From contig JBMFOH010000014.1 of assembly GCA_049969715.1 (NCBI GenBank), positions 1 to 43,461 of the forward strand: 43,461 bases of DNA, in the 5' to 3' direction. Below, in pieces: positions 1 through 43,461 of the stretch. Position numbers and translations under genes: made by a program. Each line of letters starts with the position of its first letter. Positions within the stretch are counted from its first letter, which is position 1. The notes beneath the pieces were generated by a model. It had not been told where the DNA came from. It saw only the letters and a program-made list of their open reading frames with translations, and ran no database searches. Origin of the DNA: JBMFOH01 sp049969715 [NCBI: bacterium] (GTDB lineage: Bacteria > DUMJ01).

Positions 1-658
1 CTCCAGGAAAAGGTCTCAAATCGTACGGAATAAAAGAATTGGAATACCTTTCTCTGTATCCTTCTGGGGCAACAAATCTATTCATATCATTCTGATGATG
101 TGGTTCTAAATATGAAACCACTAAGAAGAAGGGATTATTTGACTGTTCAATAAAGTCTATAACTCTTTCAGTCAATGCATCTACTCTATAACCATCGATA
201 TGAATGAGATTACCATCTTTATCGTAGAGATTTGTATCGTGAGGATGTGATGTAAATTCTAGAAGATTTGCTGCTTCCCAATAATCTTCGAAACCTGCCC
301 TATACTCCGAGGGAACATATCCATGCCCTAACTCATCAGGGGATAAATGCCACTTGCCAATATAACCAACTTCATACCCAGCCTTCTTAAAACAATAAGC
401 TAGAGTATTATCCTCTACTTTAAGTCCTAATCCATTCCTCCAAACCTTATGTGTAGTTGCATACTGTCCTGTAAAGATACAGCCTCTAGCAGGTGCACAT
501 ACTGGCTGATTGGTAAAGGCAAAACTAAATACGGTACCTTCTTTAGCTACGGCATCTAGATTGGGCGTCAGATTTAAAGGACTTCCATATACACCTACCG
601 TATCCCACCTCTGTTGATCGGTAAAAAATATCAAAACATTAGGTTTTTCCTCAGCCAC
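1..658 (-). CDS. sulfatase (arylsulfatase family), C-terminus cut by window edge
   Basis: This is the N-terminal 219 codons of an FGE/anSME-type sulfatase, which hydrolyses sulfate esters, probably of polysaccharides. The protein opens VAEEKPNVLIFFTDQQR, where T-D-Q-Q-R holds the first metal-binding Asp. The nucleophile motif is C-A-P-A-R followed by GCIFTGQ, the Cys type that must be oxidised to formylglycine. A downstream GKWHL holds the usual active-site Lys. I place the start at GTG 658-656 because AAAGGAGGG lies 6-7 bases upstream and no ATG fits. No signal peptide is visible. It follows the next sulfatase-like gene by 19 nt, so they are co-transcribed. No sulfatase-maturing enzyme is in the window. 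The family is certain; the substrate is unknown. Confidence 0.93.
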   Translation of the reverse strand, partial: MAEEKPNVLIFFTDQQRWDTVGVYGSPLNLTPNLDAVAKEGTVFSFAFTNQPVCAPARGCIFTGQYATTHKVWRNGLGLKVEDNTLAYCFKKAGYEVGYIGKWHLSPDELGHGYVPSEYRAGFEDYWEAANLLEFTSHPHDTNLYDKDGNLIHIDGYRVDALTERVIDFIEQSNNPFFLVVSYLEPHHQNDMNRFVAPEGYRERYSNSFIPYDLRPFPG

Positions 659-677
659 AGTAGTCCCTCCTTTAGAG

Positions 678-2108
678 TTATATTTTATCCCAAAATCTTA
701 AATATTTCTCCTGAGTCCCGATAGACCTAAGGAATTCAAAAAGCTTCTTATGGATCTCAGTAGCTACATCTCTATGCTCGTCTATAAGATTTAGCCTTTC
801 TTTGGAGTCCTCTTTTATGTAATATAACTCAGATTTGACTTCGCCTAATGGATGCTGTTCTCTCTGAATTCCATCAACTATACTTGTGAATGATGGTTCT
901 TTGACAGCCTCAAGGTTTCCAGCATATATAAGCCTCCACTCGTCTGTAGTCACAGTAATTCTCTGACCTGCTATAGGACCATATATAATAGCAGGAGAGG
1001 TTACAGCAAAATCTCTTATAGACTTAACCTCCCCTTCTATAACCGGTAGAAAGCCCTTACCATGAGTAGTTCCAGGGTCATCTACCCCCAAGATATCTAA
1101 AATGGTTGGCATCATATCAGGTGGCTGAACAAATGCTTTACATCTCCAACCACCCTTGGCATTTGGTAATTTAACTATTAGAGGGATATGGGCTACTTCT
1201 TCATATAGAGGAGCCAATCCATGATAGTTTTTCTCTTCCAATATAATACTCTTACCTGTAAGGTTATGCTCACCATGATAAAATCCATGGTCAGTGGTAA
1301 ATATTACTACTGTATTGTCAAATAAACCTAGATCTTCTATCTTAGAGAGTAATCTACCAATCCATCTATCTACTAATGTTACTTCCCCTGCATATAGAGC
1401 TCTCATATGTTTTAATTCTTCTTGGGTAAGATAATCTGCAGGACCATATCTTGGATATATAACTTCTTCCCCTTCATATCCTGGATCATACATATCCACA
1501 TACCATTTAGGGGGATCCCAAGGTTCATGAGGATCAAATGTATCTACATATAAGAAGAATTTCTCATTTTTATAATTCTTCTCAAGCCATTTTATAGCTG
1601 TTTCCACTGTCTGAGCTACGAAATAGTCAGATTCATATCTTCTATAATATGTATTTCTTAGATAGTGTGCTACTGCATCATAAGGATTTCTTAACTTCCT
1701 GGGATCACAAGGGAATTTTATATCAATAGGGTCTGTTATATGTCTATCATTCTCCTGTCCTCTTATCCATTCCCACCCATAAAATCCTCTTTGAAAATTA
1801 TACCCATCTTTCAATATATGAGGGGTATCTGCTATTAACATAGTCGTATAGCCTGCCATACTTAGAGCCTCTGCTAGTACTACCTCATTCTGAGGTAATG
1901 GCGCCCAATCCCTATAGGTAAAGGTAAACTTTCCTGTAAATAGATCGAGTCTATTTGGTACCGTTGGAAAAGAAGCAGCATAAGCGTTATCGAACATAAT
2001 TGCATCCTTAGCAAATCTATCTATATTTTCAGTATGAATCCAATTATTCCCGTAACAACCCAAAAAATCCCTTCTAAATGTGTCAGAGACTATTAGAATA
2101 ACATTCAT
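678..2108 (-). CDS. sulfatase-superfamily hydrolase with Thr at the nucleophile position
   Basis: This 476-residue protein has the alkaline-phosphatase/sulfatase fold. It begins MNVILIVSDTFRRDFLGCYG (metal Asp in SDT) and has T-T-D-H-G around residues 272-276 and a GKS Lys after it. At the place of the sulfatase C/S-x-P-x-R motif it has T-V-P-N-R followed by LDLFTG. The catalytic Cys or Ser that becomes formylglycine is therefore Thr. In this superfamily Thr nucleophiles are known in phosphodiesterases and phosphoethanolamine transferases, so this enzyme may act on a phosphate ester or transfer a group. There is no signal peptide. SD AAAGGAGGG precedes ATG 2108. It lies between the solute-binding protein and the Cys-type sulfatase. 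The superfamily is sure; the chemistry is open. Confidence 0.9.
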   Translation of the reverse strand: MNVILIVSDTFRRDFLGCYGNNWIHTENIDRFAKDAIMFDNAYAASFPTVPNRLDLFTGKFTFTYRDWAPLPQNEVVLAEALSMAGYTTMLIADTPHILKDGYNFQRGFYGWEWIRGQENDRHITDPIDIKFPCDPRKLRNPYDAVAHYLRNTYYRRYESDYFVAQTVETAIKWLEKNYKNEKFFLYVDTFDPHEPWDPPKWYVDMYDPGYEGEEVIYPRYGPADYLTQEELKHMRALYAGEVTLVDRWIGRLLSKIEDLGLFDNTVVIFTTDHGFYHGEHNLTGKSIILEEKNYHGLAPLYEEVAHIPLIVKLPNAKGGWRCKAFVQPPDMMPTILDILGVDDPGTTHGKGFLPVIEGEVKSIRDFAVTSPAIIYGPIAGQRITVTTDEWRLIYAGNLEAVKEPSFTSIVDGIQREQHPLGEVKSELYYIKEDSKERLNLIDEHRDVATEIHKKLFEFLRSIGTQEKYLRFWDKI

Positions 2109-2126
2109 AATTTAACCCTCCTTTCA

Positions 2127-2164
2127 AAAGTATAGAGGGATCCAGTCCTGTCCCTCTATACTTT
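2127..2164 (-). terminator. 14-bp intergenic hairpin between binding-protein and sulfatase genes
   Basis: Positions 2127-2140 and 2151-2164 form a perfect 14-bp inverted repeat (AAAGTATAGAGGGA and its complement) with a 10-nt loop. Read on the minus strand it lies just after the binding-protein stop. It is followed only by TTTTG and then the SD of the next gene, so the U-tract is too short for full termination. It may be a partial terminator, or a stem that protects the 3' end of the binding-protein mRNA. Confidence 0.7.
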
Positions 2165-2184
2165 AACTTAATTTTAACCTATTT

Positions 2185-4170
2185 CTACTTTATAAAAAAT
2201 TGCTCAGGTCTATATCTTGACAGATATACCCAGTCCCAAGCCAGTAGACCTCCCTCAGGAACATTTCTCAGACTGTTCTTAACTATTACTGGCCAAGGTT
2301 GGAGTCCTACTGTACCAATCCCCCAAAGGTTCTCTAGAAAAAGTCTCAACATCTCTTTCCCAGCTTCAATCTGTTTCTTCTCATCTAAAGAAGTTTGGAC
2401 AATCTCCCAGAGTTTTAAAGCCTTCTTAACATCCGATGGAGGTTCTTCGCCAGATTTACCACCTGAGGTATACCATAGAGCCCACATTGGGCCAGTGGAA
2501 AATTCCCATTCGTTAGGGACAAAATGCCAAGGATTTAATATCCATAACGGATCTGAACACTGTCCAGTATGCCATATAGTTGCATCAAAATCACCTGCTT
2601 GTCTTCTTACTTGTAGGAGACTTCTCTCAAGTTGTCTCGATATAGTCTTAACTCCAACTTTACTCCAGTAGCCCTGTACCAATTCAACAATAGATGTTTT
2701 CGCTGGTCCACCTTCACCTGGCCAGTAGTCTATAGTAATTTGAAGTAGTTTTCCATCCGGTCTTAATCTAAATCCATCTTTATCCTTTTTATCCAGGCCC
2801 ATCTCATCTAAAAGTCTATTCGCTTCTTTATGGTCATATTCAGTATAAAGCTTTGCCAATCTCTCATCCCAGAATCTACCACCTTTAGGCAGTATAACTG
2901 TTTGCAATGGCTCAGCCATACCATGAAATACCATCTGATTTATTTCTTCTCTATTTATTGCTATAGATAAAGCCTTCCTGAATCTGAGGTCATTGAATAT
3001 CTTACGGATAACTGGGTCCTTATGGTTTAGATTTAAAAATATCTCAGCCATAGAAGGCCAAGCAGTCTGGAACATAATTACTCTGTAATCACCTCTTTTT
3101 TCATTCTCTTTGTATAGAGTATAGTTATCTAGTGTAGTATTCCATTGAGCAAGATCTACCTCACCACTTACCACCTTAGCAGTATACACCTCCACATTTG
3201 TAACTAAGGTTAATCTAACCCTATCTATATATGGAAGCTGATTTCCTGCTGTATCTATCTTCCAATAGTATGGGTTGCGCTCAAGTATTGTCACCTCTGG
3301 TGTCCTACTTACTACTTTAAAGGCACGGATTACAGGTGCCTCAGGATTCTGTATCCCGTCAAAGTAACCTATAACAGCCTTTGCTTGGAATAATCTCACC
3401 CAAGAATCAAATCCTTCCTTTTTAGCCAACTCGTTTGCCTGAGGATTGTACTTAATATGAAATTGTTTAAGATAATGTTTGGGAAGATAAAACCCACCTT
3501 CTGTAGCCCAGGCAGCCATCTGAATTAGAATTGCAGGATATGATACTGCAAATTGTAGACGAACACTATAGGGTCCTAACTTCTCTAGCTTCATCAACTT
3601 TCCCCCAGGAGCCCAAACTTTCGGTTTTACAGGAGTAAGTTCATCATTTAGTATTACATCCTTCCACCAAAATTCTATGTCATCAGCCGTAAAAGGTTGA
3701 CCATCTGACCACTTTACCCCTTTTCTTAGCTCTAATATAAGTGTCTTACCATCTTTGGAGAATATCCAAGATTTTGCTAAGTTAGGAAGGATAGTCGCTC
3801 CATCTTTGGGATCAAATGTTAATATAGACTCTTTACCACCAATATTTACCCCATCCTCAAAATTTTGAGGATTTGTATGGATAATTCTTGCTGTTCCTCC
3901 ATACTGCCCAATCTCGTCAGTTGGTTCTATAACTAGAGGTTCACTTGGTAGTCTCTTGGTAACTGGTGGTAGTTTGCCTTGTTTCACTAATTCAGTTAAC
4001 ATAGGAGCTTCATTGAACTTGGCAATCTTTTTACCAGTTAACTTTTCATACTCAGCAGGACTATTATACTGCTTTGGATAGCTTATCTCCTTAGCAGAGA
4101 TAAAAGAAACTGAACCTAAAACTAGACTTACACAAACTAAAATTAACACTAGTACTTTTACTAACTTCAC
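2185..4170 (-). CDS. ABC transporter substrate-binding protein, family 5 (peptide/nickel/oligosaccharide type)
   Basis: This is an extracellular solute-binding protein of the DppA/OppA fold (SBP_bac_5), about 661 residues. It has a basic N-end, a hydrophobic stretch of about 18 residues and a likely signal peptidase site after ISA. Later come GQYGGTARI, LILELRKGVKWSDGQPFTADD and ALSIAINREEINQ, all typical family blocks. I start at GTG 4170, nine bases after GGAGG; the upstream in-frame TTG at 4179 touches the SD. No permease or ATPase gene is nearby, so those subunits lie beyond the left edge or elsewhere. The flanking sulfatases suggest that it binds an oligosaccharide or glycopeptide, but that is inference. 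Confidence 0.92.
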   Translation of the reverse strand: MKLVKVLVLILVCVSLVLGSVSFISAKEISYPKQYNSPAEYEKLTGKKIAKFNEAPMLTELVKQGKLPPVTKRLPSEPLVIEPTDEIGQYGGTARIIHTNPQNFEDGVNIGGKESILTFDPKDGATILPNLAKSWIFSKDGKTLILELRKGVKWSDGQPFTADDIEFWWKDVILNDELTPVKPKVWAPGGKLMKLEKLGPYSVRLQFAVSYPAILIQMAAWATEGGFYLPKHYLKQFHIKYNPQANELAKKEGFDSWVRLFQAKAVIGYFDGIQNPEAPVIRAFKVVSRTPEVTILERNPYYWKIDTAGNQLPYIDRVRLTLVTNVEVYTAKVVSGEVDLAQWNTTLDNYTLYKENEKRGDYRVIMFQTAWPSMAEIFLNLNHKDPVIRKIFNDLRFRKALSIAINREEINQMVFHGMAEPLQTVILPKGGRFWDERLAKLYTEYDHKEANRLLDEMGLDKKDKDGFRLRPDGKLLQITIDYWPGEGGPAKTSIVELVQGYWSKVGVKTISRQLERSLLQVRRQAGDFDATIWHTGQCSDPLWILNPWHFVPNEWEFSTGPMWALWYTSGGKSGEEPPSDVKKALKLWEIVQTSLDEKKQIEAGKEMLRLFLENLWGIGTVGLQPWPVIVKNSLRNVPEGGLLAWDWVYLSRYRPEQFFIK

Positions 4171-4213
4171 TTCAATCAACCTCCTTCTTATTTATAGATT
4201 TTTATCTAATAAC

Positions 4214-4978
4214 TTAACTCTCATATCCAAGCTTTACTGACAAATCCATCGCTACCTCTTTCACTTTTTCTCCAAGTTTCTCCTTCCTATCTAGAGTTAT
4301 CCTAAACGTAGGACCTGCTATCCCTATTACAGCTACCAACCCCTTAAATGAACCAAATACAGGTGAAGCTATCCGTCTTACCCCTATTCTCACCTCCTCG
4401 TCATCAAAGGCATATCCTTTAGAGCGAATCTCTTCTAATTCTCTCCTTAAGACCTCTTCACTGGTTATCGTCTTCTCAGTAAAAGAAGGGAGCCCTATAT
4501 TAAAGAGATAACTTTCTAGAAAATTCTCTCCCATATAGGCTAAATAGACCTTGCCTATCGCTGTGCAATGAAGAGTCTTATATCTACTTCCAATACGTGC
4601 TACAAGCCTTATTGGTTCTGGACTATCTATCTTATCAATATAGAGAATTTCTCCCCTATCAAAGACTGTTAATTCGGCTGTCTCCCCCGTTAGTTTCACT
4701 AATTTTACTAAAAATGGCTTTGCTTCACTTACCAAGTCTAACTGGGAATATACTCTATATCCTAGAGAGAGTAATCTATATCCAAGTCTATATCTTCCGT
4801 CAGATGAGTTTCTAATAAAATTATAGGCTTCTAATATATTTAAAATCCTAGCTAGAGACGGTCTCGGAATTCCAGTTTTATCTAATAGTTCCCCGAATGA
4901 GAGCCCGTCTCTTTCCTTCTCTAACAGTTCTATAATTCTCAAACCTCTTTCTAACCCTGGTACTAAACTCTTTTTCAT
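4214..4978 (-). CDS. IclR-family transcriptional regulator
   Basis: This 254-residue IclR-type regulator has an N-terminal winged helix (about residues 8-70, with GLRIIELLEKERDGLSFGELLDKTGIPRPSLARI spread over it). The C-terminal ligand-binding domain (about 75-250) includes HCTAIGKVYLAYM, GYAFDDEEVRIGVRRIASPVF and VAVIGIAGP. Such proteins usually control catabolic genes in response to a small organic acid or sugar derivative. It is the first gene of the minus-strand operon with the binding protein (43 nt downstream) and two sulfatases, so it is likely the local regulator. A near-consensus promoter and tandem repeats lie directly upstream. The ligand is unknown. Confidence 0.95.
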   Translation of the reverse strand: MKKSLVPGLERGLRIIELLEKERDGLSFGELLDKTGIPRPSLARILNILEAYNFIRNSSDGRYRLGYRLLSLGYRVYSQLDLVSEAKPFLVKLVKLTGETAELTVFDRGEILYIDKIDSPEPIRLVARIGSRYKTLHCTAIGKVYLAYMGENFLESYLFNIGLPSFTEKTITSEEVLRRELEEIRSKGYAFDDEEVRIGVRRIASPVFGSFKGLVAVIGIAGPTFRITLDRKEKLGEKVKEVAMDLSVKLGYES

Positions 4979-4981
4979 TTT

Positions 4982-5013
4982 AGTCTCATATATGATATTT
5001 AAGTCTCATATAT
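4982..5013 (-). promoter_or_regulatory. tandem 12-bp repeat, candidate IclR operator
   Basis: AGTCTCATATAT occurs at 4982-4993 and again at 5002-5013, a period of exactly 20 bp (two helical turns). The first copy runs into the palindrome TCATATATGA (4986-4995). The repeats begin at the -10 box and cover the predicted start site and the bases just before the iclR ATG. That is where an autorepressor would sit. Binding by IclR is inferred. Confidence 0.55.
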
Positions 5014-5043
5014 ATTTTAATACTTAGGAACAAAAAGTGTCAA
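5014..5043 (-). promoter_or_regulatory. sigma-70-type promoter of the iclR operon
   Basis: On the minus strand, TTGACA (5043-5038) is followed after 18 bases by TAAAAT (5019-5014). That is a perfect -35 and a 5/6 -10. Transcription would start near 5007 and run into iclR (ATG at 4978). Confidence 0.75.
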
Positions 5044-5062
5044 CAGGAGAGCATAAAATTAA

Positions 5063-5098
5063 AGAGGTCTAGCGTATACTAAAATCTACTAGACCTCT
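5063..5098 (-). terminator. intrinsic terminator after the C11 peptidase gene
   Basis: A perfect 10-bp stem, AGAGGTCTAG (5063-5072) with CTAGACCTCT (5089-5098), has a 16-nt loop. On the minus strand it is followed by TTTAATTTTAT. It lies 21 bases past the peptidase stop and just before the iclR promoter, so it insulates the two units. Confidence 0.75.
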
Positions 5099-5119
5099 AG
5101 GTTTTACAAAAGCTCTTCT

Positions 5120-6544
5120 TTAGAATAAATCATCTAGCATTTCATCCCACTCTGTATCAATAGCAAAGTCTAATTGAGAATAACTTGCCCTTCCACTAGC
5201 AAACTGGGATGAATTGGGTAACCAGATAGAAATACCGTGTGAATTAGCCAAATTTGTACCGCTATGTCCTTCAGCTGTTACTACATTATTTACAGCAGTC
5301 ATTACCGACTGAGCTGCATTCTTTATAGACGTAGGCATAGAAGTGTTATCTTTAAGTCTTCTAGCAAAGTCATAAAGGTCCTTATAATCTGTGTAATAGT
5401 AATTTTGAGTGCAACTTATTATTACTTTAACTGTTTCCCAAATATTTGGATTATTTCTAATAGTATGAGCCAACTCATTGGCTTTATATGCTACCTCTCT
5501 TGAATATAGAATCCTAGAAGATTGTGTAACACCACTACTATAAGACGCCATATATTTATCTACTATTATTGTAGGTAACTGAGATATGTCCATGTTAGGG
5601 TTATTTTTCAACTCCTGTAGTATCGTATCATAGGGCCAGCCATCTCCAAGTTCAGTCTCTTGGGAAGCGACCAAATAATACCCTCTGTACATTATTTGGT
5701 AAGCAACCTCTTCCATCTGCATAAGGCAGGCATCCATTCCTATAATGTGTATAGGTCTACTTATAGAATCAAAAACATTGCTCAACTCTACAGTATTTAT
5801 AAAACCACCATGGTCGTCGTAAGAGATTCCTTTTATAGCCTCCCCAACCTTTCTCCTCCAGCCATCTCCATGGTCCCATATGACTAGTACATACCTACTT
5901 GCAGGATAATTTGCCATTGCCCAATTAACAAAGTCCAATAAGACGTTAGGGTCACCAAAATCCTGTTCCTCAAGAGTAGCTAGTAACTGTAAACTTCCTT
6001 GATTAACCTTGTATCTCCAGCAACCAGATTGGTTATACTTATCTAACTGGACTATGACATTTAACTTATTATTAGACCCAACAGTTTTCATCTCACCTAA
6101 GTCATCCAGTGCTGCGCTTTCTAAATTATTGTCTCCATTCATATATACCATAAATGTCCACTTGATATCATTATTAACAGTGACATTTATAGCTGGAGAT
6201 TCTGCAGTCTTTCCGCCAGAAGTATATGCCTCTGCTTTTATTAAGTAGGTCCCATTATCAAAAGTAGTAGTGTCCCAACTGGTAGAGTATGATGGAGGAT
6301 AAGCAGTAAAGATAGATGGTGGATAAGAACCGCCAGTTATAGTAAACTTTACCCTTGTCACACTTGAAGCTAGTGAACCAACTACACTAGCCTTTAGTTC
6401 GACCATATCACTTACTGTAGAACCACTAACTGGATTGGCAATAACAACTAATAAATCTATACAATTCTGACAACTTCCACCCACCTGACCCATAATAAAG
6501 ATTACTAATACTAGTGTAAAAAACTTCAAAACTAGAGACTTCAT
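5120..6544 (-). CDS. secreted clostripain-type (C11) cysteine peptidase with Ig-like domain
   Basis: This 474-residue protein has an N-terminal signal segment (about residues 5-23). A bacterial Ig-like domain follows (about 34-124, with STSWDTTTFDNGTYLIKAEA). The C11 catalytic domain runs from about 127: TFMVYMNGDNNLE, then WDHGDGW (catalytic His225) and GMDACLMQMEEVAYQI (catalytic Cys273). C11 enzymes usually cut after Arg or Lys, are calcium-dependent and mature by self-cleavage. It probably degrades external proteins. A Cys follows the signal segment (GGSC), but the -3 residue is Gly, not Leu, so lipidation is doubtful. SD ATAGGAGGT precedes ATG 6544. It is a single-gene unit with its own promoter and terminator. 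Confidence 0.93.
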   Translation of the reverse strand: MKSLVLKFFTLVLVIFIMGQVGGSCQNCIDLLVVIANPVSGSTVSDMVELKASVVGSLASSVTRVKFTITGGSYPPSIFTAYPPSYSTSWDTTTFDNGTYLIKAEAYTSGGKTAESPAINVTVNNDIKWTFMVYMNGDNNLESAALDDLGEMKTVGSNNKLNVIVQLDKYNQSGCWRYKVNQGSLQLLATLEEQDFGDPNVLLDFVNWAMANYPASRYVLVIWDHGDGWRRKVGEAIKGISYDDHGGFINTVELSNVFDSISRPIHIIGMDACLMQMEEVAYQIMYRGYYLVASQETELGDGWPYDTILQELKNNPNMDISQLPTIIVDKYMASYSSGVTQSSRILYSREVAYKANELAHTIRNNPNIWETVKVIISCTQNYYYTDYKDLYDFARRLKDNTSMPTSIKNAAQSVMTAVNNVVTAEGHSGTNLANSHGISIWLPNSSQFASGRASYSQLDFAIDTEWDEMLDDLF

Positions 6545-6964
6545 CTTTTCTACCTCCTATAAGATTTGAAAAACCTTAAAACACACTTTAAATAGCAGAC
6601 TTATAATTAGACTTCTCTTGAATTTTCTAGAGATAATATCTTAGAAAAGAAATTACCTAAAGACTATTTAAATAGGTTAACTGAGTAAAACCAAATTTTA
6701 GAGATATTCTATATATTCTTACCCATCACCTCCTAGAAATAACTTTTGTTCACATTATACCTCTCCAATATAAAATGTCAACGGATACTAATAATGTAAT
6801 TGTTTCAAATTTGGTTGATAAAGTGCCATAAATATTGATAATTACTTGCTTAGAATAGTTTATAACCAAGAGGAACATAGAAGTAGGCATTAGACAATAA
6901 AATTGGAATCTCATCAACTATTTCTGCAACAATCACTAATAATTACAAGAAAAAAATACAAATT
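6545..6964. other. 420-bp intergenic region between epimerase and peptidase genes
   Basis: The right part (6790-6964) follows the epimerase stop. It is AT-rich and I see no gene and no clear terminator in it. The left part (6545-6747) is the predicted peptidase leader. Apart from the SD-like motif and short frame near its 5' end, I find only weak stems (for example ACCTA with TAGGT) and no riboswitch family I recognise. Confidence 0.6.
6754..6781 (-). promoter_or_regulatory. consensus promoter with about 200-nt leader for the C11 peptidase
   Basis: On the minus strand, TTGACA (6781-6776) and TATAAT (6759-6754) are both perfect, with a 16-bp spacer. The start would be near 6747, about 200 nt before the peptidase ATG. 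About 12 nt into that leader lies a near-perfect SD (AGGAGGTGAT, 6735-6726) followed by a five-codon frame (MGKNI, 6726-6709). Confidence 0.7.
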
Positions 6965-7996
6965 TTATGCTACAACCATCTTATTTCTAAGCTGTTTGAA
7001 ATCTCCTCGATATTCCTTTTCATCTAACATAAGATGGGAATCAAGATCACAGAAATCAAAACATCCCATTCCACAAGCAAACTGAACACTTTGATTAATA
7101 CCAATACTTGACTCACTTACACAGCCTATCATCAGTCTTACGCCTGCCAATTTTGCCAATTCAACTATGGCTATTGCATCTGATATGCCACTTTTCATAA
7201 GCTTTATATTAATCATATCTATAGCTTCTTCCTTAACTAGTCTAAAGGCATCATACCTTGACCTTACAGATTCGTCTGTACAGAGAGGAAAAGGAGAGTT
7301 AAACCTGACATATTTCAATCCCTCTAAGTTATACCTATTAATAGGTTGTTCAAAAACTGATATATCAATTCCGCCAGAGTATAATTTCTTTGCAAAATAA
7401 ACAGCCTCTTTTGGGGTATAGTTCTCGTTAGCATCGATAATATATCTACAGCCTTTGGTATACTTGTAAATCTCATAGACTGCATCTAAATCTTCATTTA
7501 CGTTTTCTCCAACCTTTATCTTTATCACTCTGAAACCTTCTCTATATATCTCAAGTGCCTCATTAATCCTTTCTTCAATAGGTCTAACTGAAACAGTTCT
7601 ATCAGTCTCTATCTCATTCTTTGCCCCTCCAAAGAACTCCCATACTCCAATCCCACATTCCTCACAAAATGCATCAATTACCGCAAACTGTACCCCTGCT
7701 CTGAGGCTAGGAGAAGATATAAACTTGTCTGTAATGTTAAAAATCTCTCTATAATGTCTAATATCTTTATTTAGAATCATCTCTCTGACTTTTGATTCTA
7801 AAGATAATATAACTTCAGGAGTCTCTCCACTTATCCTAAATGAAGGAGCGGATTCTCCATATCCTATGATGCCATTATCAGCAATTATTTCTATCTCAAT
7901 ATTCTCTGTTTGAAAAACAGAGCTAAATGCAATACAGAAGGGTCTCTTATATCTGTATTCTCTAACAGTAAAATTAATTTCTCTAATCTTACCCAT
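6965..7996 (-). CDS. dipeptide epimerase (L-Ala-D/L-Glu epimerase-like, enolase superfamily)
   Basis: This 343-residue muconate-lactonizing subgroup enolase-superfamily enzyme has the K-x-K base pair (Lys159, Lys161 in VIKIKVG). Metal ligands are Asp188 (IIDANEN), Glu216 (FEQPI) and Asp241 (CTDES). Lys265 (NIKLMKSG) is the second base. The C-terminal D-L-D (317-319) is the D-x-D signature that grips the substrate amino group in dipeptide epimerases. Such enzymes epimerise dipeptides, often during recycling of peptidoglycan peptides. It starts 12 nt after the upstream glycosidase with SD AGGAGGG, so it is co-transcribed. I am sure of the family; the exact dipeptide is unknown. Confidence 0.9.
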   Translation of the reverse strand: MGKIREINFTVREYRYKRPFCIAFSSVFQTENIEIEIIADNGIIGYGESAPSFRISGETPEVILSLESKVREMILNKDIRHYREIFNITDKFISSPSLRAGVQFAVIDAFCEECGIGVWEFFGGAKNEIETDRTVSVRPIEERINEALEIYREGFRVIKIKVGENVNEDLDAVYEIYKYTKGCRYIIDANENYTPKEAVYFAKKLYSGGIDISVFEQPINRYNLEGLKYVRFNSPFPLCTDESVRSRYDAFRLVKEEAIDMINIKLMKSGISDAIAIVELAKLAGVRLMIGCVSESSIGINQSVQFACGMGCFDFCDLDSHLMLDEKEYRGDFKQLRNKMVVA

Positions 7997-8008
7997 AGTC
8001 CCTCCTAT

Positions 8009-9625
8009 TTATTCTTCTGCCATTATAACCCTTACTACTCCTATATCAGGATGGACCCATACACCAAAATCACTCTCATCCCCATTTCTTTTTCTTGTTA
8101 CAACCCAGTTTCCATCGGTATCAAAGAAACCTTCCTCTACAGACAGATAATTTATATCTCTTGATTTTATAAAATCATTACTATAGAAAACAGATAATGG
8201 AGATCTAATCATATCCTTTCTATATAATAGAAGTCTAAAACCTCCGCCTAACACATAGAATTCTCTTTCATTGGCTTGGATTACTAATCCCCTTCCCCTT
8301 TCTTCTTTTATCTTGTCTCTGTAGCGAAAATCTAAGAATCCAATACTAGGGTCGATTTGATGCATGTACGGATCTACCTGGAAAAATCTAACAAAACCAA
8401 CATATCTTTCTAGATCTAACTTTTGCTCAGCCATATATTCTTCTTGTATAACAGAATGAATCCTACCAGTACCTTGATATTTAACAATAAGAGGTAATGC
8501 GGAAGATAATGCCTTAAAGCTATTTACTATGGGCTTGGCTAAAGGTTTTACTAACCCATCTTTATCTAAAATACTTTCTATACCAAATATATGAAATCCG
8601 ATTGCACTATAATCAGCAATGGCTCGAAACATATTGAGCGAGTTACTTTCATCTATAGATGATTCTGGAATAAATAGTAAGTTATCTTTACGATTATAGA
8701 AACTACAGAAACTACAGTAACTCTTATGATCACGCACATAGATGTCTGGAGCAATCAAATCTATATCCTTTGCCGTCCACTTCCATATATCTAACACTTT
8801 GGGAACCGCTCCACCAGAAGGGTAATTTACTCCAGGGATATCCCATTCAGTAGCCAGCCAGACATTTACATACATAGGAATATTGTAAATTCTTTTTCCC
8901 TCTTTAGCTATCCTATCTATATACCTAGCTATACTCCAAGCAGTAAAAATTTCTTCCCCATCATATCCAAATAGTTCCTGCCAGGAGCCATTATCTCTAG
9001 CTCCATTTTCCTTCCATATATCATGTACTACACTACTAGGACTATCCTTTATAGACCCCATCAAGTCTTTAGGCACTAAACTTTGAAACTCTCTTTCTGC
9101 TTCTTCGCTATAATCTCTCTTTGCTCCGCCCATAATACCTGGTTCATTTTCTACTTGAATTGCAATTACTGTATGATACTTTTCATCTATACTTTTTATA
9201 TGCTCCATTAATGCTGATAATGCCCTTACATCGGCATTTAGGTTATCTTTGCAGTGTGATGAAAGGACATAAGTAGATGCCCCTTCCCTAGTAATCACTC
9301 TCTTAAACCTCCTTGGATTATTCTTTATCCAGGAAGGTACATACTTCATTGCTCCATTCTTCCATGTACCAAACCAAAGTAGTATGAGTTTCAGATTATA
9401 GCTTCTTGCAGTCTCTATTATCTGATCTACTATAGAAAAATTAAAATAGCCTTCTTCAGGCTCTATAAGTTCCCAGTATATTGGAATTTCAGCAGTATTA
9501 GCATTTATCTCTTTTAATGCCTTCCAAGCCGTTTCTAACTCTTCTATGGTGTAGGCACTAGAATTATGAACCTGCCCACCTAAAGGAAAGAAAAGTTGAT
9601 TATTAATCTTAAAGATTGTTCTCAT
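8009..9625 (-). CDS. clan GH-A glycosidase (GH35/GH42-like, DUF5597 type)
   Basis: This 538-residue (beta/alpha)8 glycosidase resembles the beta-galactosidases annotated as GH35/42 with a C-terminal DUF5597 domain. The N-terminal barrel has GGQVHNSSA, then IQVENEPG with likely acid/base Glu161, and LFIPES with likely nucleophile Glu321. The spacing of about 160 residues fits GH-A retaining enzymes. A beta-rich C-terminal domain follows about residue 390. There is no signal peptide, so it acts in the cytosol on imported oligosaccharides. SD GGAGGTGAT precedes ATG 9625. It lies between an MBL hydrolase and a dipeptide epimerase in one operon. Specificity for beta-galactosides is inference. Confidence 0.85.
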   Translation of the reverse strand: MRTIFKINNQLFFPLGGQVHNSSAYTIEELETAWKALKEINANTAEIPIYWELIEPEEGYFNFSIVDQIIETARSYNLKLILLWFGTWKNGAMKYVPSWIKNNPRRFKRVITREGASTYVLSSHCKDNLNADVRALSALMEHIKSIDEKYHTVIAIQVENEPGIMGGAKRDYSEEAEREFQSLVPKDLMGSIKDSPSSVVHDIWKENGARDNGSWQELFGYDGEEIFTAWSIARYIDRIAKEGKRIYNIPMYVNVWLATEWDIPGVNYPSGGAVPKVLDIWKWTAKDIDLIAPDIYVRDHKSYCSFCSFYNRKDNLLFIPESSIDESNSLNMFRAIADYSAIGFHIFGIESILDKDGLVKPLAKPIVNSFKALSSALPLIVKYQGTGRIHSVIQEEYMAEQKLDLERYVGFVRFFQVDPYMHQIDPSIGFLDFRYRDKIKEERGRGLVIQANEREFYVLGGGFRLLLYRKDMIRSPLSVFYSNDFIKSRDINYLSVEEGFFDTDGNWVVTRKRNGDESDFGVWVHPDIGVVRVIMAEE

Positions 9626-9649
9626 AGGTATTTATCACCTCCATAAAAA

Positions 9650-10360
9650 TTAATCTTCTAATAATATAGTCCCTGTAGATACCTTTATAACACTATTTCC
9701 AAACTCCTGCTGAAATAATTTAACTGCCCTTTCTCCTGTACAGTGGCAAGGAGCCACTCTTTCTATATTGAGACTTTTAAATTCTTCAACTATAAGATAT
9801 ATTTCATCATCAGACTTATCGTATAAGTGAAAGCCACCAAGTACTAATCCTATTGGATATGGAAATATCTCCTTAACCCTTTTAAGCATAGTAATAATTC
9901 CTGGGTGGGCACATCCCGTAATTATAGTAAGCTTATCCTCTTTTACTACTAGAGCCTGCTCTGGCAAGGAGCTATTAGCGTAGCTACCTATTATCTCTCC
10001 TGTAGTAAATACGTTTTCTTTTATCTCTATAGGCTCATCTACTTCTACCATATCTACATTAAAACTCCTTACCTTTTCTTTAAATTCTACACTAAAGTTC
10101 TTACAGACGAAGGTCTTTACTGAAGGATTCTCTCTTAAAATATACCAAAGTCCACCTATATGGTCCCAATGTTCATGAGATATAACAACATACCTTAATT
10201 GAGACACATTAACATTAAATCTTTTAAGGTTCTCTCTTAAGACATCTTCGTTAGAAAACGTATCAAAGAGTAGGTCTTCTCCAATCAGAAAAGAAACTCC
10301 CCACCCTATAGTCCTTCTCTCAAGTTCTGTTGATGCTTCAGCAATAATCTTTATCTTCAT
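9650..10360 (-). CDS. MBL-fold metal-dependent hydrolase (COG1237-like)
   Basis: This 236-residue metallo-beta-lactamase-fold protein has the metal motif HEHWDHIGG, then GCAHPGI, GGFHLYD and PCHCTGE. This set is typical of the COG1237 branch, which includes the archaeal MJ0301-type enzyme annotated as a pterin ribofuranosyl-aminobenzene phosphate synthase. A real role in pterin metabolism is not shown here, so I leave the reaction open. It is cytosolic and is the first gene of the glycosidase - epimerase operon (24 nt to the next start). SD AAGGAGGAGG precedes ATG 10360. Its promoter region overlaps the tandem boxes at 10378-10417, so the neighbouring response regulator could control it. Confidence 0.88.
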   Translation of the reverse strand: MKIKIIAEASTELERRTIGWGVSFLIGEDLLFDTFSNEDVLRENLKRFNVNVSQLRYVVISHEHWDHIGGLWYILRENPSVKTFVCKNFSVEFKEKVRSFNVDMVEVDEPIEIKENVFTTGEIIGSYANSSLPEQALVVKEDKLTIITGCAHPGIITMLKRVKEIFPYPIGLVLGGFHLYDKSDDEIYLIVEEFKSLNIERVAPCHCTGERAVKLFQQEFGNSVIKVSTGTILLED

Positions 10361-10377
10361 AAAACCTCCTCCTTAAA

Positions 10378-10417
10378 CTCTAAGGAAATTTTAAGCTTAC
10401 TTTTAACTACTATTAAG
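10378..10417 (+). promoter_or_regulatory. tandem 11-bp boxes, candidate response-regulator sites
   Basis: Four YWYTAAG-like heptamers start at 10378 (CTCTAAG), 10389 (TTTTAAG), 10401 (TTTTAAC) and 10411 (TATTAAG), at 10-12-bp steps on one face of the helix. The first two form CTCTAAGGAAATTTTAAG, which matches 12798-12815 at 15 of 18 positions. The array lies upstream of a possible -10 (TATAAA, 10427-10432) for the plus gene. It also overlaps a possible minus promoter for the MBL gene (TTAATA 10416-10411, TAAAAT 10393-10388). OmpR-type regulators bind such direct repeats. Confidence 0.6.
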
Positions 10418-10465
10418 TATATCATTTATAAAATGTAATTAGTATTAAATATAGAGGTGTTGAAG

Positions 10466-10834
10466 ATGAAAAGATTACTAGCTGTTTTAGTTTTAACTGG
10501 GATACTAACAAGCTATTTTTATGGAATTAGTCTTGCCTGTGAAATGAAGCTCACTCCCGATAAATTCAATGTCAAAGTTGGAGAAAAAGTTGCTTTTACC
10601 CTAGAGAGGATACAGGTCCACAGAAACTGTGTCCTTCCATTAGAAGAGACTAAGATAGAGATCAAGGGAGGAAAGGTTGTAGACCCAGGTAAGTGGACAA
10701 AAAAGGATGGGATAGATATACTAAAGTTTACTGTCCAATTTACTACGCCTGGGGAAGCAAGTGTAACTATTATAAGAGACTGTCCTAAAGAAGGGCTGCA
10801 AACGGTAACAGTAAAAGGAACAGTATCCAAGTAA
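10466..10834 (+). CDS. small secreted Ig-like protein with three cysteines, function unknown
   Basis: I do not recognise this 122-residue protein. It has an N-terminal signal peptide with probable cleavage S-L-A before Cys25. The mature part is about 98 residues with a beta-sandwich pattern: CEMKLTPDKFNVKVGEKV, HRNC (52-55), and TPGEASVTIIRDC. The three cysteines are at 25, 55 and 106, and HRNC could bind metal or haem. Start ATG 10466 is chosen because AGAGGTG lies 6 bases upstream; GTG 10457 lies inside the SD. It is convergent with a histidine kinase and shares tandem operator boxes with the NapH-like gene at the other end of the cluster. I infer a periplasmic redox or metal-binding partner of that membrane protein. 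Confidence 0.85.
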   Translation: MKRLLAVLVLTGILTSYFYGISLACEMKLTPDKFNVKVGEKVAFTLERIQVHRNCVLPLEETKIEIKGGKVVDPGKWTKKDGIDILKFTVQFTTPGEASVTIIRDCPKEGLQTVTVKGTVSK

Positions 10835-10844
10835 TAGGTATAAC

Positions 10845-10890
10845 AGGGAGTACTTTCTATCTCTTCGGAATAAGATAGAAGGTACTCCCT
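10845..10890. terminator. 18-bp bidirectional hairpin between convergent genes
   Basis: Positions 10845-10862 pair with 10873-10890 over 18 bp with one G-T wobble. The loop contains CTTCGGAATA, in which CTTCGG could form a UUCG tetraloop. The left arm holds the last bases and the stop codon (10857-10859) of the histidine kinase. U-tracts on both sides are short, so termination may be partial. It separates the secreted-protein gene from the kinase gene. Confidence 0.65.
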
Positions 10891-12086
10891 TTAAGCTCTT
10901 CACTATCAACACGGATTTCAAAGTTAAGTAGATTAGCAAGTTTCTTTGCTAGAGAAAGACCAAGTCCGTAGCCTTTACTCTGTCTTGCTTCTTCAAGTTT
11001 AAAGAACCTCTCAAAAATCTTCTCCCTCTCTTCTAATGGGATACCCTTTCCATAATCTCTAACAAACAACTTATCTCTTTCACAGCCAATATCTATTACT
11101 TTTCTGTCTAAGCTATTCTTTGTAGCATTTTCAACTAGGATATTAAAGATAATCTCTAATAAAGGTTTAGAGGAGTAGAAATCTTTAGGATAATCAGATA
11201 GCACTACGTTGAACTGGAAATCAGGATAAAGTTTACTATAATAGGTTTTCCTTTCTTTAAGGAGGTTTTTTAAGTCGATCTTTTCTAAATAGACCCTCTC
11301 CTGAGTCTTTATCGTCTCTAATAGGGTATCTATGAGTTTACTCATCCCTATACTCGTGTCTTCGATGGATTTGAGCGCCTCATCTAGAACTTTTCTATCC
11401 TCTTTTCCCCACCTATTTAGTAGCCTTATGTAACCTAAAATAGCGGTTAATGGGGTTCTGAGCTCATGTGATACATCTGCTATAAACTGCTCCTGCATCT
11501 TGTAGGCATTGTTAACTCTGTCAAGCATATTATTTATAGTCAGAGCTAGGTCTGTAAGTTCATCGTTAGTATTAGGTATCTCTATCCTCCTATCTAATCC
11601 CTTTATATCTATCTCCTTAGCGGTAGAGATAATCTTTCTGATTGGAGATAGAAATCTCCAAGAGAGTATGTAGCCAAGAAATATAGAGAGTATGATACTA
11701 ATAAAGGAAAGTATAGTGGTAAAATATTTCAGTCTATTAAGAGCCAGAACAGTAGGGGTTATATCCTTACCCAAAAGGTAAACCCCTTTCCTTACTAGAA
11801 GGACATATATATCGGAAGCCTTATAAATTCCTTCTTTATCTTTCAAGCCCAGATTAAATGGGTCCTGTATAATCTTATCTTTAGATGCTATATAGAGTGA
11901 AGCAAATTTACCATAACCGAGACCTCTCCCTATATAATTTTCAACTTCTGGACCTTTTAAGAGGCTTTTTTTATTCTCGTCTAGCAGTAATCTCTCAATA
12001 TTCCAATAGGAAAAGACTAACAAAGATATGGTGAATATTATAAATATGGATGCATATATCAGTGTCAATTTTACTGCTATCTTCAA
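10857..12086 (-). CDS. membrane sensor histidine kinase
   Basis: This 409-residue kinase has TM1 at about 7-27, an extracytoplasmic sensor domain of about 95 residues, TM2 at about 122-143 and HAMP at about 144-195. HisKA follows with FIADVSHELRTPL (phospho-His207). The ATPase domain has the N box (Asn320 in NILVENATKNS), DYGKGIP (344-350), FERFF and GYGLGL (372-377). All catalytic boxes are intact. The start is TTG 12086, six bases after GAGG; its first bases overlap the response regulator stop. The sensor domain shows no family I know. Neighbours (a secreted Cys protein and a 4Fe-4S membrane protein) suggest redox, metal or thiol stress as the signal, which is inference. Confidence 0.95.
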   Translation of the reverse strand: MKIAVKLTLIYASIFIIFTISLLVFSYWNIERLLLDENKKSLLKGPEVENYIGRGLGYGKFASLYIASKDKIIQDPFNLGLKDKEGIYKASDIYVLLVRKGVYLLGKDITPTVLALNRLKYFTTILSFISIILSIFLGYILSWRFLSPIRKIISTAKEIDIKGLDRRIEIPNTNDELTDLALTINNMLDRVNNAYKMQEQFIADVSHELRTPLTAILGYIRLLNRWGKEDRKVLDEALKSIEDTSIGMSKLIDTLLETIKTQERVYLEKIDLKNLLKERKTYYSKLYPDFQFNVVLSDYPKDFYSSKPLLEIIFNILVENATKNSLDRKVIDIGCERDKLFVRDYGKGIPLEEREKIFERFFKLEEARQSKGYGLGLSLAKKLANLLNFEIRVDSEELKGSTFYLIPKR

Positions 12087-12754
12087 CTGTCACCTCTAAA
12101 GGTGTATCCAACTCCTCTTATAGTCTTTATATATTTACCCTTTTCTCCTAATTTCTTTCTAAGATAATTTATATACACCTCAACCAGATTCTCCCTTTCT
12201 CCTTCGTAATCTCCCCAAACTACCTCTAAAATTCTCTCTTTACTCAAGACAATATCCTTATTCTGCATTAGAAGAAGGAGAAGAGAAAATTCCGTTTTAG
12301 AGAGCTCTATCTCTTTCCCATCAACAAATACTCTATACTGATCTGGTAAAAGTTCTATACCAAAAAGATTTATACTGACTTGCTTTATAGATTCTCTTCT
12401 TCTAGATACCGCCTCTATTCTTGCTATAAGTTCTTCTATACTAAAAGGCTTTACAAGATAATCATCTGCACCATATTTGAACGCTTCTAGTTTATCCTTT
12501 ATATCTCCTAAGGCAGTAAGCATAATAATCCCTACATTGGCATCCTTATCTCTTAATCTCTTTGCCACTTCTTTTCCATTTAAACCCGGAAGGAGTATAT
12601 CTAAGATTACTATGTCAGGTTTGAACTCTTCAAATTCAATTAAGGCATCGTATCCATCACTTACTACCCGAGTTATATAACCTTCATGGGATAATTCCAA
12701 CTCTAAGACTCGAGATATTTTAGGATCATCCTCAACTATAAGTGTCTTTTTCAT
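12083..12754 (-). CDS. OmpR/PhoB-family response regulator
   Basis: This 223-residue regulator has a receiver domain with acidic Asp9/Asp10, phospho-acceptor Asp52 (VILDILLPG), Thr80 and Lys102 (VKPFS). A C-terminal winged helix follows from about residue 128, ending VEVYINYLRKKLG...IRGVGYTF. It overlaps the downstream kinase by four bases, the usual arrangement of a cognate pair. Its own promoter (TATAAT, 12781-12776 on the minus strand) has a poor -35 (CTTAGA) lying in the tandem box array at 12798-12815. The pair is therefore probably autoregulated. SD GAGGG precedes ATG 12754. Confidence 0.96.
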   Translation of the reverse strand: MKKTLIVEDDPKISRVLELELSHEGYITRVVSDGYDALIEFEEFKPDIVILDILLPGLNGKEVAKRLRDKDANVGIIMLTALGDIKDKLEAFKYGADDYLVKPFSIEELIARIEAVSRRRESIKQVSINLFGIELLPDQYRVFVDGKEIELSKTEFSLLLLLMQNKDIVLSKERILEVVWGDYEGERENLVEVYINYLRKKLGEKGKYIKTIRGVGYTFRGDS

Positions 12755-12775
12755 CTTTAATACCCTCTAAGTTCT

Positions 12776-12853
12776 ATTATACACTAAAAACTTAAAACTC
12801 TAAGGCTCTTTTAAGTTTTAATCAAACTAAGCTTAAGAATCTACACATAGAAT
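12776..12853. promoter_or_regulatory. divergent promoter region with tandem response-regulator boxes
   Basis: Boxes CTCTAAG (12798), TTTTAAG (12809) and GCTTAAG (12831) fall at multiples of 11 bp. CTCTAAGGCTCTTTTAAG (12798-12815) matches the array at 10378-10395. To the left, TATAAT (12781-12776, minus) serves the response regulator, with its -35 position inside the first box. To the right, TAGAAT (12848-12853, plus) serves the NapH-like gene, with the boxes ending next to its -35 position. Weak -35 elements under the boxes suggest activation. Confidence 0.6.
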
Positions 12854-12875
12854 AAAAGAAAAACGGAGGTGCAAG

Positions 12876-13628
12876 ATGAATCAAATTTTAGAAACACTAA
12901 GTAGATACTACCTGTGGATAATATTTATGGGGACAGGTATAGTAATATACTTATTAAAACTAAGCCTTTTAAGAAAGGCAATGCTCTTTTTAAGCGTTGT
13001 AGTCCTTGGATTCTATCTTGGAGCTTGCCCCTGTCCAAGTGGTTCCATATTCCATATATTTACAAGCGTAGGAGCTTTTCTGTTTATATTTACCACTATA
13101 GTTACACTTCTATTTGGAAGAGTCTACTGCGGATGGGTATGTCCTCTAGGAGCAGTGCAAGAACTCATTCATATAGATAAGTACAGAATAAAAGTTCCTA
13201 GAAAGCTAGACAGATATTTAAGATATATAAGGTTTTTTATTCTTGGAATCTTTCTCTATCTCACCATCGCTAACTCTAGATATATATGGGGAAAATATGA
13301 GCCATTCAAGGTGCTCTTTAACTTTAATGGGAACACTTTGACCTTTTCTCTCTTATTAATAATATTGGGTTCATCTATGTTTATAGAGAGAGTGTTCTGC
13401 AGATATATATGTCCTATGGGAGGTTTTCTATCTATAGTCTCTAGATTCTCTATATTTGGTATAAAGATAGACAAGAATAAGTGTATAAACTGTCAAAGAT
13501 GCGAAAAGATATGTCCAGTGGGAGCAATAGAAGATAGGGAAAAAGAAACAGCAATCAATAAAGGAGAATGTATAGGCTGCCTTAGATGTAAGGACATATG
13601 CATTAAAGGGGCTCCAAATTGTAAATAG
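12876..13628 (+). CDS. NapH-like 4Fe-4S polyferredoxin membrane protein
   Basis: This 250-residue membrane protein has about four or five TM segments and Fer4_5-type motifs CGWVCPLG (85-92) and CRYICPMG (175-182). The C-terminal cytoplasmic domain holds two 4Fe-4S clusters, C203-x2-C206-x2-C209-x3-C213 and C232-x2-C235-x2-C238-x3-C242. This is the NapH/NosR/CcoG-like layout, which moves electrons from quinol or ferredoxin across the membrane. A further C-P-C-P (51-54) after TM2 is unusual. SD ACGGAGGTG precedes ATG 12876. No nap, nos or cco genes are nearby. Instead it pairs with the small secreted Cys protein through shared operator boxes. The electron acceptor is unknown. Confidence 0.92.
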   Translation: MNQILETLSRYYLWIIFMGTGIVIYLLKLSLLRKAMLFLSVVVLGFYLGACPCPSGSIFHIFTSVGAFLFIFTTIVTLLFGRVYCGWVCPLGAVQELIHIDKYRIKVPRKLDRYLRYIRFFILGIFLYLTIANSRYIWGKYEPFKVLFNFNGNTLTFSLLLIILGSSMFIERVFCRYICPMGGFLSIVSRFSIFGIKIDKNKCINCQRCEKICPVGAIEDREKETAINKGECIGCLRCKDICIKGAPNCK

Positions 13629-13646
13629 AGCCCCTCTTTCTTCTCT
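13608..13646 (+). terminator. terminator overlapping the end of the NapH-like gene
   Basis: GGGGCTC (13608-13614) pairs with GAGCCCC (13628-13634) across a 13-nt loop that includes the last codons and the stop. TCTTTCTTCTCT follows. It lies between convergent genes. Confidence 0.7.
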
Positions 13647-14493
13647 AAGATAATTTAATAGCCTGTCTTAATAGCTGAATACTGGCTAAGATGCCCTCTT
13701 CTGAGGATGATTTTCCTTCAAACTCTATAGATAGATAACCATTATAGGCAACATTTTTAAGCATTCTAACTATCTTCACATAATCAGGATTGAGGTTGAA
13801 GTCATAGAATATTCCACCACCCCAGTAAGTCTTTGCATGGACAAGCACAGTATAGGGGATAAGAGATCTTAGCTGTTCATAGGTATTCTCTCTGAAATTT
13901 CCACAATCTAAACAAACCTTCAACCATTTACTATTAACACCATTTATAATATCTAATACACCTTTAGCTGAATAGGTAAGTCCCCAATGATTTTCTACCG
14001 CTAATACTATTCCATACTGGCTAGCAAATTCAGTACATTCTCTGAAGCACTCTATATTCCACTCTACCCCCTGCTCATAAGAATACCCTGGTAAAGGAGG
14101 TTCCTTCCCATCCAATGCCATTAATTCTATAAAATCTTTAACAGTTCCCCATCTACCGCCAAAGACCCTTATTATTGGAGCCCCCAACTTAGAAGCTATA
14201 ACTATCCACTTTTTAACCTTTTCTACCTCTGATTTTCTTACCTCAGGGTCTGGATTTACAAAATTATTATGGACAGAAAGGGCATAGATAGCCTGGGAAT
14301 TTGAAACAGCTAGTTGTTTGACCCTCGCAATGTAATCATCATCCTCTGAAGCAAATTGAACAGCCAAGAGTTCCAGTCCATCAAGTCCATACCTGTGTGC
14401 TAATGGAAAAATGTCCTCTAAAGTAAGATTAGCCTCTTCTGACCTTCCATAGTTGAACCTCTTAAAAGAATAACTAGAGCTTCCTATTCGCAT
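13645..14493 (-). CDS. sugar phosphate isomerase/epimerase (AP-endonuclease-2-like TIM barrel)
   Basis: This 282-residue xylose-isomerase-like TIM barrel has GLDGLELLAVQF, IRVFGGRWG, VLAVENHWG (metal Glu), VCLDCGNF (Asp), VHAKTYWGGG (His) and LSIEFEGKSS (Glu). These residues build the divalent metal site of sugar or inosose isomerases, epimerases and dehydratases. I start at ATG 14493, four bases after AAGGAGG; the longer frame from TTG 14511 would contain the SD. It is a single gene, convergent with the NapH-like gene and with its 5' end facing the divergent ClpP-like gene. The substrate cannot be told from sequence. Confidence 0.85.
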   Translation of the reverse strand: MRIGSSSYSFKRFNYGRSEEANLTLEDIFPLAHRYGLDGLELLAVQFASEDDDYIARVKQLAVSNSQAIYALSVHNNFVNPDPEVRKSEVEKVKKWIVIASKLGAPIIRVFGGRWGTVKDFIELMALDGKEPPLPGYSYEQGVEWNIECFRECTEFASQYGIVLAVENHWGLTYSAKGVLDIINGVNSKWLKVCLDCGNFRENTYEQLRSLIPYTVLVHAKTYWGGGIFYDFNLNPDYVKIVRMLKNVAYNGYLSIEFEGKSSSEEGILASIQLLRQAIKLS

Positions 14494-14574
14494 CTTATCC
14501 TCCTTACTCAAATTATACTTTCAATAATTATATCACGTCACCATTCTTAAACCATAGTTAAATCGCTCGTATAG

Positions 14575-14610
14575 TTGTCATACTCTTCTTATTACATTAT
14601 AATATGTAAT
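14575..14610 (+). promoter_or_regulatory. promoter with palindrome centred on the -10 box
   Basis: TTGTCA (14575-14580), a 17-bp spacer and TATAAT (14598-14603) make a strong promoter for the SDH-type protease gene. The -10 is framed by perfect 7-bp arms: ATTACAT (14591-14597) and ATGTAAT (14604-14610). A repressor bound there would block the promoter. Confidence 0.7.
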
Positions 14611-14634
14611 ATTAAAAACTAAGAGGAGGTAGCT

Positions 14635-15495
14635 ATGAGTATATTAGGTCTTTTATTCTGGATAATCTTCTTATTAACTATGTTTACCCCTTACTTCAGA
14701 AGGAACCTGTTAAACAGCCAAAGGCTTGCTTTAATAAGAGCCATAGAGAAGAGGCGAAATTCAAGAGTTATCACTATAATCCACAGACAGGAAACTGTAA
14801 GCATCTTAGGCTTTCCTATAGCCAGATATCTATCGATAGAGGATTCCGAGATGGCCCTAAGGGCTATAAGAATGACTCCTGAAGATATGCCTATAGATAT
14901 CATCCTTCATACACCAGGGGGTTTAGTACTTGCCTCAGAGCAGATTGCCTGTGCCTTAAAGAGACACAAAGGTAAGGTAACTGCATTTATCCCACACTAT
15001 GCAATGTCAGGAGGGACATTGATAGCCCTTGCAGCAGATGAGATCGTTATGGACCCAGATGCAGTATTAGGACCTGTCGACCCACAGCTAGGAACACAGT
15101 CAGGAGGATACTATCCAGCAGCTTCTATCTTGAAAGCGATTGAACAGCCAAATCCAAATAGAGATGATATATTACTTGTCTTGGGAGATATGGCGAAAAA
15201 AGCTATAAAACAAGTCCATGATTTAGTTTATAATCTTTTAATAGAGCATCACACACCAGAAAGGGCAGAAGAGATTGCCACAATGTTAAGTGAGGGCAGA
15301 TGGACGCATGACTACCCTATTACTGCAGAGTTAGCCAAAGAGATGGGGCTTCCTGTAACTACTGATATGCCTAATGAGGTATACAAACTTATGGACCTAT
15401 ATCCTCAATCCGCCCAGGCAAGACCCTCTGTAGAATATATACCTACGCCATATACACCACCTGTTAGGCCGCCCAGGACAAGGGAAACAAAGTAA
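14635..15495 (+). CDS. membrane-anchored ClpP-like serine protease (SDH family)
   Basis: This 286-residue protein of the SDH proteinase family (ClpP-like fold, related to SppA) has an N-terminal TM helix (about 3-20). The protease core has IILHTPGG, the likely nucleophile Ser in HYAMSGGTLIALAADEI, and DPDAVLGPVDPQLG, where family members carry active-site residues. The C-terminus is Pro-rich (about 255-286). Such enzymes are thought to degrade membrane or misfolded proteins. SD GAGGAGG precedes ATG 14635. It is transcribed alone from the promoter at 14575-14610, with a possible repressor site. It has no NfeD-type partner nearby. The true catalytic dyad needs alignment. Confidence 0.9.
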   Translation: MSILGLLFWIIFLLTMFTPYFRRNLLNSQRLALIRAIEKRRNSRVITIIHRQETVSILGFPIARYLSIEDSEMALRAIRMTPEDMPIDIILHTPGGLVLASEQIACALKRHKGKVTAFIPHYAMSGGTLIALAADEIVMDPDAVLGPVDPQLGTQSGGYYPAASILKAIEQPNPNRDDILLVLGDMAKKAIKQVHDLVYNLLIEHHTPERAEEIATMLSEGRWTHDYPITAELAKEMGLPVTTDMPNEVYKLMDLYPQSAQARPSVEYIPTPYTPPVRPPRTRETK

Positions 15496-15511
15496 CTCTA
15501 AAGAATACCCG

Positions 15512-16036
15512 TTAGATATATATAATTATCCCAACTATCCCAGATAGAATAAGTATCAAGATAGGGTCTAACTTTTTACCTCTTAATATGAGAAAACTCG
15601 CTATCCCGATAATTAGTCCCTTTATATCTGTAATACCTCCACCCTTTACTAGGGAATAGGCAGCAGAGGCGATCAATGCTACTACGGCAGGTCTCAATCC
15701 CTTTAGGGCATTATTTACCCATATATTTGTTTCAAATTTCTTTAAGAATCTAACTACAATGAGTACAAGCACTACAGAGGGAAGACACACAGAGATGGTA
15801 GCAATAGTAGAACCTATAAATCCACCCACTTTATAACCAACAAATGTGGCAGCATTAATAGCTATAGGTCCTGGGGTAAGCTGAGAGATAGTAACTATCT
15901 CTAAAAATTCCTTATGGGTAAGCCAGTGCAGATTATTAACTATCTCCTTCTCTATAAGAGGTAATATTGCATATCCACCACCAAATGCAAAAAGACCTAT
16001 CTGAGCAAATGTAAAGAAAAGCTGTAATAAAATCAT
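15512..16036 (-). CDS. chromate-transporter-family protein, second half of a two-gene pair
   Basis: This 174-residue single-domain ChrA-family membrane protein has FAFGGGYAILPLIEKEIV, EFLEIVTISQLTPGPIAINAATFVGYK and about five or six TM helices. Short CHR proteins work as heterodimers made by adjacent genes. Its start overlaps the end of the partner gene by four bases, so the two are translationally coupled. The family is named for chromate efflux, but the natural substrate of such pairs is often unknown. Convergent with the SDH protease gene, 16 nt away. Confidence 0.92.
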   Translation of the reverse strand: MILLQLFFTFAQIGLFAFGGGYAILPLIEKEIVNNLHWLTHKEFLEIVTISQLTPGPIAINAATFVGYKVGGFIGSTIATISVCLPSVVLVLIVVRFLKKFETNIWVNNALKGLRPAVVALIASAAYSLVKGGGITDIKGLIIGIASFLILRGKKLDPILILILSGIVGIIIYI

Positions 16037-16593
16037 TCCCTCTTTCCTAAAATTATCCCCAATACGAGAGCTATCAATATAGCCAGTATAGGATGTATTT
16101 TAAGGTAGAGGAGCAAGAACAAGAGAACTGCAGCAATAATAACCTCTCTATATCTCTTTAACGCATCCCTACCTATATCTATTACTGCACTCACTATAAG
16201 CGCAATAATAGCCGGGTTAGCTCCTCTAAAGAAATTCTGAACCACTGTAAGGTTTCTAAACCTCAAAAAGAACATTGCTATTACTATTATCGAGATAAAA
16301 GAAGGTAACATTGCTCCAGCTACAGCCACTATAGCGCCAAACGTTCCACAGAGTTTATGCCCAACAAATGTAGCTGTATTTACTGCAATTGGACCTGGAA
16401 GACTCTGTGATACTGCTATTCCATCAATAAAATCTTCTGAAGTAATCCACTTTCTCTTCTCTACTACCTCATTCTTTATAAGAGGCAACATAGCATAACC
16501 TCCACCCCAAGTAAAGGCACCTATCTTAAAAAACATAACAAAGACAGAGACAAGCAAATCAAGTTTATACTTTACAACTTCTTCTGTATCCAT
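16033..16593 (-). CDS. chromate-transporter-family protein, first half of a two-gene pair
   Basis: This 186-residue CHR-family protein has the same signature, FTWGGGYAMLPLIKNEVVE and GIAVSQSLPGPIAVNTATFVGHK, and about six TM helices. I start at ATG 16593 because GGAGGTATTT directly precedes it; the longer frame from 16605 begins inside the SD. It follows the beta-lactamase-fold gene by 12 nt and is coupled to the next CHR gene. The pair would form one split transporter for an oxyanion. Confidence 0.92.
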   Translation of the reverse strand: MDTEEVVKYKLDLLVSVFVMFFKIGAFTWGGGYAMLPLIKNEVVEKRKWITSEDFIDGIAVSQSLPGPIAVNTATFVGHKLCGTFGAIVAVAGAMLPSFISIIVIAMFFLRFRNLTVVQNFFRGANPAIIALIVSAVIDIGRDALKRYREVIIAAVLLFLLLYLKIHPILAILIALVLGIILGKRE

Positions 16594-16605
16594 AAATACC
16601 TCCAT

Positions 16606-17658
16606 TCAGTCAGATAAGATAGATGCTATAACAAGATTGTGAAGTCTTGGGCGGAATTCTATCATTCTTTCTAGATTATTATCAGATGAATTAACCCTTC
16701 TTGATAGATGTGTCCTATTAGAAAGGAAGATTATGACAATCTTCTTCTTTGGGTCTATCCAGAGACTTGTCCCTGTATATCCAGTATGTCCAAATGATCC
16801 TTCACTAAAAAGGTCTCCGCAGGAAGAATTTATACCCTTAATCATCCATCCCAGTGCTCTTCTTTCTTCCTTAAAAGAAACATGCTCTTTAGTAAAGAGA
16901 GATATCGTATAGGGAGAAAATATATAATAGTCAGGATTAATATACGACCTAGCATATTTATACAAGTCTTTAGCAGTAGAGAATAAACCTGCGTTTCCAC
17001 TGATACCTCCCTGATAGTATGCCAATTCATCATCCGGTTTTCCCCTAAGAATCTCTCCGTCTCTCTCCCAAGTTGGCGCTACCCTCTCTCTATCCTGTGG
17101 AAGGAAGGTTGTATCTTCCATATCCAGAGGTAAGAATATACACTCTCTTAGAAATCTATCAAGAGGATGCTGAGTAATCCCCTCAATAATAAAACCTAAA
17201 AATATAAAGTTAAGGCAAGAATAGACGATATCTGTTCCTATCTCATAGGAAGGTTCCACCCTCAAAAGCTCCTCTCTAAGTTCACCAGGAGTTTTACAGT
17301 ATCTCCAAGCATTAGAGTAGGGAGGGAAACCTGATGTATGAGTAAGTAGATGAAATATTCTCACCTCCTGCCTTTTACCTATAGAGAGTTCCTTTATAAA
17401 TCTTCCTACTGGGTCCCACAGCCTTATCTCTCCATCCTCTAAAAGCTTCATAATGGCTGGAACGATGCCTACAACCTTCGTAAGGCTGGCAAGGTCATAG
17501 ATAGTATCTGTTGAAACTTCTTCCTTCTGTGGAAATGTAGCTCTATATCCATATGCCTTTTCTAAAAGGACCTCTCTATCAGTCCCTACTAGAAGTACTC
17601 CCCCTGGGAAAACACCATAATCAATATATCTTTTTACTAGGGCATCTATCTTTTCCAT
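16606..17658 (-). CDS. serine hydrolase, class C beta-lactamase / esterase fold
   Basis: This 350-residue penicillin-binding-protein-like hydrolase has S-x-x-K in DLASLTKVV (Ser58, Lys61). The Tyr motif is Y146-S-C, where most relatives have Y-x-N or Y-x-D, and a late H-T-G stands in place of K-T-G (GHTGYTG). Such enzymes are esterases, D-amino peptidases or lactamases. There is no signal peptide, so it is cytosolic. It has no strong SD and begins 10 nt after the esterase stop, so it probably relies on coupling. The residue after Y-S being Cys is unusual but may be tolerated. Confidence 0.85.
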   Translation of the reverse strand: MEKIDALVKRYIDYGVFPGGVLLVGTDREVLLEKAYGYRATFPQKEEVSTDTIYDLASLTKVVGIVPAIMKLLEDGEIRLWDPVGRFIKELSIGKRQEVRIFHLLTHTSGFPPYSNAWRYCKTPGELREELLRVEPSYEIGTDIVYSCLNFIFLGFIIEGITQHPLDRFLRECIFLPLDMEDTTFLPQDRERVAPTWERDGEILRGKPDDELAYYQGGISGNAGLFSTAKDLYKYARSYINPDYYIFSPYTISLFTKEHVSFKEERRALGWMIKGINSSCGDLFSEGSFGHTGYTGTSLWIDPKKKIVIIFLSNRTHLSRRVNSSDNNLERMIEFRPRLHNLVIASILSD

Positions 17659-17668
17659 ATAAGGTCAT

Positions 17669-18457
17669 TTAGTCAATAGACACCCAATCTAAGACCTTCC
17701 TTATATATCTATCCCAAAAACTCCACTCGTGTCCTCCAGGGCCTTCTTCATATGTTACATTATATCCCAATCGTTGGAGGTGCTCTTTAAATCTCAGATT
17801 GGCAGAATAAAGGAAATCCTCGGTTCCACAAGCTATATATATCCTTGGAATTTCTTTATTCTCTCCCTTAAGCCTTTCTGCCAGATAGAATAGGTCATTT
17901 TCACTACCTTTAACCTTCGTCAAGTCACCAAATAGGTCTTCATGGAACGGTTTAGATATCCCATCTCCAGACTCTATCAACTCAACAATATCTAAAGCAC
18001 CAGAAAGACTTGCTCCTGCACTGAAAAAGTCTGGTCTCCCAAGTACCCATTTCATAGCCCCATATCCACCCATAGATAAGCCAGCCACAAAATTATCTTC
18101 CCTTCTCTCTGATAGAGGGAATAGGGACCTCATAACTAAAGGAAGCTCCTCTGAGATATAGGACCAACATCTTATTCCATGAGCCATATCAGTATAGAAA
18201 CTGTTGTATGCAGAAGGCATTACTACAGCGATCCCTTTTTCGTTAGCATATCTCTCTATAGAGGTATACCTAAGCCAATCAGAATGGTCCCCTAGAAAGC
18301 CATGAAGCAGATACAGCACAGGAAACCTTTTTTCTCTCCTATAGACATCCTCTAATGGATTCTGTAGGTCCTTCGAAGCTAAGGTAGGTATAATAACCGT
18401 CACCGTAGTATTCATCATTAGATGCTTAGATAAAAAATTAACCTGTAAAACTGCCAT
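17669..18457 (-). CDS. alpha/beta-hydrolase, tributyrin-esterase / esterase D type
   Basis: This 262-residue protein of the putative-esterase family (Pfam Esterase, like S-formylglutathione hydrolase or EstA) has YLLHGFLGDHSDW, the nucleophile in GLSMGGYGAMK, the acid in CGTEDFL and the His in GGHEWSFWD. It would cleave acyl esters, possibly acetyl or feruloyl groups on sugars. No signal peptide. I start at ATG 18457, with AGGAGGTG just upstream; GTG 18463 lies within the SD. It is followed at 10 nt by another hydrolase gene and then the CHR pair. Confidence 0.9.
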   Translation of the reverse strand: MAVLQVNFLSKHLMMNTTVTVIIPTLASKDLQNPLEDVYRREKRFPVLYLLHGFLGDHSDWLRYTSIERYANEKGIAVVMPSAYNSFYTDMAHGIRCWSYISEELPLVMRSLFPLSERREDNFVAGLSMGGYGAMKWVLGRPDFFSAGASLSGALDIVELIESGDGISKPFHEDLFGDLTKVKGSENDLFYLAERLKGENKEIPRIYIACGTEDFLYSANLRFKEHLQRLGYNVTYEEGPGGHEWSFWDRYIRKVLDWVSID

Positions 18458-18513
18458 ATGCACCTCCTACTAATAATTTTATAAAGAATATTCTACCACA
18501 ATCTTCTAGACCT

Positions 18514-19173
18514 TCATTCTGAAAATATCTTAGTCCCTATCCTTACAAGGTTGGCTCCCTCATCAATAGCAACCTTATAAGAGTCACTCATACCCATAGA
18601 TAGATATCTCATCTCTACATTAGGTAGAGACAATCCCTTTATATGATCAAATAGCCTGTTCATTCTTTTAAAGTAGGGCCTTAAGCCTTCTGGATTATCG
18701 AGTAAGGGACCTATAGTCATTAATCCCATAACCTTTACATATCTAAATCCTACAAACTCTTTAATAGTATCCTCTACCCTCTCTGGTTCTATTCCAGATT
18801 TCTGCTCTTCCTTAGCTATATTCACCTCAATAAGTACGGGCATTACTTTCTCTATCTTAGAACATCTCTCATCAAGCTTTCTAGCCAATTCCACTGAATC
18901 TATAGTTTCTATCATATCAAAAATCTCTAGGAATTTCCTCCGCAGTAGGTCATGCTTTTCTAACCTGGCTATACCTATGTAATGCCAACTTACTCTTCTC
19001 CCTATTACTGGATATAGACTATTAATATCCTTTAGATAGTTTACACCTAAAATCTTTGCCCCACCATCTATAGCGTTCAACACATCTTCAACAGATCTTC
19101 CCTTTATGACTGTAACTAACTCTACCCCTCGAGGAAGCTCTTCTAATATCTTCTTAACATTGTCTCTTATCAT
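18514..19173 (-). CDS. divergent YggS/PLPBP-family pyridoxal-phosphate protein
   Basis: This 219-residue YggS-like PLP-homeostasis protein has the PLP Lys at about 24 (LVTVIKG, usually VSK), VSWHYIGIAR, MGLMTIGP and the C-terminal phosphate grip MGMSDSYKVAIDEGANLVRIGTKIF. Two blocks are worn: FGENrvQE reads LGVNYLKD, and IGhLQtNK reads IGIARLEK. The fold and PLP site are kept, but residues normally near the cofactor face differ. No SD precedes ATG 19173. A TATAAT sits at 19186-19181 on the minus strand, so the transcript may be leaderless. It is divergent from sufC and 56 nt upstream of the esterase. Confidence 0.85.
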   Translation of the reverse strand: MIRDNVKKILEELPRGVELVTVIKGRSVEDVLNAIDGGAKILGVNYLKDINSLYPVIGRRVSWHYIGIARLEKHDLLRRKFLEIFDMIETIDSVELARKLDERCSKIEKVMPVLIEVNIAKEEQKSGIEPERVEDTIKEFVGFRYVKVMGLMTIGPLLDNPEGLRPYFKRMNRLFDHIKGLSLPNVEMRYLSMGMSDSYKVAIDEGANLVRIGTKIFSE

Positions 19174-19266
19174 AGGTATTATTATATCTCATTTCAAAGA
19201 ATATTTTCTAGTATATGTTATAATAAATACATAGAATCTTTATATAATTACTAAGGAGATGAAATA

Positions 19267-19998
19267 ATGCTTAAGATAGAAGACCTCTACGTAAAGGTCG
19301 CAGATAATCTTATACTTCAAGGAGTAAACCTAGAGATAAAAGAGGGAGAAACACATATACTCCTAGGGCCAAATGGAGGGGGAAAGACAACCCTTCTTAT
19401 GACTATAATGGGGATGCCTAAATATAAGATAGTTCAAGGTAAGATTATATTTAAAGGTAAGGATATAACCTCTCTTCCTGCCTATGAAAGGGCTAGGCTA
19501 GGTATTGGCATTATGTTTCAGAAGCCGCCAAGCATCAGAGGAGTAAAACTCTCTCAGATAGGAGAGATAGCATTAAGAGGAAGAGAGGATGGAGATAGAC
19601 TTAAAAGCTACGCTGAGTCACTAAATTTGGCTACTCATATGGATAGAGACCTAAACTATGGGTTTTCTGGAGGAGAGTTAAAACGTTCTGAGCTTTTCCA
19701 ACTTCTATGCCAGAAACCTGACCTTGTACTTTTAGACGAACCAGAATCGGGAGTAGACCTAGATAATATCTCACTAATAGGTGGGGTAATTAATGAACTC
19801 CTAAGTAAGGATGATAAGATAAAGAAAAGAAGGACATCAGGAATCATAGTAACTCATACTGGGTATATTCTAGAGTATGTAAATGCAGATAAAGGACATA
19901 TACTTATGGATGGTAAGATCATATGTGACGGAACCCCTAGAGACTTGTTTGAAGAGGTAAAAAAGTATGGATATGGAAGGTGTATAGAATGTCTATAA
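19267..19998 (+). CDS. sufC: SufC-type Fe-S cluster assembly ATPase
   Basis: This 243-residue ABC ATPase of the SufC family has Walker A GPNGGGKT (34-41), Q-loop MFQKPPSIRG, signature FSGGELKR (133-140) and LLDEPESGVD (155-164). The SufC-specific E-S-G-V-D after Walker B and R-G at the Q-loop are clear. It supplies ATP to the SufB scaffold. SD AAGGAGATG precedes ATG 19267. It overlaps the sufB gene by about 10 bases. No sufD, sufS, sufU or sufE is nearby. This matches the two-gene minimal SUF-like (SMS) systems described in archaea and deep-branching bacteria, where the pair is named smsC-smsB. Confidence 0.95.
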   Translation: MLKIEDLYVKVADNLILQGVNLEIKEGETHILLGPNGGGKTTLLMTIMGMPKYKIVQGKIIFKGKDITSLPAYERARLGIGIMFQKPPSIRGVKLSQIGEIALRGREDGDRLKSYAESLNLATHMDRDLNYGFSGGELKRSELFQLLCQKPDLVLLDEPESGVDLDNISLIGGVINELLSKDDKIKKRRTSGIIVTHTGYILEYVNADKGHILMDGKIICDGTPRDLFEEVKKYGYGRCIECL

Positions 19999-21212
19999 GA
20001 GACCTAGCTGAAAAAGCCAAAGACAAAAAGGCTGTATATGGGGAAGACATAGATATAAGTATATTCGATGAACCAGAAGAACATCAAGAGATAGATGACC
20101 TATCGAAACTTCCTCCAGAGATACAGAATGCTGCTATCTCATCTGGAATAGATGTAACAGAAGCTGAAAGAGCAGGAAGTTTTGTCCAATTAGACCATAC
20201 TGTTATCTATCAAAAGATACAAGACGCTTATAAGGGTCAGATAGAGATAATGAGTATAACAGACGCATTAGACAGATATCCTGAACTTAAAAACTATTGG
20301 TGGAAGGCAGTAGCTGTAGACCAGGATAAATATACTGCTCATGCCGAGCTCTATCCAATGCATGGATACTTTATAAGGGTGCTCCCAGGGCAAAAGGTAG
20401 ACAGGTCCATACAGGCATGTTTGATGTTAGAAGAAAATGCCAGAACCCAGAATGTTCATAACATCATTATTATGGAGGAAGGTTCCGAAGCTCAGGTAAT
20501 TACAGGCTGTTCCCTCTCTCCAAAGGTTAATGAAGGATTACATATAGGAATCACTGAGTATTATATAAAGAAGAATGCCAAATTGGTATTTACAATGATA
20601 CACAATTGGGCGCCTGGTTTTCACGTAAGGCCACGTTCTGGAGCTATTGTAGAAGATAACGGGATATTTATAAGCAACTACGTCTTGTTAAAACCTGTAA
20701 AATCTGTCCAAATGTTCCCAACTGCAAGGCTGATAGGAGAAAATTCCAAGGCAAGATTCAATTCTCTTCTATATGGGCTGAAGGACTCAAGGATAGATAT
20801 AGGCTCAAAAATCATCCTATCTGGAAAGAATTCTTCTGGAGAAGCCATATCAAGAGCCATAGTAGCAGACAATTCAGAGATCTATGCAAGAGGAACCCTT
20901 ATAGGACAGAATAATGAAAGTAAAGCTCATCTAGACTGTAGAGGAATCCTTTTCTCTAAGGAAGGGGTTATGTATGCTATACCAGAACTCATTGCAGACA
21001 AGGCGCCTGGAAGTATACTTTCTCACGAAGCAGCGATAGGCCCAATTGCAGAAGAAGAGGTAGAATATTTAATGTCAAGAGGCCTTTCTAAAGATGAGGC
21101 AGTATCTCTAATAACACAGGGATTTATGGATGTAAAGATACTTGGACTACCAAGGCATCTAGAGAATTATATCAAGAGGATGATCGAATTAACTCAGAAA
21201 GAATCCATGTAA
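19989..21212 (+). CDS. SufB/SmsB-type Fe-S scaffold protein
   Basis: This is a SufBD-family beta-helix protein of about 407 residues. It has an N-terminal helical part with LPPEIQNAAISSGIDVTEAERAGSF, the beta-helix, and the C-terminal CRGILFSKEGVMYAIPELIADKAPGSILSHEAAIGPI, which is the SufB/D interface block. LSHEAAIG holds the His-Glu pair near the SufB-SufD cluster site; a homodimer is likely as there is no SufD. I prefer ATG 19989, eight bases after GGAAGG, over GTG 19980. It overlaps sufC and is followed by the unknown 617-residue gene 9 nt later. Sulfur donor enzymes are not in the window. Confidence 0.93.
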   Translation: MSIRDLAEKAKDKKAVYGEDIDISIFDEPEEHQEIDDLSKLPPEIQNAAISSGIDVTEAERAGSFVQLDHTVIYQKIQDAYKGQIEIMSITDALDRYPELKNYWWKAVAVDQDKYTAHAELYPMHGYFIRVLPGQKVDRSIQACLMLEENARTQNVHNIIIMEEGSEAQVITGCSLSPKVNEGLHIGITEYYIKKNAKLVFTMIHNWAPGFHVRPRSGAIVEDNGIFISNYVLLKPVKSVQMFPTARLIGENSKARFNSLLYGLKDSRIDIGSKIILSGKNSSGEAISRAIVADNSEIYARGTLIGQNNESKAHLDCRGILFSKEGVMYAIPELIADKAPGSILSHEAAIGPIAEEEVEYLMSRGLSKDEAVSLITQGFMDVKILGLPRHLENYIKRMIELTQKESM

Positions 21213-21221
21213 AGGGGCTCT

Positions 21222-23075
21222 ATGAAAAAGATATTAGAAGAGATAAAAGAGAGATATCCTAAAGTCCCTTTCATTGCTTTGGGACAAACAGTCCTTTGGG
21301 ATGAACCAACAAAGGCAGCTTTAAAATACTGGTTAGACAGAATCTATCCTGAAGCCATCTTTATACTTGGTGTACATAATACCGACTATTTTGCAAAATC
21401 TCCCTTCCTATCCAACGATACTCCATATATCCTAGTCACTCACAACGACAATTCCACAAGAGACCTATGGGCTTCTACAGTAGAGATATCTCGTCCATTC
21501 GGGAGTGAGAGTCACCCTCATATCTATTTCTTTAATCAATGTGATGTGCCATTAAAGGCGATAGCTCCTAAAGATAGGATGGATGAATTCCTTGATGAAA
21601 TCACCTCAAGTTGGGGATGGATGGCAATGGTAAGGGCTGGCGAGAGGTCTAGGGTAGCATGCGATGTGAAACTTAAAGAGGTAGTGGATAGAATGATAGA
21701 ATTGATCTATTGGGGAGCATGTGGTGCTAAAGAGCTAATCCAACGTGAAGACATAAGGATATTCTGTGAAGAGATAAAGGATTTTATACTAAGATATTAT
21801 GAGAGACATCCAGAGGCAACAGTTACTGACTTATATAAAGAACTCTATATATGGTTCTGGGAAAAACTTTTAGGATATAAACCGGATAATACCATTCTCA
21901 CATCTTCTCTAAAGATATTCCAGTTTAACACAGATACGTTTCACCTCCCAAGATTTTCTATCCTCGAAGGATTCATCTCTCCTTATACAAGCAATCTATA
22001 TAAAGATTGTTATAACATGGCAATTTCTGGCTCAGGTATATATACATTGGACAAGTTTAGTTATGGTGCTATACCTTTTGACCTTGTTATTCCAGGGAAA
22101 GAGAGGGGGACTATATGTCTACAACCAAAGATACTTATTATAGAAGGAGAAGAGGAGATTAAGGTCCCATTAGAAGAGCCAATAACTACTATTAGAGACC
22201 TGGCAGAGGTGGTAGAAAGAAATTTCGGCAAGAAAGTAGCACTAGTAGGTAAAGCTGTACCTCTCTTATCGATGATAAGGACAGAGTTCATATTGGTATT
22301 TAATGAAAGAGGCTCTTCCTACTATACCTATACCTTTAAGATGGAAAGACTTCTAAGAGAAAAAGGAGCAGAGCTAAAGTTATACCCTATACTTAGGCTA
22401 AGATATCATACATGGGACCATCTAGACTCTATCGCAGAGACTGAACTAACATTGCCAGAATATATGCAAGTAGCCTTTCACAGAGACAAGATTACAACAG
22501 ATGAATTCTCCAATATTTGGAAGGATATAGTAAAAGAACAAAATACATTTATAGAGGAGATATCAAGTATTAGAAAGCCAAGAAGGATGATGAGAGTCTT
22601 AGGAGAATTAAAAGGGAAAAAGTGGGAGGAGAAATTATCCAACTATAATTCTCTCAAAGAGGAAATAGTAAATAGGAGAAAAGAGATAGTAAAGAGATGG
22701 GAAGAGGTAAAGGATTTAAAGGCAAGGCTAAAGGAGACGAAAGATCATCTAACAAGGAAAGAGCTTTCCTATAGAATTAAAAAGCTAAAGGAAGAGACTT
22801 GGAAGATGGAAAAGAGTAAGGAGATAAGCCTATTGAGAGATGAAATCCACAATCTTGAGCTTGAGGTAGAAAGGGCTAAAGCTGAGTTGCTGAGAGACTC
22901 CTATCTAGTAAGGGAAAACCTGCCTTACACAAACAATCGTCCATCCGCATGGTGGTTTATTGCTATGGACCCCAAGGGGAATTGGTTTAAAAAGGTAGCA
23001 GAAACCGCAGAATTCTATACAGAAGGAGAAGAAGATGAAGTTACCCTTTGTAAAGATGCAAGCAGTGGGGAATGA
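21222..23075 (+). CDS. unrecognised 617-residue protein with coiled coil, in the suf-dapF operon
   Basis: I do not recognise this protein. The N-terminal part (to about 230) looks alpha/beta, with FIALGQTVLWDEPTK, IFILGVHNTDYF and VTHNDNSTRDLW. The middle (about 230-440) contains ISGSGIYTLDKFSYGAIPFDLVIPGK and a strand-rich stretch. Residues about 466-559 are almost wholly charged heptads, a clear antiparallel coiled coil. A short tail follows with PSAWWFIAMDPKGNWFKK. No TM segment or signal peptide. It is 9 nt after sufB and overlaps dapF by 41 bases, so expression is coupled to both. The general layout (alpha/beta core plus coiled coil) resembles BshC, but I see no motif that proves this. 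Confidence 0.85.
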   Translation: MKKILEEIKERYPKVPFIALGQTVLWDEPTKAALKYWLDRIYPEAIFILGVHNTDYFAKSPFLSNDTPYILVTHNDNSTRDLWASTVEISRPFGSESHPHIYFFNQCDVPLKAIAPKDRMDEFLDEITSSWGWMAMVRAGERSRVACDVKLKEVVDRMIELIYWGACGAKELIQREDIRIFCEEIKDFILRYYERHPEATVTDLYKELYIWFWEKLLGYKPDNTILTSSLKIFQFNTDTFHLPRFSILEGFISPYTSNLYKDCYNMAISGSGIYTLDKFSYGAIPFDLVIPGKERGTICLQPKILIIEGEEEIKVPLEEPITTIRDLAEVVERNFGKKVALVGKAVPLLSMIRTEFILVFNERGSSYYTYTFKMERLLREKGAELKLYPILRLRYHTWDHLDSIAETELTLPEYMQVAFHRDKITTDEFSNIWKDIVKEQNTFIEEISSIRKPRRMMRVLGELKGKKWEEKLSNYNSLKEEIVNRRKEIVKRWEEVKDLKARLKETKDHLTRKELSYRIKKLKEETWKMEKSKEISLLRDEIHNLELEVERAKAELLRDSYLVRENLPYTNNRPSAWWFIAMDPKGNWFKKVAETAEFYTEGEEDEVTLCKDASSGE

Positions 23076-23877
23076 CTTCGTAGTGATAGACGGAATAAAG
23101 CATAAGGGTATAGAATGGAATAAACTCAGTATAGATATCTGTAACAGACATCTCGGAATAGGTTCTGATGGCTTGCTAGTCTTATTATCTTCTAATAGAG
23201 CACCGATTAGGATGCTTATGCTCAATCCTGACGGAACAGAAGATATGTGTGGGAACGGCTTAAGATGTATAGCTAGATTTGCCTATGAAAATGGGTATGT
23301 TACAGATGATAGGTTTATGGTAGAAACTATAAAGGGAATACAGGAGGTAGAGCTTCTAGATAGAAAGGATTGGGTAGTAAAGGCAAATCTTGGGAGGCCA
23401 ATACTAGAGCCAAAAGATATCCCTATGCTCCTAGATTTTTCTCCTATAGTAGAGATTCCAATAGAAGATAAGATATTTGAGGCTACTGTCCTTTCTCTAG
23501 GGACTCCTCATACTGTAATATTTATGCCAGAAATACCTAGTGATGAGGTATTTTATCATTACAGTCCTCTCATAGAAAAGCATCCATTCTTCCCTAACAA
23601 AACCAATGTGATATGGGCAAAAAAAAGAAGTGATCAAGAGATCGTGATTCGGATATGGGAAAGAGGAGAGGTTGGAGAAACTCTAGGTTGCGGAACAGGA
23701 GCCTGTGCTGTCAAGATAGCTGATATCCTTAGGGGAAGTAATTCTAATTCTGCAAGAGTGATATCAAAGGGTGGAATACTTGATATAGAATGGAAAGAAG
23801 AGGTCTTTCTCTCAGGGAAAGTTGAAAGGGTATTCAGTGGGAGCTATGAAAAATTGTCTGAGATCCCAATTACATAG
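23035..23877 (+). CDS. dapF: diaminopimelate epimerase
   Basis: This 280-residue enzyme converts LL- to meso-diaminopimelate for lysine and peptidoglycan. The two catalytic cysteines are Cys72 (MCGNGLRC) and Cys219 (LGCGTGAC). KMQAVGNDFVVID and NPDGTEDMCGNG are typical. SD GGAGAAGAAG precedes ATG 23035. It overlaps the end of the preceding gene by 41 bases in another frame, and its 3' end overlaps the convergent methyltransferase gene by 34 bases. Full length, with no missing motif. Confidence 0.97.
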   Translation: MKLPFVKMQAVGNDFVVIDGIKHKGIEWNKLSIDICNRHLGIGSDGLLVLLSSNRAPIRMLMLNPDGTEDMCGNGLRCIARFAYENGYVTDDRFMVETIKGIQEVELLDRKDWVVKANLGRPILEPKDIPMLLDFSPIVEIPIEDKIFEATVLSLGTPHTVIFMPEIPSDEVFYHYSPLIEKHPFFPNKTNVIWAKKRSDQEIVIRIWERGEVGETLGCGTGACAVKIADILRGSNSNSARVISKGGILDIEWKEEVFLSGKVERVFSGSYEKLSEIPIT

Positions 23878-24374
23878 AGATATATCTCAAGTTTTCTATC
23901 ATACTTAATTGGCATCCATTTATCGAATGACCAGTAGTATGTAATCACACGACTTCCAGGAGCGAGTTCCTTCTCCAATTTTTTCCTTAAGTTCTCATTT
24001 GTTTCCTGTTTTAAGAATAGCGTAACCACGGTTGCTTCGTTTAGGTTTGCATTATAAAAATTCTTATACCTTATAGTAGCCCTTCTGTATACCCCAGAGA
24101 GGACGATTCTTATCCAGCCAATAAGAAAACGGATAGGGTCTATCTCATATCCAATCGCACTTGCACCGAAATCTCTAGCTGCTAAAGTAACAATCCTTCC
24201 ATCTCCTGAACCAAGGTCGTATAAAATATCATTCGGACCTACCTCACCCAATTTTAGCATCTCTCTTACTGTTTCTATTGGAGTTGGACTCCAACCTGCT
24301 CCAAAGAACTCTGTCCAAAGGATCCATATAAAAAATAATATCGGGGCTAAAAAGACCAACAATAATAGATGCAT
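23844..24374 (-). CDS. membrane-anchored SAM-dependent methyltransferase
   Basis: This 176-residue class I methyltransferase has an N-terminal TM helix (about 2-20). SAM motif I is DILYDLGSGDGRIV, followed by ASAIGYEIDPI (motif II). A later FLKQETNENLRKKLEKELAPGSRVITYYW is typical of small lysine methyltransferase relatives such as the FAM173/ATPSc-KMT group. That suggests protein-lysine methylation at the membrane, which is inference. It follows the HD-GYP gene by 3 nt at the end of the leu-phe operon. No strong SD. The last 34 bases overlap dapF on the other strand. Confidence 0.85.
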   Translation of the reverse strand: MHLLLLVFLAPILFFIWILWTEFFGAGWSPTPIETVREMLKLGEVGPNDILYDLGSGDGRIVTLAARDFGASAIGYEIDPIRFLIGWIRIVLSGVYRRATIRYKNFYNANLNEATVVTLFLKQETNENLRKKLEKELAPGSRVITYYWSFDKWMPIKYDRKLEIYLYVIGISDNFS

Positions 24375-24377
24375 AGG

Positions 24378-25427
24378 CTACTTTTCAAGAGACTCCACTA
24401 TAAACCTTGTTGTCTCTTTCATAAGGTCTATATCCCTCCAACCATCTTCCTCCATAATCCTAACTATTGGTCTTAGAGGGAAATCACGTCTTACATCAAT
24501 TACTATTCCTACTTCTTGGGTATTCAACAATACTATATCACCCACTGGATATGGAGCAACACTTCTGAGAAAGGACTTAACAAGGTCATATTCAAATAGA
24601 GAGCCGTTTCCACCCATAATATACTCTACCGCCTCATTCGGAGGGTAAGCTACTCTATAAACCCTGTCAGAAGTCATTGCATCATAGACATCGGCAATAC
24701 TGGCTATTCTTGAGAATATATGGATCTCCTCACCCTTTAAACCGCGTGGATAACCACTTCCATCTAACCTTTCATGATGCTCTAGCGCCACATGACTAGA
24801 GGTGGCAGGAATATCCTCATCCTGTTCTCTTATCCTTCTATATCCATAATGGGTATGAAGCTTTACTGTCTCGTACTCCTCGATAGAGAGTTTCTCTGGC
24901 TTATCTAAGATCTCCTTTGGGATATCCAACTTCCCTATATCATGAAGCATACAACCAATCCCTAAGTCTCTCAAAAATCTTTCATTATATCCAAGATTCC
25001 TAGCTATAAGCATAGATAAAAGGGTAACACTAAGAGAATGAGAGAAGATATAGTTGTCATAACTTTTGATATCCTGAAGATTTAAGAGGATAGAACTACC
25101 ACTTAATATCTCATCTATTATCTTGTCTACTGTCTTTCTTATCGACTCTATATCTAGAGGAAGTCCCTTACAACTCCTCTCAAAATTATCAGCTATTACC
25201 TTAAGTGCTTCCATTCTTGTCTGTATACTTATAGGGTCATTAATGATTATATCTTTTGAAATCTCATCCTGTATATAAATATGAGATATACCAAGTTCTT
25301 TAAGGCGTTGTATATAACATTCAGTAAGCTTTACCCCGGTATTTATTAGTAAAGCCCCATCTTCTCTAAAAATAGGATAACCAATTATATCCCCAGGCTT
25401 AACCTTACTTATAGGTATTCTTCTCAT
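24378..25427 (-). CDS. HD-GYP domain phosphodiesterase
   Basis: This 349-residue protein has an N-terminal DUF3391-like domain (about 1-60, ISKVKPGDIIGYPIFREDG). An HD-GYP domain follows (about 120-280), with His130, the HD pair 162-163 in MLHDIGK, HHERLDGSGYPRGL (GYP 225-227) and IADVYDAMTSDR. A small C-terminal beta domain ends it. HD-GYP enzymes hydrolyse cyclic di-GMP or related dinucleotides; all metal ligands look intact. No TM and no receiver domain, so it is a soluble enzyme. Its start overlaps the pheA stop by four bases, so it is an integral member of an amino-acid operon, which is unusual. Confidence 0.93.
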   Translation of the reverse strand: MRRIPISKVKPGDIIGYPIFREDGALLINTGVKLTECYIQRLKELGISHIYIQDEISKDIIINDPISIQTRMEALKVIADNFERSCKGLPLDIESIRKTVDKIIDEILSGSSILLNLQDIKSYDNYIFSHSLSVTLLSMLIARNLGYNERFLRDLGIGCMLHDIGKLDIPKEILDKPEKLSIEEYETVKLHTHYGYRRIREQDEDIPATSSHVALEHHERLDGSGYPRGLKGEEIHIFSRIASIADVYDAMTSDRVYRVAYPPNEAVEYIMGGNGSLFEYDLVKSFLRSVAPYPVGDIVLLNTQEVGIVIDVRRDFPLRPIVRIMEEDGWRDIDLMKETTRFIVESLEK

Positions 25428-26491
25428 AGTAAACTATCTTCAGGATACGAACCTAGTATCCTATACGACCAAACGATCTCTCTTAAGGAATTCAGTGCCT
25501 CCTTTACCTTAGTATCTTCTCTATGTCCCTGAAATTCAACAAAAAAGACAAACTCCCAGAGAACCTCTCTTGAAGGTCTAGATTGAATCATAGTAAGGTT
25601 TATATCATTTTCAGCAAAGCACCTGAGGGCATTGTAAAGAGAACCTGGTTTGTGGGCAGTAGAAAACATCACCATAGTTTTATCCTTTCCTGTAACTCTA
25701 CCTTCATTATTCCTACCTATAATGAGAAATCTAGTCCTATTATTAGGGTCATCTTCTATCCTTGAGGCTAGAACCTCAAGATTAAATCTTTCAGCAGCTA
25801 CATCTGAAGCTATAGCTGCACTATTTTGGTCTTTACTTGCCATCTCCGCTGCTTTAGATGTACTATTAGTCTCTATCAATTCCGTATCGGGATAGTTATT
25901 TTCTAGATACCCTTTACACTGTCCAAATGCCTGAGGATGAGAGTATATCTTTTTTATCTCCTTTACATCAGGTCTTGCAATGAGATTATGAGAGATAGGG
26001 ATAATTATCTCCCCTATAATATTTAGAGGAGAGGTCATAAACATATCCAATGTATAATTTACTACCCCCTCAGTAGAATTCTCAATAGGAACCACGCCAA
26101 ACAGCGCCTCTTCTTTTTCTACTATGGAAAATACCTCGGGTATACTTCTTCCCGGAAAATAAAACGTATCTTTGCCGAACCTTTTCAGGGCTGCTATATG
26201 AGTAAAAGTACCTTCTGGCCCTAAGAAAGCGATCTTTAAGGTCCCTTCTAAAGCCCTAGAACTAGAGATTATTTCTCTGAATATGTTCCTCACACTTGCA
26301 TCTGGTATAGGTCCTTTATTCAGTTCTATCAATTGCTTGACCTTCATCTCTTCTCTAGATATATCTATGAATGAACTATTAGACTTTAACTTCTCTTTCC
26401 CTATTTCTATAGCAAGCTCTGCCCTCTTGTTAAGTAATTCTAGTATCTTTTCATCTATCTCATCAATGAGTTTTCTGTATTCATCAATCAT
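25424..26491 (-). CDS. pheA: bifunctional chorismate mutase / prephenate dehydratase
   Basis: This 355-residue P-protein has an AroQ chorismate mutase domain (about 1-88, [25 protein letters not shown]). The prephenate dehydratase domain (about 90-270) has IAFLGPEGTFTHIAA, PIENSTEGVVNYTLD and the T-R-F catalytic block NRTRFLIIG. An ACT domain (about 275-350) has KPGSLYNALRCFAENDINLT. It makes phenylpyruvate for phenylalanine. In the ACT domain the usual E-S-R-P reads Q-S-R-P and G-A-L-V/Y reads G-S-L-Y, positions that bind the feedback inhibitor Phe. It overlaps cimA by 8 bases and the HD-GYP gene by 4. Confidence 0.96.
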   Translation of the reverse strand: MIDEYRKLIDEIDEKILELLNKRAELAIEIGKEKLKSNSSFIDISREEMKVKQLIELNKGPIPDASVRNIFREIISSSRALEGTLKIAFLGPEGTFTHIAALKRFGKDTFYFPGRSIPEVFSIVEKEEALFGVVPIENSTEGVVNYTLDMFMTSPLNIIGEIIIPISHNLIARPDVKEIKKIYSHPQAFGQCKGYLENNYPDTELIETNSTSKAAEMASKDQNSAAIASDVAAERFNLEVLASRIEDDPNNRTRFLIIGRNNEGRVTGKDKTMVMFSTAHKPGSLYNALRCFAENDINLTMIQSRPSREVLWEFVFFVEFQGHREDTKVKEALNSLREIVWSYRILGSYPEDSLL

Positions 26492-28040
26492 TGGCTAATG
26501 TCAACCCATAAGAAAAACTATCGATCAAAGCCTTATAACTTGCCTCTAAGATATTAGAGGAAACCCCTACCGTACTCCAGGTAGTATGTCCATTAGTGGA
26601 TTCTATTAGAACCCTAACTACAGAGGCTGTACCCTGCGAACCCTCTAGAACCCTTACCTTATAATCAGTAAGTTTTATCTCAGAAAGTTGAGGAAAGAAT
26701 TTAGCTAAAGCCTTTCTAAGAGCCTTATCTAAAGCATCTACAGGACCATCCCCTTCACTTGCAGTATGTTCAAGGACCCCATCTACTGTTATCTTTACAG
26801 TGCCTTCACAGAAGATTCTATTATCTATCTTGTCTATAAAGATCCTAAATCCCTCTACCTCAAAAGGAGGTTTATACAATCCCATAGCCTCTTTCACAAG
26901 AAGTTCAAAGCTTGCTTCTGCTCCTTCAAATTCATACCCCTGATACTCCATCTCTTTTACCTTTTCTAACAGATTAGAGATATTGGGATCACCGAGGTCT
27001 ATCTCTAATCCCATCTCCTGCATCTTATAGATTATGTTAGACCTTCCAGATAGCTCTGATATCAAGATCCTTCTTCTATTTCCCACTAATTCTGGATTAA
27101 TATGCTCATAAGTAAGGGGATTCTTAAGGATAGCATTTACATGGACCCCTCCTTTGTGAGCAAATGCATAGGTTCCAACAAATGGCTGCCAGTCAAATGG
27201 AGGATTATTGGCGATATCATCTATATAGTGAGAAACCTCAAAAAGCTTCTTCAAAGACTCCTCAGGAAGACATTTTAAACCAAGTTTAAGCTGAATTATA
27301 GGAATACAAGAGCAAAGGTTAGCATTGCCACACCTCTCCCCATATCCATTTATAGTCCCTTGAATCTGAGTAAACCCCTTTTCTACAGCAACAATAGTAT
27401 TTGCCACCCCAACATCACTATCATTATGGGCGTGAATACCTAAAGGAGATAGGATATACTTTTTTACCTCATCTATTACCTGAGAAACAAAACTTGGAAG
27501 GCTTCCCCCATTAGTATCACAAAGGACAATCCAGTCAGCCCCTTGTTCTTGAGCCACCTTAAGCGTAGCTATAGCATACTGAGGATTTGCTCTAAAACCA
27601 TCAAAAAAATGCTCAGCATCAAATATTACCTCTTTACCCTTAGATTTTACGTATCCAATAGAATCACCTATCAACCTTAGGTTTTCTTCTAAGGTAGTAT
27701 GAAGGACCTCCTTAACATGTAGATCCCAGCTTTTTCCAAAGATAGCTATGCTTGGAGTCTCAGCCTCAATAAGAGCCTTTATATTTGGGTCATCTTCTAC
27801 AGACTTATCCACCCTTCTTGTACTTCCAAATGCAACAATCTTTGCATATTTCAATGGGATCTCTTTTACCTTCTTGAAATATGCCACATCTTTAGGGTTT
27901 GAACCTGGCCATCCACCTTCGATGTAATGAATACCAAGTTCATCTAATTTTCGCGTAATTTTAACTTTATCCTCAACACTGAAAGATATGCCTTCACGCT
28001 GAGAGCCGTCTCTCAACGTAGTATCATATACATATATCAT
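26484..28040 (-). CDS. cimA: (R)-citramalate synthase
   Basis: This 518-residue enzyme condenses pyruvate and acetyl-CoA to citramalate, the first step of a threonine-independent route to 2-oxobutyrate and isoleucine. It has the HMGL barrel with [32 protein letters not shown] and [31 protein letters not shown], and a C-terminal LeuA-type allosteric domain (about 390-515, [17 protein letters not shown]). The W-P-G-S-N block and overall length are of the cimA type rather than leuA. Overlaps leuB by four bases. Together with leuB and leuD here it forms most of the citramalate pathway. Confidence 0.94.
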
Positions 28041-29113
28041 TCCTTTTCACCTTCCAGAATTAATAATACCTCTTGAACTACTAGCTCCCCCATCTTATCA
28101 GTTCCAACCTCTTCCCCCTTTATCTTAAGATCAGGGGTATGATATCCTTTCTTTAAAACATTCTCTACCCCAGTCTCTACAGCGGTAGCCAATAACTCGT
28201 TCTTAAGGGAATACCTCAGGAGCAAGGCTACTGTAAGTATAGTAGCCAAAGGATTAGCTACTCCTTTACCAGTAATATCAGGGGCAGAACCATGTATAGG
28301 TTCATACAATGCATATCTATCGCCGAGGCTAGCAGATGGAAGCATCCCTAATGAACCTAAGATAGCTCCCGCTTCATCACTCAGAATATCCCCGAACATA
28401 TTCTCTGTAACAATCACATCAAAATCCTTTGGTCTTCTTACAATCTGCATAGCACAGTTATCTACATATAGATGTTCAACATCTACTTGAGGATAATCTT
28501 TAGCCTTCTCTATAACAACCTCTCTCCAAAGTCTAGAACTTTCTAGAACATTGGCTTTATCTACAGAGGTAACCTTCTTTCTTCTGGAAAGAGACAGAGC
28601 GAAGGCCATCTTTACTATCCTTTCTATCTCATATCTATGATATATTAATGTATCTATCGCCTTCTCTTTATCTCTATATTTTGGCTCTCCAAAGTATATA
28701 CCCCCTGTAAGCTCTCTCAATATGATAAAGTCTACTCCTTCTATTATCTCAGGCTTTATAGGAGAAGCACCTGACAAAGAGGAAAAGAACTTAACAGGTC
28801 TTATATTTGCATAAACTCCAAGGTTCTTCCTCAATCCTAGTAGTGCCTGTTCAGGTCTTTTAGATACTTCAATATTATCCCATTTAGGACCACCTACCGC
28901 TCCAAGTAAAACTGCATCTGCATCTAAGGCTATATTCATAGTGCTTGCAGGTAGTGGTTCTCCATACATATCTACAGCTATCCCACCAATTAATGCCTCT
29001 TCAAATGCAAGGTTTAAACCAAATTCCTTATCTAAAACCCTTAAAAGTTTCACCCCTTCTGAGACTACCTCAGGTCCTATCCCATCTCCAGATAAAATAG
29101 CTATCTTAAACAT
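28037..29113 (-). CDS. leuB: 3-isopropylmalate dehydrogenase
   Basis: This 358-residue beta-decarboxylating dehydrogenase has [28 protein letters not shown] (substrate loop of LeuB with L-x-x-L-R), [12 protein letters not shown] (Tyr), [10 protein letters not shown] (Lys) and [14 protein letters not shown] (metal Asp). It oxidises isopropylmalate, and erythro-3-methylmalate in the citramalate route. Overlaps leuD by 8 bases and cimA by 4. No anomalies. Confidence 0.97.
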
Positions 29114-29600
29114 CTATTCCAAGTCTCCTCTTAGTATAATTAGTTAACCCACCACAGTTTATAATCTCTACAAGCTGTGGTGGATATGGCTGAAATTTAT
29201 ACTCTCTTCCTGTAGTTTTATTAAGAATCTTACCAGATTCAAGAAGAATCTCTAAGATATCCCCTTCATTACATTCCCTAGATGCCTCTTCCGATATAAG
29301 AACTGGAAGTCCTACATTGATCCCATTCCTATAAAAAATCCTGGCAAAACTCTCCGCTATAACAGCACTTATTCCTACCCCAATGATTGCAAGGGGGGCG
29401 TGCTCTCTAGAACTTCCACATCCAAAGTTCCTTCCAGCCACAATGATATCTCCCTTTGATACCTTTAATGAAAATTCTGGGTCTAATCCTTCCATACAGT
29501 GTTTCCCAAGTTCATTCTTATCCTTAGTAACTAGGTATCTAGCAGGTATAATAATGTCTGTATCTATATTATCTCCAAACTTCCATACCTTACCAGCCAT
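29106..29600 (-). CDS. leuD: 3-isopropylmalate dehydratase small subunit
   Basis: This 164-residue aconitase swivel-domain subunit is of the short, archaeal-like type: [32 protein letters not shown] and [16 protein letters not shown]. The loop after ARYL reads V-T-K-D. In this group the loop after Y-L sorts isopropylmalate from homoaconitate enzymes, and Val here favours the former. I start at ATG 29600, four bases after GGAGG; the longer frame to 29657 would start upstream of the predicted transcript start. The partner large subunit leuC, usually adjacent, is missing. Confidence 0.93.
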
Positions 29601-29628
29601 ATTTACCTCCAAGAAATTATTGCATTGA

Positions 29629-29657
29629 ATTTTAACTTCTAATATACTACAAGTCAA
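29629..29657 (-). promoter_or_regulatory. promoter of the leuD-leuB-cimA-pheA operon
   Basis: On the minus strand, TTGACT (29657-29652), 17 bp, then TAAAAT (29634-29629). The start would be near 29622, giving a leader of only about 22 nt. That leaves no room for a T-box or peptide attenuator. Confidence 0.7.
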
Positions 29658-29698
29658 GAGAATTTGGTAGATAAATCCAAAAAAAGGAGGAAAGACAT

Positions 29699-30730
29699 AT
29701 GCTTGCAGCAGTACTAGAAGGAATAAAAAAGATGGTTTTAAAGGAGGTTCCTACTCCAAAGATCAGGAACAATGAAGTTCTAGTAAGGGTAAAGGCGTGT
29801 GGAATATGCCAAACAGATTACTCTGCATACACGGGAAGGAGGACAAATTGGACGCCCCCAATGATACTTGGTCATGAGATCTCAGGGGTGATAGAAAAGG
29901 TAGGGGATGAGGTAGAGAGCTGGAAATCTGGAGATGAGGTAGTATTAAGTCCTGTTATCTCCTGTGGAGAATGTGATTACTGTAGAGTAGGTCTTGGACA
30001 TTACTGTAGGAATGGAAAGGTAATAGGAGGAGAAGGACAGAAGATAGTTTTGCCAGGTGGATTTGCAGAGTATGTAGCAGTTCCTACAAGTGTACTATAT
30101 AAAAAACCTATCAATGCATCATTTGAATCTACTGCACTTTCAGAGCCATTAGCCGGGTCTTATAAGGGAATGATAGAATACTCTAATCTAAGGCTAGGAG
30201 AAGATGTGGTAATTATAGGGGCTGGAGCTATGGGACTTCTCCTCTTAGAATTAGCAGTGGCAGGAGGGGCAGGAAGAATAATAGTAGTAGACATAGTAGA
30301 TTACAGGCTTAAAAAGGCAATAGAACTTGGGGCTACCCATACTATAAACTCTAAGAAAGAGGATGTAAAAAGAAAAGTATACGAGATCATTCCGGATGGG
30401 CCCGATATAGTGTTTGAAGCTGCCGGAGTGTTAGAAGCAGCTCAGATGGCATTTGAACTTACAAGGAGAGGAACAAGGATAAATATGTTTGGAGTTATCA
30501 TCCCAGGATATATACAGGTATCTCCAGCGGAGATACACTTTAATGAGACTAGAGTAGATGCATCGTTCTCAGTAAACCCAAGGGTAATGACAAAGGCTGT
30601 TAGCCTTATAGAAAAGGGCAAGGTAGATCCAGAAAAGATTATAACCCACAGATTCCCATTAAGAGAGATCAATAAGGCATTAGAGGCTATGGAGTCTCCA
30701 GACCGTATAAAGGTGGTGATAAATCCATAA
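29699..30730 (+). CDS. zinc-dependent alcohol dehydrogenase (sorbitol/threonine dehydrogenase type)
   Basis: This 343-residue medium-chain dehydrogenase has catalytic zinc residues in KACGICQTDYSAY (Cys) and GHEISGVI (His-Glu). The structural zinc lobe is C-G-E-C-D-Y-C-x7-C. The Rossmann motif is VIIGAGAMGLL, with VVDIVDYR whose Asp favours NAD. It oxidises a polyol or secondary alcohol; the exact substrate is unknown. SD AGGAGG precedes ATG 29699. Divergent from the leu operon. A hairpin follows its stop by 7 bases. Confidence 0.93.
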   Translation: MLAAVLEGIKKMVLKEVPTPKIRNNEVLVRVKACGICQTDYSAYTGRRTNWTPPMILGHEISGVIEKVGDEVESWKSGDEVVLSPVISCGECDYCRVGLGHYCRNGKVIGGEGQKIVLPGGFAEYVAVPTSVLYKKPINASFESTALSEPLAGSYKGMIEYSNLRLGEDVVIIGAGAMGLLLLELAVAGGAGRIIVVDIVDYRLKKAIELGATHTINSKKEDVKRKVYEIIPDGPDIVFEAAGVLEAAQMAFELTRRGTRINMFGVIIPGYIQVSPAEIHFNETRVDASFSVNPRVMTKAVSLIEKGKVDPEKIITHRFPLREINKALEAMESPDRIKVVINP

Positions 30731-30801
30731 AAAATAAAAGAGCCCCGAGGGGGCTCTTCTAGGGAGGTGGGTTATGAGAGGTTACCTGGTGTTGGTGTCT
30801 T
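30726..30801 (-). ncRNA. candidate small RNA with CCACCTCCC motif
   Basis: On the minus strand a TATAAT (30813-30808) would start a transcript near 30801, ending at the terminator hairpin 30758-30738 with its U-tract, about 75 nt in all. The unpaired middle contains CCCACCTCCC, complementary to Shine-Dalgarno sequences. The -35 (CTCTTA) is weak. No protein is encoded. A plus-strand small ORF uses the same DNA and is an alternative reading. Confidence 0.3.
30738..30758. terminator. GC-rich hairpin, strong U-tract on the minus strand
   Basis: AAGAGCCCC (30738-30746) pairs perfectly with GGGGCTCTT (30750-30758) around a 3-nt loop. Read on the plus strand it is followed by CTAGGG, a poor U-tract. 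Read on the minus strand it is followed by TTTATTTTTTATGG, so it fits best as an intrinsic terminator for a leftward transcript starting between here and pyrB. Confidence 0.7.
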
Positions 30802-30833
30802 TGAACAATTATATTCTAGATGATAATTATTAA
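30774..30833 (+). CDS. possible 19-residue small ORF with perfect ribosome-binding site
   Basis: ATG 30774 is preceded by GGGAGGTGG six bases upstream. It opens 19 codons (MRGYLVLVSLNNYILDDNY) ending TAA at 30831-30833. The peptide is mildly hydrophobic in the middle. It lies after the dehydrogenase terminator-like hairpin and before the pyrB promoter, so it would be read only by read-through. Length alone gives no proof; the good SD is the only evidence. Confidence 0.3.
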   Translation: MRGYLVLVSLNNYILDDNY

Positions 30834-30876
30834 GAGAAAATTAAGATAATATTAATGTTTTGTTAAGATTTCAATT

Positions 30877-30905
30877 TTGACAACCAGAGTATTTTCTGGT
30901 ATCAT
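30877..30905 (+). promoter_or_regulatory. pyrB promoter
   Basis: TTGACA (30877-30882), 17 bp, TATCAT (30900-30905): perfect -35 and 5/6 -10. The start would be near 30912, exactly at the 5' arm of the predicted PyrR hairpin. The spacer holds an inverted repeat ACCAGA/TCTGGT (30883-30888, 30895-30900). Confidence 0.8.
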
Positions 30906-30911
30906 ACCCTT

Positions 30912-30979
30912 AACCTTTAAATCGGTTCGGTGAGGCCGAAAAGGTTTTGCCGGATCGCCTAATATAATGGAGGTGATCC
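30912..30979 (+). promoter_or_regulatory. predicted PyrR-binding hairpin plus SD-sequestering hairpin in the pyrB leader
   Basis: Hairpin 1: AACCTTT (30912-30918) pairs with AAAGGTT (30940-30946), an AAA bulge follows, then TCGG/CCGA (30922-30925, 30936-30939) closes the loop. It contains GGTTCGGTGAGGCC (30924-30937), which fits the PyrR consensus ARUCCNGNGAGGYU with a paired A-U to G-C change and a C-G to U-G wobble. Hairpin 2: GGATCGCCT (30952-30960) pairs with AGGTGATCC (30971-30979) and hides the SD. Alternative: CGGTTCGGTG (30923-30932) can pair with TGCCGGATCG (30948-30957), breaking both hairpins and freeing the SD. Control by UMP-bound PyrR is inferred. Confidence 0.6.
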
Positions 30980-30982
30980 ACA

Positions 30983-31909
30983 TTGGAAATGTTAAGAAGG
31001 AAAGATCTGTTAGATACAGACCTTCTTACAAGAGAGGAGATACTACTTATCATTAACACTGCACTTAAGATAAAAAAAGAAGGAGTAAGATCTCTATCAC
31101 TCTCTGATGAAATTGTATCCCTTCTATTTTTTGAACCTAGCACCCGTACGAGGAATTCATTTGAGATTGCAGCAAAAAGACTAGGAGCCATAGTAGTCTC
31201 TATGGATACCTCAGGAAGCAGTTTGATAAAAGGAGAGTCCGCACTTAATACTGTAAGGACCCTACAGGCTATGGGGGTAAATTATTTTGTGATAAGGCAT
31301 AGAGATTCAGGATTTCCCTATCAGATAGCCCAGAAGGTTCAGGCCTCAATCATAAATGCAGGGGATGGCACTAGAGGACATCCAACCCAAGCACTTTTAG
31401 ATGCCCTTACTATTATAGAATCAAAGGGAAATATAACTGGTAAAAAGATAATAATAGTAGGAGATATAATCCATAGTAGGGTAGCCAGGTCTAATATATG
31501 GCTATTGAAGAAATTGGAAGCCGACATCACCCTGGTAGGTCCACCAGAATTTTTACCAGAAGAATTTGAGTCTTTAGGTCTAAATATTAGCTATTCCCTA
31601 GACGAGGCAATATCTGATGCAGATATAGTTATGGGGCTTAGAATACAGAGAGAAAGGATGGAAAAGATGAGTATCTCGGTAGAAGAATACATAAAGAGGT
31701 ATCAGATAAGTACAGAAAGGCTCTTCAAAGCTAAGGATGATGTAATTGTAATGCACCCTGGTCCAGTAAATGTAGGGATAGAGATGACAGAAGAGGTCCT
31801 CTATTCTGACAGATCATTGGTAGAAAAGCAGGTAACTAATGGGGTATTCATAAGAATGGCTATTCTTAGTTTGTTAAAGGAGATGAGAGCATATGGAAGT
31901 AACTCTTAA
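30983..31909 (+). CDS. pyrB: aspartate carbamoyltransferase catalytic subunit
   Basis: This 308-residue enzyme joins carbamoyl phosphate and aspartate, the first committed step of pyrimidine synthesis. Motifs are FFEPSTRTRNSFE (carbamoyl phosphate), HPTQAL (catalytic His), LRIQRERM (aspartate-binding R-x-Q-x-E/R) and HPGPVN. The start is TTG 30983, nine bases after a full GGAGGTGATCC; the ATG six bases later has poorer spacing. No pyrI or other pyr gene follows. The leader upstream carries a predicted PyrR switch. It overlaps the aldolase gene by 17 bases. Confidence 0.96.
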   Translation: MEMLRRKDLLDTDLLTREEILLIINTALKIKKEGVRSLSLSDEIVSLLFFEPSTRTRNSFEIAAKRLGAIVVSMDTSGSSLIKGESALNTVRTLQAMGVNYFVIRHRDSGFPYQIAQKVQASIINAGDGTRGHPTQALLDALTIIESKGNITGKKIIIVGDIIHSRVARSNIWLLKKLEADITLVGPPEFLPEEFESLGLNISYSLDEAISDADIVMGLRIQRERMEKMSISVEEYIKRYQISTERLFKAKDDVIVMHPGPVNVGIEMTEEVLYSDRSLVEKQVTNGVFIRMAILSLLKEMRAYGSNS

Positions 31910-32717
31910 GGAGCTCTTGCCTAATGCCTATAGGGAACACAAGGCTATAGTGCATTTCAACATTCACACTCTAGAGGATATTGAGGCAATTATAGAGGCA
32001 GGGTATGAGTTAAATCTACCCGTTATAGTAGCCTGTACTCCTAGGGTTTTAAACACACTTGGAGGGAGAAGTATAGTAGGGGTTTATAGGTCTTTAGCAG
32101 ATTACTGTAATACTCCTATAGTATTACATCTAGACCATACTACAGAACTAAAAGATATATGGAAGGCTATAAGTGCTGGATTTACCTCAGTAATGATAGA
32201 CGGCTCGAGGTTACCATACGAAGAGAACGTCAAACTTACATCTACTGTAGTAGAGGTGTCTAAGGCAGCTGGTATCTCTGTAGAAGGAGAGATAGGGGCT
32301 GTTCCAGGAAGAGAGGACGATGCCAAGGAGTTTAAAGGGGCACTAACGGAACCAGAGGTAGCAACCTCATTTGCATTAGATACTGGAATAGATGCGTTAG
32401 CAGTGGCTATAGGAACTGCTCACGGATTCTATAAAGACCCGCCAAGGTTAGACTTTGAAAGACTAGAAAGGATAGATAGAGAGGTGAATATTCCGCTTGT
32501 TCTCCATGGAGGAACAGGGATTCCTATATCGGATATCAAGAAGGCTATATCTCTTGGTATATCTAAGGTGAACATAGGAACAGAACTGTTAGCCCTAGTT
32601 ACCAACACATATAGAGAGGCATCTAAACTTAGTTATGACGTACTTGATATAGTAAATGAGGGAAAGAAGAGACTAAAGGAAAGAGCAAAGGAATTACTAA
32701 TAGAGATAGAGGGATAA
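31893..32717 (+). CDS. class II fructose-bisphosphate/ketose aldolase
   Basis: This 274-residue zinc aldolase of the Fba/GatY/KbaY family has VLHLDHTTELKD (catalytic Asp and zinc His), SVMIDGSRLPYEEN, GISVEGEIGAVPG, AIGTAHG (zinc His) and LHGGTGIP (zinc His). The short length and E-G-E-I-G block fit either fructose- or tagatose-bisphosphate aldolase. ATG 31893 lies inside the pyrB end, with AGGAG about 10 bases before it, so it is translated from the pyrB mRNA. The glycolytic enzyme under a pyrimidine switch is odd. Confidence 0.92.
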   Translation: MEVTLKELLPNAYREHKAIVHFNIHTLEDIEAIIEAGYELNLPVIVACTPRVLNTLGGRSIVGVYRSLADYCNTPIVLHLDHTTELKDIWKAISAGFTSVMIDGSRLPYEENVKLTSTVVEVSKAAGISVEGEIGAVPGREDDAKEFKGALTEPEVATSFALDTGIDALAVAIGTAHGFYKDPPRLDFERLERIDREVNIPLVLHGGTGIPISDIKKAISLGISKVNIGTELLALVTNTYREASKLSYDVLDIVNEGKKRLKERAKELLIEIEG

Positions 32718-32736
32718 CGGGTTGAACCGTTATCCC
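32711..32736. terminator. bidirectional terminator between aldolase and transketolase genes
   Basis: GGGATAACGG (32711-32720) pairs perfectly with CCGTTATCCC (32727-32736) around a 6-nt loop; TTACTCTTTATTATTT follows on the plus strand. The stop codons of both convergent genes lie in the stem arms. Confidence 0.75.
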
Positions 32737-34649
32737 TTACTCTTTATTATTTCCTCAACTACTCTAGCTAGACTTTCTGGATCTAACCCATACATCTTGA
32801 ATAGCTCATCAGACTCCCCGGAAGCACCATAGCAACTTACCCCGAGTTTTCTAAACTTGACATTTAGCCCCTCTTCTCCTATCGCCTCAGCAACTATAGA
32901 ACCTAAGCCTGTATTCACATAGTGATCCTCATATGTAACTATAGCTCCAGTTCCTGCAGAATCTCTTAGAATCTTTCTATCAAGTGCCAAGGGGCAGGAA
33001 ACATTAACAATCCTTACAGAGTAGCCTCTAGATTTCAATATCTCCCAAGCCTTTACTGCCCTATACACCATTGTACCCATAGTAAATACTGTGGCATCCT
33101 TACCTTCTCTTAATATATCTATCTTGCCATATTCAAATACATAATTCGGCCCATAGAAAGGATTCCCAGACTCATCAGTAATGATAGGGATCACAGACCT
33201 ACCCATAACAAGTAGGAAGTTTCCTTCAGTCTTAGCTATATATCTAGTAGCTATATCTGTCTGATTTGGGTCTGCAGGTACAATGATTTTAAAGTCAAGA
33301 AGGTTTCTTATAACACCTATGTAGTCTATACACTGATGAGTCTTTCCATCAGACCCAACATCAAGTCCACAGTGGGTGGTTACAAGTTTTAGATTGGTCC
33401 CATTTATACTATTAAGTCTATGCTGATTATATGTCTCGTCTATTCCAAATACTCCGAAGTCAGCAAAAAAACTAACAACCCCTTGAGTGGAGATAGCACC
33501 TGCTATTGTAGCTGTATTATGCTCCTGAATACCACCCTCAAAGAAGTGACCTGGACAACTCTTCATAAACCCATCTGTCTTTACAGAACCTGCTAGATCA
33601 CAATCAAAAACTACTACAGGTGTATGTTTACCGTCGTTATTCCTCTCTCCAAGATCTTTCAAGGCATTTCCAAATGCAGACCTGTTATCTTTTTTATCCT
33701 GAACAGTATAAAGGAAAGGTACTCCAATGTCTATACTTATAGGTTCAGACTTAGGAAGATTATGTGGTTTAGGCTGGAAGGAATCTCTTAATTTCTTATA
33801 TCTTTCCAAGTCATCCTCTAAGCCTAACTCCTCCATAGCCTTTTTATATTCATCTATAGTAAGAGCCTTTCCATGATAGAGCTCTTTATTCTCCATAAAA
33901 GAAACCCCTTTACCCATAACCGTCTTAGCAAGGATAGCTATCGGTTTTCTCTTCTCTACACCATATCTCACTGCTCTGTATATCTCCTGATAGTTATGCC
34001 CATCTATCTCTAGAACTTCCCATCCATCAGCAAGATAATTAGCCTTTATATCTTGAGGCATAACAAAGCTATTGGTACCACTTATCTGTAATCCGTTGTT
34101 ATCTATAATAGCAGTGATACCTAAACCATACTTTACTGCAAATCTCCTCGCCTCAGAGAGTTGCCCCTTTTGTTGTTCCCCATCACCCATTACAATAAAT
34201 GTATGAAAATTATATCCCTTTACCTTATTTAACAAGGCAAAACCACAGGCAGCAGACAAGCCCTGTCCTAAGTTACCTGTCGTCCATTCTATCCCAGGGA
34301 TCGTCCTTTCTATATGCCCCTCAAAAAGACTTCCAGCCTGTCTAAAATGTGCTATTGCCTCATCGAGATCTACAAAACCAAATCTACCTAATACACTGTA
34401 GACACCTGGCGAAGTATGACCATGACTTATGACTATCCTATCTCTTTGAGGATTGTAAGGATCTTTAGGGTCTACGTTTGCAAAAGAATAAAGGACAATA
34501 TAGATATCAATAGATGACATAGAACCACCTGGATGCCCTTGTTTTGCCAAAGTAGTCATCTTTAAAATATCTCCTCTACAGAGATTTCCCAATCTCTTAA
34601 GTTGCTCTATCTCCTGAGAATCTAGAAATTCCTTATTGAATCTACTCAA
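32730..34649 (-). CDS. tkt: transketolase
   Basis: This 639-residue full-length transketolase uses thiamine diphosphate to move two-carbon units in the pentose phosphate pathway. The N-terminal domain has LAKQGHPGGSMSSID, SHGHTSPGVYS and GDGEQQKGQLSEARRF...IIDNNGLQ (the GDG-NN cofactor site). The middle domain has GGIQEHNTATIAGA and HCGLDVGSDGKTHQ (catalytic Glu and His). The start is TTG 34649 after CAGGTGAT. It follows lon by 15 nt and is likely the last gene of the stress operon. Confidence 0.95.
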   Translation of the reverse strand: MSRFNKEFLDSQEIEQLKRLGNLCRGDILKMTTLAKQGHPGGSMSSIDIYIVLYSFANVDPKDPYNPQRDRIVISHGHTSPGVYSVLGRFGFVDLDEAIAHFRQAGSLFEGHIERTIPGIEWTTGNLGQGLSAACGFALLNKVKGYNFHTFIVMGDGEQQKGQLSEARRFAVKYGLGITAIIDNNGLQISGTNSFVMPQDIKANYLADGWEVLEIDGHNYQEIYRAVRYGVEKRKPIAILAKTVMGKGVSFMENKELYHGKALTIDEYKKAMEELGLEDDLERYKKLRDSFQPKPHNLPKSEPISIDIGVPFLYTVQDKKDNRSAFGNALKDLGERNNDGKHTPVVVFDCDLAGSVKTDGFMKSCPGHFFEGGIQEHNTATIAGAISTQGVVSFFADFGVFGIDETYNQHRLNSINGTNLKLVTTHCGLDVGSDGKTHQCIDYIGVIRNLLDFKIIVPADPNQTDIATRYIAKTEGNFLLVMGRSVIPIITDESGNPFYGPNYVFEYGKIDILREGKDATVFTMGTMVYRAVKAWEILKSRGYSVRIVNVSCPLALDRKILRDSAGTGAIVTYEDHYVNTGLGSIVAEAIGEEGLNVKFRKLGVSCYGASGESDELFKMYGLDPESLARVVEEIIKSKG

Positions 34650-34664
34650 TATCTATCACCTGCC

Positions 34665-37004
34665 TTATTTAACTAATTCTGGTATAAGTAGCGCCATATT
34701 GATTGCTTCATCAGCATGTTCTATAAATATAAACTCTATATCCTCCTTAACTAAATTTGGCACTTCATCAAGGTCCCGTCTATTCTCTTTTGGTAAGATT
34801 ACTGTCTTTAACCCTGCCCTGTGAGCTGCAAGGACCTTTTCTCTTATCCCACCTACGGGGAGAATCTTTCCTCTTATAGTGATCTCGCCTGTCATCCCTA
34901 GATCTTTCTTTACTGGAATCCTTCTTATAGCAGAAGCCAAGGCAGTAGCTATAGTAACACCTGCTGACGGACCATCCTTAGGAACAGCTCCTGCCGGAAC
35001 ATGGATATGAATATCCCATTTGTCGTAGAAATTACTCTCTATACTCCACTCTTCAGATTTAGACCTTACATATGTAAGAGCAGCCCTAGCAGACTCCTGC
35101 ATAACCTCTCCTAGCTTTCCAGTAAGAATAAGTCCACCTTTTCCTGGAACAAGGGTTACTTCTATAAACAGAACATCTCCACCCGCTTCCGTCCAAGCCA
35201 AACCTGTAGCCACCCCTATTTCATCCCTCTCTCCAGCAAGGCCATAACGAAATCTAGGGATACCAAGATACTTCTCTATATCCTCTTCAGATATCTCAAA
35301 TGGACCTGCCTCTCCTTTAGCCACTCTCTGAGCAATCTTTCTTAAAACAGAACCTATCTCCCTTTCCAAATTCCTTACTCCAGCCTCTCTAGTGTATTCT
35401 CTTATTATCCTCTTTATTGCGTCCTCTTCAAATCTTATCATCTCTATACTCAAGCCATTCTCAGATATCTGACGGGGAATCAGATACTTTTTTGCTATCT
35501 CCAACTTTTCATACTCAGTATATCCTGGCAGGGTAATTACTTCCATCCTATCTAGAAGTGCAGGAGGAATAGTATCCAACATATTGGCAGTAGTTATAAA
35601 AAATACCTTAGAAAGATCAAAGGGGACATCTAAATAATGGTCTACAAACTTGTTATTCTGCTGAGGGTCTAACACCTCTAACAATGCTGCAGCAGGGTCT
35701 CCTCTAAAATCTACTCCGAGTTTATCTATCTCATCCATCATAAATACAGGGTTATTCGTTCCAGCCTTCCTTATTGCCTGAATAATACGACCTGGAAGCG
35801 CACCCACATAAGTCCTTCTATGCCCTCTGATCTCTGCCTCATCCCTAACTCCTCCAAGAGATATCCTTATGAATTCCCTCCCCATAGCCCTTGCTATAGA
35901 CATCCCTAGAGAGGTCTTTCCAACCCCAGGAGGACCAACAAAACAGAGTATAGGTCCATGGGTTTCAGGTTTAAGCTTCCTCACAGCAAGAAATTCTAGG
36001 ATTCGGCTCTTTACCTTTTCCAAGTCATAATGATCCTCATCTAGAACCTTACTAGCTCTCTCTATATCTAAATTATCTTCAGTAGATTTAGACCAGGGCA
36101 GATTTATAAGCCAATCTAGATATGTCCGACTTACTGTATACTCAGCTGCCCCTGGCATCATCTGAGAAAGCCTATCCAACTCCCTTTCTGCCTCGTTTTT
36201 TACTTCCTCAGGCATCCTAGCCTGTTCTATCTTTTCACGAAGTTCATTTATCTCTTTTGTCTGCTGGTCTGTTTCTCCTAGCTCTTTCTGTATAGCCTTA
36301 AGCTGTTCTCTTAGTATATACTCACGTTGTCTTTTATCCATCTCTGTTTTGATCTCGCTCTGAATCTGCTTACCAACCTCGAGGATCTGGACCTCAGAGT
36401 TGAGAAGATACGTAACCTTCTGGAGTCTCTCCTTTACATCTATAATCTCCAATACTTCTTGTTTCTGTGCTGTAGTTATATTAAGATTTGCAGCAATGAA
36501 ATCAGCTAACTTATTTGGTTCTGCTATATTCATAGCGGTTACATAAGCCTCATCAGACAGATAAGGTGCCATAGAGACAACCTTCTGAAAGAGGTCTAAT
36601 GCATTCCTCATTAGACCTTGAACCTCGATGGTCATTTCATATACCTCTTGTATTGGTTCAATAGAAGCCTTAAAGTAAGGCTCTGTCTCTATAATCTGTT
36701 TGATCCTTATCCTTGTCATTCCTTGAACAAGAAGCCTTGTAGTCCCATCAGGAAACTTCAACATACGAATAATCGTACAGAGGGTTCCAGTATTATAAAT
36801 CTGTTCCACATTGGGCTCTTCTACATTAGGATCTTTCTGTGCCACTACTGCAAACATCTTATTCCCTACTGCTACATCGTCTATAAGCTTTATCGACCTT
36901 TCCCTCCCCACAACGATAGGAGCTACCATAGAAGGAAAGATAACCGTCTCTCTTAATGGGAGAATTGGGAGAACTTCTGGAACCTTACCCACTTCATCAC
37001 TCAT
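34665..37004 (-). CDS. lon: ATP-dependent Lon protease
   Basis: This 779-residue LonA protease degrades damaged and regulatory proteins in the cytosol. It has the N-terminal substrate domain (about 10-205), a coiled linker ([26 protein letters not shown]), the AAA+ module with Walker A GPPGVGKT, and a C-terminal protease domain with catalytic Ser680 (PKDGPSAG) and Lys723. Complete and typical. Its ATG at 37004 overlaps the stop of hsp20 by four bases. The operon context (hsp20, zinc-ribbon protein) fits protein-quality control. I see no CIRCE element. Confidence 0.98.
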
Positions 37005-37426
37005 AAGCTTCCCTCCTCTTCTAGTGGAATATTTTTGACGCTAGTCGCCTTAGGGAAAACTATCTTAAGAATTCCATTCTGGAAAGAGGCCTTGGCATCC
37101 TCTTCTCTCACAAAGATAGGGAGAGGGATAGACCTTTCAAAAACACCGTAATTTATCTCCATCTGATGATAAGCCTCTTTCTTGTTTGTATCTGGTTCTT
37201 TTCTATTACCCCTTATAACCACCATATTACCCTGGACAAAGATCTCTATATCCTCTTTATTTACCCCTGCTATCTCTACTAAGACTATCAGCTCTTTGTC
37301 TGTCTCATACACATCTACAGAGGGCTTCCACGAGTAAGCCCCAAAAACACATTCCATAAATTGCTGAATCTCTCTGTCTATATTCCAGAAATCATCAGAG
37401 AAATTCATAGATTTCCAGTTATTCAT
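37001..37426 (-). CDS. small heat shock protein (Hsp20/alpha-crystallin)
   Basis: This 141-residue Hsp20 chaperone has a short N-terminal arm and an alpha-crystallin domain (about 45-135) with WKPSVDVYETDKELIVLVEIAGV, VIRGNRKEP, FERSIPLP and FQNGILKIVFPKA. It holds unfolding proteins without ATP. I start at ATG 37426, because GGAGGAGGG lies about 10 bases upstream while the longer frame at 37447 has no SD. It overlaps lon by four bases and follows the zinc-ribbon gene by 5 nt. Direct coupling to lon suggests hand-over of bound clients. Confidence 0.95.
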   Translation of the reverse strand: MNNWKSMNFSDDFWNIDREIQQFMECVFGAYSWKPSVDVYETDKELIVLVEIAGVNKEDIEIFVQGNMVVIRGNRKEPDTNKKEAYHQMEINYGVFERSIPLPIFVREEDAKASFQNGILKIVFPKATSVKNIPLEEEGSL

Positions 37427-37431
37427 ATAGT

Positions 37432-37935
37432 TTAATCCCTCCTCCATACAACACGGACCAATTTTTGACTTTCACTAAATTTATATTCTATACTCCCTTT
37501 ATATGTTCTGAAGAGGGCTCTACCTAATCTTAATGCCAATGCCTCATTTGTAGTTTCTATATAAATCTTACCATCCTTATCCTCAATATCTATTATCCTT
37601 CCTAAGGGATTTTTCTCCATCTCTCTCGCCTCTTCATTCTTTATAAGATTCATAGCCTCATCTTTATGTGAATGGATAAAATCTCCAGACAATTCTACTA
37701 TCCCCATAGCATAGTGGTCCTCTATCTTACGACAGGCAGGACACTTTGCCTCTGCTATATAGTCACTTTCATCACTCAATTTTATATCCTTTTCATCTAT
37801 AAATTGCCATCTCTTCTTATTATATACAACCCCACAAACTGGGCATCTTGTAGGGTCATGATATTCTATCCCCCCAATATAAGGGTCATCCAAGTGTTCA
37901 CTTGTTTCTCTCATCTGCCTACGGATAATACTCAT
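37432..37935 (-). CDS. BCAM0308-family zinc-ribbon protein
   Basis: This 167-residue protein resembles the BCAM0308 family of small, NMD3-like zinc-ribbon proteins. It has two Cys pairs, C-P-V-C-G (with VVYNKKRWQF after it) and C-P-A-C-R-K, an acidic middle with GDFIHSHKDEAMNLIKNEE, and a C-terminal alpha/beta part with ETTNEALALRLGRALFRTYKG. Its role is not known; in Burkholderia the homologue belongs to a low-oxygen locus. RNA or ribosome binding is inferred only from the NMD3 likeness. It overlaps the ATPase gene by four bases and precedes hsp20. Confidence 0.75.
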   Translation of the reverse strand: MSIIRRQMRETSEHLDDPYIGGIEYHDPTRCPVCGVVYNKKRWQFIDEKDIKLSDESDYIAEAKCPACRKIEDHYAMGIVELSGDFIHSHKDEAMNLIKNEEAREMEKNPLGRIIDIEDKDGKIYIETTNEALALRLGRALFRTYKGSIEYKFSESQKLVRVVWRRD

Positions 37936-39077
37936 ATTCTCACAACCTCCTTATTCTCAATAACACCTATAAACATCTCCGTAATAGGATCAAAGAAATA
38001 CATCCTTCTTATAGAAAATGGAATCACCTCACCAACCTCCCATATGTGTTCTAAATCCCTTCTTATCTTTATATGTGTATTCTCTTTGATCCTCACAGTA
38101 ACAATCTGCGATTTCTCTGAAGGATTCGGTTCACTTACCTCTACTATCCCTCTAAAATCACCTCCTAAAGAAATATCTTCTGCTTTTATCCCTGCTATAA
38201 CCTCTCCTAAAAGGTTCTTAGTAGGAAATATTATGCCTCCACCATAAAACACATTATCCACTATATTCCCCTTTATCAAGCTCATAGGAGGATTCCCTAA
38301 GAACCCAGCTACAAAAGCATTATAAGGATTATTATAAATCTCATCAAATGTTCCGTGTTGTATTATCCTACCCTGTCTCATAATAGCTAATCTATGTCCT
38401 AAAGAGATAGCCTCTATCTGGTCGTGGGTAACATATATGGTAGTTATTCCAAAATGTCTTAGTAGTCTTTTTAACTCTATCCTAGTAGTCTGTCTTAGTT
38501 TTGCATCCAAATCAGAGAGTGGTTCATCTAACAGGAAGACAGATGGATTCCTTATGATACATCTACCTAGAGCTACCCTCTGCTTCTGTCCGCTAGAGAG
38601 GGTACCAGGTCTTCTTGACAATAGGTCTTCAAATCCGACCCCCAAAACGTTAGATGTATATCTTACCCGCTCCTCAATCTCCTTATCTGGAAGTCTCTTT
38701 AGAAGAAGATTAAATACAACATTCCCTTTAGACGTCATATGTGGATATAAAGCATAGTTCTGGAAGACAAAACCTATCCTCCTATTCTTGGTAGAAATAT
38801 TATCTACACATTCTCCATCAAAGTATACATGACCTGTATCAGGTTCAAGGAGTCCGGCAATAACCCTAAGTAGTGTACTTTTACCACATCCAGAAGGTCC
38901 CAAAACAGAAAGGACCTCACCCTGAGAGACATCTAAGCTAACATCATCTAGAGCAACTACTGGACCATCGGTAACTAACAAACCCCCAGTTTCTACCTTG
39001 ACAAAACGTTTCTCTCTGAAAAAGCCTATATCAGAACGAAAAACCTTTGTTATGTGCTCTAATCTTATACTTGCCAT
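37932..39077 (-). CDS. MalK/UgpC-type ABC transporter ATPase, orphan
   Basis: This 381-residue sugar-importer-type ATPase has Walker A GPSGCGKST (60-68), Q-loop VFQNYALYPHMT, Walker B FLLDEPLSDLD (181-191), His-switch VTHDQIEA and C-terminal TOBE/OB domains with IKAEDISLGG. The signature reads L-S-S-G-Q, not L-S-G-G-Q (160-164). About 25 extra residues sit between the first strand and VALDDVSL (residues 14-40). No permease or binding-protein gene is next to it. It heads the operon with the zinc-ribbon, hsp20, lon and tkt. A TATAAT is at 39101-39096. It may serve several importers, such as the family-1 sugar systems. Confidence 0.9.
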   Translation of the reverse strand: MASIRLEHITKVFRSDIGFFREKRFVKVETGGLLVTDGPVVALDDVSLDVSQGEVLSVLGPSGCGKSTLLRVIAGLLEPDTGHVYFDGECVDNISTKNRRIGFVFQNYALYPHMTSKGNVVFNLLLKRLPDKEIEERVRYTSNVLGVGFEDLLSRRPGTLSSGQKQRVALGRCIIRNPSVFLLDEPLSDLDAKLRQTTRIELKRLLRHFGITTIYVTHDQIEAISLGHRLAIMRQGRIIQHGTFDEIYNNPYNAFVAGFLGNPPMSLIKGNIVDNVFYGGGIIFPTKNLLGEVIAGIKAEDISLGGDFRGIVEVSEPNPSEKSQIVTVRIKENTHIKIRRDLEHIWEVGEVIPFSIRRMYFFDPITEMFIGVIENKEVVRI

Positions 39078-39138
39078 AAAAGACCTCTCACTAATATTAT
39101 ATCACCTAATAGACCTACCCCTCTTAAAGTAGATACTT

Positions 39139-40125
39139 TTACCTTCTAATCCCTAACTCTTCTAACTTTTTATCCCTTTCCTGTAGGAATCTATCTATAG
39201 TCTCTATGTCCTCTACAGTTAACTCAAAATCACCGGCAGGGGCTATCTCCTCAATCTGGGATGGATTACGAATCCCAACGATAGCAGCAGTTACCTCAGA
39301 ACGTCTCAGTATCCATGCAATAGCAACCTGGGCAAGGGTCCTATTATATTTCTTAGCGATATCTTCTAAATTCTTCACCAATTCTAAGTTTATGCTGAGT
39401 TCTGGCTCTTGGAAGTGAGGATCATTACGACGATGGTCATCAGGTGGAAAGTTATTTACCCTTTCTCTAGTAATCTTACCAGTAAGTAATCCCTTCTGCA
39501 TAGGACTGTATACTATGACCCCAATATTTTTCTCCTTACAATATGGTAAGATCTCTTTCTCTATACCTCGAGTTATCATACTGTAAGGTGGCTGTAAAGA
39601 GGCAACAGGATGGATCTTCTCTATTCTTTTTAGCTGTTCTACATTAAAGTTTGAGACTCCAGCATAACGAATCTTACCTTCTTTTACAAGCTCAGCCATA
39701 GTAGCCCATCCCTCTTCTATATCCTCATCAGGATCAGGCCAGTGGATTTGATATAGGTCTATCACATCTACCTGAAGTCTTCGTAAGCTCTCCTCTACCT
39801 CTTTTTTAATGCTTTCCCTCTTAAGCCGACCAAAAATATTTCCATTTTCATCCCATACCCTTCCACACTTAGTAGCAATTATAGGCCTCTTAGGTAGACC
39901 CTTAATAGCCTTACCCACTATCTCTTCTGAATGTCCTAAACCATATACTGCAGCGGTATCTATCCAGTTTACTCCTAAATCTATGGCTCTTCTAATAGCA
40001 TCGATTGAATCCTTATCATCTTGAGGTCCCCAACTGTACATCCAACCACTACCACCAAGAGCCCAAGAACCGAAACCTATAACAGAAAGGTTAAGATCTG
40101 TCCAACCGAGTCTTCTTGTTCTCAT
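39139..40125 (-). CDS. aldo/keto reductase
   Basis: This 328-residue NADPH-type AKR barrel has the catalytic tetrad Asp56 (WIDTAAVYG), Tyr61, Lys86 (ATKCG) and His128 (YQIHWP). The C-terminal cofactor block is AIVGIRNPSQIEE. The long form with GPQDDKDS resembles YajO/YhdN-type reductases. It reduces an aldehyde or ketone, substrate unknown. SD AGGAGG precedes ATG 40125. A short palindrome, AAAGTA-GA-TACTTT (39126-39139), lies at its stop codon. Divergent from the ferritin-like gene. Confidence 0.92.
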   Translation of the reverse strand: MRTRRLGWTDLNLSVIGFGSWALGGSGWMYSWGPQDDKDSIDAIRRAIDLGVNWIDTAAVYGLGHSEEIVGKAIKGLPKRPIIATKCGRVWDENGNIFGRLKRESIKKEVEESLRRLQVDVIDLYQIHWPDPDEDIEEGWATMAELVKEGKIRYAGVSNFNVEQLKRIEKIHPVASLQPPYSMITRGIEKEILPYCKEKNIGVIVYSPMQKGLLTGKITRERVNNFPPDDHRRNDPHFQEPELSINLELVKNLEDIAKKYNRTLAQVAIAWILRRSEVTAAIVGIRNPSQIEEIAPAGDFELTVEDIETIDRFLQERDKKLEELGIRR

Positions 40126-40219
40126 ATAAGCCTCCTATCTGAATTCATTCTTTGATAAATAAAATTATACCACGAAATAGAAAATTATGGAAAGGATTCT
40201 GTAGATAACAGAAATATGG

Positions 40220-40225
40220 TATAAT
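40220..40225 (+). promoter_or_regulatory. -10 element of the ferritin-like gene
   Basis: A perfect TATAAT with start expected near 40232. The -35 position (TTCTGT, 40197-40202) is weak. I find no PerR or Fur box in the 136-bp divergent region. Confidence 0.5.
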
Positions 40226-40261
40226 GCACATAGTAAAAAATATGAAAGGAGGATGCTAGAT

Positions 40262-40567
40262 ATGCCTGAGTTTGGAACTCCACAGTCTGTCTTTTCTCCT
40301 GGAAGAAAGGTTACTAGGGAGGAATTGATAAGAGCCATAAGATTTTTTGTAGCTGCAGAATATGAGGCTATCCAAATGTATCAAGAGATTGCAGAATCTA
40401 CAGATAATACCTTAGCAAAGAGTGTGTTATACGACATAGCTAACGAAGAGAAAGTCCATGCAGGAGAATTCTTGAGACTTCTTAAAGAGCTGGATAAGGA
40501 AGAAGAGAAGTTTTACAAAGAAGGGGAGAAAGAGGTAGAAGAGATGATAGAAAAGATAAATAGATAG
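40262..40567 (+). CDS. encapsulated-ferritin-like (demi-ferritin) two-helix protein
   Basis: This 101-residue protein has one pair of long helices, half of a ferritin bundle. Metal ligands expected for the EncFtn family are visible: Glu33/Glu35 in AAEYEAIQMY and Glu63, His66 in NEEKVHAGEF. Such proteins dimerise to build the ferroxidase centre and are usually packed into encapsulin shells. The C-terminal tail is a charged helix and shows no clear cargo-loading peptide. No encapsulin gene is in the window. I start at ATG 40262, nine bases after GGAGG; ATG 40253 touches the SD. It is 13 nt upstream of a sugar isomerase gene. Databases may call it rubrerythrin or demethoxyubiquinone hydroxylase. 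Confidence 0.85.
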   Translation: MPEFGTPQSVFSPGRKVTREELIRAIRFFVAAEYEAIQMYQEIAESTDNTLAKSVLYDIANEEKVHAGEFLRLLKELDKEEEKFYKEGEKEVEEMIEKINR

Positions 40568-40580
40568 AAGGGAGGCAAAG

Positions 40581-41345
40581 ATGGTTATTGGACTTCAGCT
40601 CTATTCAGTAAGAGAGTTCTGTAAGACAAAAGACGAGATCCTAGACACCTTAAAGAAGGCAAGAGCCATAGGCTATCAAGTAGTTCAGGTATCTGGGATT
40701 GGAAGGATTGATACAAAAGAATTAAAGAAGATGCTAGATGACTTAGGGATAAAAGCCCCAACTACCCATCAAAGCTATAGTAGGCTCATAAATGAGACAG
40801 AAAAAGTTATAGAAGAGCACAAGATTCTTGAAGCGCCTTATGTGGTATGCCCTGGTTTACCTATGGAGCTTCATAATCCAGATGGCTATAAGAAGGTAGC
40901 CGAAGAACTTAGTAGGATTGGAGAGATGATGAAAAAAGAAAGATTAACCCTTCTATACCATAACCATGGGATAGAATTCCAAAGATACAATGGAAGGACA
41001 GGACTAGAGATTCTATTTAAAAATGCCAAAGAGAATACACTACAGATGGAGATAGATACCTATTGGGTCCAGTATGGAGGAGGAGACCCTGCCTACTGGA
41101 TAGAGAGATTCCAAGACAAGATGCCCATCTGCCACTTTAAGGATATGGGTATCAAGGATAATACCCAGGTAATGATGCCTATAGGTACAGGAAACTTAAA
41201 CTGGAGTAGAATAATAGAAGCCTGCGATAAAGTTGGTACAAAATATGCAATGGTAGAACTAGACCAATCTCCCCTCTACCCTATATGGGAAGCACTTAGA
41301 ATAAGTCTTGAAAATATGAAGGGTATGGGACTTTCTCTCTCTTAG
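40581..41345 (+). CDS. sugar phosphate isomerase/epimerase (TIM barrel)
   Basis: This 254-residue AP-endonuclease-2-like barrel has GLQLYSVREF, LLYHNHGIEF (His), QMEIDTYWVQYGG (metal Asp), ICHFKDMG (His), PIGTGNLNW and MVELDQSP (Glu). The pattern Y-H-N-H with I-D-T-Y-W fits the branch found next to sugar-dehydrogenase and keto-sugar genes. SD GGGAGGC precedes ATG 40581. It is co-transcribed with the ferritin-like gene. Its stop overlaps the stop of the convergent DUF4838 gene by four bases. The substrate is unknown. Confidence 0.88.
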   Translation: MVIGLQLYSVREFCKTKDEILDTLKKARAIGYQVVQVSGIGRIDTKELKKMLDDLGIKAPTTHQSYSRLINETEKVIEEHKILEAPYVVCPGLPMELHNPDGYKKVAEELSRIGEMMKKERLTLLYHNHGIEFQRYNGRTGLEILFKNAKENTLQMEIDTYWVQYGGGDPAYWIERFQDKMPICHFKDMGIKDNTQVMMPIGTGNLNWSRIIEACDKVGTKYAMVELDQSPLYPIWEALRISLENMKGMGLSLS

Positions 41346-43246
41346 TCTCTTAAGACCCTCTCCACAACCTCCACGAATTCAAATAGGTCGAATACAGGTT
41401 GAAGGGCATCTTCATTCTTCTGTAGGGTGCCCTTCAGGTTATTCCAGAGTTCTAAAGCAGTCTTGTCTTCCCCTGTAAATTTCTTCTTTAGGATAGAAGC
41501 TAGAGCTAAAACTACTTCTGAATGATATTTAAGATAAAGCCAGGACTTAAATAGAGCCTTATCTTCTTCTCTTATTCTATCTTCTATTAAAGGTATAAAA
41601 TCTGTTACCACTCTAGAGACCCTGTCTAATCTTTCTAACATATCTTTAGAGGGAGGTTTTTCTCTTCTTAAGCTAGGTGGGTCAAAAAGACTAGAAACTT
41701 TAGAGAGATAATCCTTTACCTTTTCTCCATCCTTCCCAAAGGCACTATTAAAGTAGTCATCTACTATATCATCAAAACTGATACTGTCATTCCATAAGGT
41801 ATGAGCTATCACATATACTGGAAGCCCAGTTGGGAAGAACACTCTCTGTATCTGACAGCTTATAAGTCCGTTGAGTCCGATATTCTTTAGATTCTTTATA
41901 TCTTCATATATAACCCTAGAGATCTCAAAATATCCAGGATCAGCATAATGAGCCCACATCAAATGATAGTCAAAGTCAAAGCTATCTCCATCAAATATCT
42001 TCTGCCAAGCCTTAAGGAAAGATACATTCTCGTCTATATTCTTAGGAAATATTAACTGATTTCTTCTATATTCAGGAATCTGGGCTTTCCCATAACCTGC
42101 CCTATACGTATCGCTATAAGACCTAGTGATGGGAGCAAACATTAGGATAAATCTATCTGGATTCTCTATTCTCTCCTTCTCTGGAGGCCATAACAAATCA
42201 ACATATATCAAAAATACAATCTTAGTATTTATACCTTCAGTTGTAAGTAATCTATCAAGTTCATTCAGCATCATTATATAAAAGTCTGAAGGAATGGTAT
42301 TCTTGCAGTTTTCACACTCACATTGATTGTTACTCCCATCAGCAAGCCAGAAATGAAGTGTATCAATCTCTGGATGAGTCTTTAAATACTCTACAATACT
42401 GTTAACTATGATCCTTCTTACCTCAGGGTTAGAGTAACAGAGATTTGTATTTAATGGTATTCCTCCAAAAAGCTCGCGCTTTCCATTTATCTCAGCAAAG
42501 TACTGTTTTATATCTGGAGAGATCTCTTTCTCATAAGGGTCCCAACCAAGGCCTGGGATTCCAAAAGGCTCACAAGTCCATCCATGCCCTACTGCATGGT
42601 ATAAAAGACCTCTCGCTTTTATTTCAGTTGCAAGCTGACTTACATATTCTCTAGCCTTTTCTATAGAAAAATTTTCCTTCTCTTTAAGAGGATTGTTCCT
42701 ATGAGAGTACCATCTTTCAAAGAATGTATAAGCCTCTCTGAACTGTATAAAATAACTATTAAAGCCTAACTTAGGGATAAAGTCTATCATATCAGCTACA
42801 TTCTCATAACTCACTGCACCTTCTATACATATACCTCTATGTCGATAGGAAGCTTTTTCTTTCACCTTTACATCGACTTTTGAGATATCTCTTTTTGGAA
42901 TAACTTCTCCATCCAATCCAGGTCTAATCCATCTAAACCCTACTTCTTTTAAGAATCTATACACTCCAAGGAGAATGCTTCTCTCGTTTGTTCCAGCAAT
43001 AATACCAGTTCCAGAATTTATATCTATAAAGATAGCATCATCAAACTTGGGGTCTTCTACTTTAAGGTCTTCAAGGTTAAACTGATCCCAAAGACCAAGC
43101 CATATAGCATTCTCATCTTGATTATACTTATCTCTTTTTTCTATCGAGAAACCATATCGATTCCCAGCTAAAGTTAGATACTTCTCAAGTTCTCTGGCTG
43201 CAAAATCAACTGTCTCAGAATCTTTAAGCTTTAAGATTTTAATCAT
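41342..43246 (-). CDS. DUF4838-type glycosidase-like protein
   Basis: This protein of about 634 residues has an N-terminal alpha-glucuronidase/hexosaminidase-like domain (about 1-125, FAARELEKYLTLAG, GTNERSILLGVYRFLKEVGFRWIRPG). A TIM-barrel DUF4838 domain follows (about 135-420) with YRHRGICIEG, AVGHGWTCEPFG and HFWLADGSNNQCECENC, whose C-x-C-x-x-C could bind metal. The C-terminus is helical. The family occurs in polysaccharide-using bacteria and resembles GH67/GH20 enzymes, but its reaction is unproven. No signal peptide. I start at ATG 43246 directly after GGAGGGAAG; the longer frame from TTG 43258 overlaps the SD. Confidence 0.85.
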   Translation of the reverse strand: MIKILKLKDSETVDFAARELEKYLTLAGNRYGFSIEKRDKYNQDENAIWLGLWDQFNLEDLKVEDPKFDDAIFIDINSGTGIIAGTNERSILLGVYRFLKEVGFRWIRPGLDGEVIPKRDISKVDVKVKEKASYRHRGICIEGAVSYENVADMIDFIPKLGFNSYFIQFREAYTFFERWYSHRNNPLKEKENFSIEKAREYVSQLATEIKARGLLYHAVGHGWTCEPFGIPGLGWDPYEKEISPDIKQYFAEINGKRELFGGIPLNTNLCYSNPEVRRIIVNSIVEYLKTHPEIDTLHFWLADGSNNQCECENCKNTIPSDFYIMMLNELDRLLTTEGINTKIVFLIYVDLLWPPEKERIENPDRFILMFAPITRSYSDTYRAGYGKAQIPEYRRNQLIFPKNIDENVSFLKAWQKIFDGDSFDFDYHLMWAHYADPGYFEISRVIYEDIKNLKNIGLNGLISCQIQRVFFPTGLPVYVIAHTLWNDSISFDDIVDDYFNSAFGKDGEKVKDYLSKVSSLFDPPSLRREKPPSKDMLERLDRVSRVVTDFIPLIEDRIREEDKALFKSWLYLKYHSEVVLALASILKKKFTGEDKTALELWNNLKGTLQKNEDALQPVFDLFEFVEVVERVLRD

Positions 43247-43370
43247 TCTTCCCTCCAAAAATATTTTATAACTCTACTCATCGCCTCTTCTATATATACC
43301 ATATTCTAACACAGTTGTATATAACCTATATTCCATTGACTGTTGCATAAATGATCAAGGATCAGGGCTC

Positions 43371-43435
43371 GGTAGCACAGGCGTCTCGCCTGTCTAGGTC
43401 TCCAAGAATTGGTAGGAGAGTCTTCTTGCCTGTCC
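43371..43435. repeat. tandem degenerate hairpin-forming repeat at the right edge
   Basis: Two copies of a 25-bp unit begin at 43371 (GGTAGCACAGGC...) and 43411 (GGTAGGAGAGTC...), period 40 bp, with 19 of 25 bases the same. The first copy contains the palindrome ACAGGCG-TCT-CGCCTGT (43377-43393). The block is richer in G+C than its surroundings and encodes nothing. It looks like a dispersed intergenic repeat family; the window ends before it does. Confidence 0.55.
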
Positions 43436-43461
43436 ATTTTATTATTTTGGGCAACCCTTGG

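What the first reader, a model, noticed from the sequence alone, without database searches (positions are those of the whole stretch)
30877..30985. Predicted PyrR-controlled translational switch upstream of pyrB
The transcript should begin at a hairpin whose loop strand fits the PyrR-binding consensus with a compensatory A-U to G-C pair. Next comes a 9-bp hairpin that buries the pyrB SD (GGAGGTGATCC). The PyrR loop strand (30923-30932) can instead pair over 10 positions (four wobbles) with the left arm of the SD hairpin (30948-30957). So PyrR-UMP binding would hold hairpin 1, allow SD sequestration and shut off translation. Known Bacillus PyrR sites act by transcription attenuation; an anti-sequestor version is a different design.
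Basis: partly seen in the sequence, partly recalled or inferred. Interest (0 to 1): 0.85.

Follow-up and report, generated by a model that had tools for sequence, protein, structure and literature searches.

The report
PyrR-operated translation switch before pyrB
The start of this pyrimidine-synthesis mRNA carries what looks like a genuine binding hairpin for the regulator PyrR, wired so that PyrR most likely decides whether the ribosome's landing site is buried (translation off) instead of stopping transcription as in Bacillus.

Summary
Observation confirmed, interpretation supported by computation only. A PyrR-loop model built from 46 sites of other bacteria, none from this clade, hits window 30912-30946 at 44 bits, E 2e-7. 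A promoter matching 11/12 bases starts the RNA at that hairpin. Window and three relatives (the only held genomes of their phylum) keep the hairpin, an SD-burying hairpin and an alternative helix joining them; window and L001 agree at 46/50 leader positions while fourfold sites of pyrB agree at 31%. pyrR is in 3/3 relatives; the window's own genome is not held. No terminator was found.

The alternative helix has 15 pairs, not 10. Before the SD is transcribed it beats the PyrR loop by about 9 kcal/mol; both switch properties together occur in 1/2000 shuffles. At equilibrium the window's SD hairpin still wins slightly, so the switch must be kinetic. Within-clade covariation is nil.

In 102 surveyed PyrR sites a script finds a terminator in 75; 12 abut the start codon. 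Similar anti-sequestor logic appears before pyrR in a second phylum. New variant of PyrR control; experiments needed.

The parts
30877..30905 (+). sigma-70-type promoter TTGACA-17-(TG)TATCAT; transcript start expected at about 30911
   Evidence: 11/12 matches, TG before -10; similar hexamers and spacing upstream of pyrB in L001-L003
30912..30946 (+). PyrR-binding hairpin (anti-antisequestor): lower stem, AAA bulge, upper stem, CGGUGA hexaloop
   Evidence: R1 model 44 bits, E 2e-7; RF00515 37.7 bits, below gathering
30923..30957 (+). alternative 15-bp anti-sequestor hairpin, arms 30923-30937 and 30943-30957, loop GAAAA; excludes both the PyrR hairpin and the SD hairpin
   Evidence: nascent RNA to 30968 -21.6 kcal/mol against -12.9 with the PyrR loop forced; 95% of cells paired over 4 leaders
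30952..30979 (+). SD-sequestering hairpin, arms 30952-30960 and 30971-30979 (9 bp; 8 in relatives)
   Evidence: eight pairs identical in 4 of 4 leaders
30969..30979 (+). extended Shine-Dalgarno GGAGGUGAUCC of pyrB
   Evidence: complementarity to the 16S 3' end is recalled
30983..31909 (+). pyrB, aspartate carbamoyltransferase, TTG start, 308 aa
   Evidence: NF002032 365 bits, cut-off 263; frame

Best explanation
A PyrR-controlled translational on/off switch. RNA polymerase starts at about 30911. When UMP is low, PyrR is off the RNA and the emerging strand 30943-30957 zips with 30923-30937 into a 15-bp anti-sequestor hairpin; this uses six bases of the left arm of the SD hairpin, so the SD stays open and pyrB is translated. 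When UMP is high, PyrR-UMP holds the hairpin 30912-30946, the strand 30952-30960 stays free and pairs with 30971-30979, burying the SD. This is the wiring of the Bacillus pyr attenuator with the terminator replaced by an SD sequestor. Shown by computation: the PyrR loop, three mutually exclusive helices, their conservation, pyrR in the relatives, no terminator found. Inferred: PyrR binding, the UMP response, co-transcriptional timing, the translational output.
For: Independent loop model hits the window at 44 bits, E 2e-7, and the pyrB leader is its only match in each of 3 relatives at E<=10. pyrR in 3 of 3 relatives, 245-250 bits against cut-off 218. Leader 46/50 identical between window and L001, although fourfold sites of pyrB agree at only 29/95, 36/93 and 38/96 with L001, L002 and L003. 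Nascent RNA favours the anti-sequestor over the PyrR loop by 8.6-8.9 kcal/mol in the window and 8.3-11.4 in relatives; forcing the PyrR loop lowers SD accessibility from 0.51 to 0.13 (L001) and 0.57 to 0.19 (L003). Shuffles: both properties 1/2000 (window), 0/2000 (L001). No + strand terminator found. Similar logic in the pyrR leaders of G039, G184 and G387: advantage 8.9-11.6 kcal/mol, both properties in 1, 4 and 1 of 1000 shuffles.
Against: Full-length window RNA at 37 C: anti-sequestor -30.0 against -31.1 for the SD-hairpin ensemble; SD unpaired only 0.20 free and 0.13 with the PyrR loop (0.23 and 0.19 with another SD window), so at equilibrium the window barely switches; L002 likewise at 37 C (0.15 to 0.13), though not at 70 C (0.68 to 0.18). 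No two-sided covariation in the clade. The U.U in the upper stem of the three relatives lowers their loop score to 30.3 bits; the 70 other loops have a purine there. In the second phylum the accessibility change is uneven (0.38 to 0.18, 0.56 to 0.37, 0.41 to 0.36; G039 with a slightly different fragment 0.18 to 0.16). pyrR was not seen in the window's own genome. No experiment.
Confidence: 0.74

Rival explanations
1. Mycobacterium-type direct translational repression: PyrR bound to 30912-30946 blocks the ribosome sterically, and the SD hairpin only tunes basal translation; no anti-sequestor switch.
For: 12 of the 27 surveyed PyrR sites without a detected terminator lie 11-26 nt before a start codon; equilibrium folding of the window shows little change in SD accessibility.
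Against: Here the hairpin ends 22 nt before the SD and 36 nt before the start codon; the linker is conserved and gives a 15-bp alternative helix rarely matched by shuffles; SD accessibility does change in L001 and L003.
Confidence: 0.14
2. Ordinary Bacillus-type transcription attenuation.
For: Same loop and the same anti-antiterminator topology; a script finds a terminator before the start in 75 of 102 surveyed PyrR sites with a downstream frame.
Against: No terminator-like site on the + strand in 30700-31100; RF00515's terminator half aligns here only with low posterior and many non-pairs.
Confidence: 0.03
3. The SD hairpin is a thermosensor or a fixed brake, and the PyrR loop acts through RNA decay or Rho.
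For: In free folding the SD of L001 and L002 opens as temperature rises (0.51 to 0.67, 0.15 to 0.68).
Against: In the window it does not (0.20, 0.21, 0.19 at 37, 55 and 70 C); the SD left arm is built into the alternative helix with the PyrR loop.
Confidence: 0.05

Closest known systems
Bacillus subtilis pyr attenuators (PyrR, RF00515)
   Same: PyrR loop with CNGNGA-type hexaloop and purine bulge; the PyrR-stabilised hairpin excludes an alternative helix that would prevent a downstream hairpin (mechanism read in passages of PMC7430163)
   Different: The downstream hairpin sequesters the SD and has no U-run; the output would be translation initiation
Mycobacterium smegmatis pyr leader (PyrR-dependent translational repression; Fields and Switzer 2007, content recalled)
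   Same: PyrR acts on translation; no terminator
   Different: There PyrR is proposed to occlude the ribosome-binding site itself; here a separate sequestor hairpin and an anti-sequestor are predicted
pyrR leaders of G039, G184, G387 (second phylum, probably Coprothermobacterota; name inferred)
   Same: PyrR loop, long nascent anti-sequestor, SD-sequestering hairpin (GGGGGACCUC...GGAGGUGCUCCC in G039 and G184), no terminator detected in G039 and G184
   Different: Upstream of pyrR, not pyrB; different sequence; the 5' AGGUCC takes part in the anti-sequestor
Translational riboswitches with SD sequestor and anti-sequestor (general class, recalled)
   Same: Output stage
   Different: The sensor is a protein-RNA complex, not an aptamer

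Membership tests
PyrR binding site (RF00515 / PyrR loop) | CNGNGA hexaloop, conserved upper stem, purine bulge, CCUUU/AAGG lower stem | tested here: met
   R1 44 bits, E 2e-7; relatives 30.3 bits with one U.U mismatch
PyrR binding site (RF00515 / PyrR loop) | Rfam gathering score of 54 for the full 115-position model with terminator | tested here: not met
   37.7 bits, 28.8-29.1 in relatives; the model includes a terminator half that is absent here; only 12 of 98 matching genomes in the survey pass it
PyrR binding site (RF00515 / PyrR loop) | Upstream of a pyrimidine gene | tested here: met
   pyrB, NF002032 365 bits
PyrR regulation | pyrR gene in the genome | tested here: inconclusive
   3 of 3 relatives have it; the window's own genome is not held
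PyrR regulation | PyrR-UMP binds the RNA | not testable with these tools
   needs a binding assay
Bacillus pyr attenuator | Intrinsic terminator before the gene | tested here: not met
   none on the + strand
Mycobacterium-type direct occlusion | Loop stem overlaps or abuts the SD | tested here: not met
   hairpin ends 30946, SD starts 30969
SD-sequestor / anti-sequestor switch | Three mutually exclusive helices including the SD | tested here: met
   (thermodynamic model and conservation only)
SD-sequestor / anti-sequestor switch | Compensatory changes in sequestor and anti-sequestor | tested here: inconclusive
   0 two-sided changes in 4 leaders; arms nearly invariant
SD-sequestor / anti-sequestor switch | SD accessibility changes between the two states | tested here: inconclusive
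   clear in L001 and L003, small in L002 at 37 C and in the window

The most novel reading that the evidence does not exclude
PyrR runs an anti-antisequestor class of translational switch that arose separately in at least two little-studied phyla (before pyrB here, before pyrR in the phylum of G039), by swapping the attenuator's terminator for an SD hairpin; in some of the window's relatives the released 5' arm (ACCUUUU) additionally clamps GAAAGGU next to the SD to hold it open.
Probability: 0.5. Interest if true: 0.62.

Novelty: new variant of a known kind. Interest (0 to 1): 0.55.

Why it matters
It would show one RNA-binding protein and one RNA loop coupled to three outputs: termination, direct ribosome blocking, and an SD switch. 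The survey gives a first comparison of how often each occurs, and both lineages with the SD version can be tested with short synthetic leaders. It also suggests that Rfam's PyrR model, which includes a terminator half, scores translational sites low.

Tried and rejected
Rfam at gathering threshold: nothing in the window. PyrB relatives in viral contigs: none. Attenuation: disfavoured for lack of a terminator. An ATG start at 30989: rejected because TTG 30983 aligns with the relatives' ATG. A promoter-spacer palindrome (30883-30900) as a conserved operator: not kept in relatives. Within-clade covariation: uninformative. Literature: Fields and Switzer 2007, the 2008 MMBR review and Bonner 2001 are not held. 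Eight searches combining PyrR with translation, SD or attenuation terms and one with Coprothermobacter showed no title or abstract start describing a PyrR anti-sequestor; this is weak evidence because most subscription journals are missing.

Rows dropped: one search listed 105 matches; 93 were read, 10 were not fetched (G246 and nine at E 0.08-0.1), and the G002 and G003 leaders were read as L002 and L003. Of the 93, 22 were set aside for lacking the exact hexaloop pattern; at least three (G288, G122, G260) look like true variant loops. Of the remaining 71, one had no downstream frame. Of 33 new sites, one (G188, contig edge) was not fetched. R1 was built from 46 of the 67 sites that pair in register: G001 was left out on purpose, the others as duplicates or shifted in register, by eye. 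Terminators and start codons are script calls; G221, G078 and G350 look like missed terminators, and some starts may be wrong. Of the 27 sites without a detected terminator, 16 were folded in both states and 11 were not (which also held the window, L002 and L003). In one search the direct site G248 also lost SD accessibility (0.40 to 0.17), while G111 and G195 gained it.

Full report
What is there. Window 30877-31909 holds a predicted promoter, a 72-nt leader and pyrB. The scan finds TTGACA (30877-30882), 17 nt, TG, TATCAT (30900-30905), 11 of 12 matches, which puts the RNA's 5' end at about 30911 (inference). pyrB is aspartate carbamoyltransferase (NF002032, 365 bits, cut-off 263). Its start is TTG 30983, which aligns with ATG in three relatives. 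The next gene, a class II aldolase family protein, overlaps pyrB's end (31893).

The PyrR loop looks genuine. RF00515 matches 30910-31030 at 37.7 bits, E 4.6e-4, below its gathering score of 54; the binding loop aligns with high posterior, the terminator half with low posterior and many non-pairs. To test the loop alone I surveyed RF00515 over 290 genomes given as relatives of G003; since only 3 genomes of its phylum are held, nearly all lie in other phyla. 98 of 290 match at E <= 0.1, 12 over the cut-off. Of 105 listed matches I read 93, kept 71 with a C-N-G-N-G-A hexaloop in place, and built a 35-position model, R1, from 46 of them, leaving this clade out. These 46 covary: 67 cells with two-sided changes against 16.3 in shuffles, 94.9% of cells paired against 83.2% (the sites had been preselected for pairing). 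R1 hits the window at 30912-30946 with 44 bits, E 2e-7, and the pyrB leaders of L001-L003 with 30.3 bits, E 2e-4. In the three relative genomes that leader is the only match at E <= 10, so pyrB is the only PyrR target found there.

PyrR. No genome is held for the window. PyrB finds three loci at 77-80% identity. All three genomes carry a PyrR over NF003548's cut-off (245-250 bits against 218); solved PyrR structures are the best sequence matches of G001's.

Selection on the leader. From 30910 through the left arm of the SD hairpin, window and L001 agree at 46 of 50 positions, while fourfold-degenerate sites of pyrB agree at 29/95, 36/93 and 38/96 with the three relatives. The loop of the SD hairpin has changed, but all eight core pairs are unchanged in 4 of 4 leaders. 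The price is that covariation cannot be tested within the clade: no helix shows a two-sided change.

Three mutually exclusive helices. (1) PyrR hairpin 30912-30946. (2) SD hairpin 30952-30960/30971-30979. Helix 3 takes most of helix 1's upper stem and loop and six bases of helix 2's left arm. In nascent RNA ending before the SD (30968) the free ensemble is -21.6 kcal/mol, helix 3 forced -21.5, PyrR loop forced -12.9; in relatives about -24 against about -13. When the linker letters are shuffled, SD burial is matched in 176 of 2000, the advantage in 2, both in 1 (window); for L001 25, 1 and 0 of 2000. At 37 C the free fold of L001 adds a helix of ACCUUUU with GAAAGGU beside the SD, as do all three relatives at 70 C.

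Where the evidence is weaker. For the complete window RNA the SD-hairpin ensemble (-31.1) is slightly better than helix 3 (-30.0), and mean SD accessibility is 0.20 free and 0.13 with the PyrR loop; L001 and L003 shift from 0.51 and 0.57 to 0.13 and 0.19, L002 only from 0.15 to 0.13 at 37 C but from 0.68 to 0.18 at 70 C. So the window needs a kinetic switch, with helix 3 forming before the SD appears. That is inference. The three relatives have a U.U mismatch in the upper stem; the other 70 loops have a purine at that 3' position.

How it compares. R1 over 386 genomes matched 97; 32 of 33 new sites were read. A script finds a terminator before the start codon in 54 of 70 and 21 of 32 sites. 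Twelve of the 27 others place the loop 11-26 nt before the start, as expected for direct blocking. Nineteen leaders were folded in both states; a separate SD sequestor with a PyrR-dependent alternative stands out, by my reading, in this clade and in the pyrR leaders of G039 and G184; eleven terminator-free sites were not folded. G039's phylum has 9 held genomes. PyrR matches of over 210 bits occur in 4 of 9 (one over the curated cut-off of 218) and PyrR loops in the same 4. The pyrR leaders of G039, G184 and G387 form a long nascent anti-sequestor 8.9-11.6 kcal/mol better than the PyrR loop; the advantage is matched in 2, 7 and 1 of 1000 shuffles and both properties in 1, 4 and 1, but SD burial alone in 196, 559 and 476, and accessibility changes are uneven (0.38 to 0.18, 0.56 to 0.37, 0.41 to 0.36; G039 0.18 to 0.16 with another fragment). 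This second case is therefore suggestive. I infer Coprothermobacterota from the 1,424,912-base contig (name recalled).

Known background. Passages of PMC7430163 describe UMP-bound PyrR stabilising the anti-antiterminator with consensus ARUCCAGAGAGGYU. Passages of PMC3766115 list 211 pyrR (RF00515) motifs in a study of 255 genomes. Translational repression by PyrR in M. smegmatis is recalled from Fields and Switzer 2007, whose title I saw in the references of PMC10672894 but whose text is not held. The design here is a variant: known sensor, known output, wiring that I did not find described in the listings I could see.

Verdict. Observation confirmed; interpretation supported by computation, with binding, UMP response and translational output still to be shown.

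Noticed in passing
L192 from about 2130, L193 and L189 from about 1457, L190 from about 555 (pyrB leaders of G039, G184, G387, G388): The pyrB leader's SD region (AAAGGGGUGC) nearly duplicates the 3' arm of the PyrR hairpin's lower stem (AAAGGGUGCC), so the 5' arm could pair with either; PyrR binding might then free the SD, opposite to repression, unless PyrR itself blocks it. Folding of two of them showed no clear switch.
   Followed up: partly
L143 (G187) from 532; L184 (G320), minus strand, about 1418-1452: PyrR loops precede HD-domain proteins that match Pfam YfbR-like 5'-deoxynucleotidase (72.8 and 50.7 bits, cut-off 25.9) in two genomes, once abutting the start and once with a terminator: a possible PyrR target outside the classical pyr genes.
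   Followed up: partly
window 31893-32717; L002 6908-7684; L003 6908-7681: pyrB overlaps by 17 nt a class II aldolase family gene (PF01116 281.9 bits); the copies in two relatives are shorter and more diverged (L003 131.3 bits) and lack the window's GTAHGFYKDPP stretch, which suggests changed or lost catalysis.
   Followed up: partly
window 30883-30900: Palindrome ACCAGA-N6-TCTGGT lies in the spacer between -35 and -10; it is not kept in the three relatives.
   Followed up: partly
L001, L002, L003 (PyrR hairpin upper stem); PyrR of G001, G002, G003: All three relatives carry U.U where 70 other PyrR loops have a purine on the 3' side; their PyrRs have L and H where Bacillus PyrR has T18 and R27 (RNA-contact residues by recall).
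   Followed up: partly
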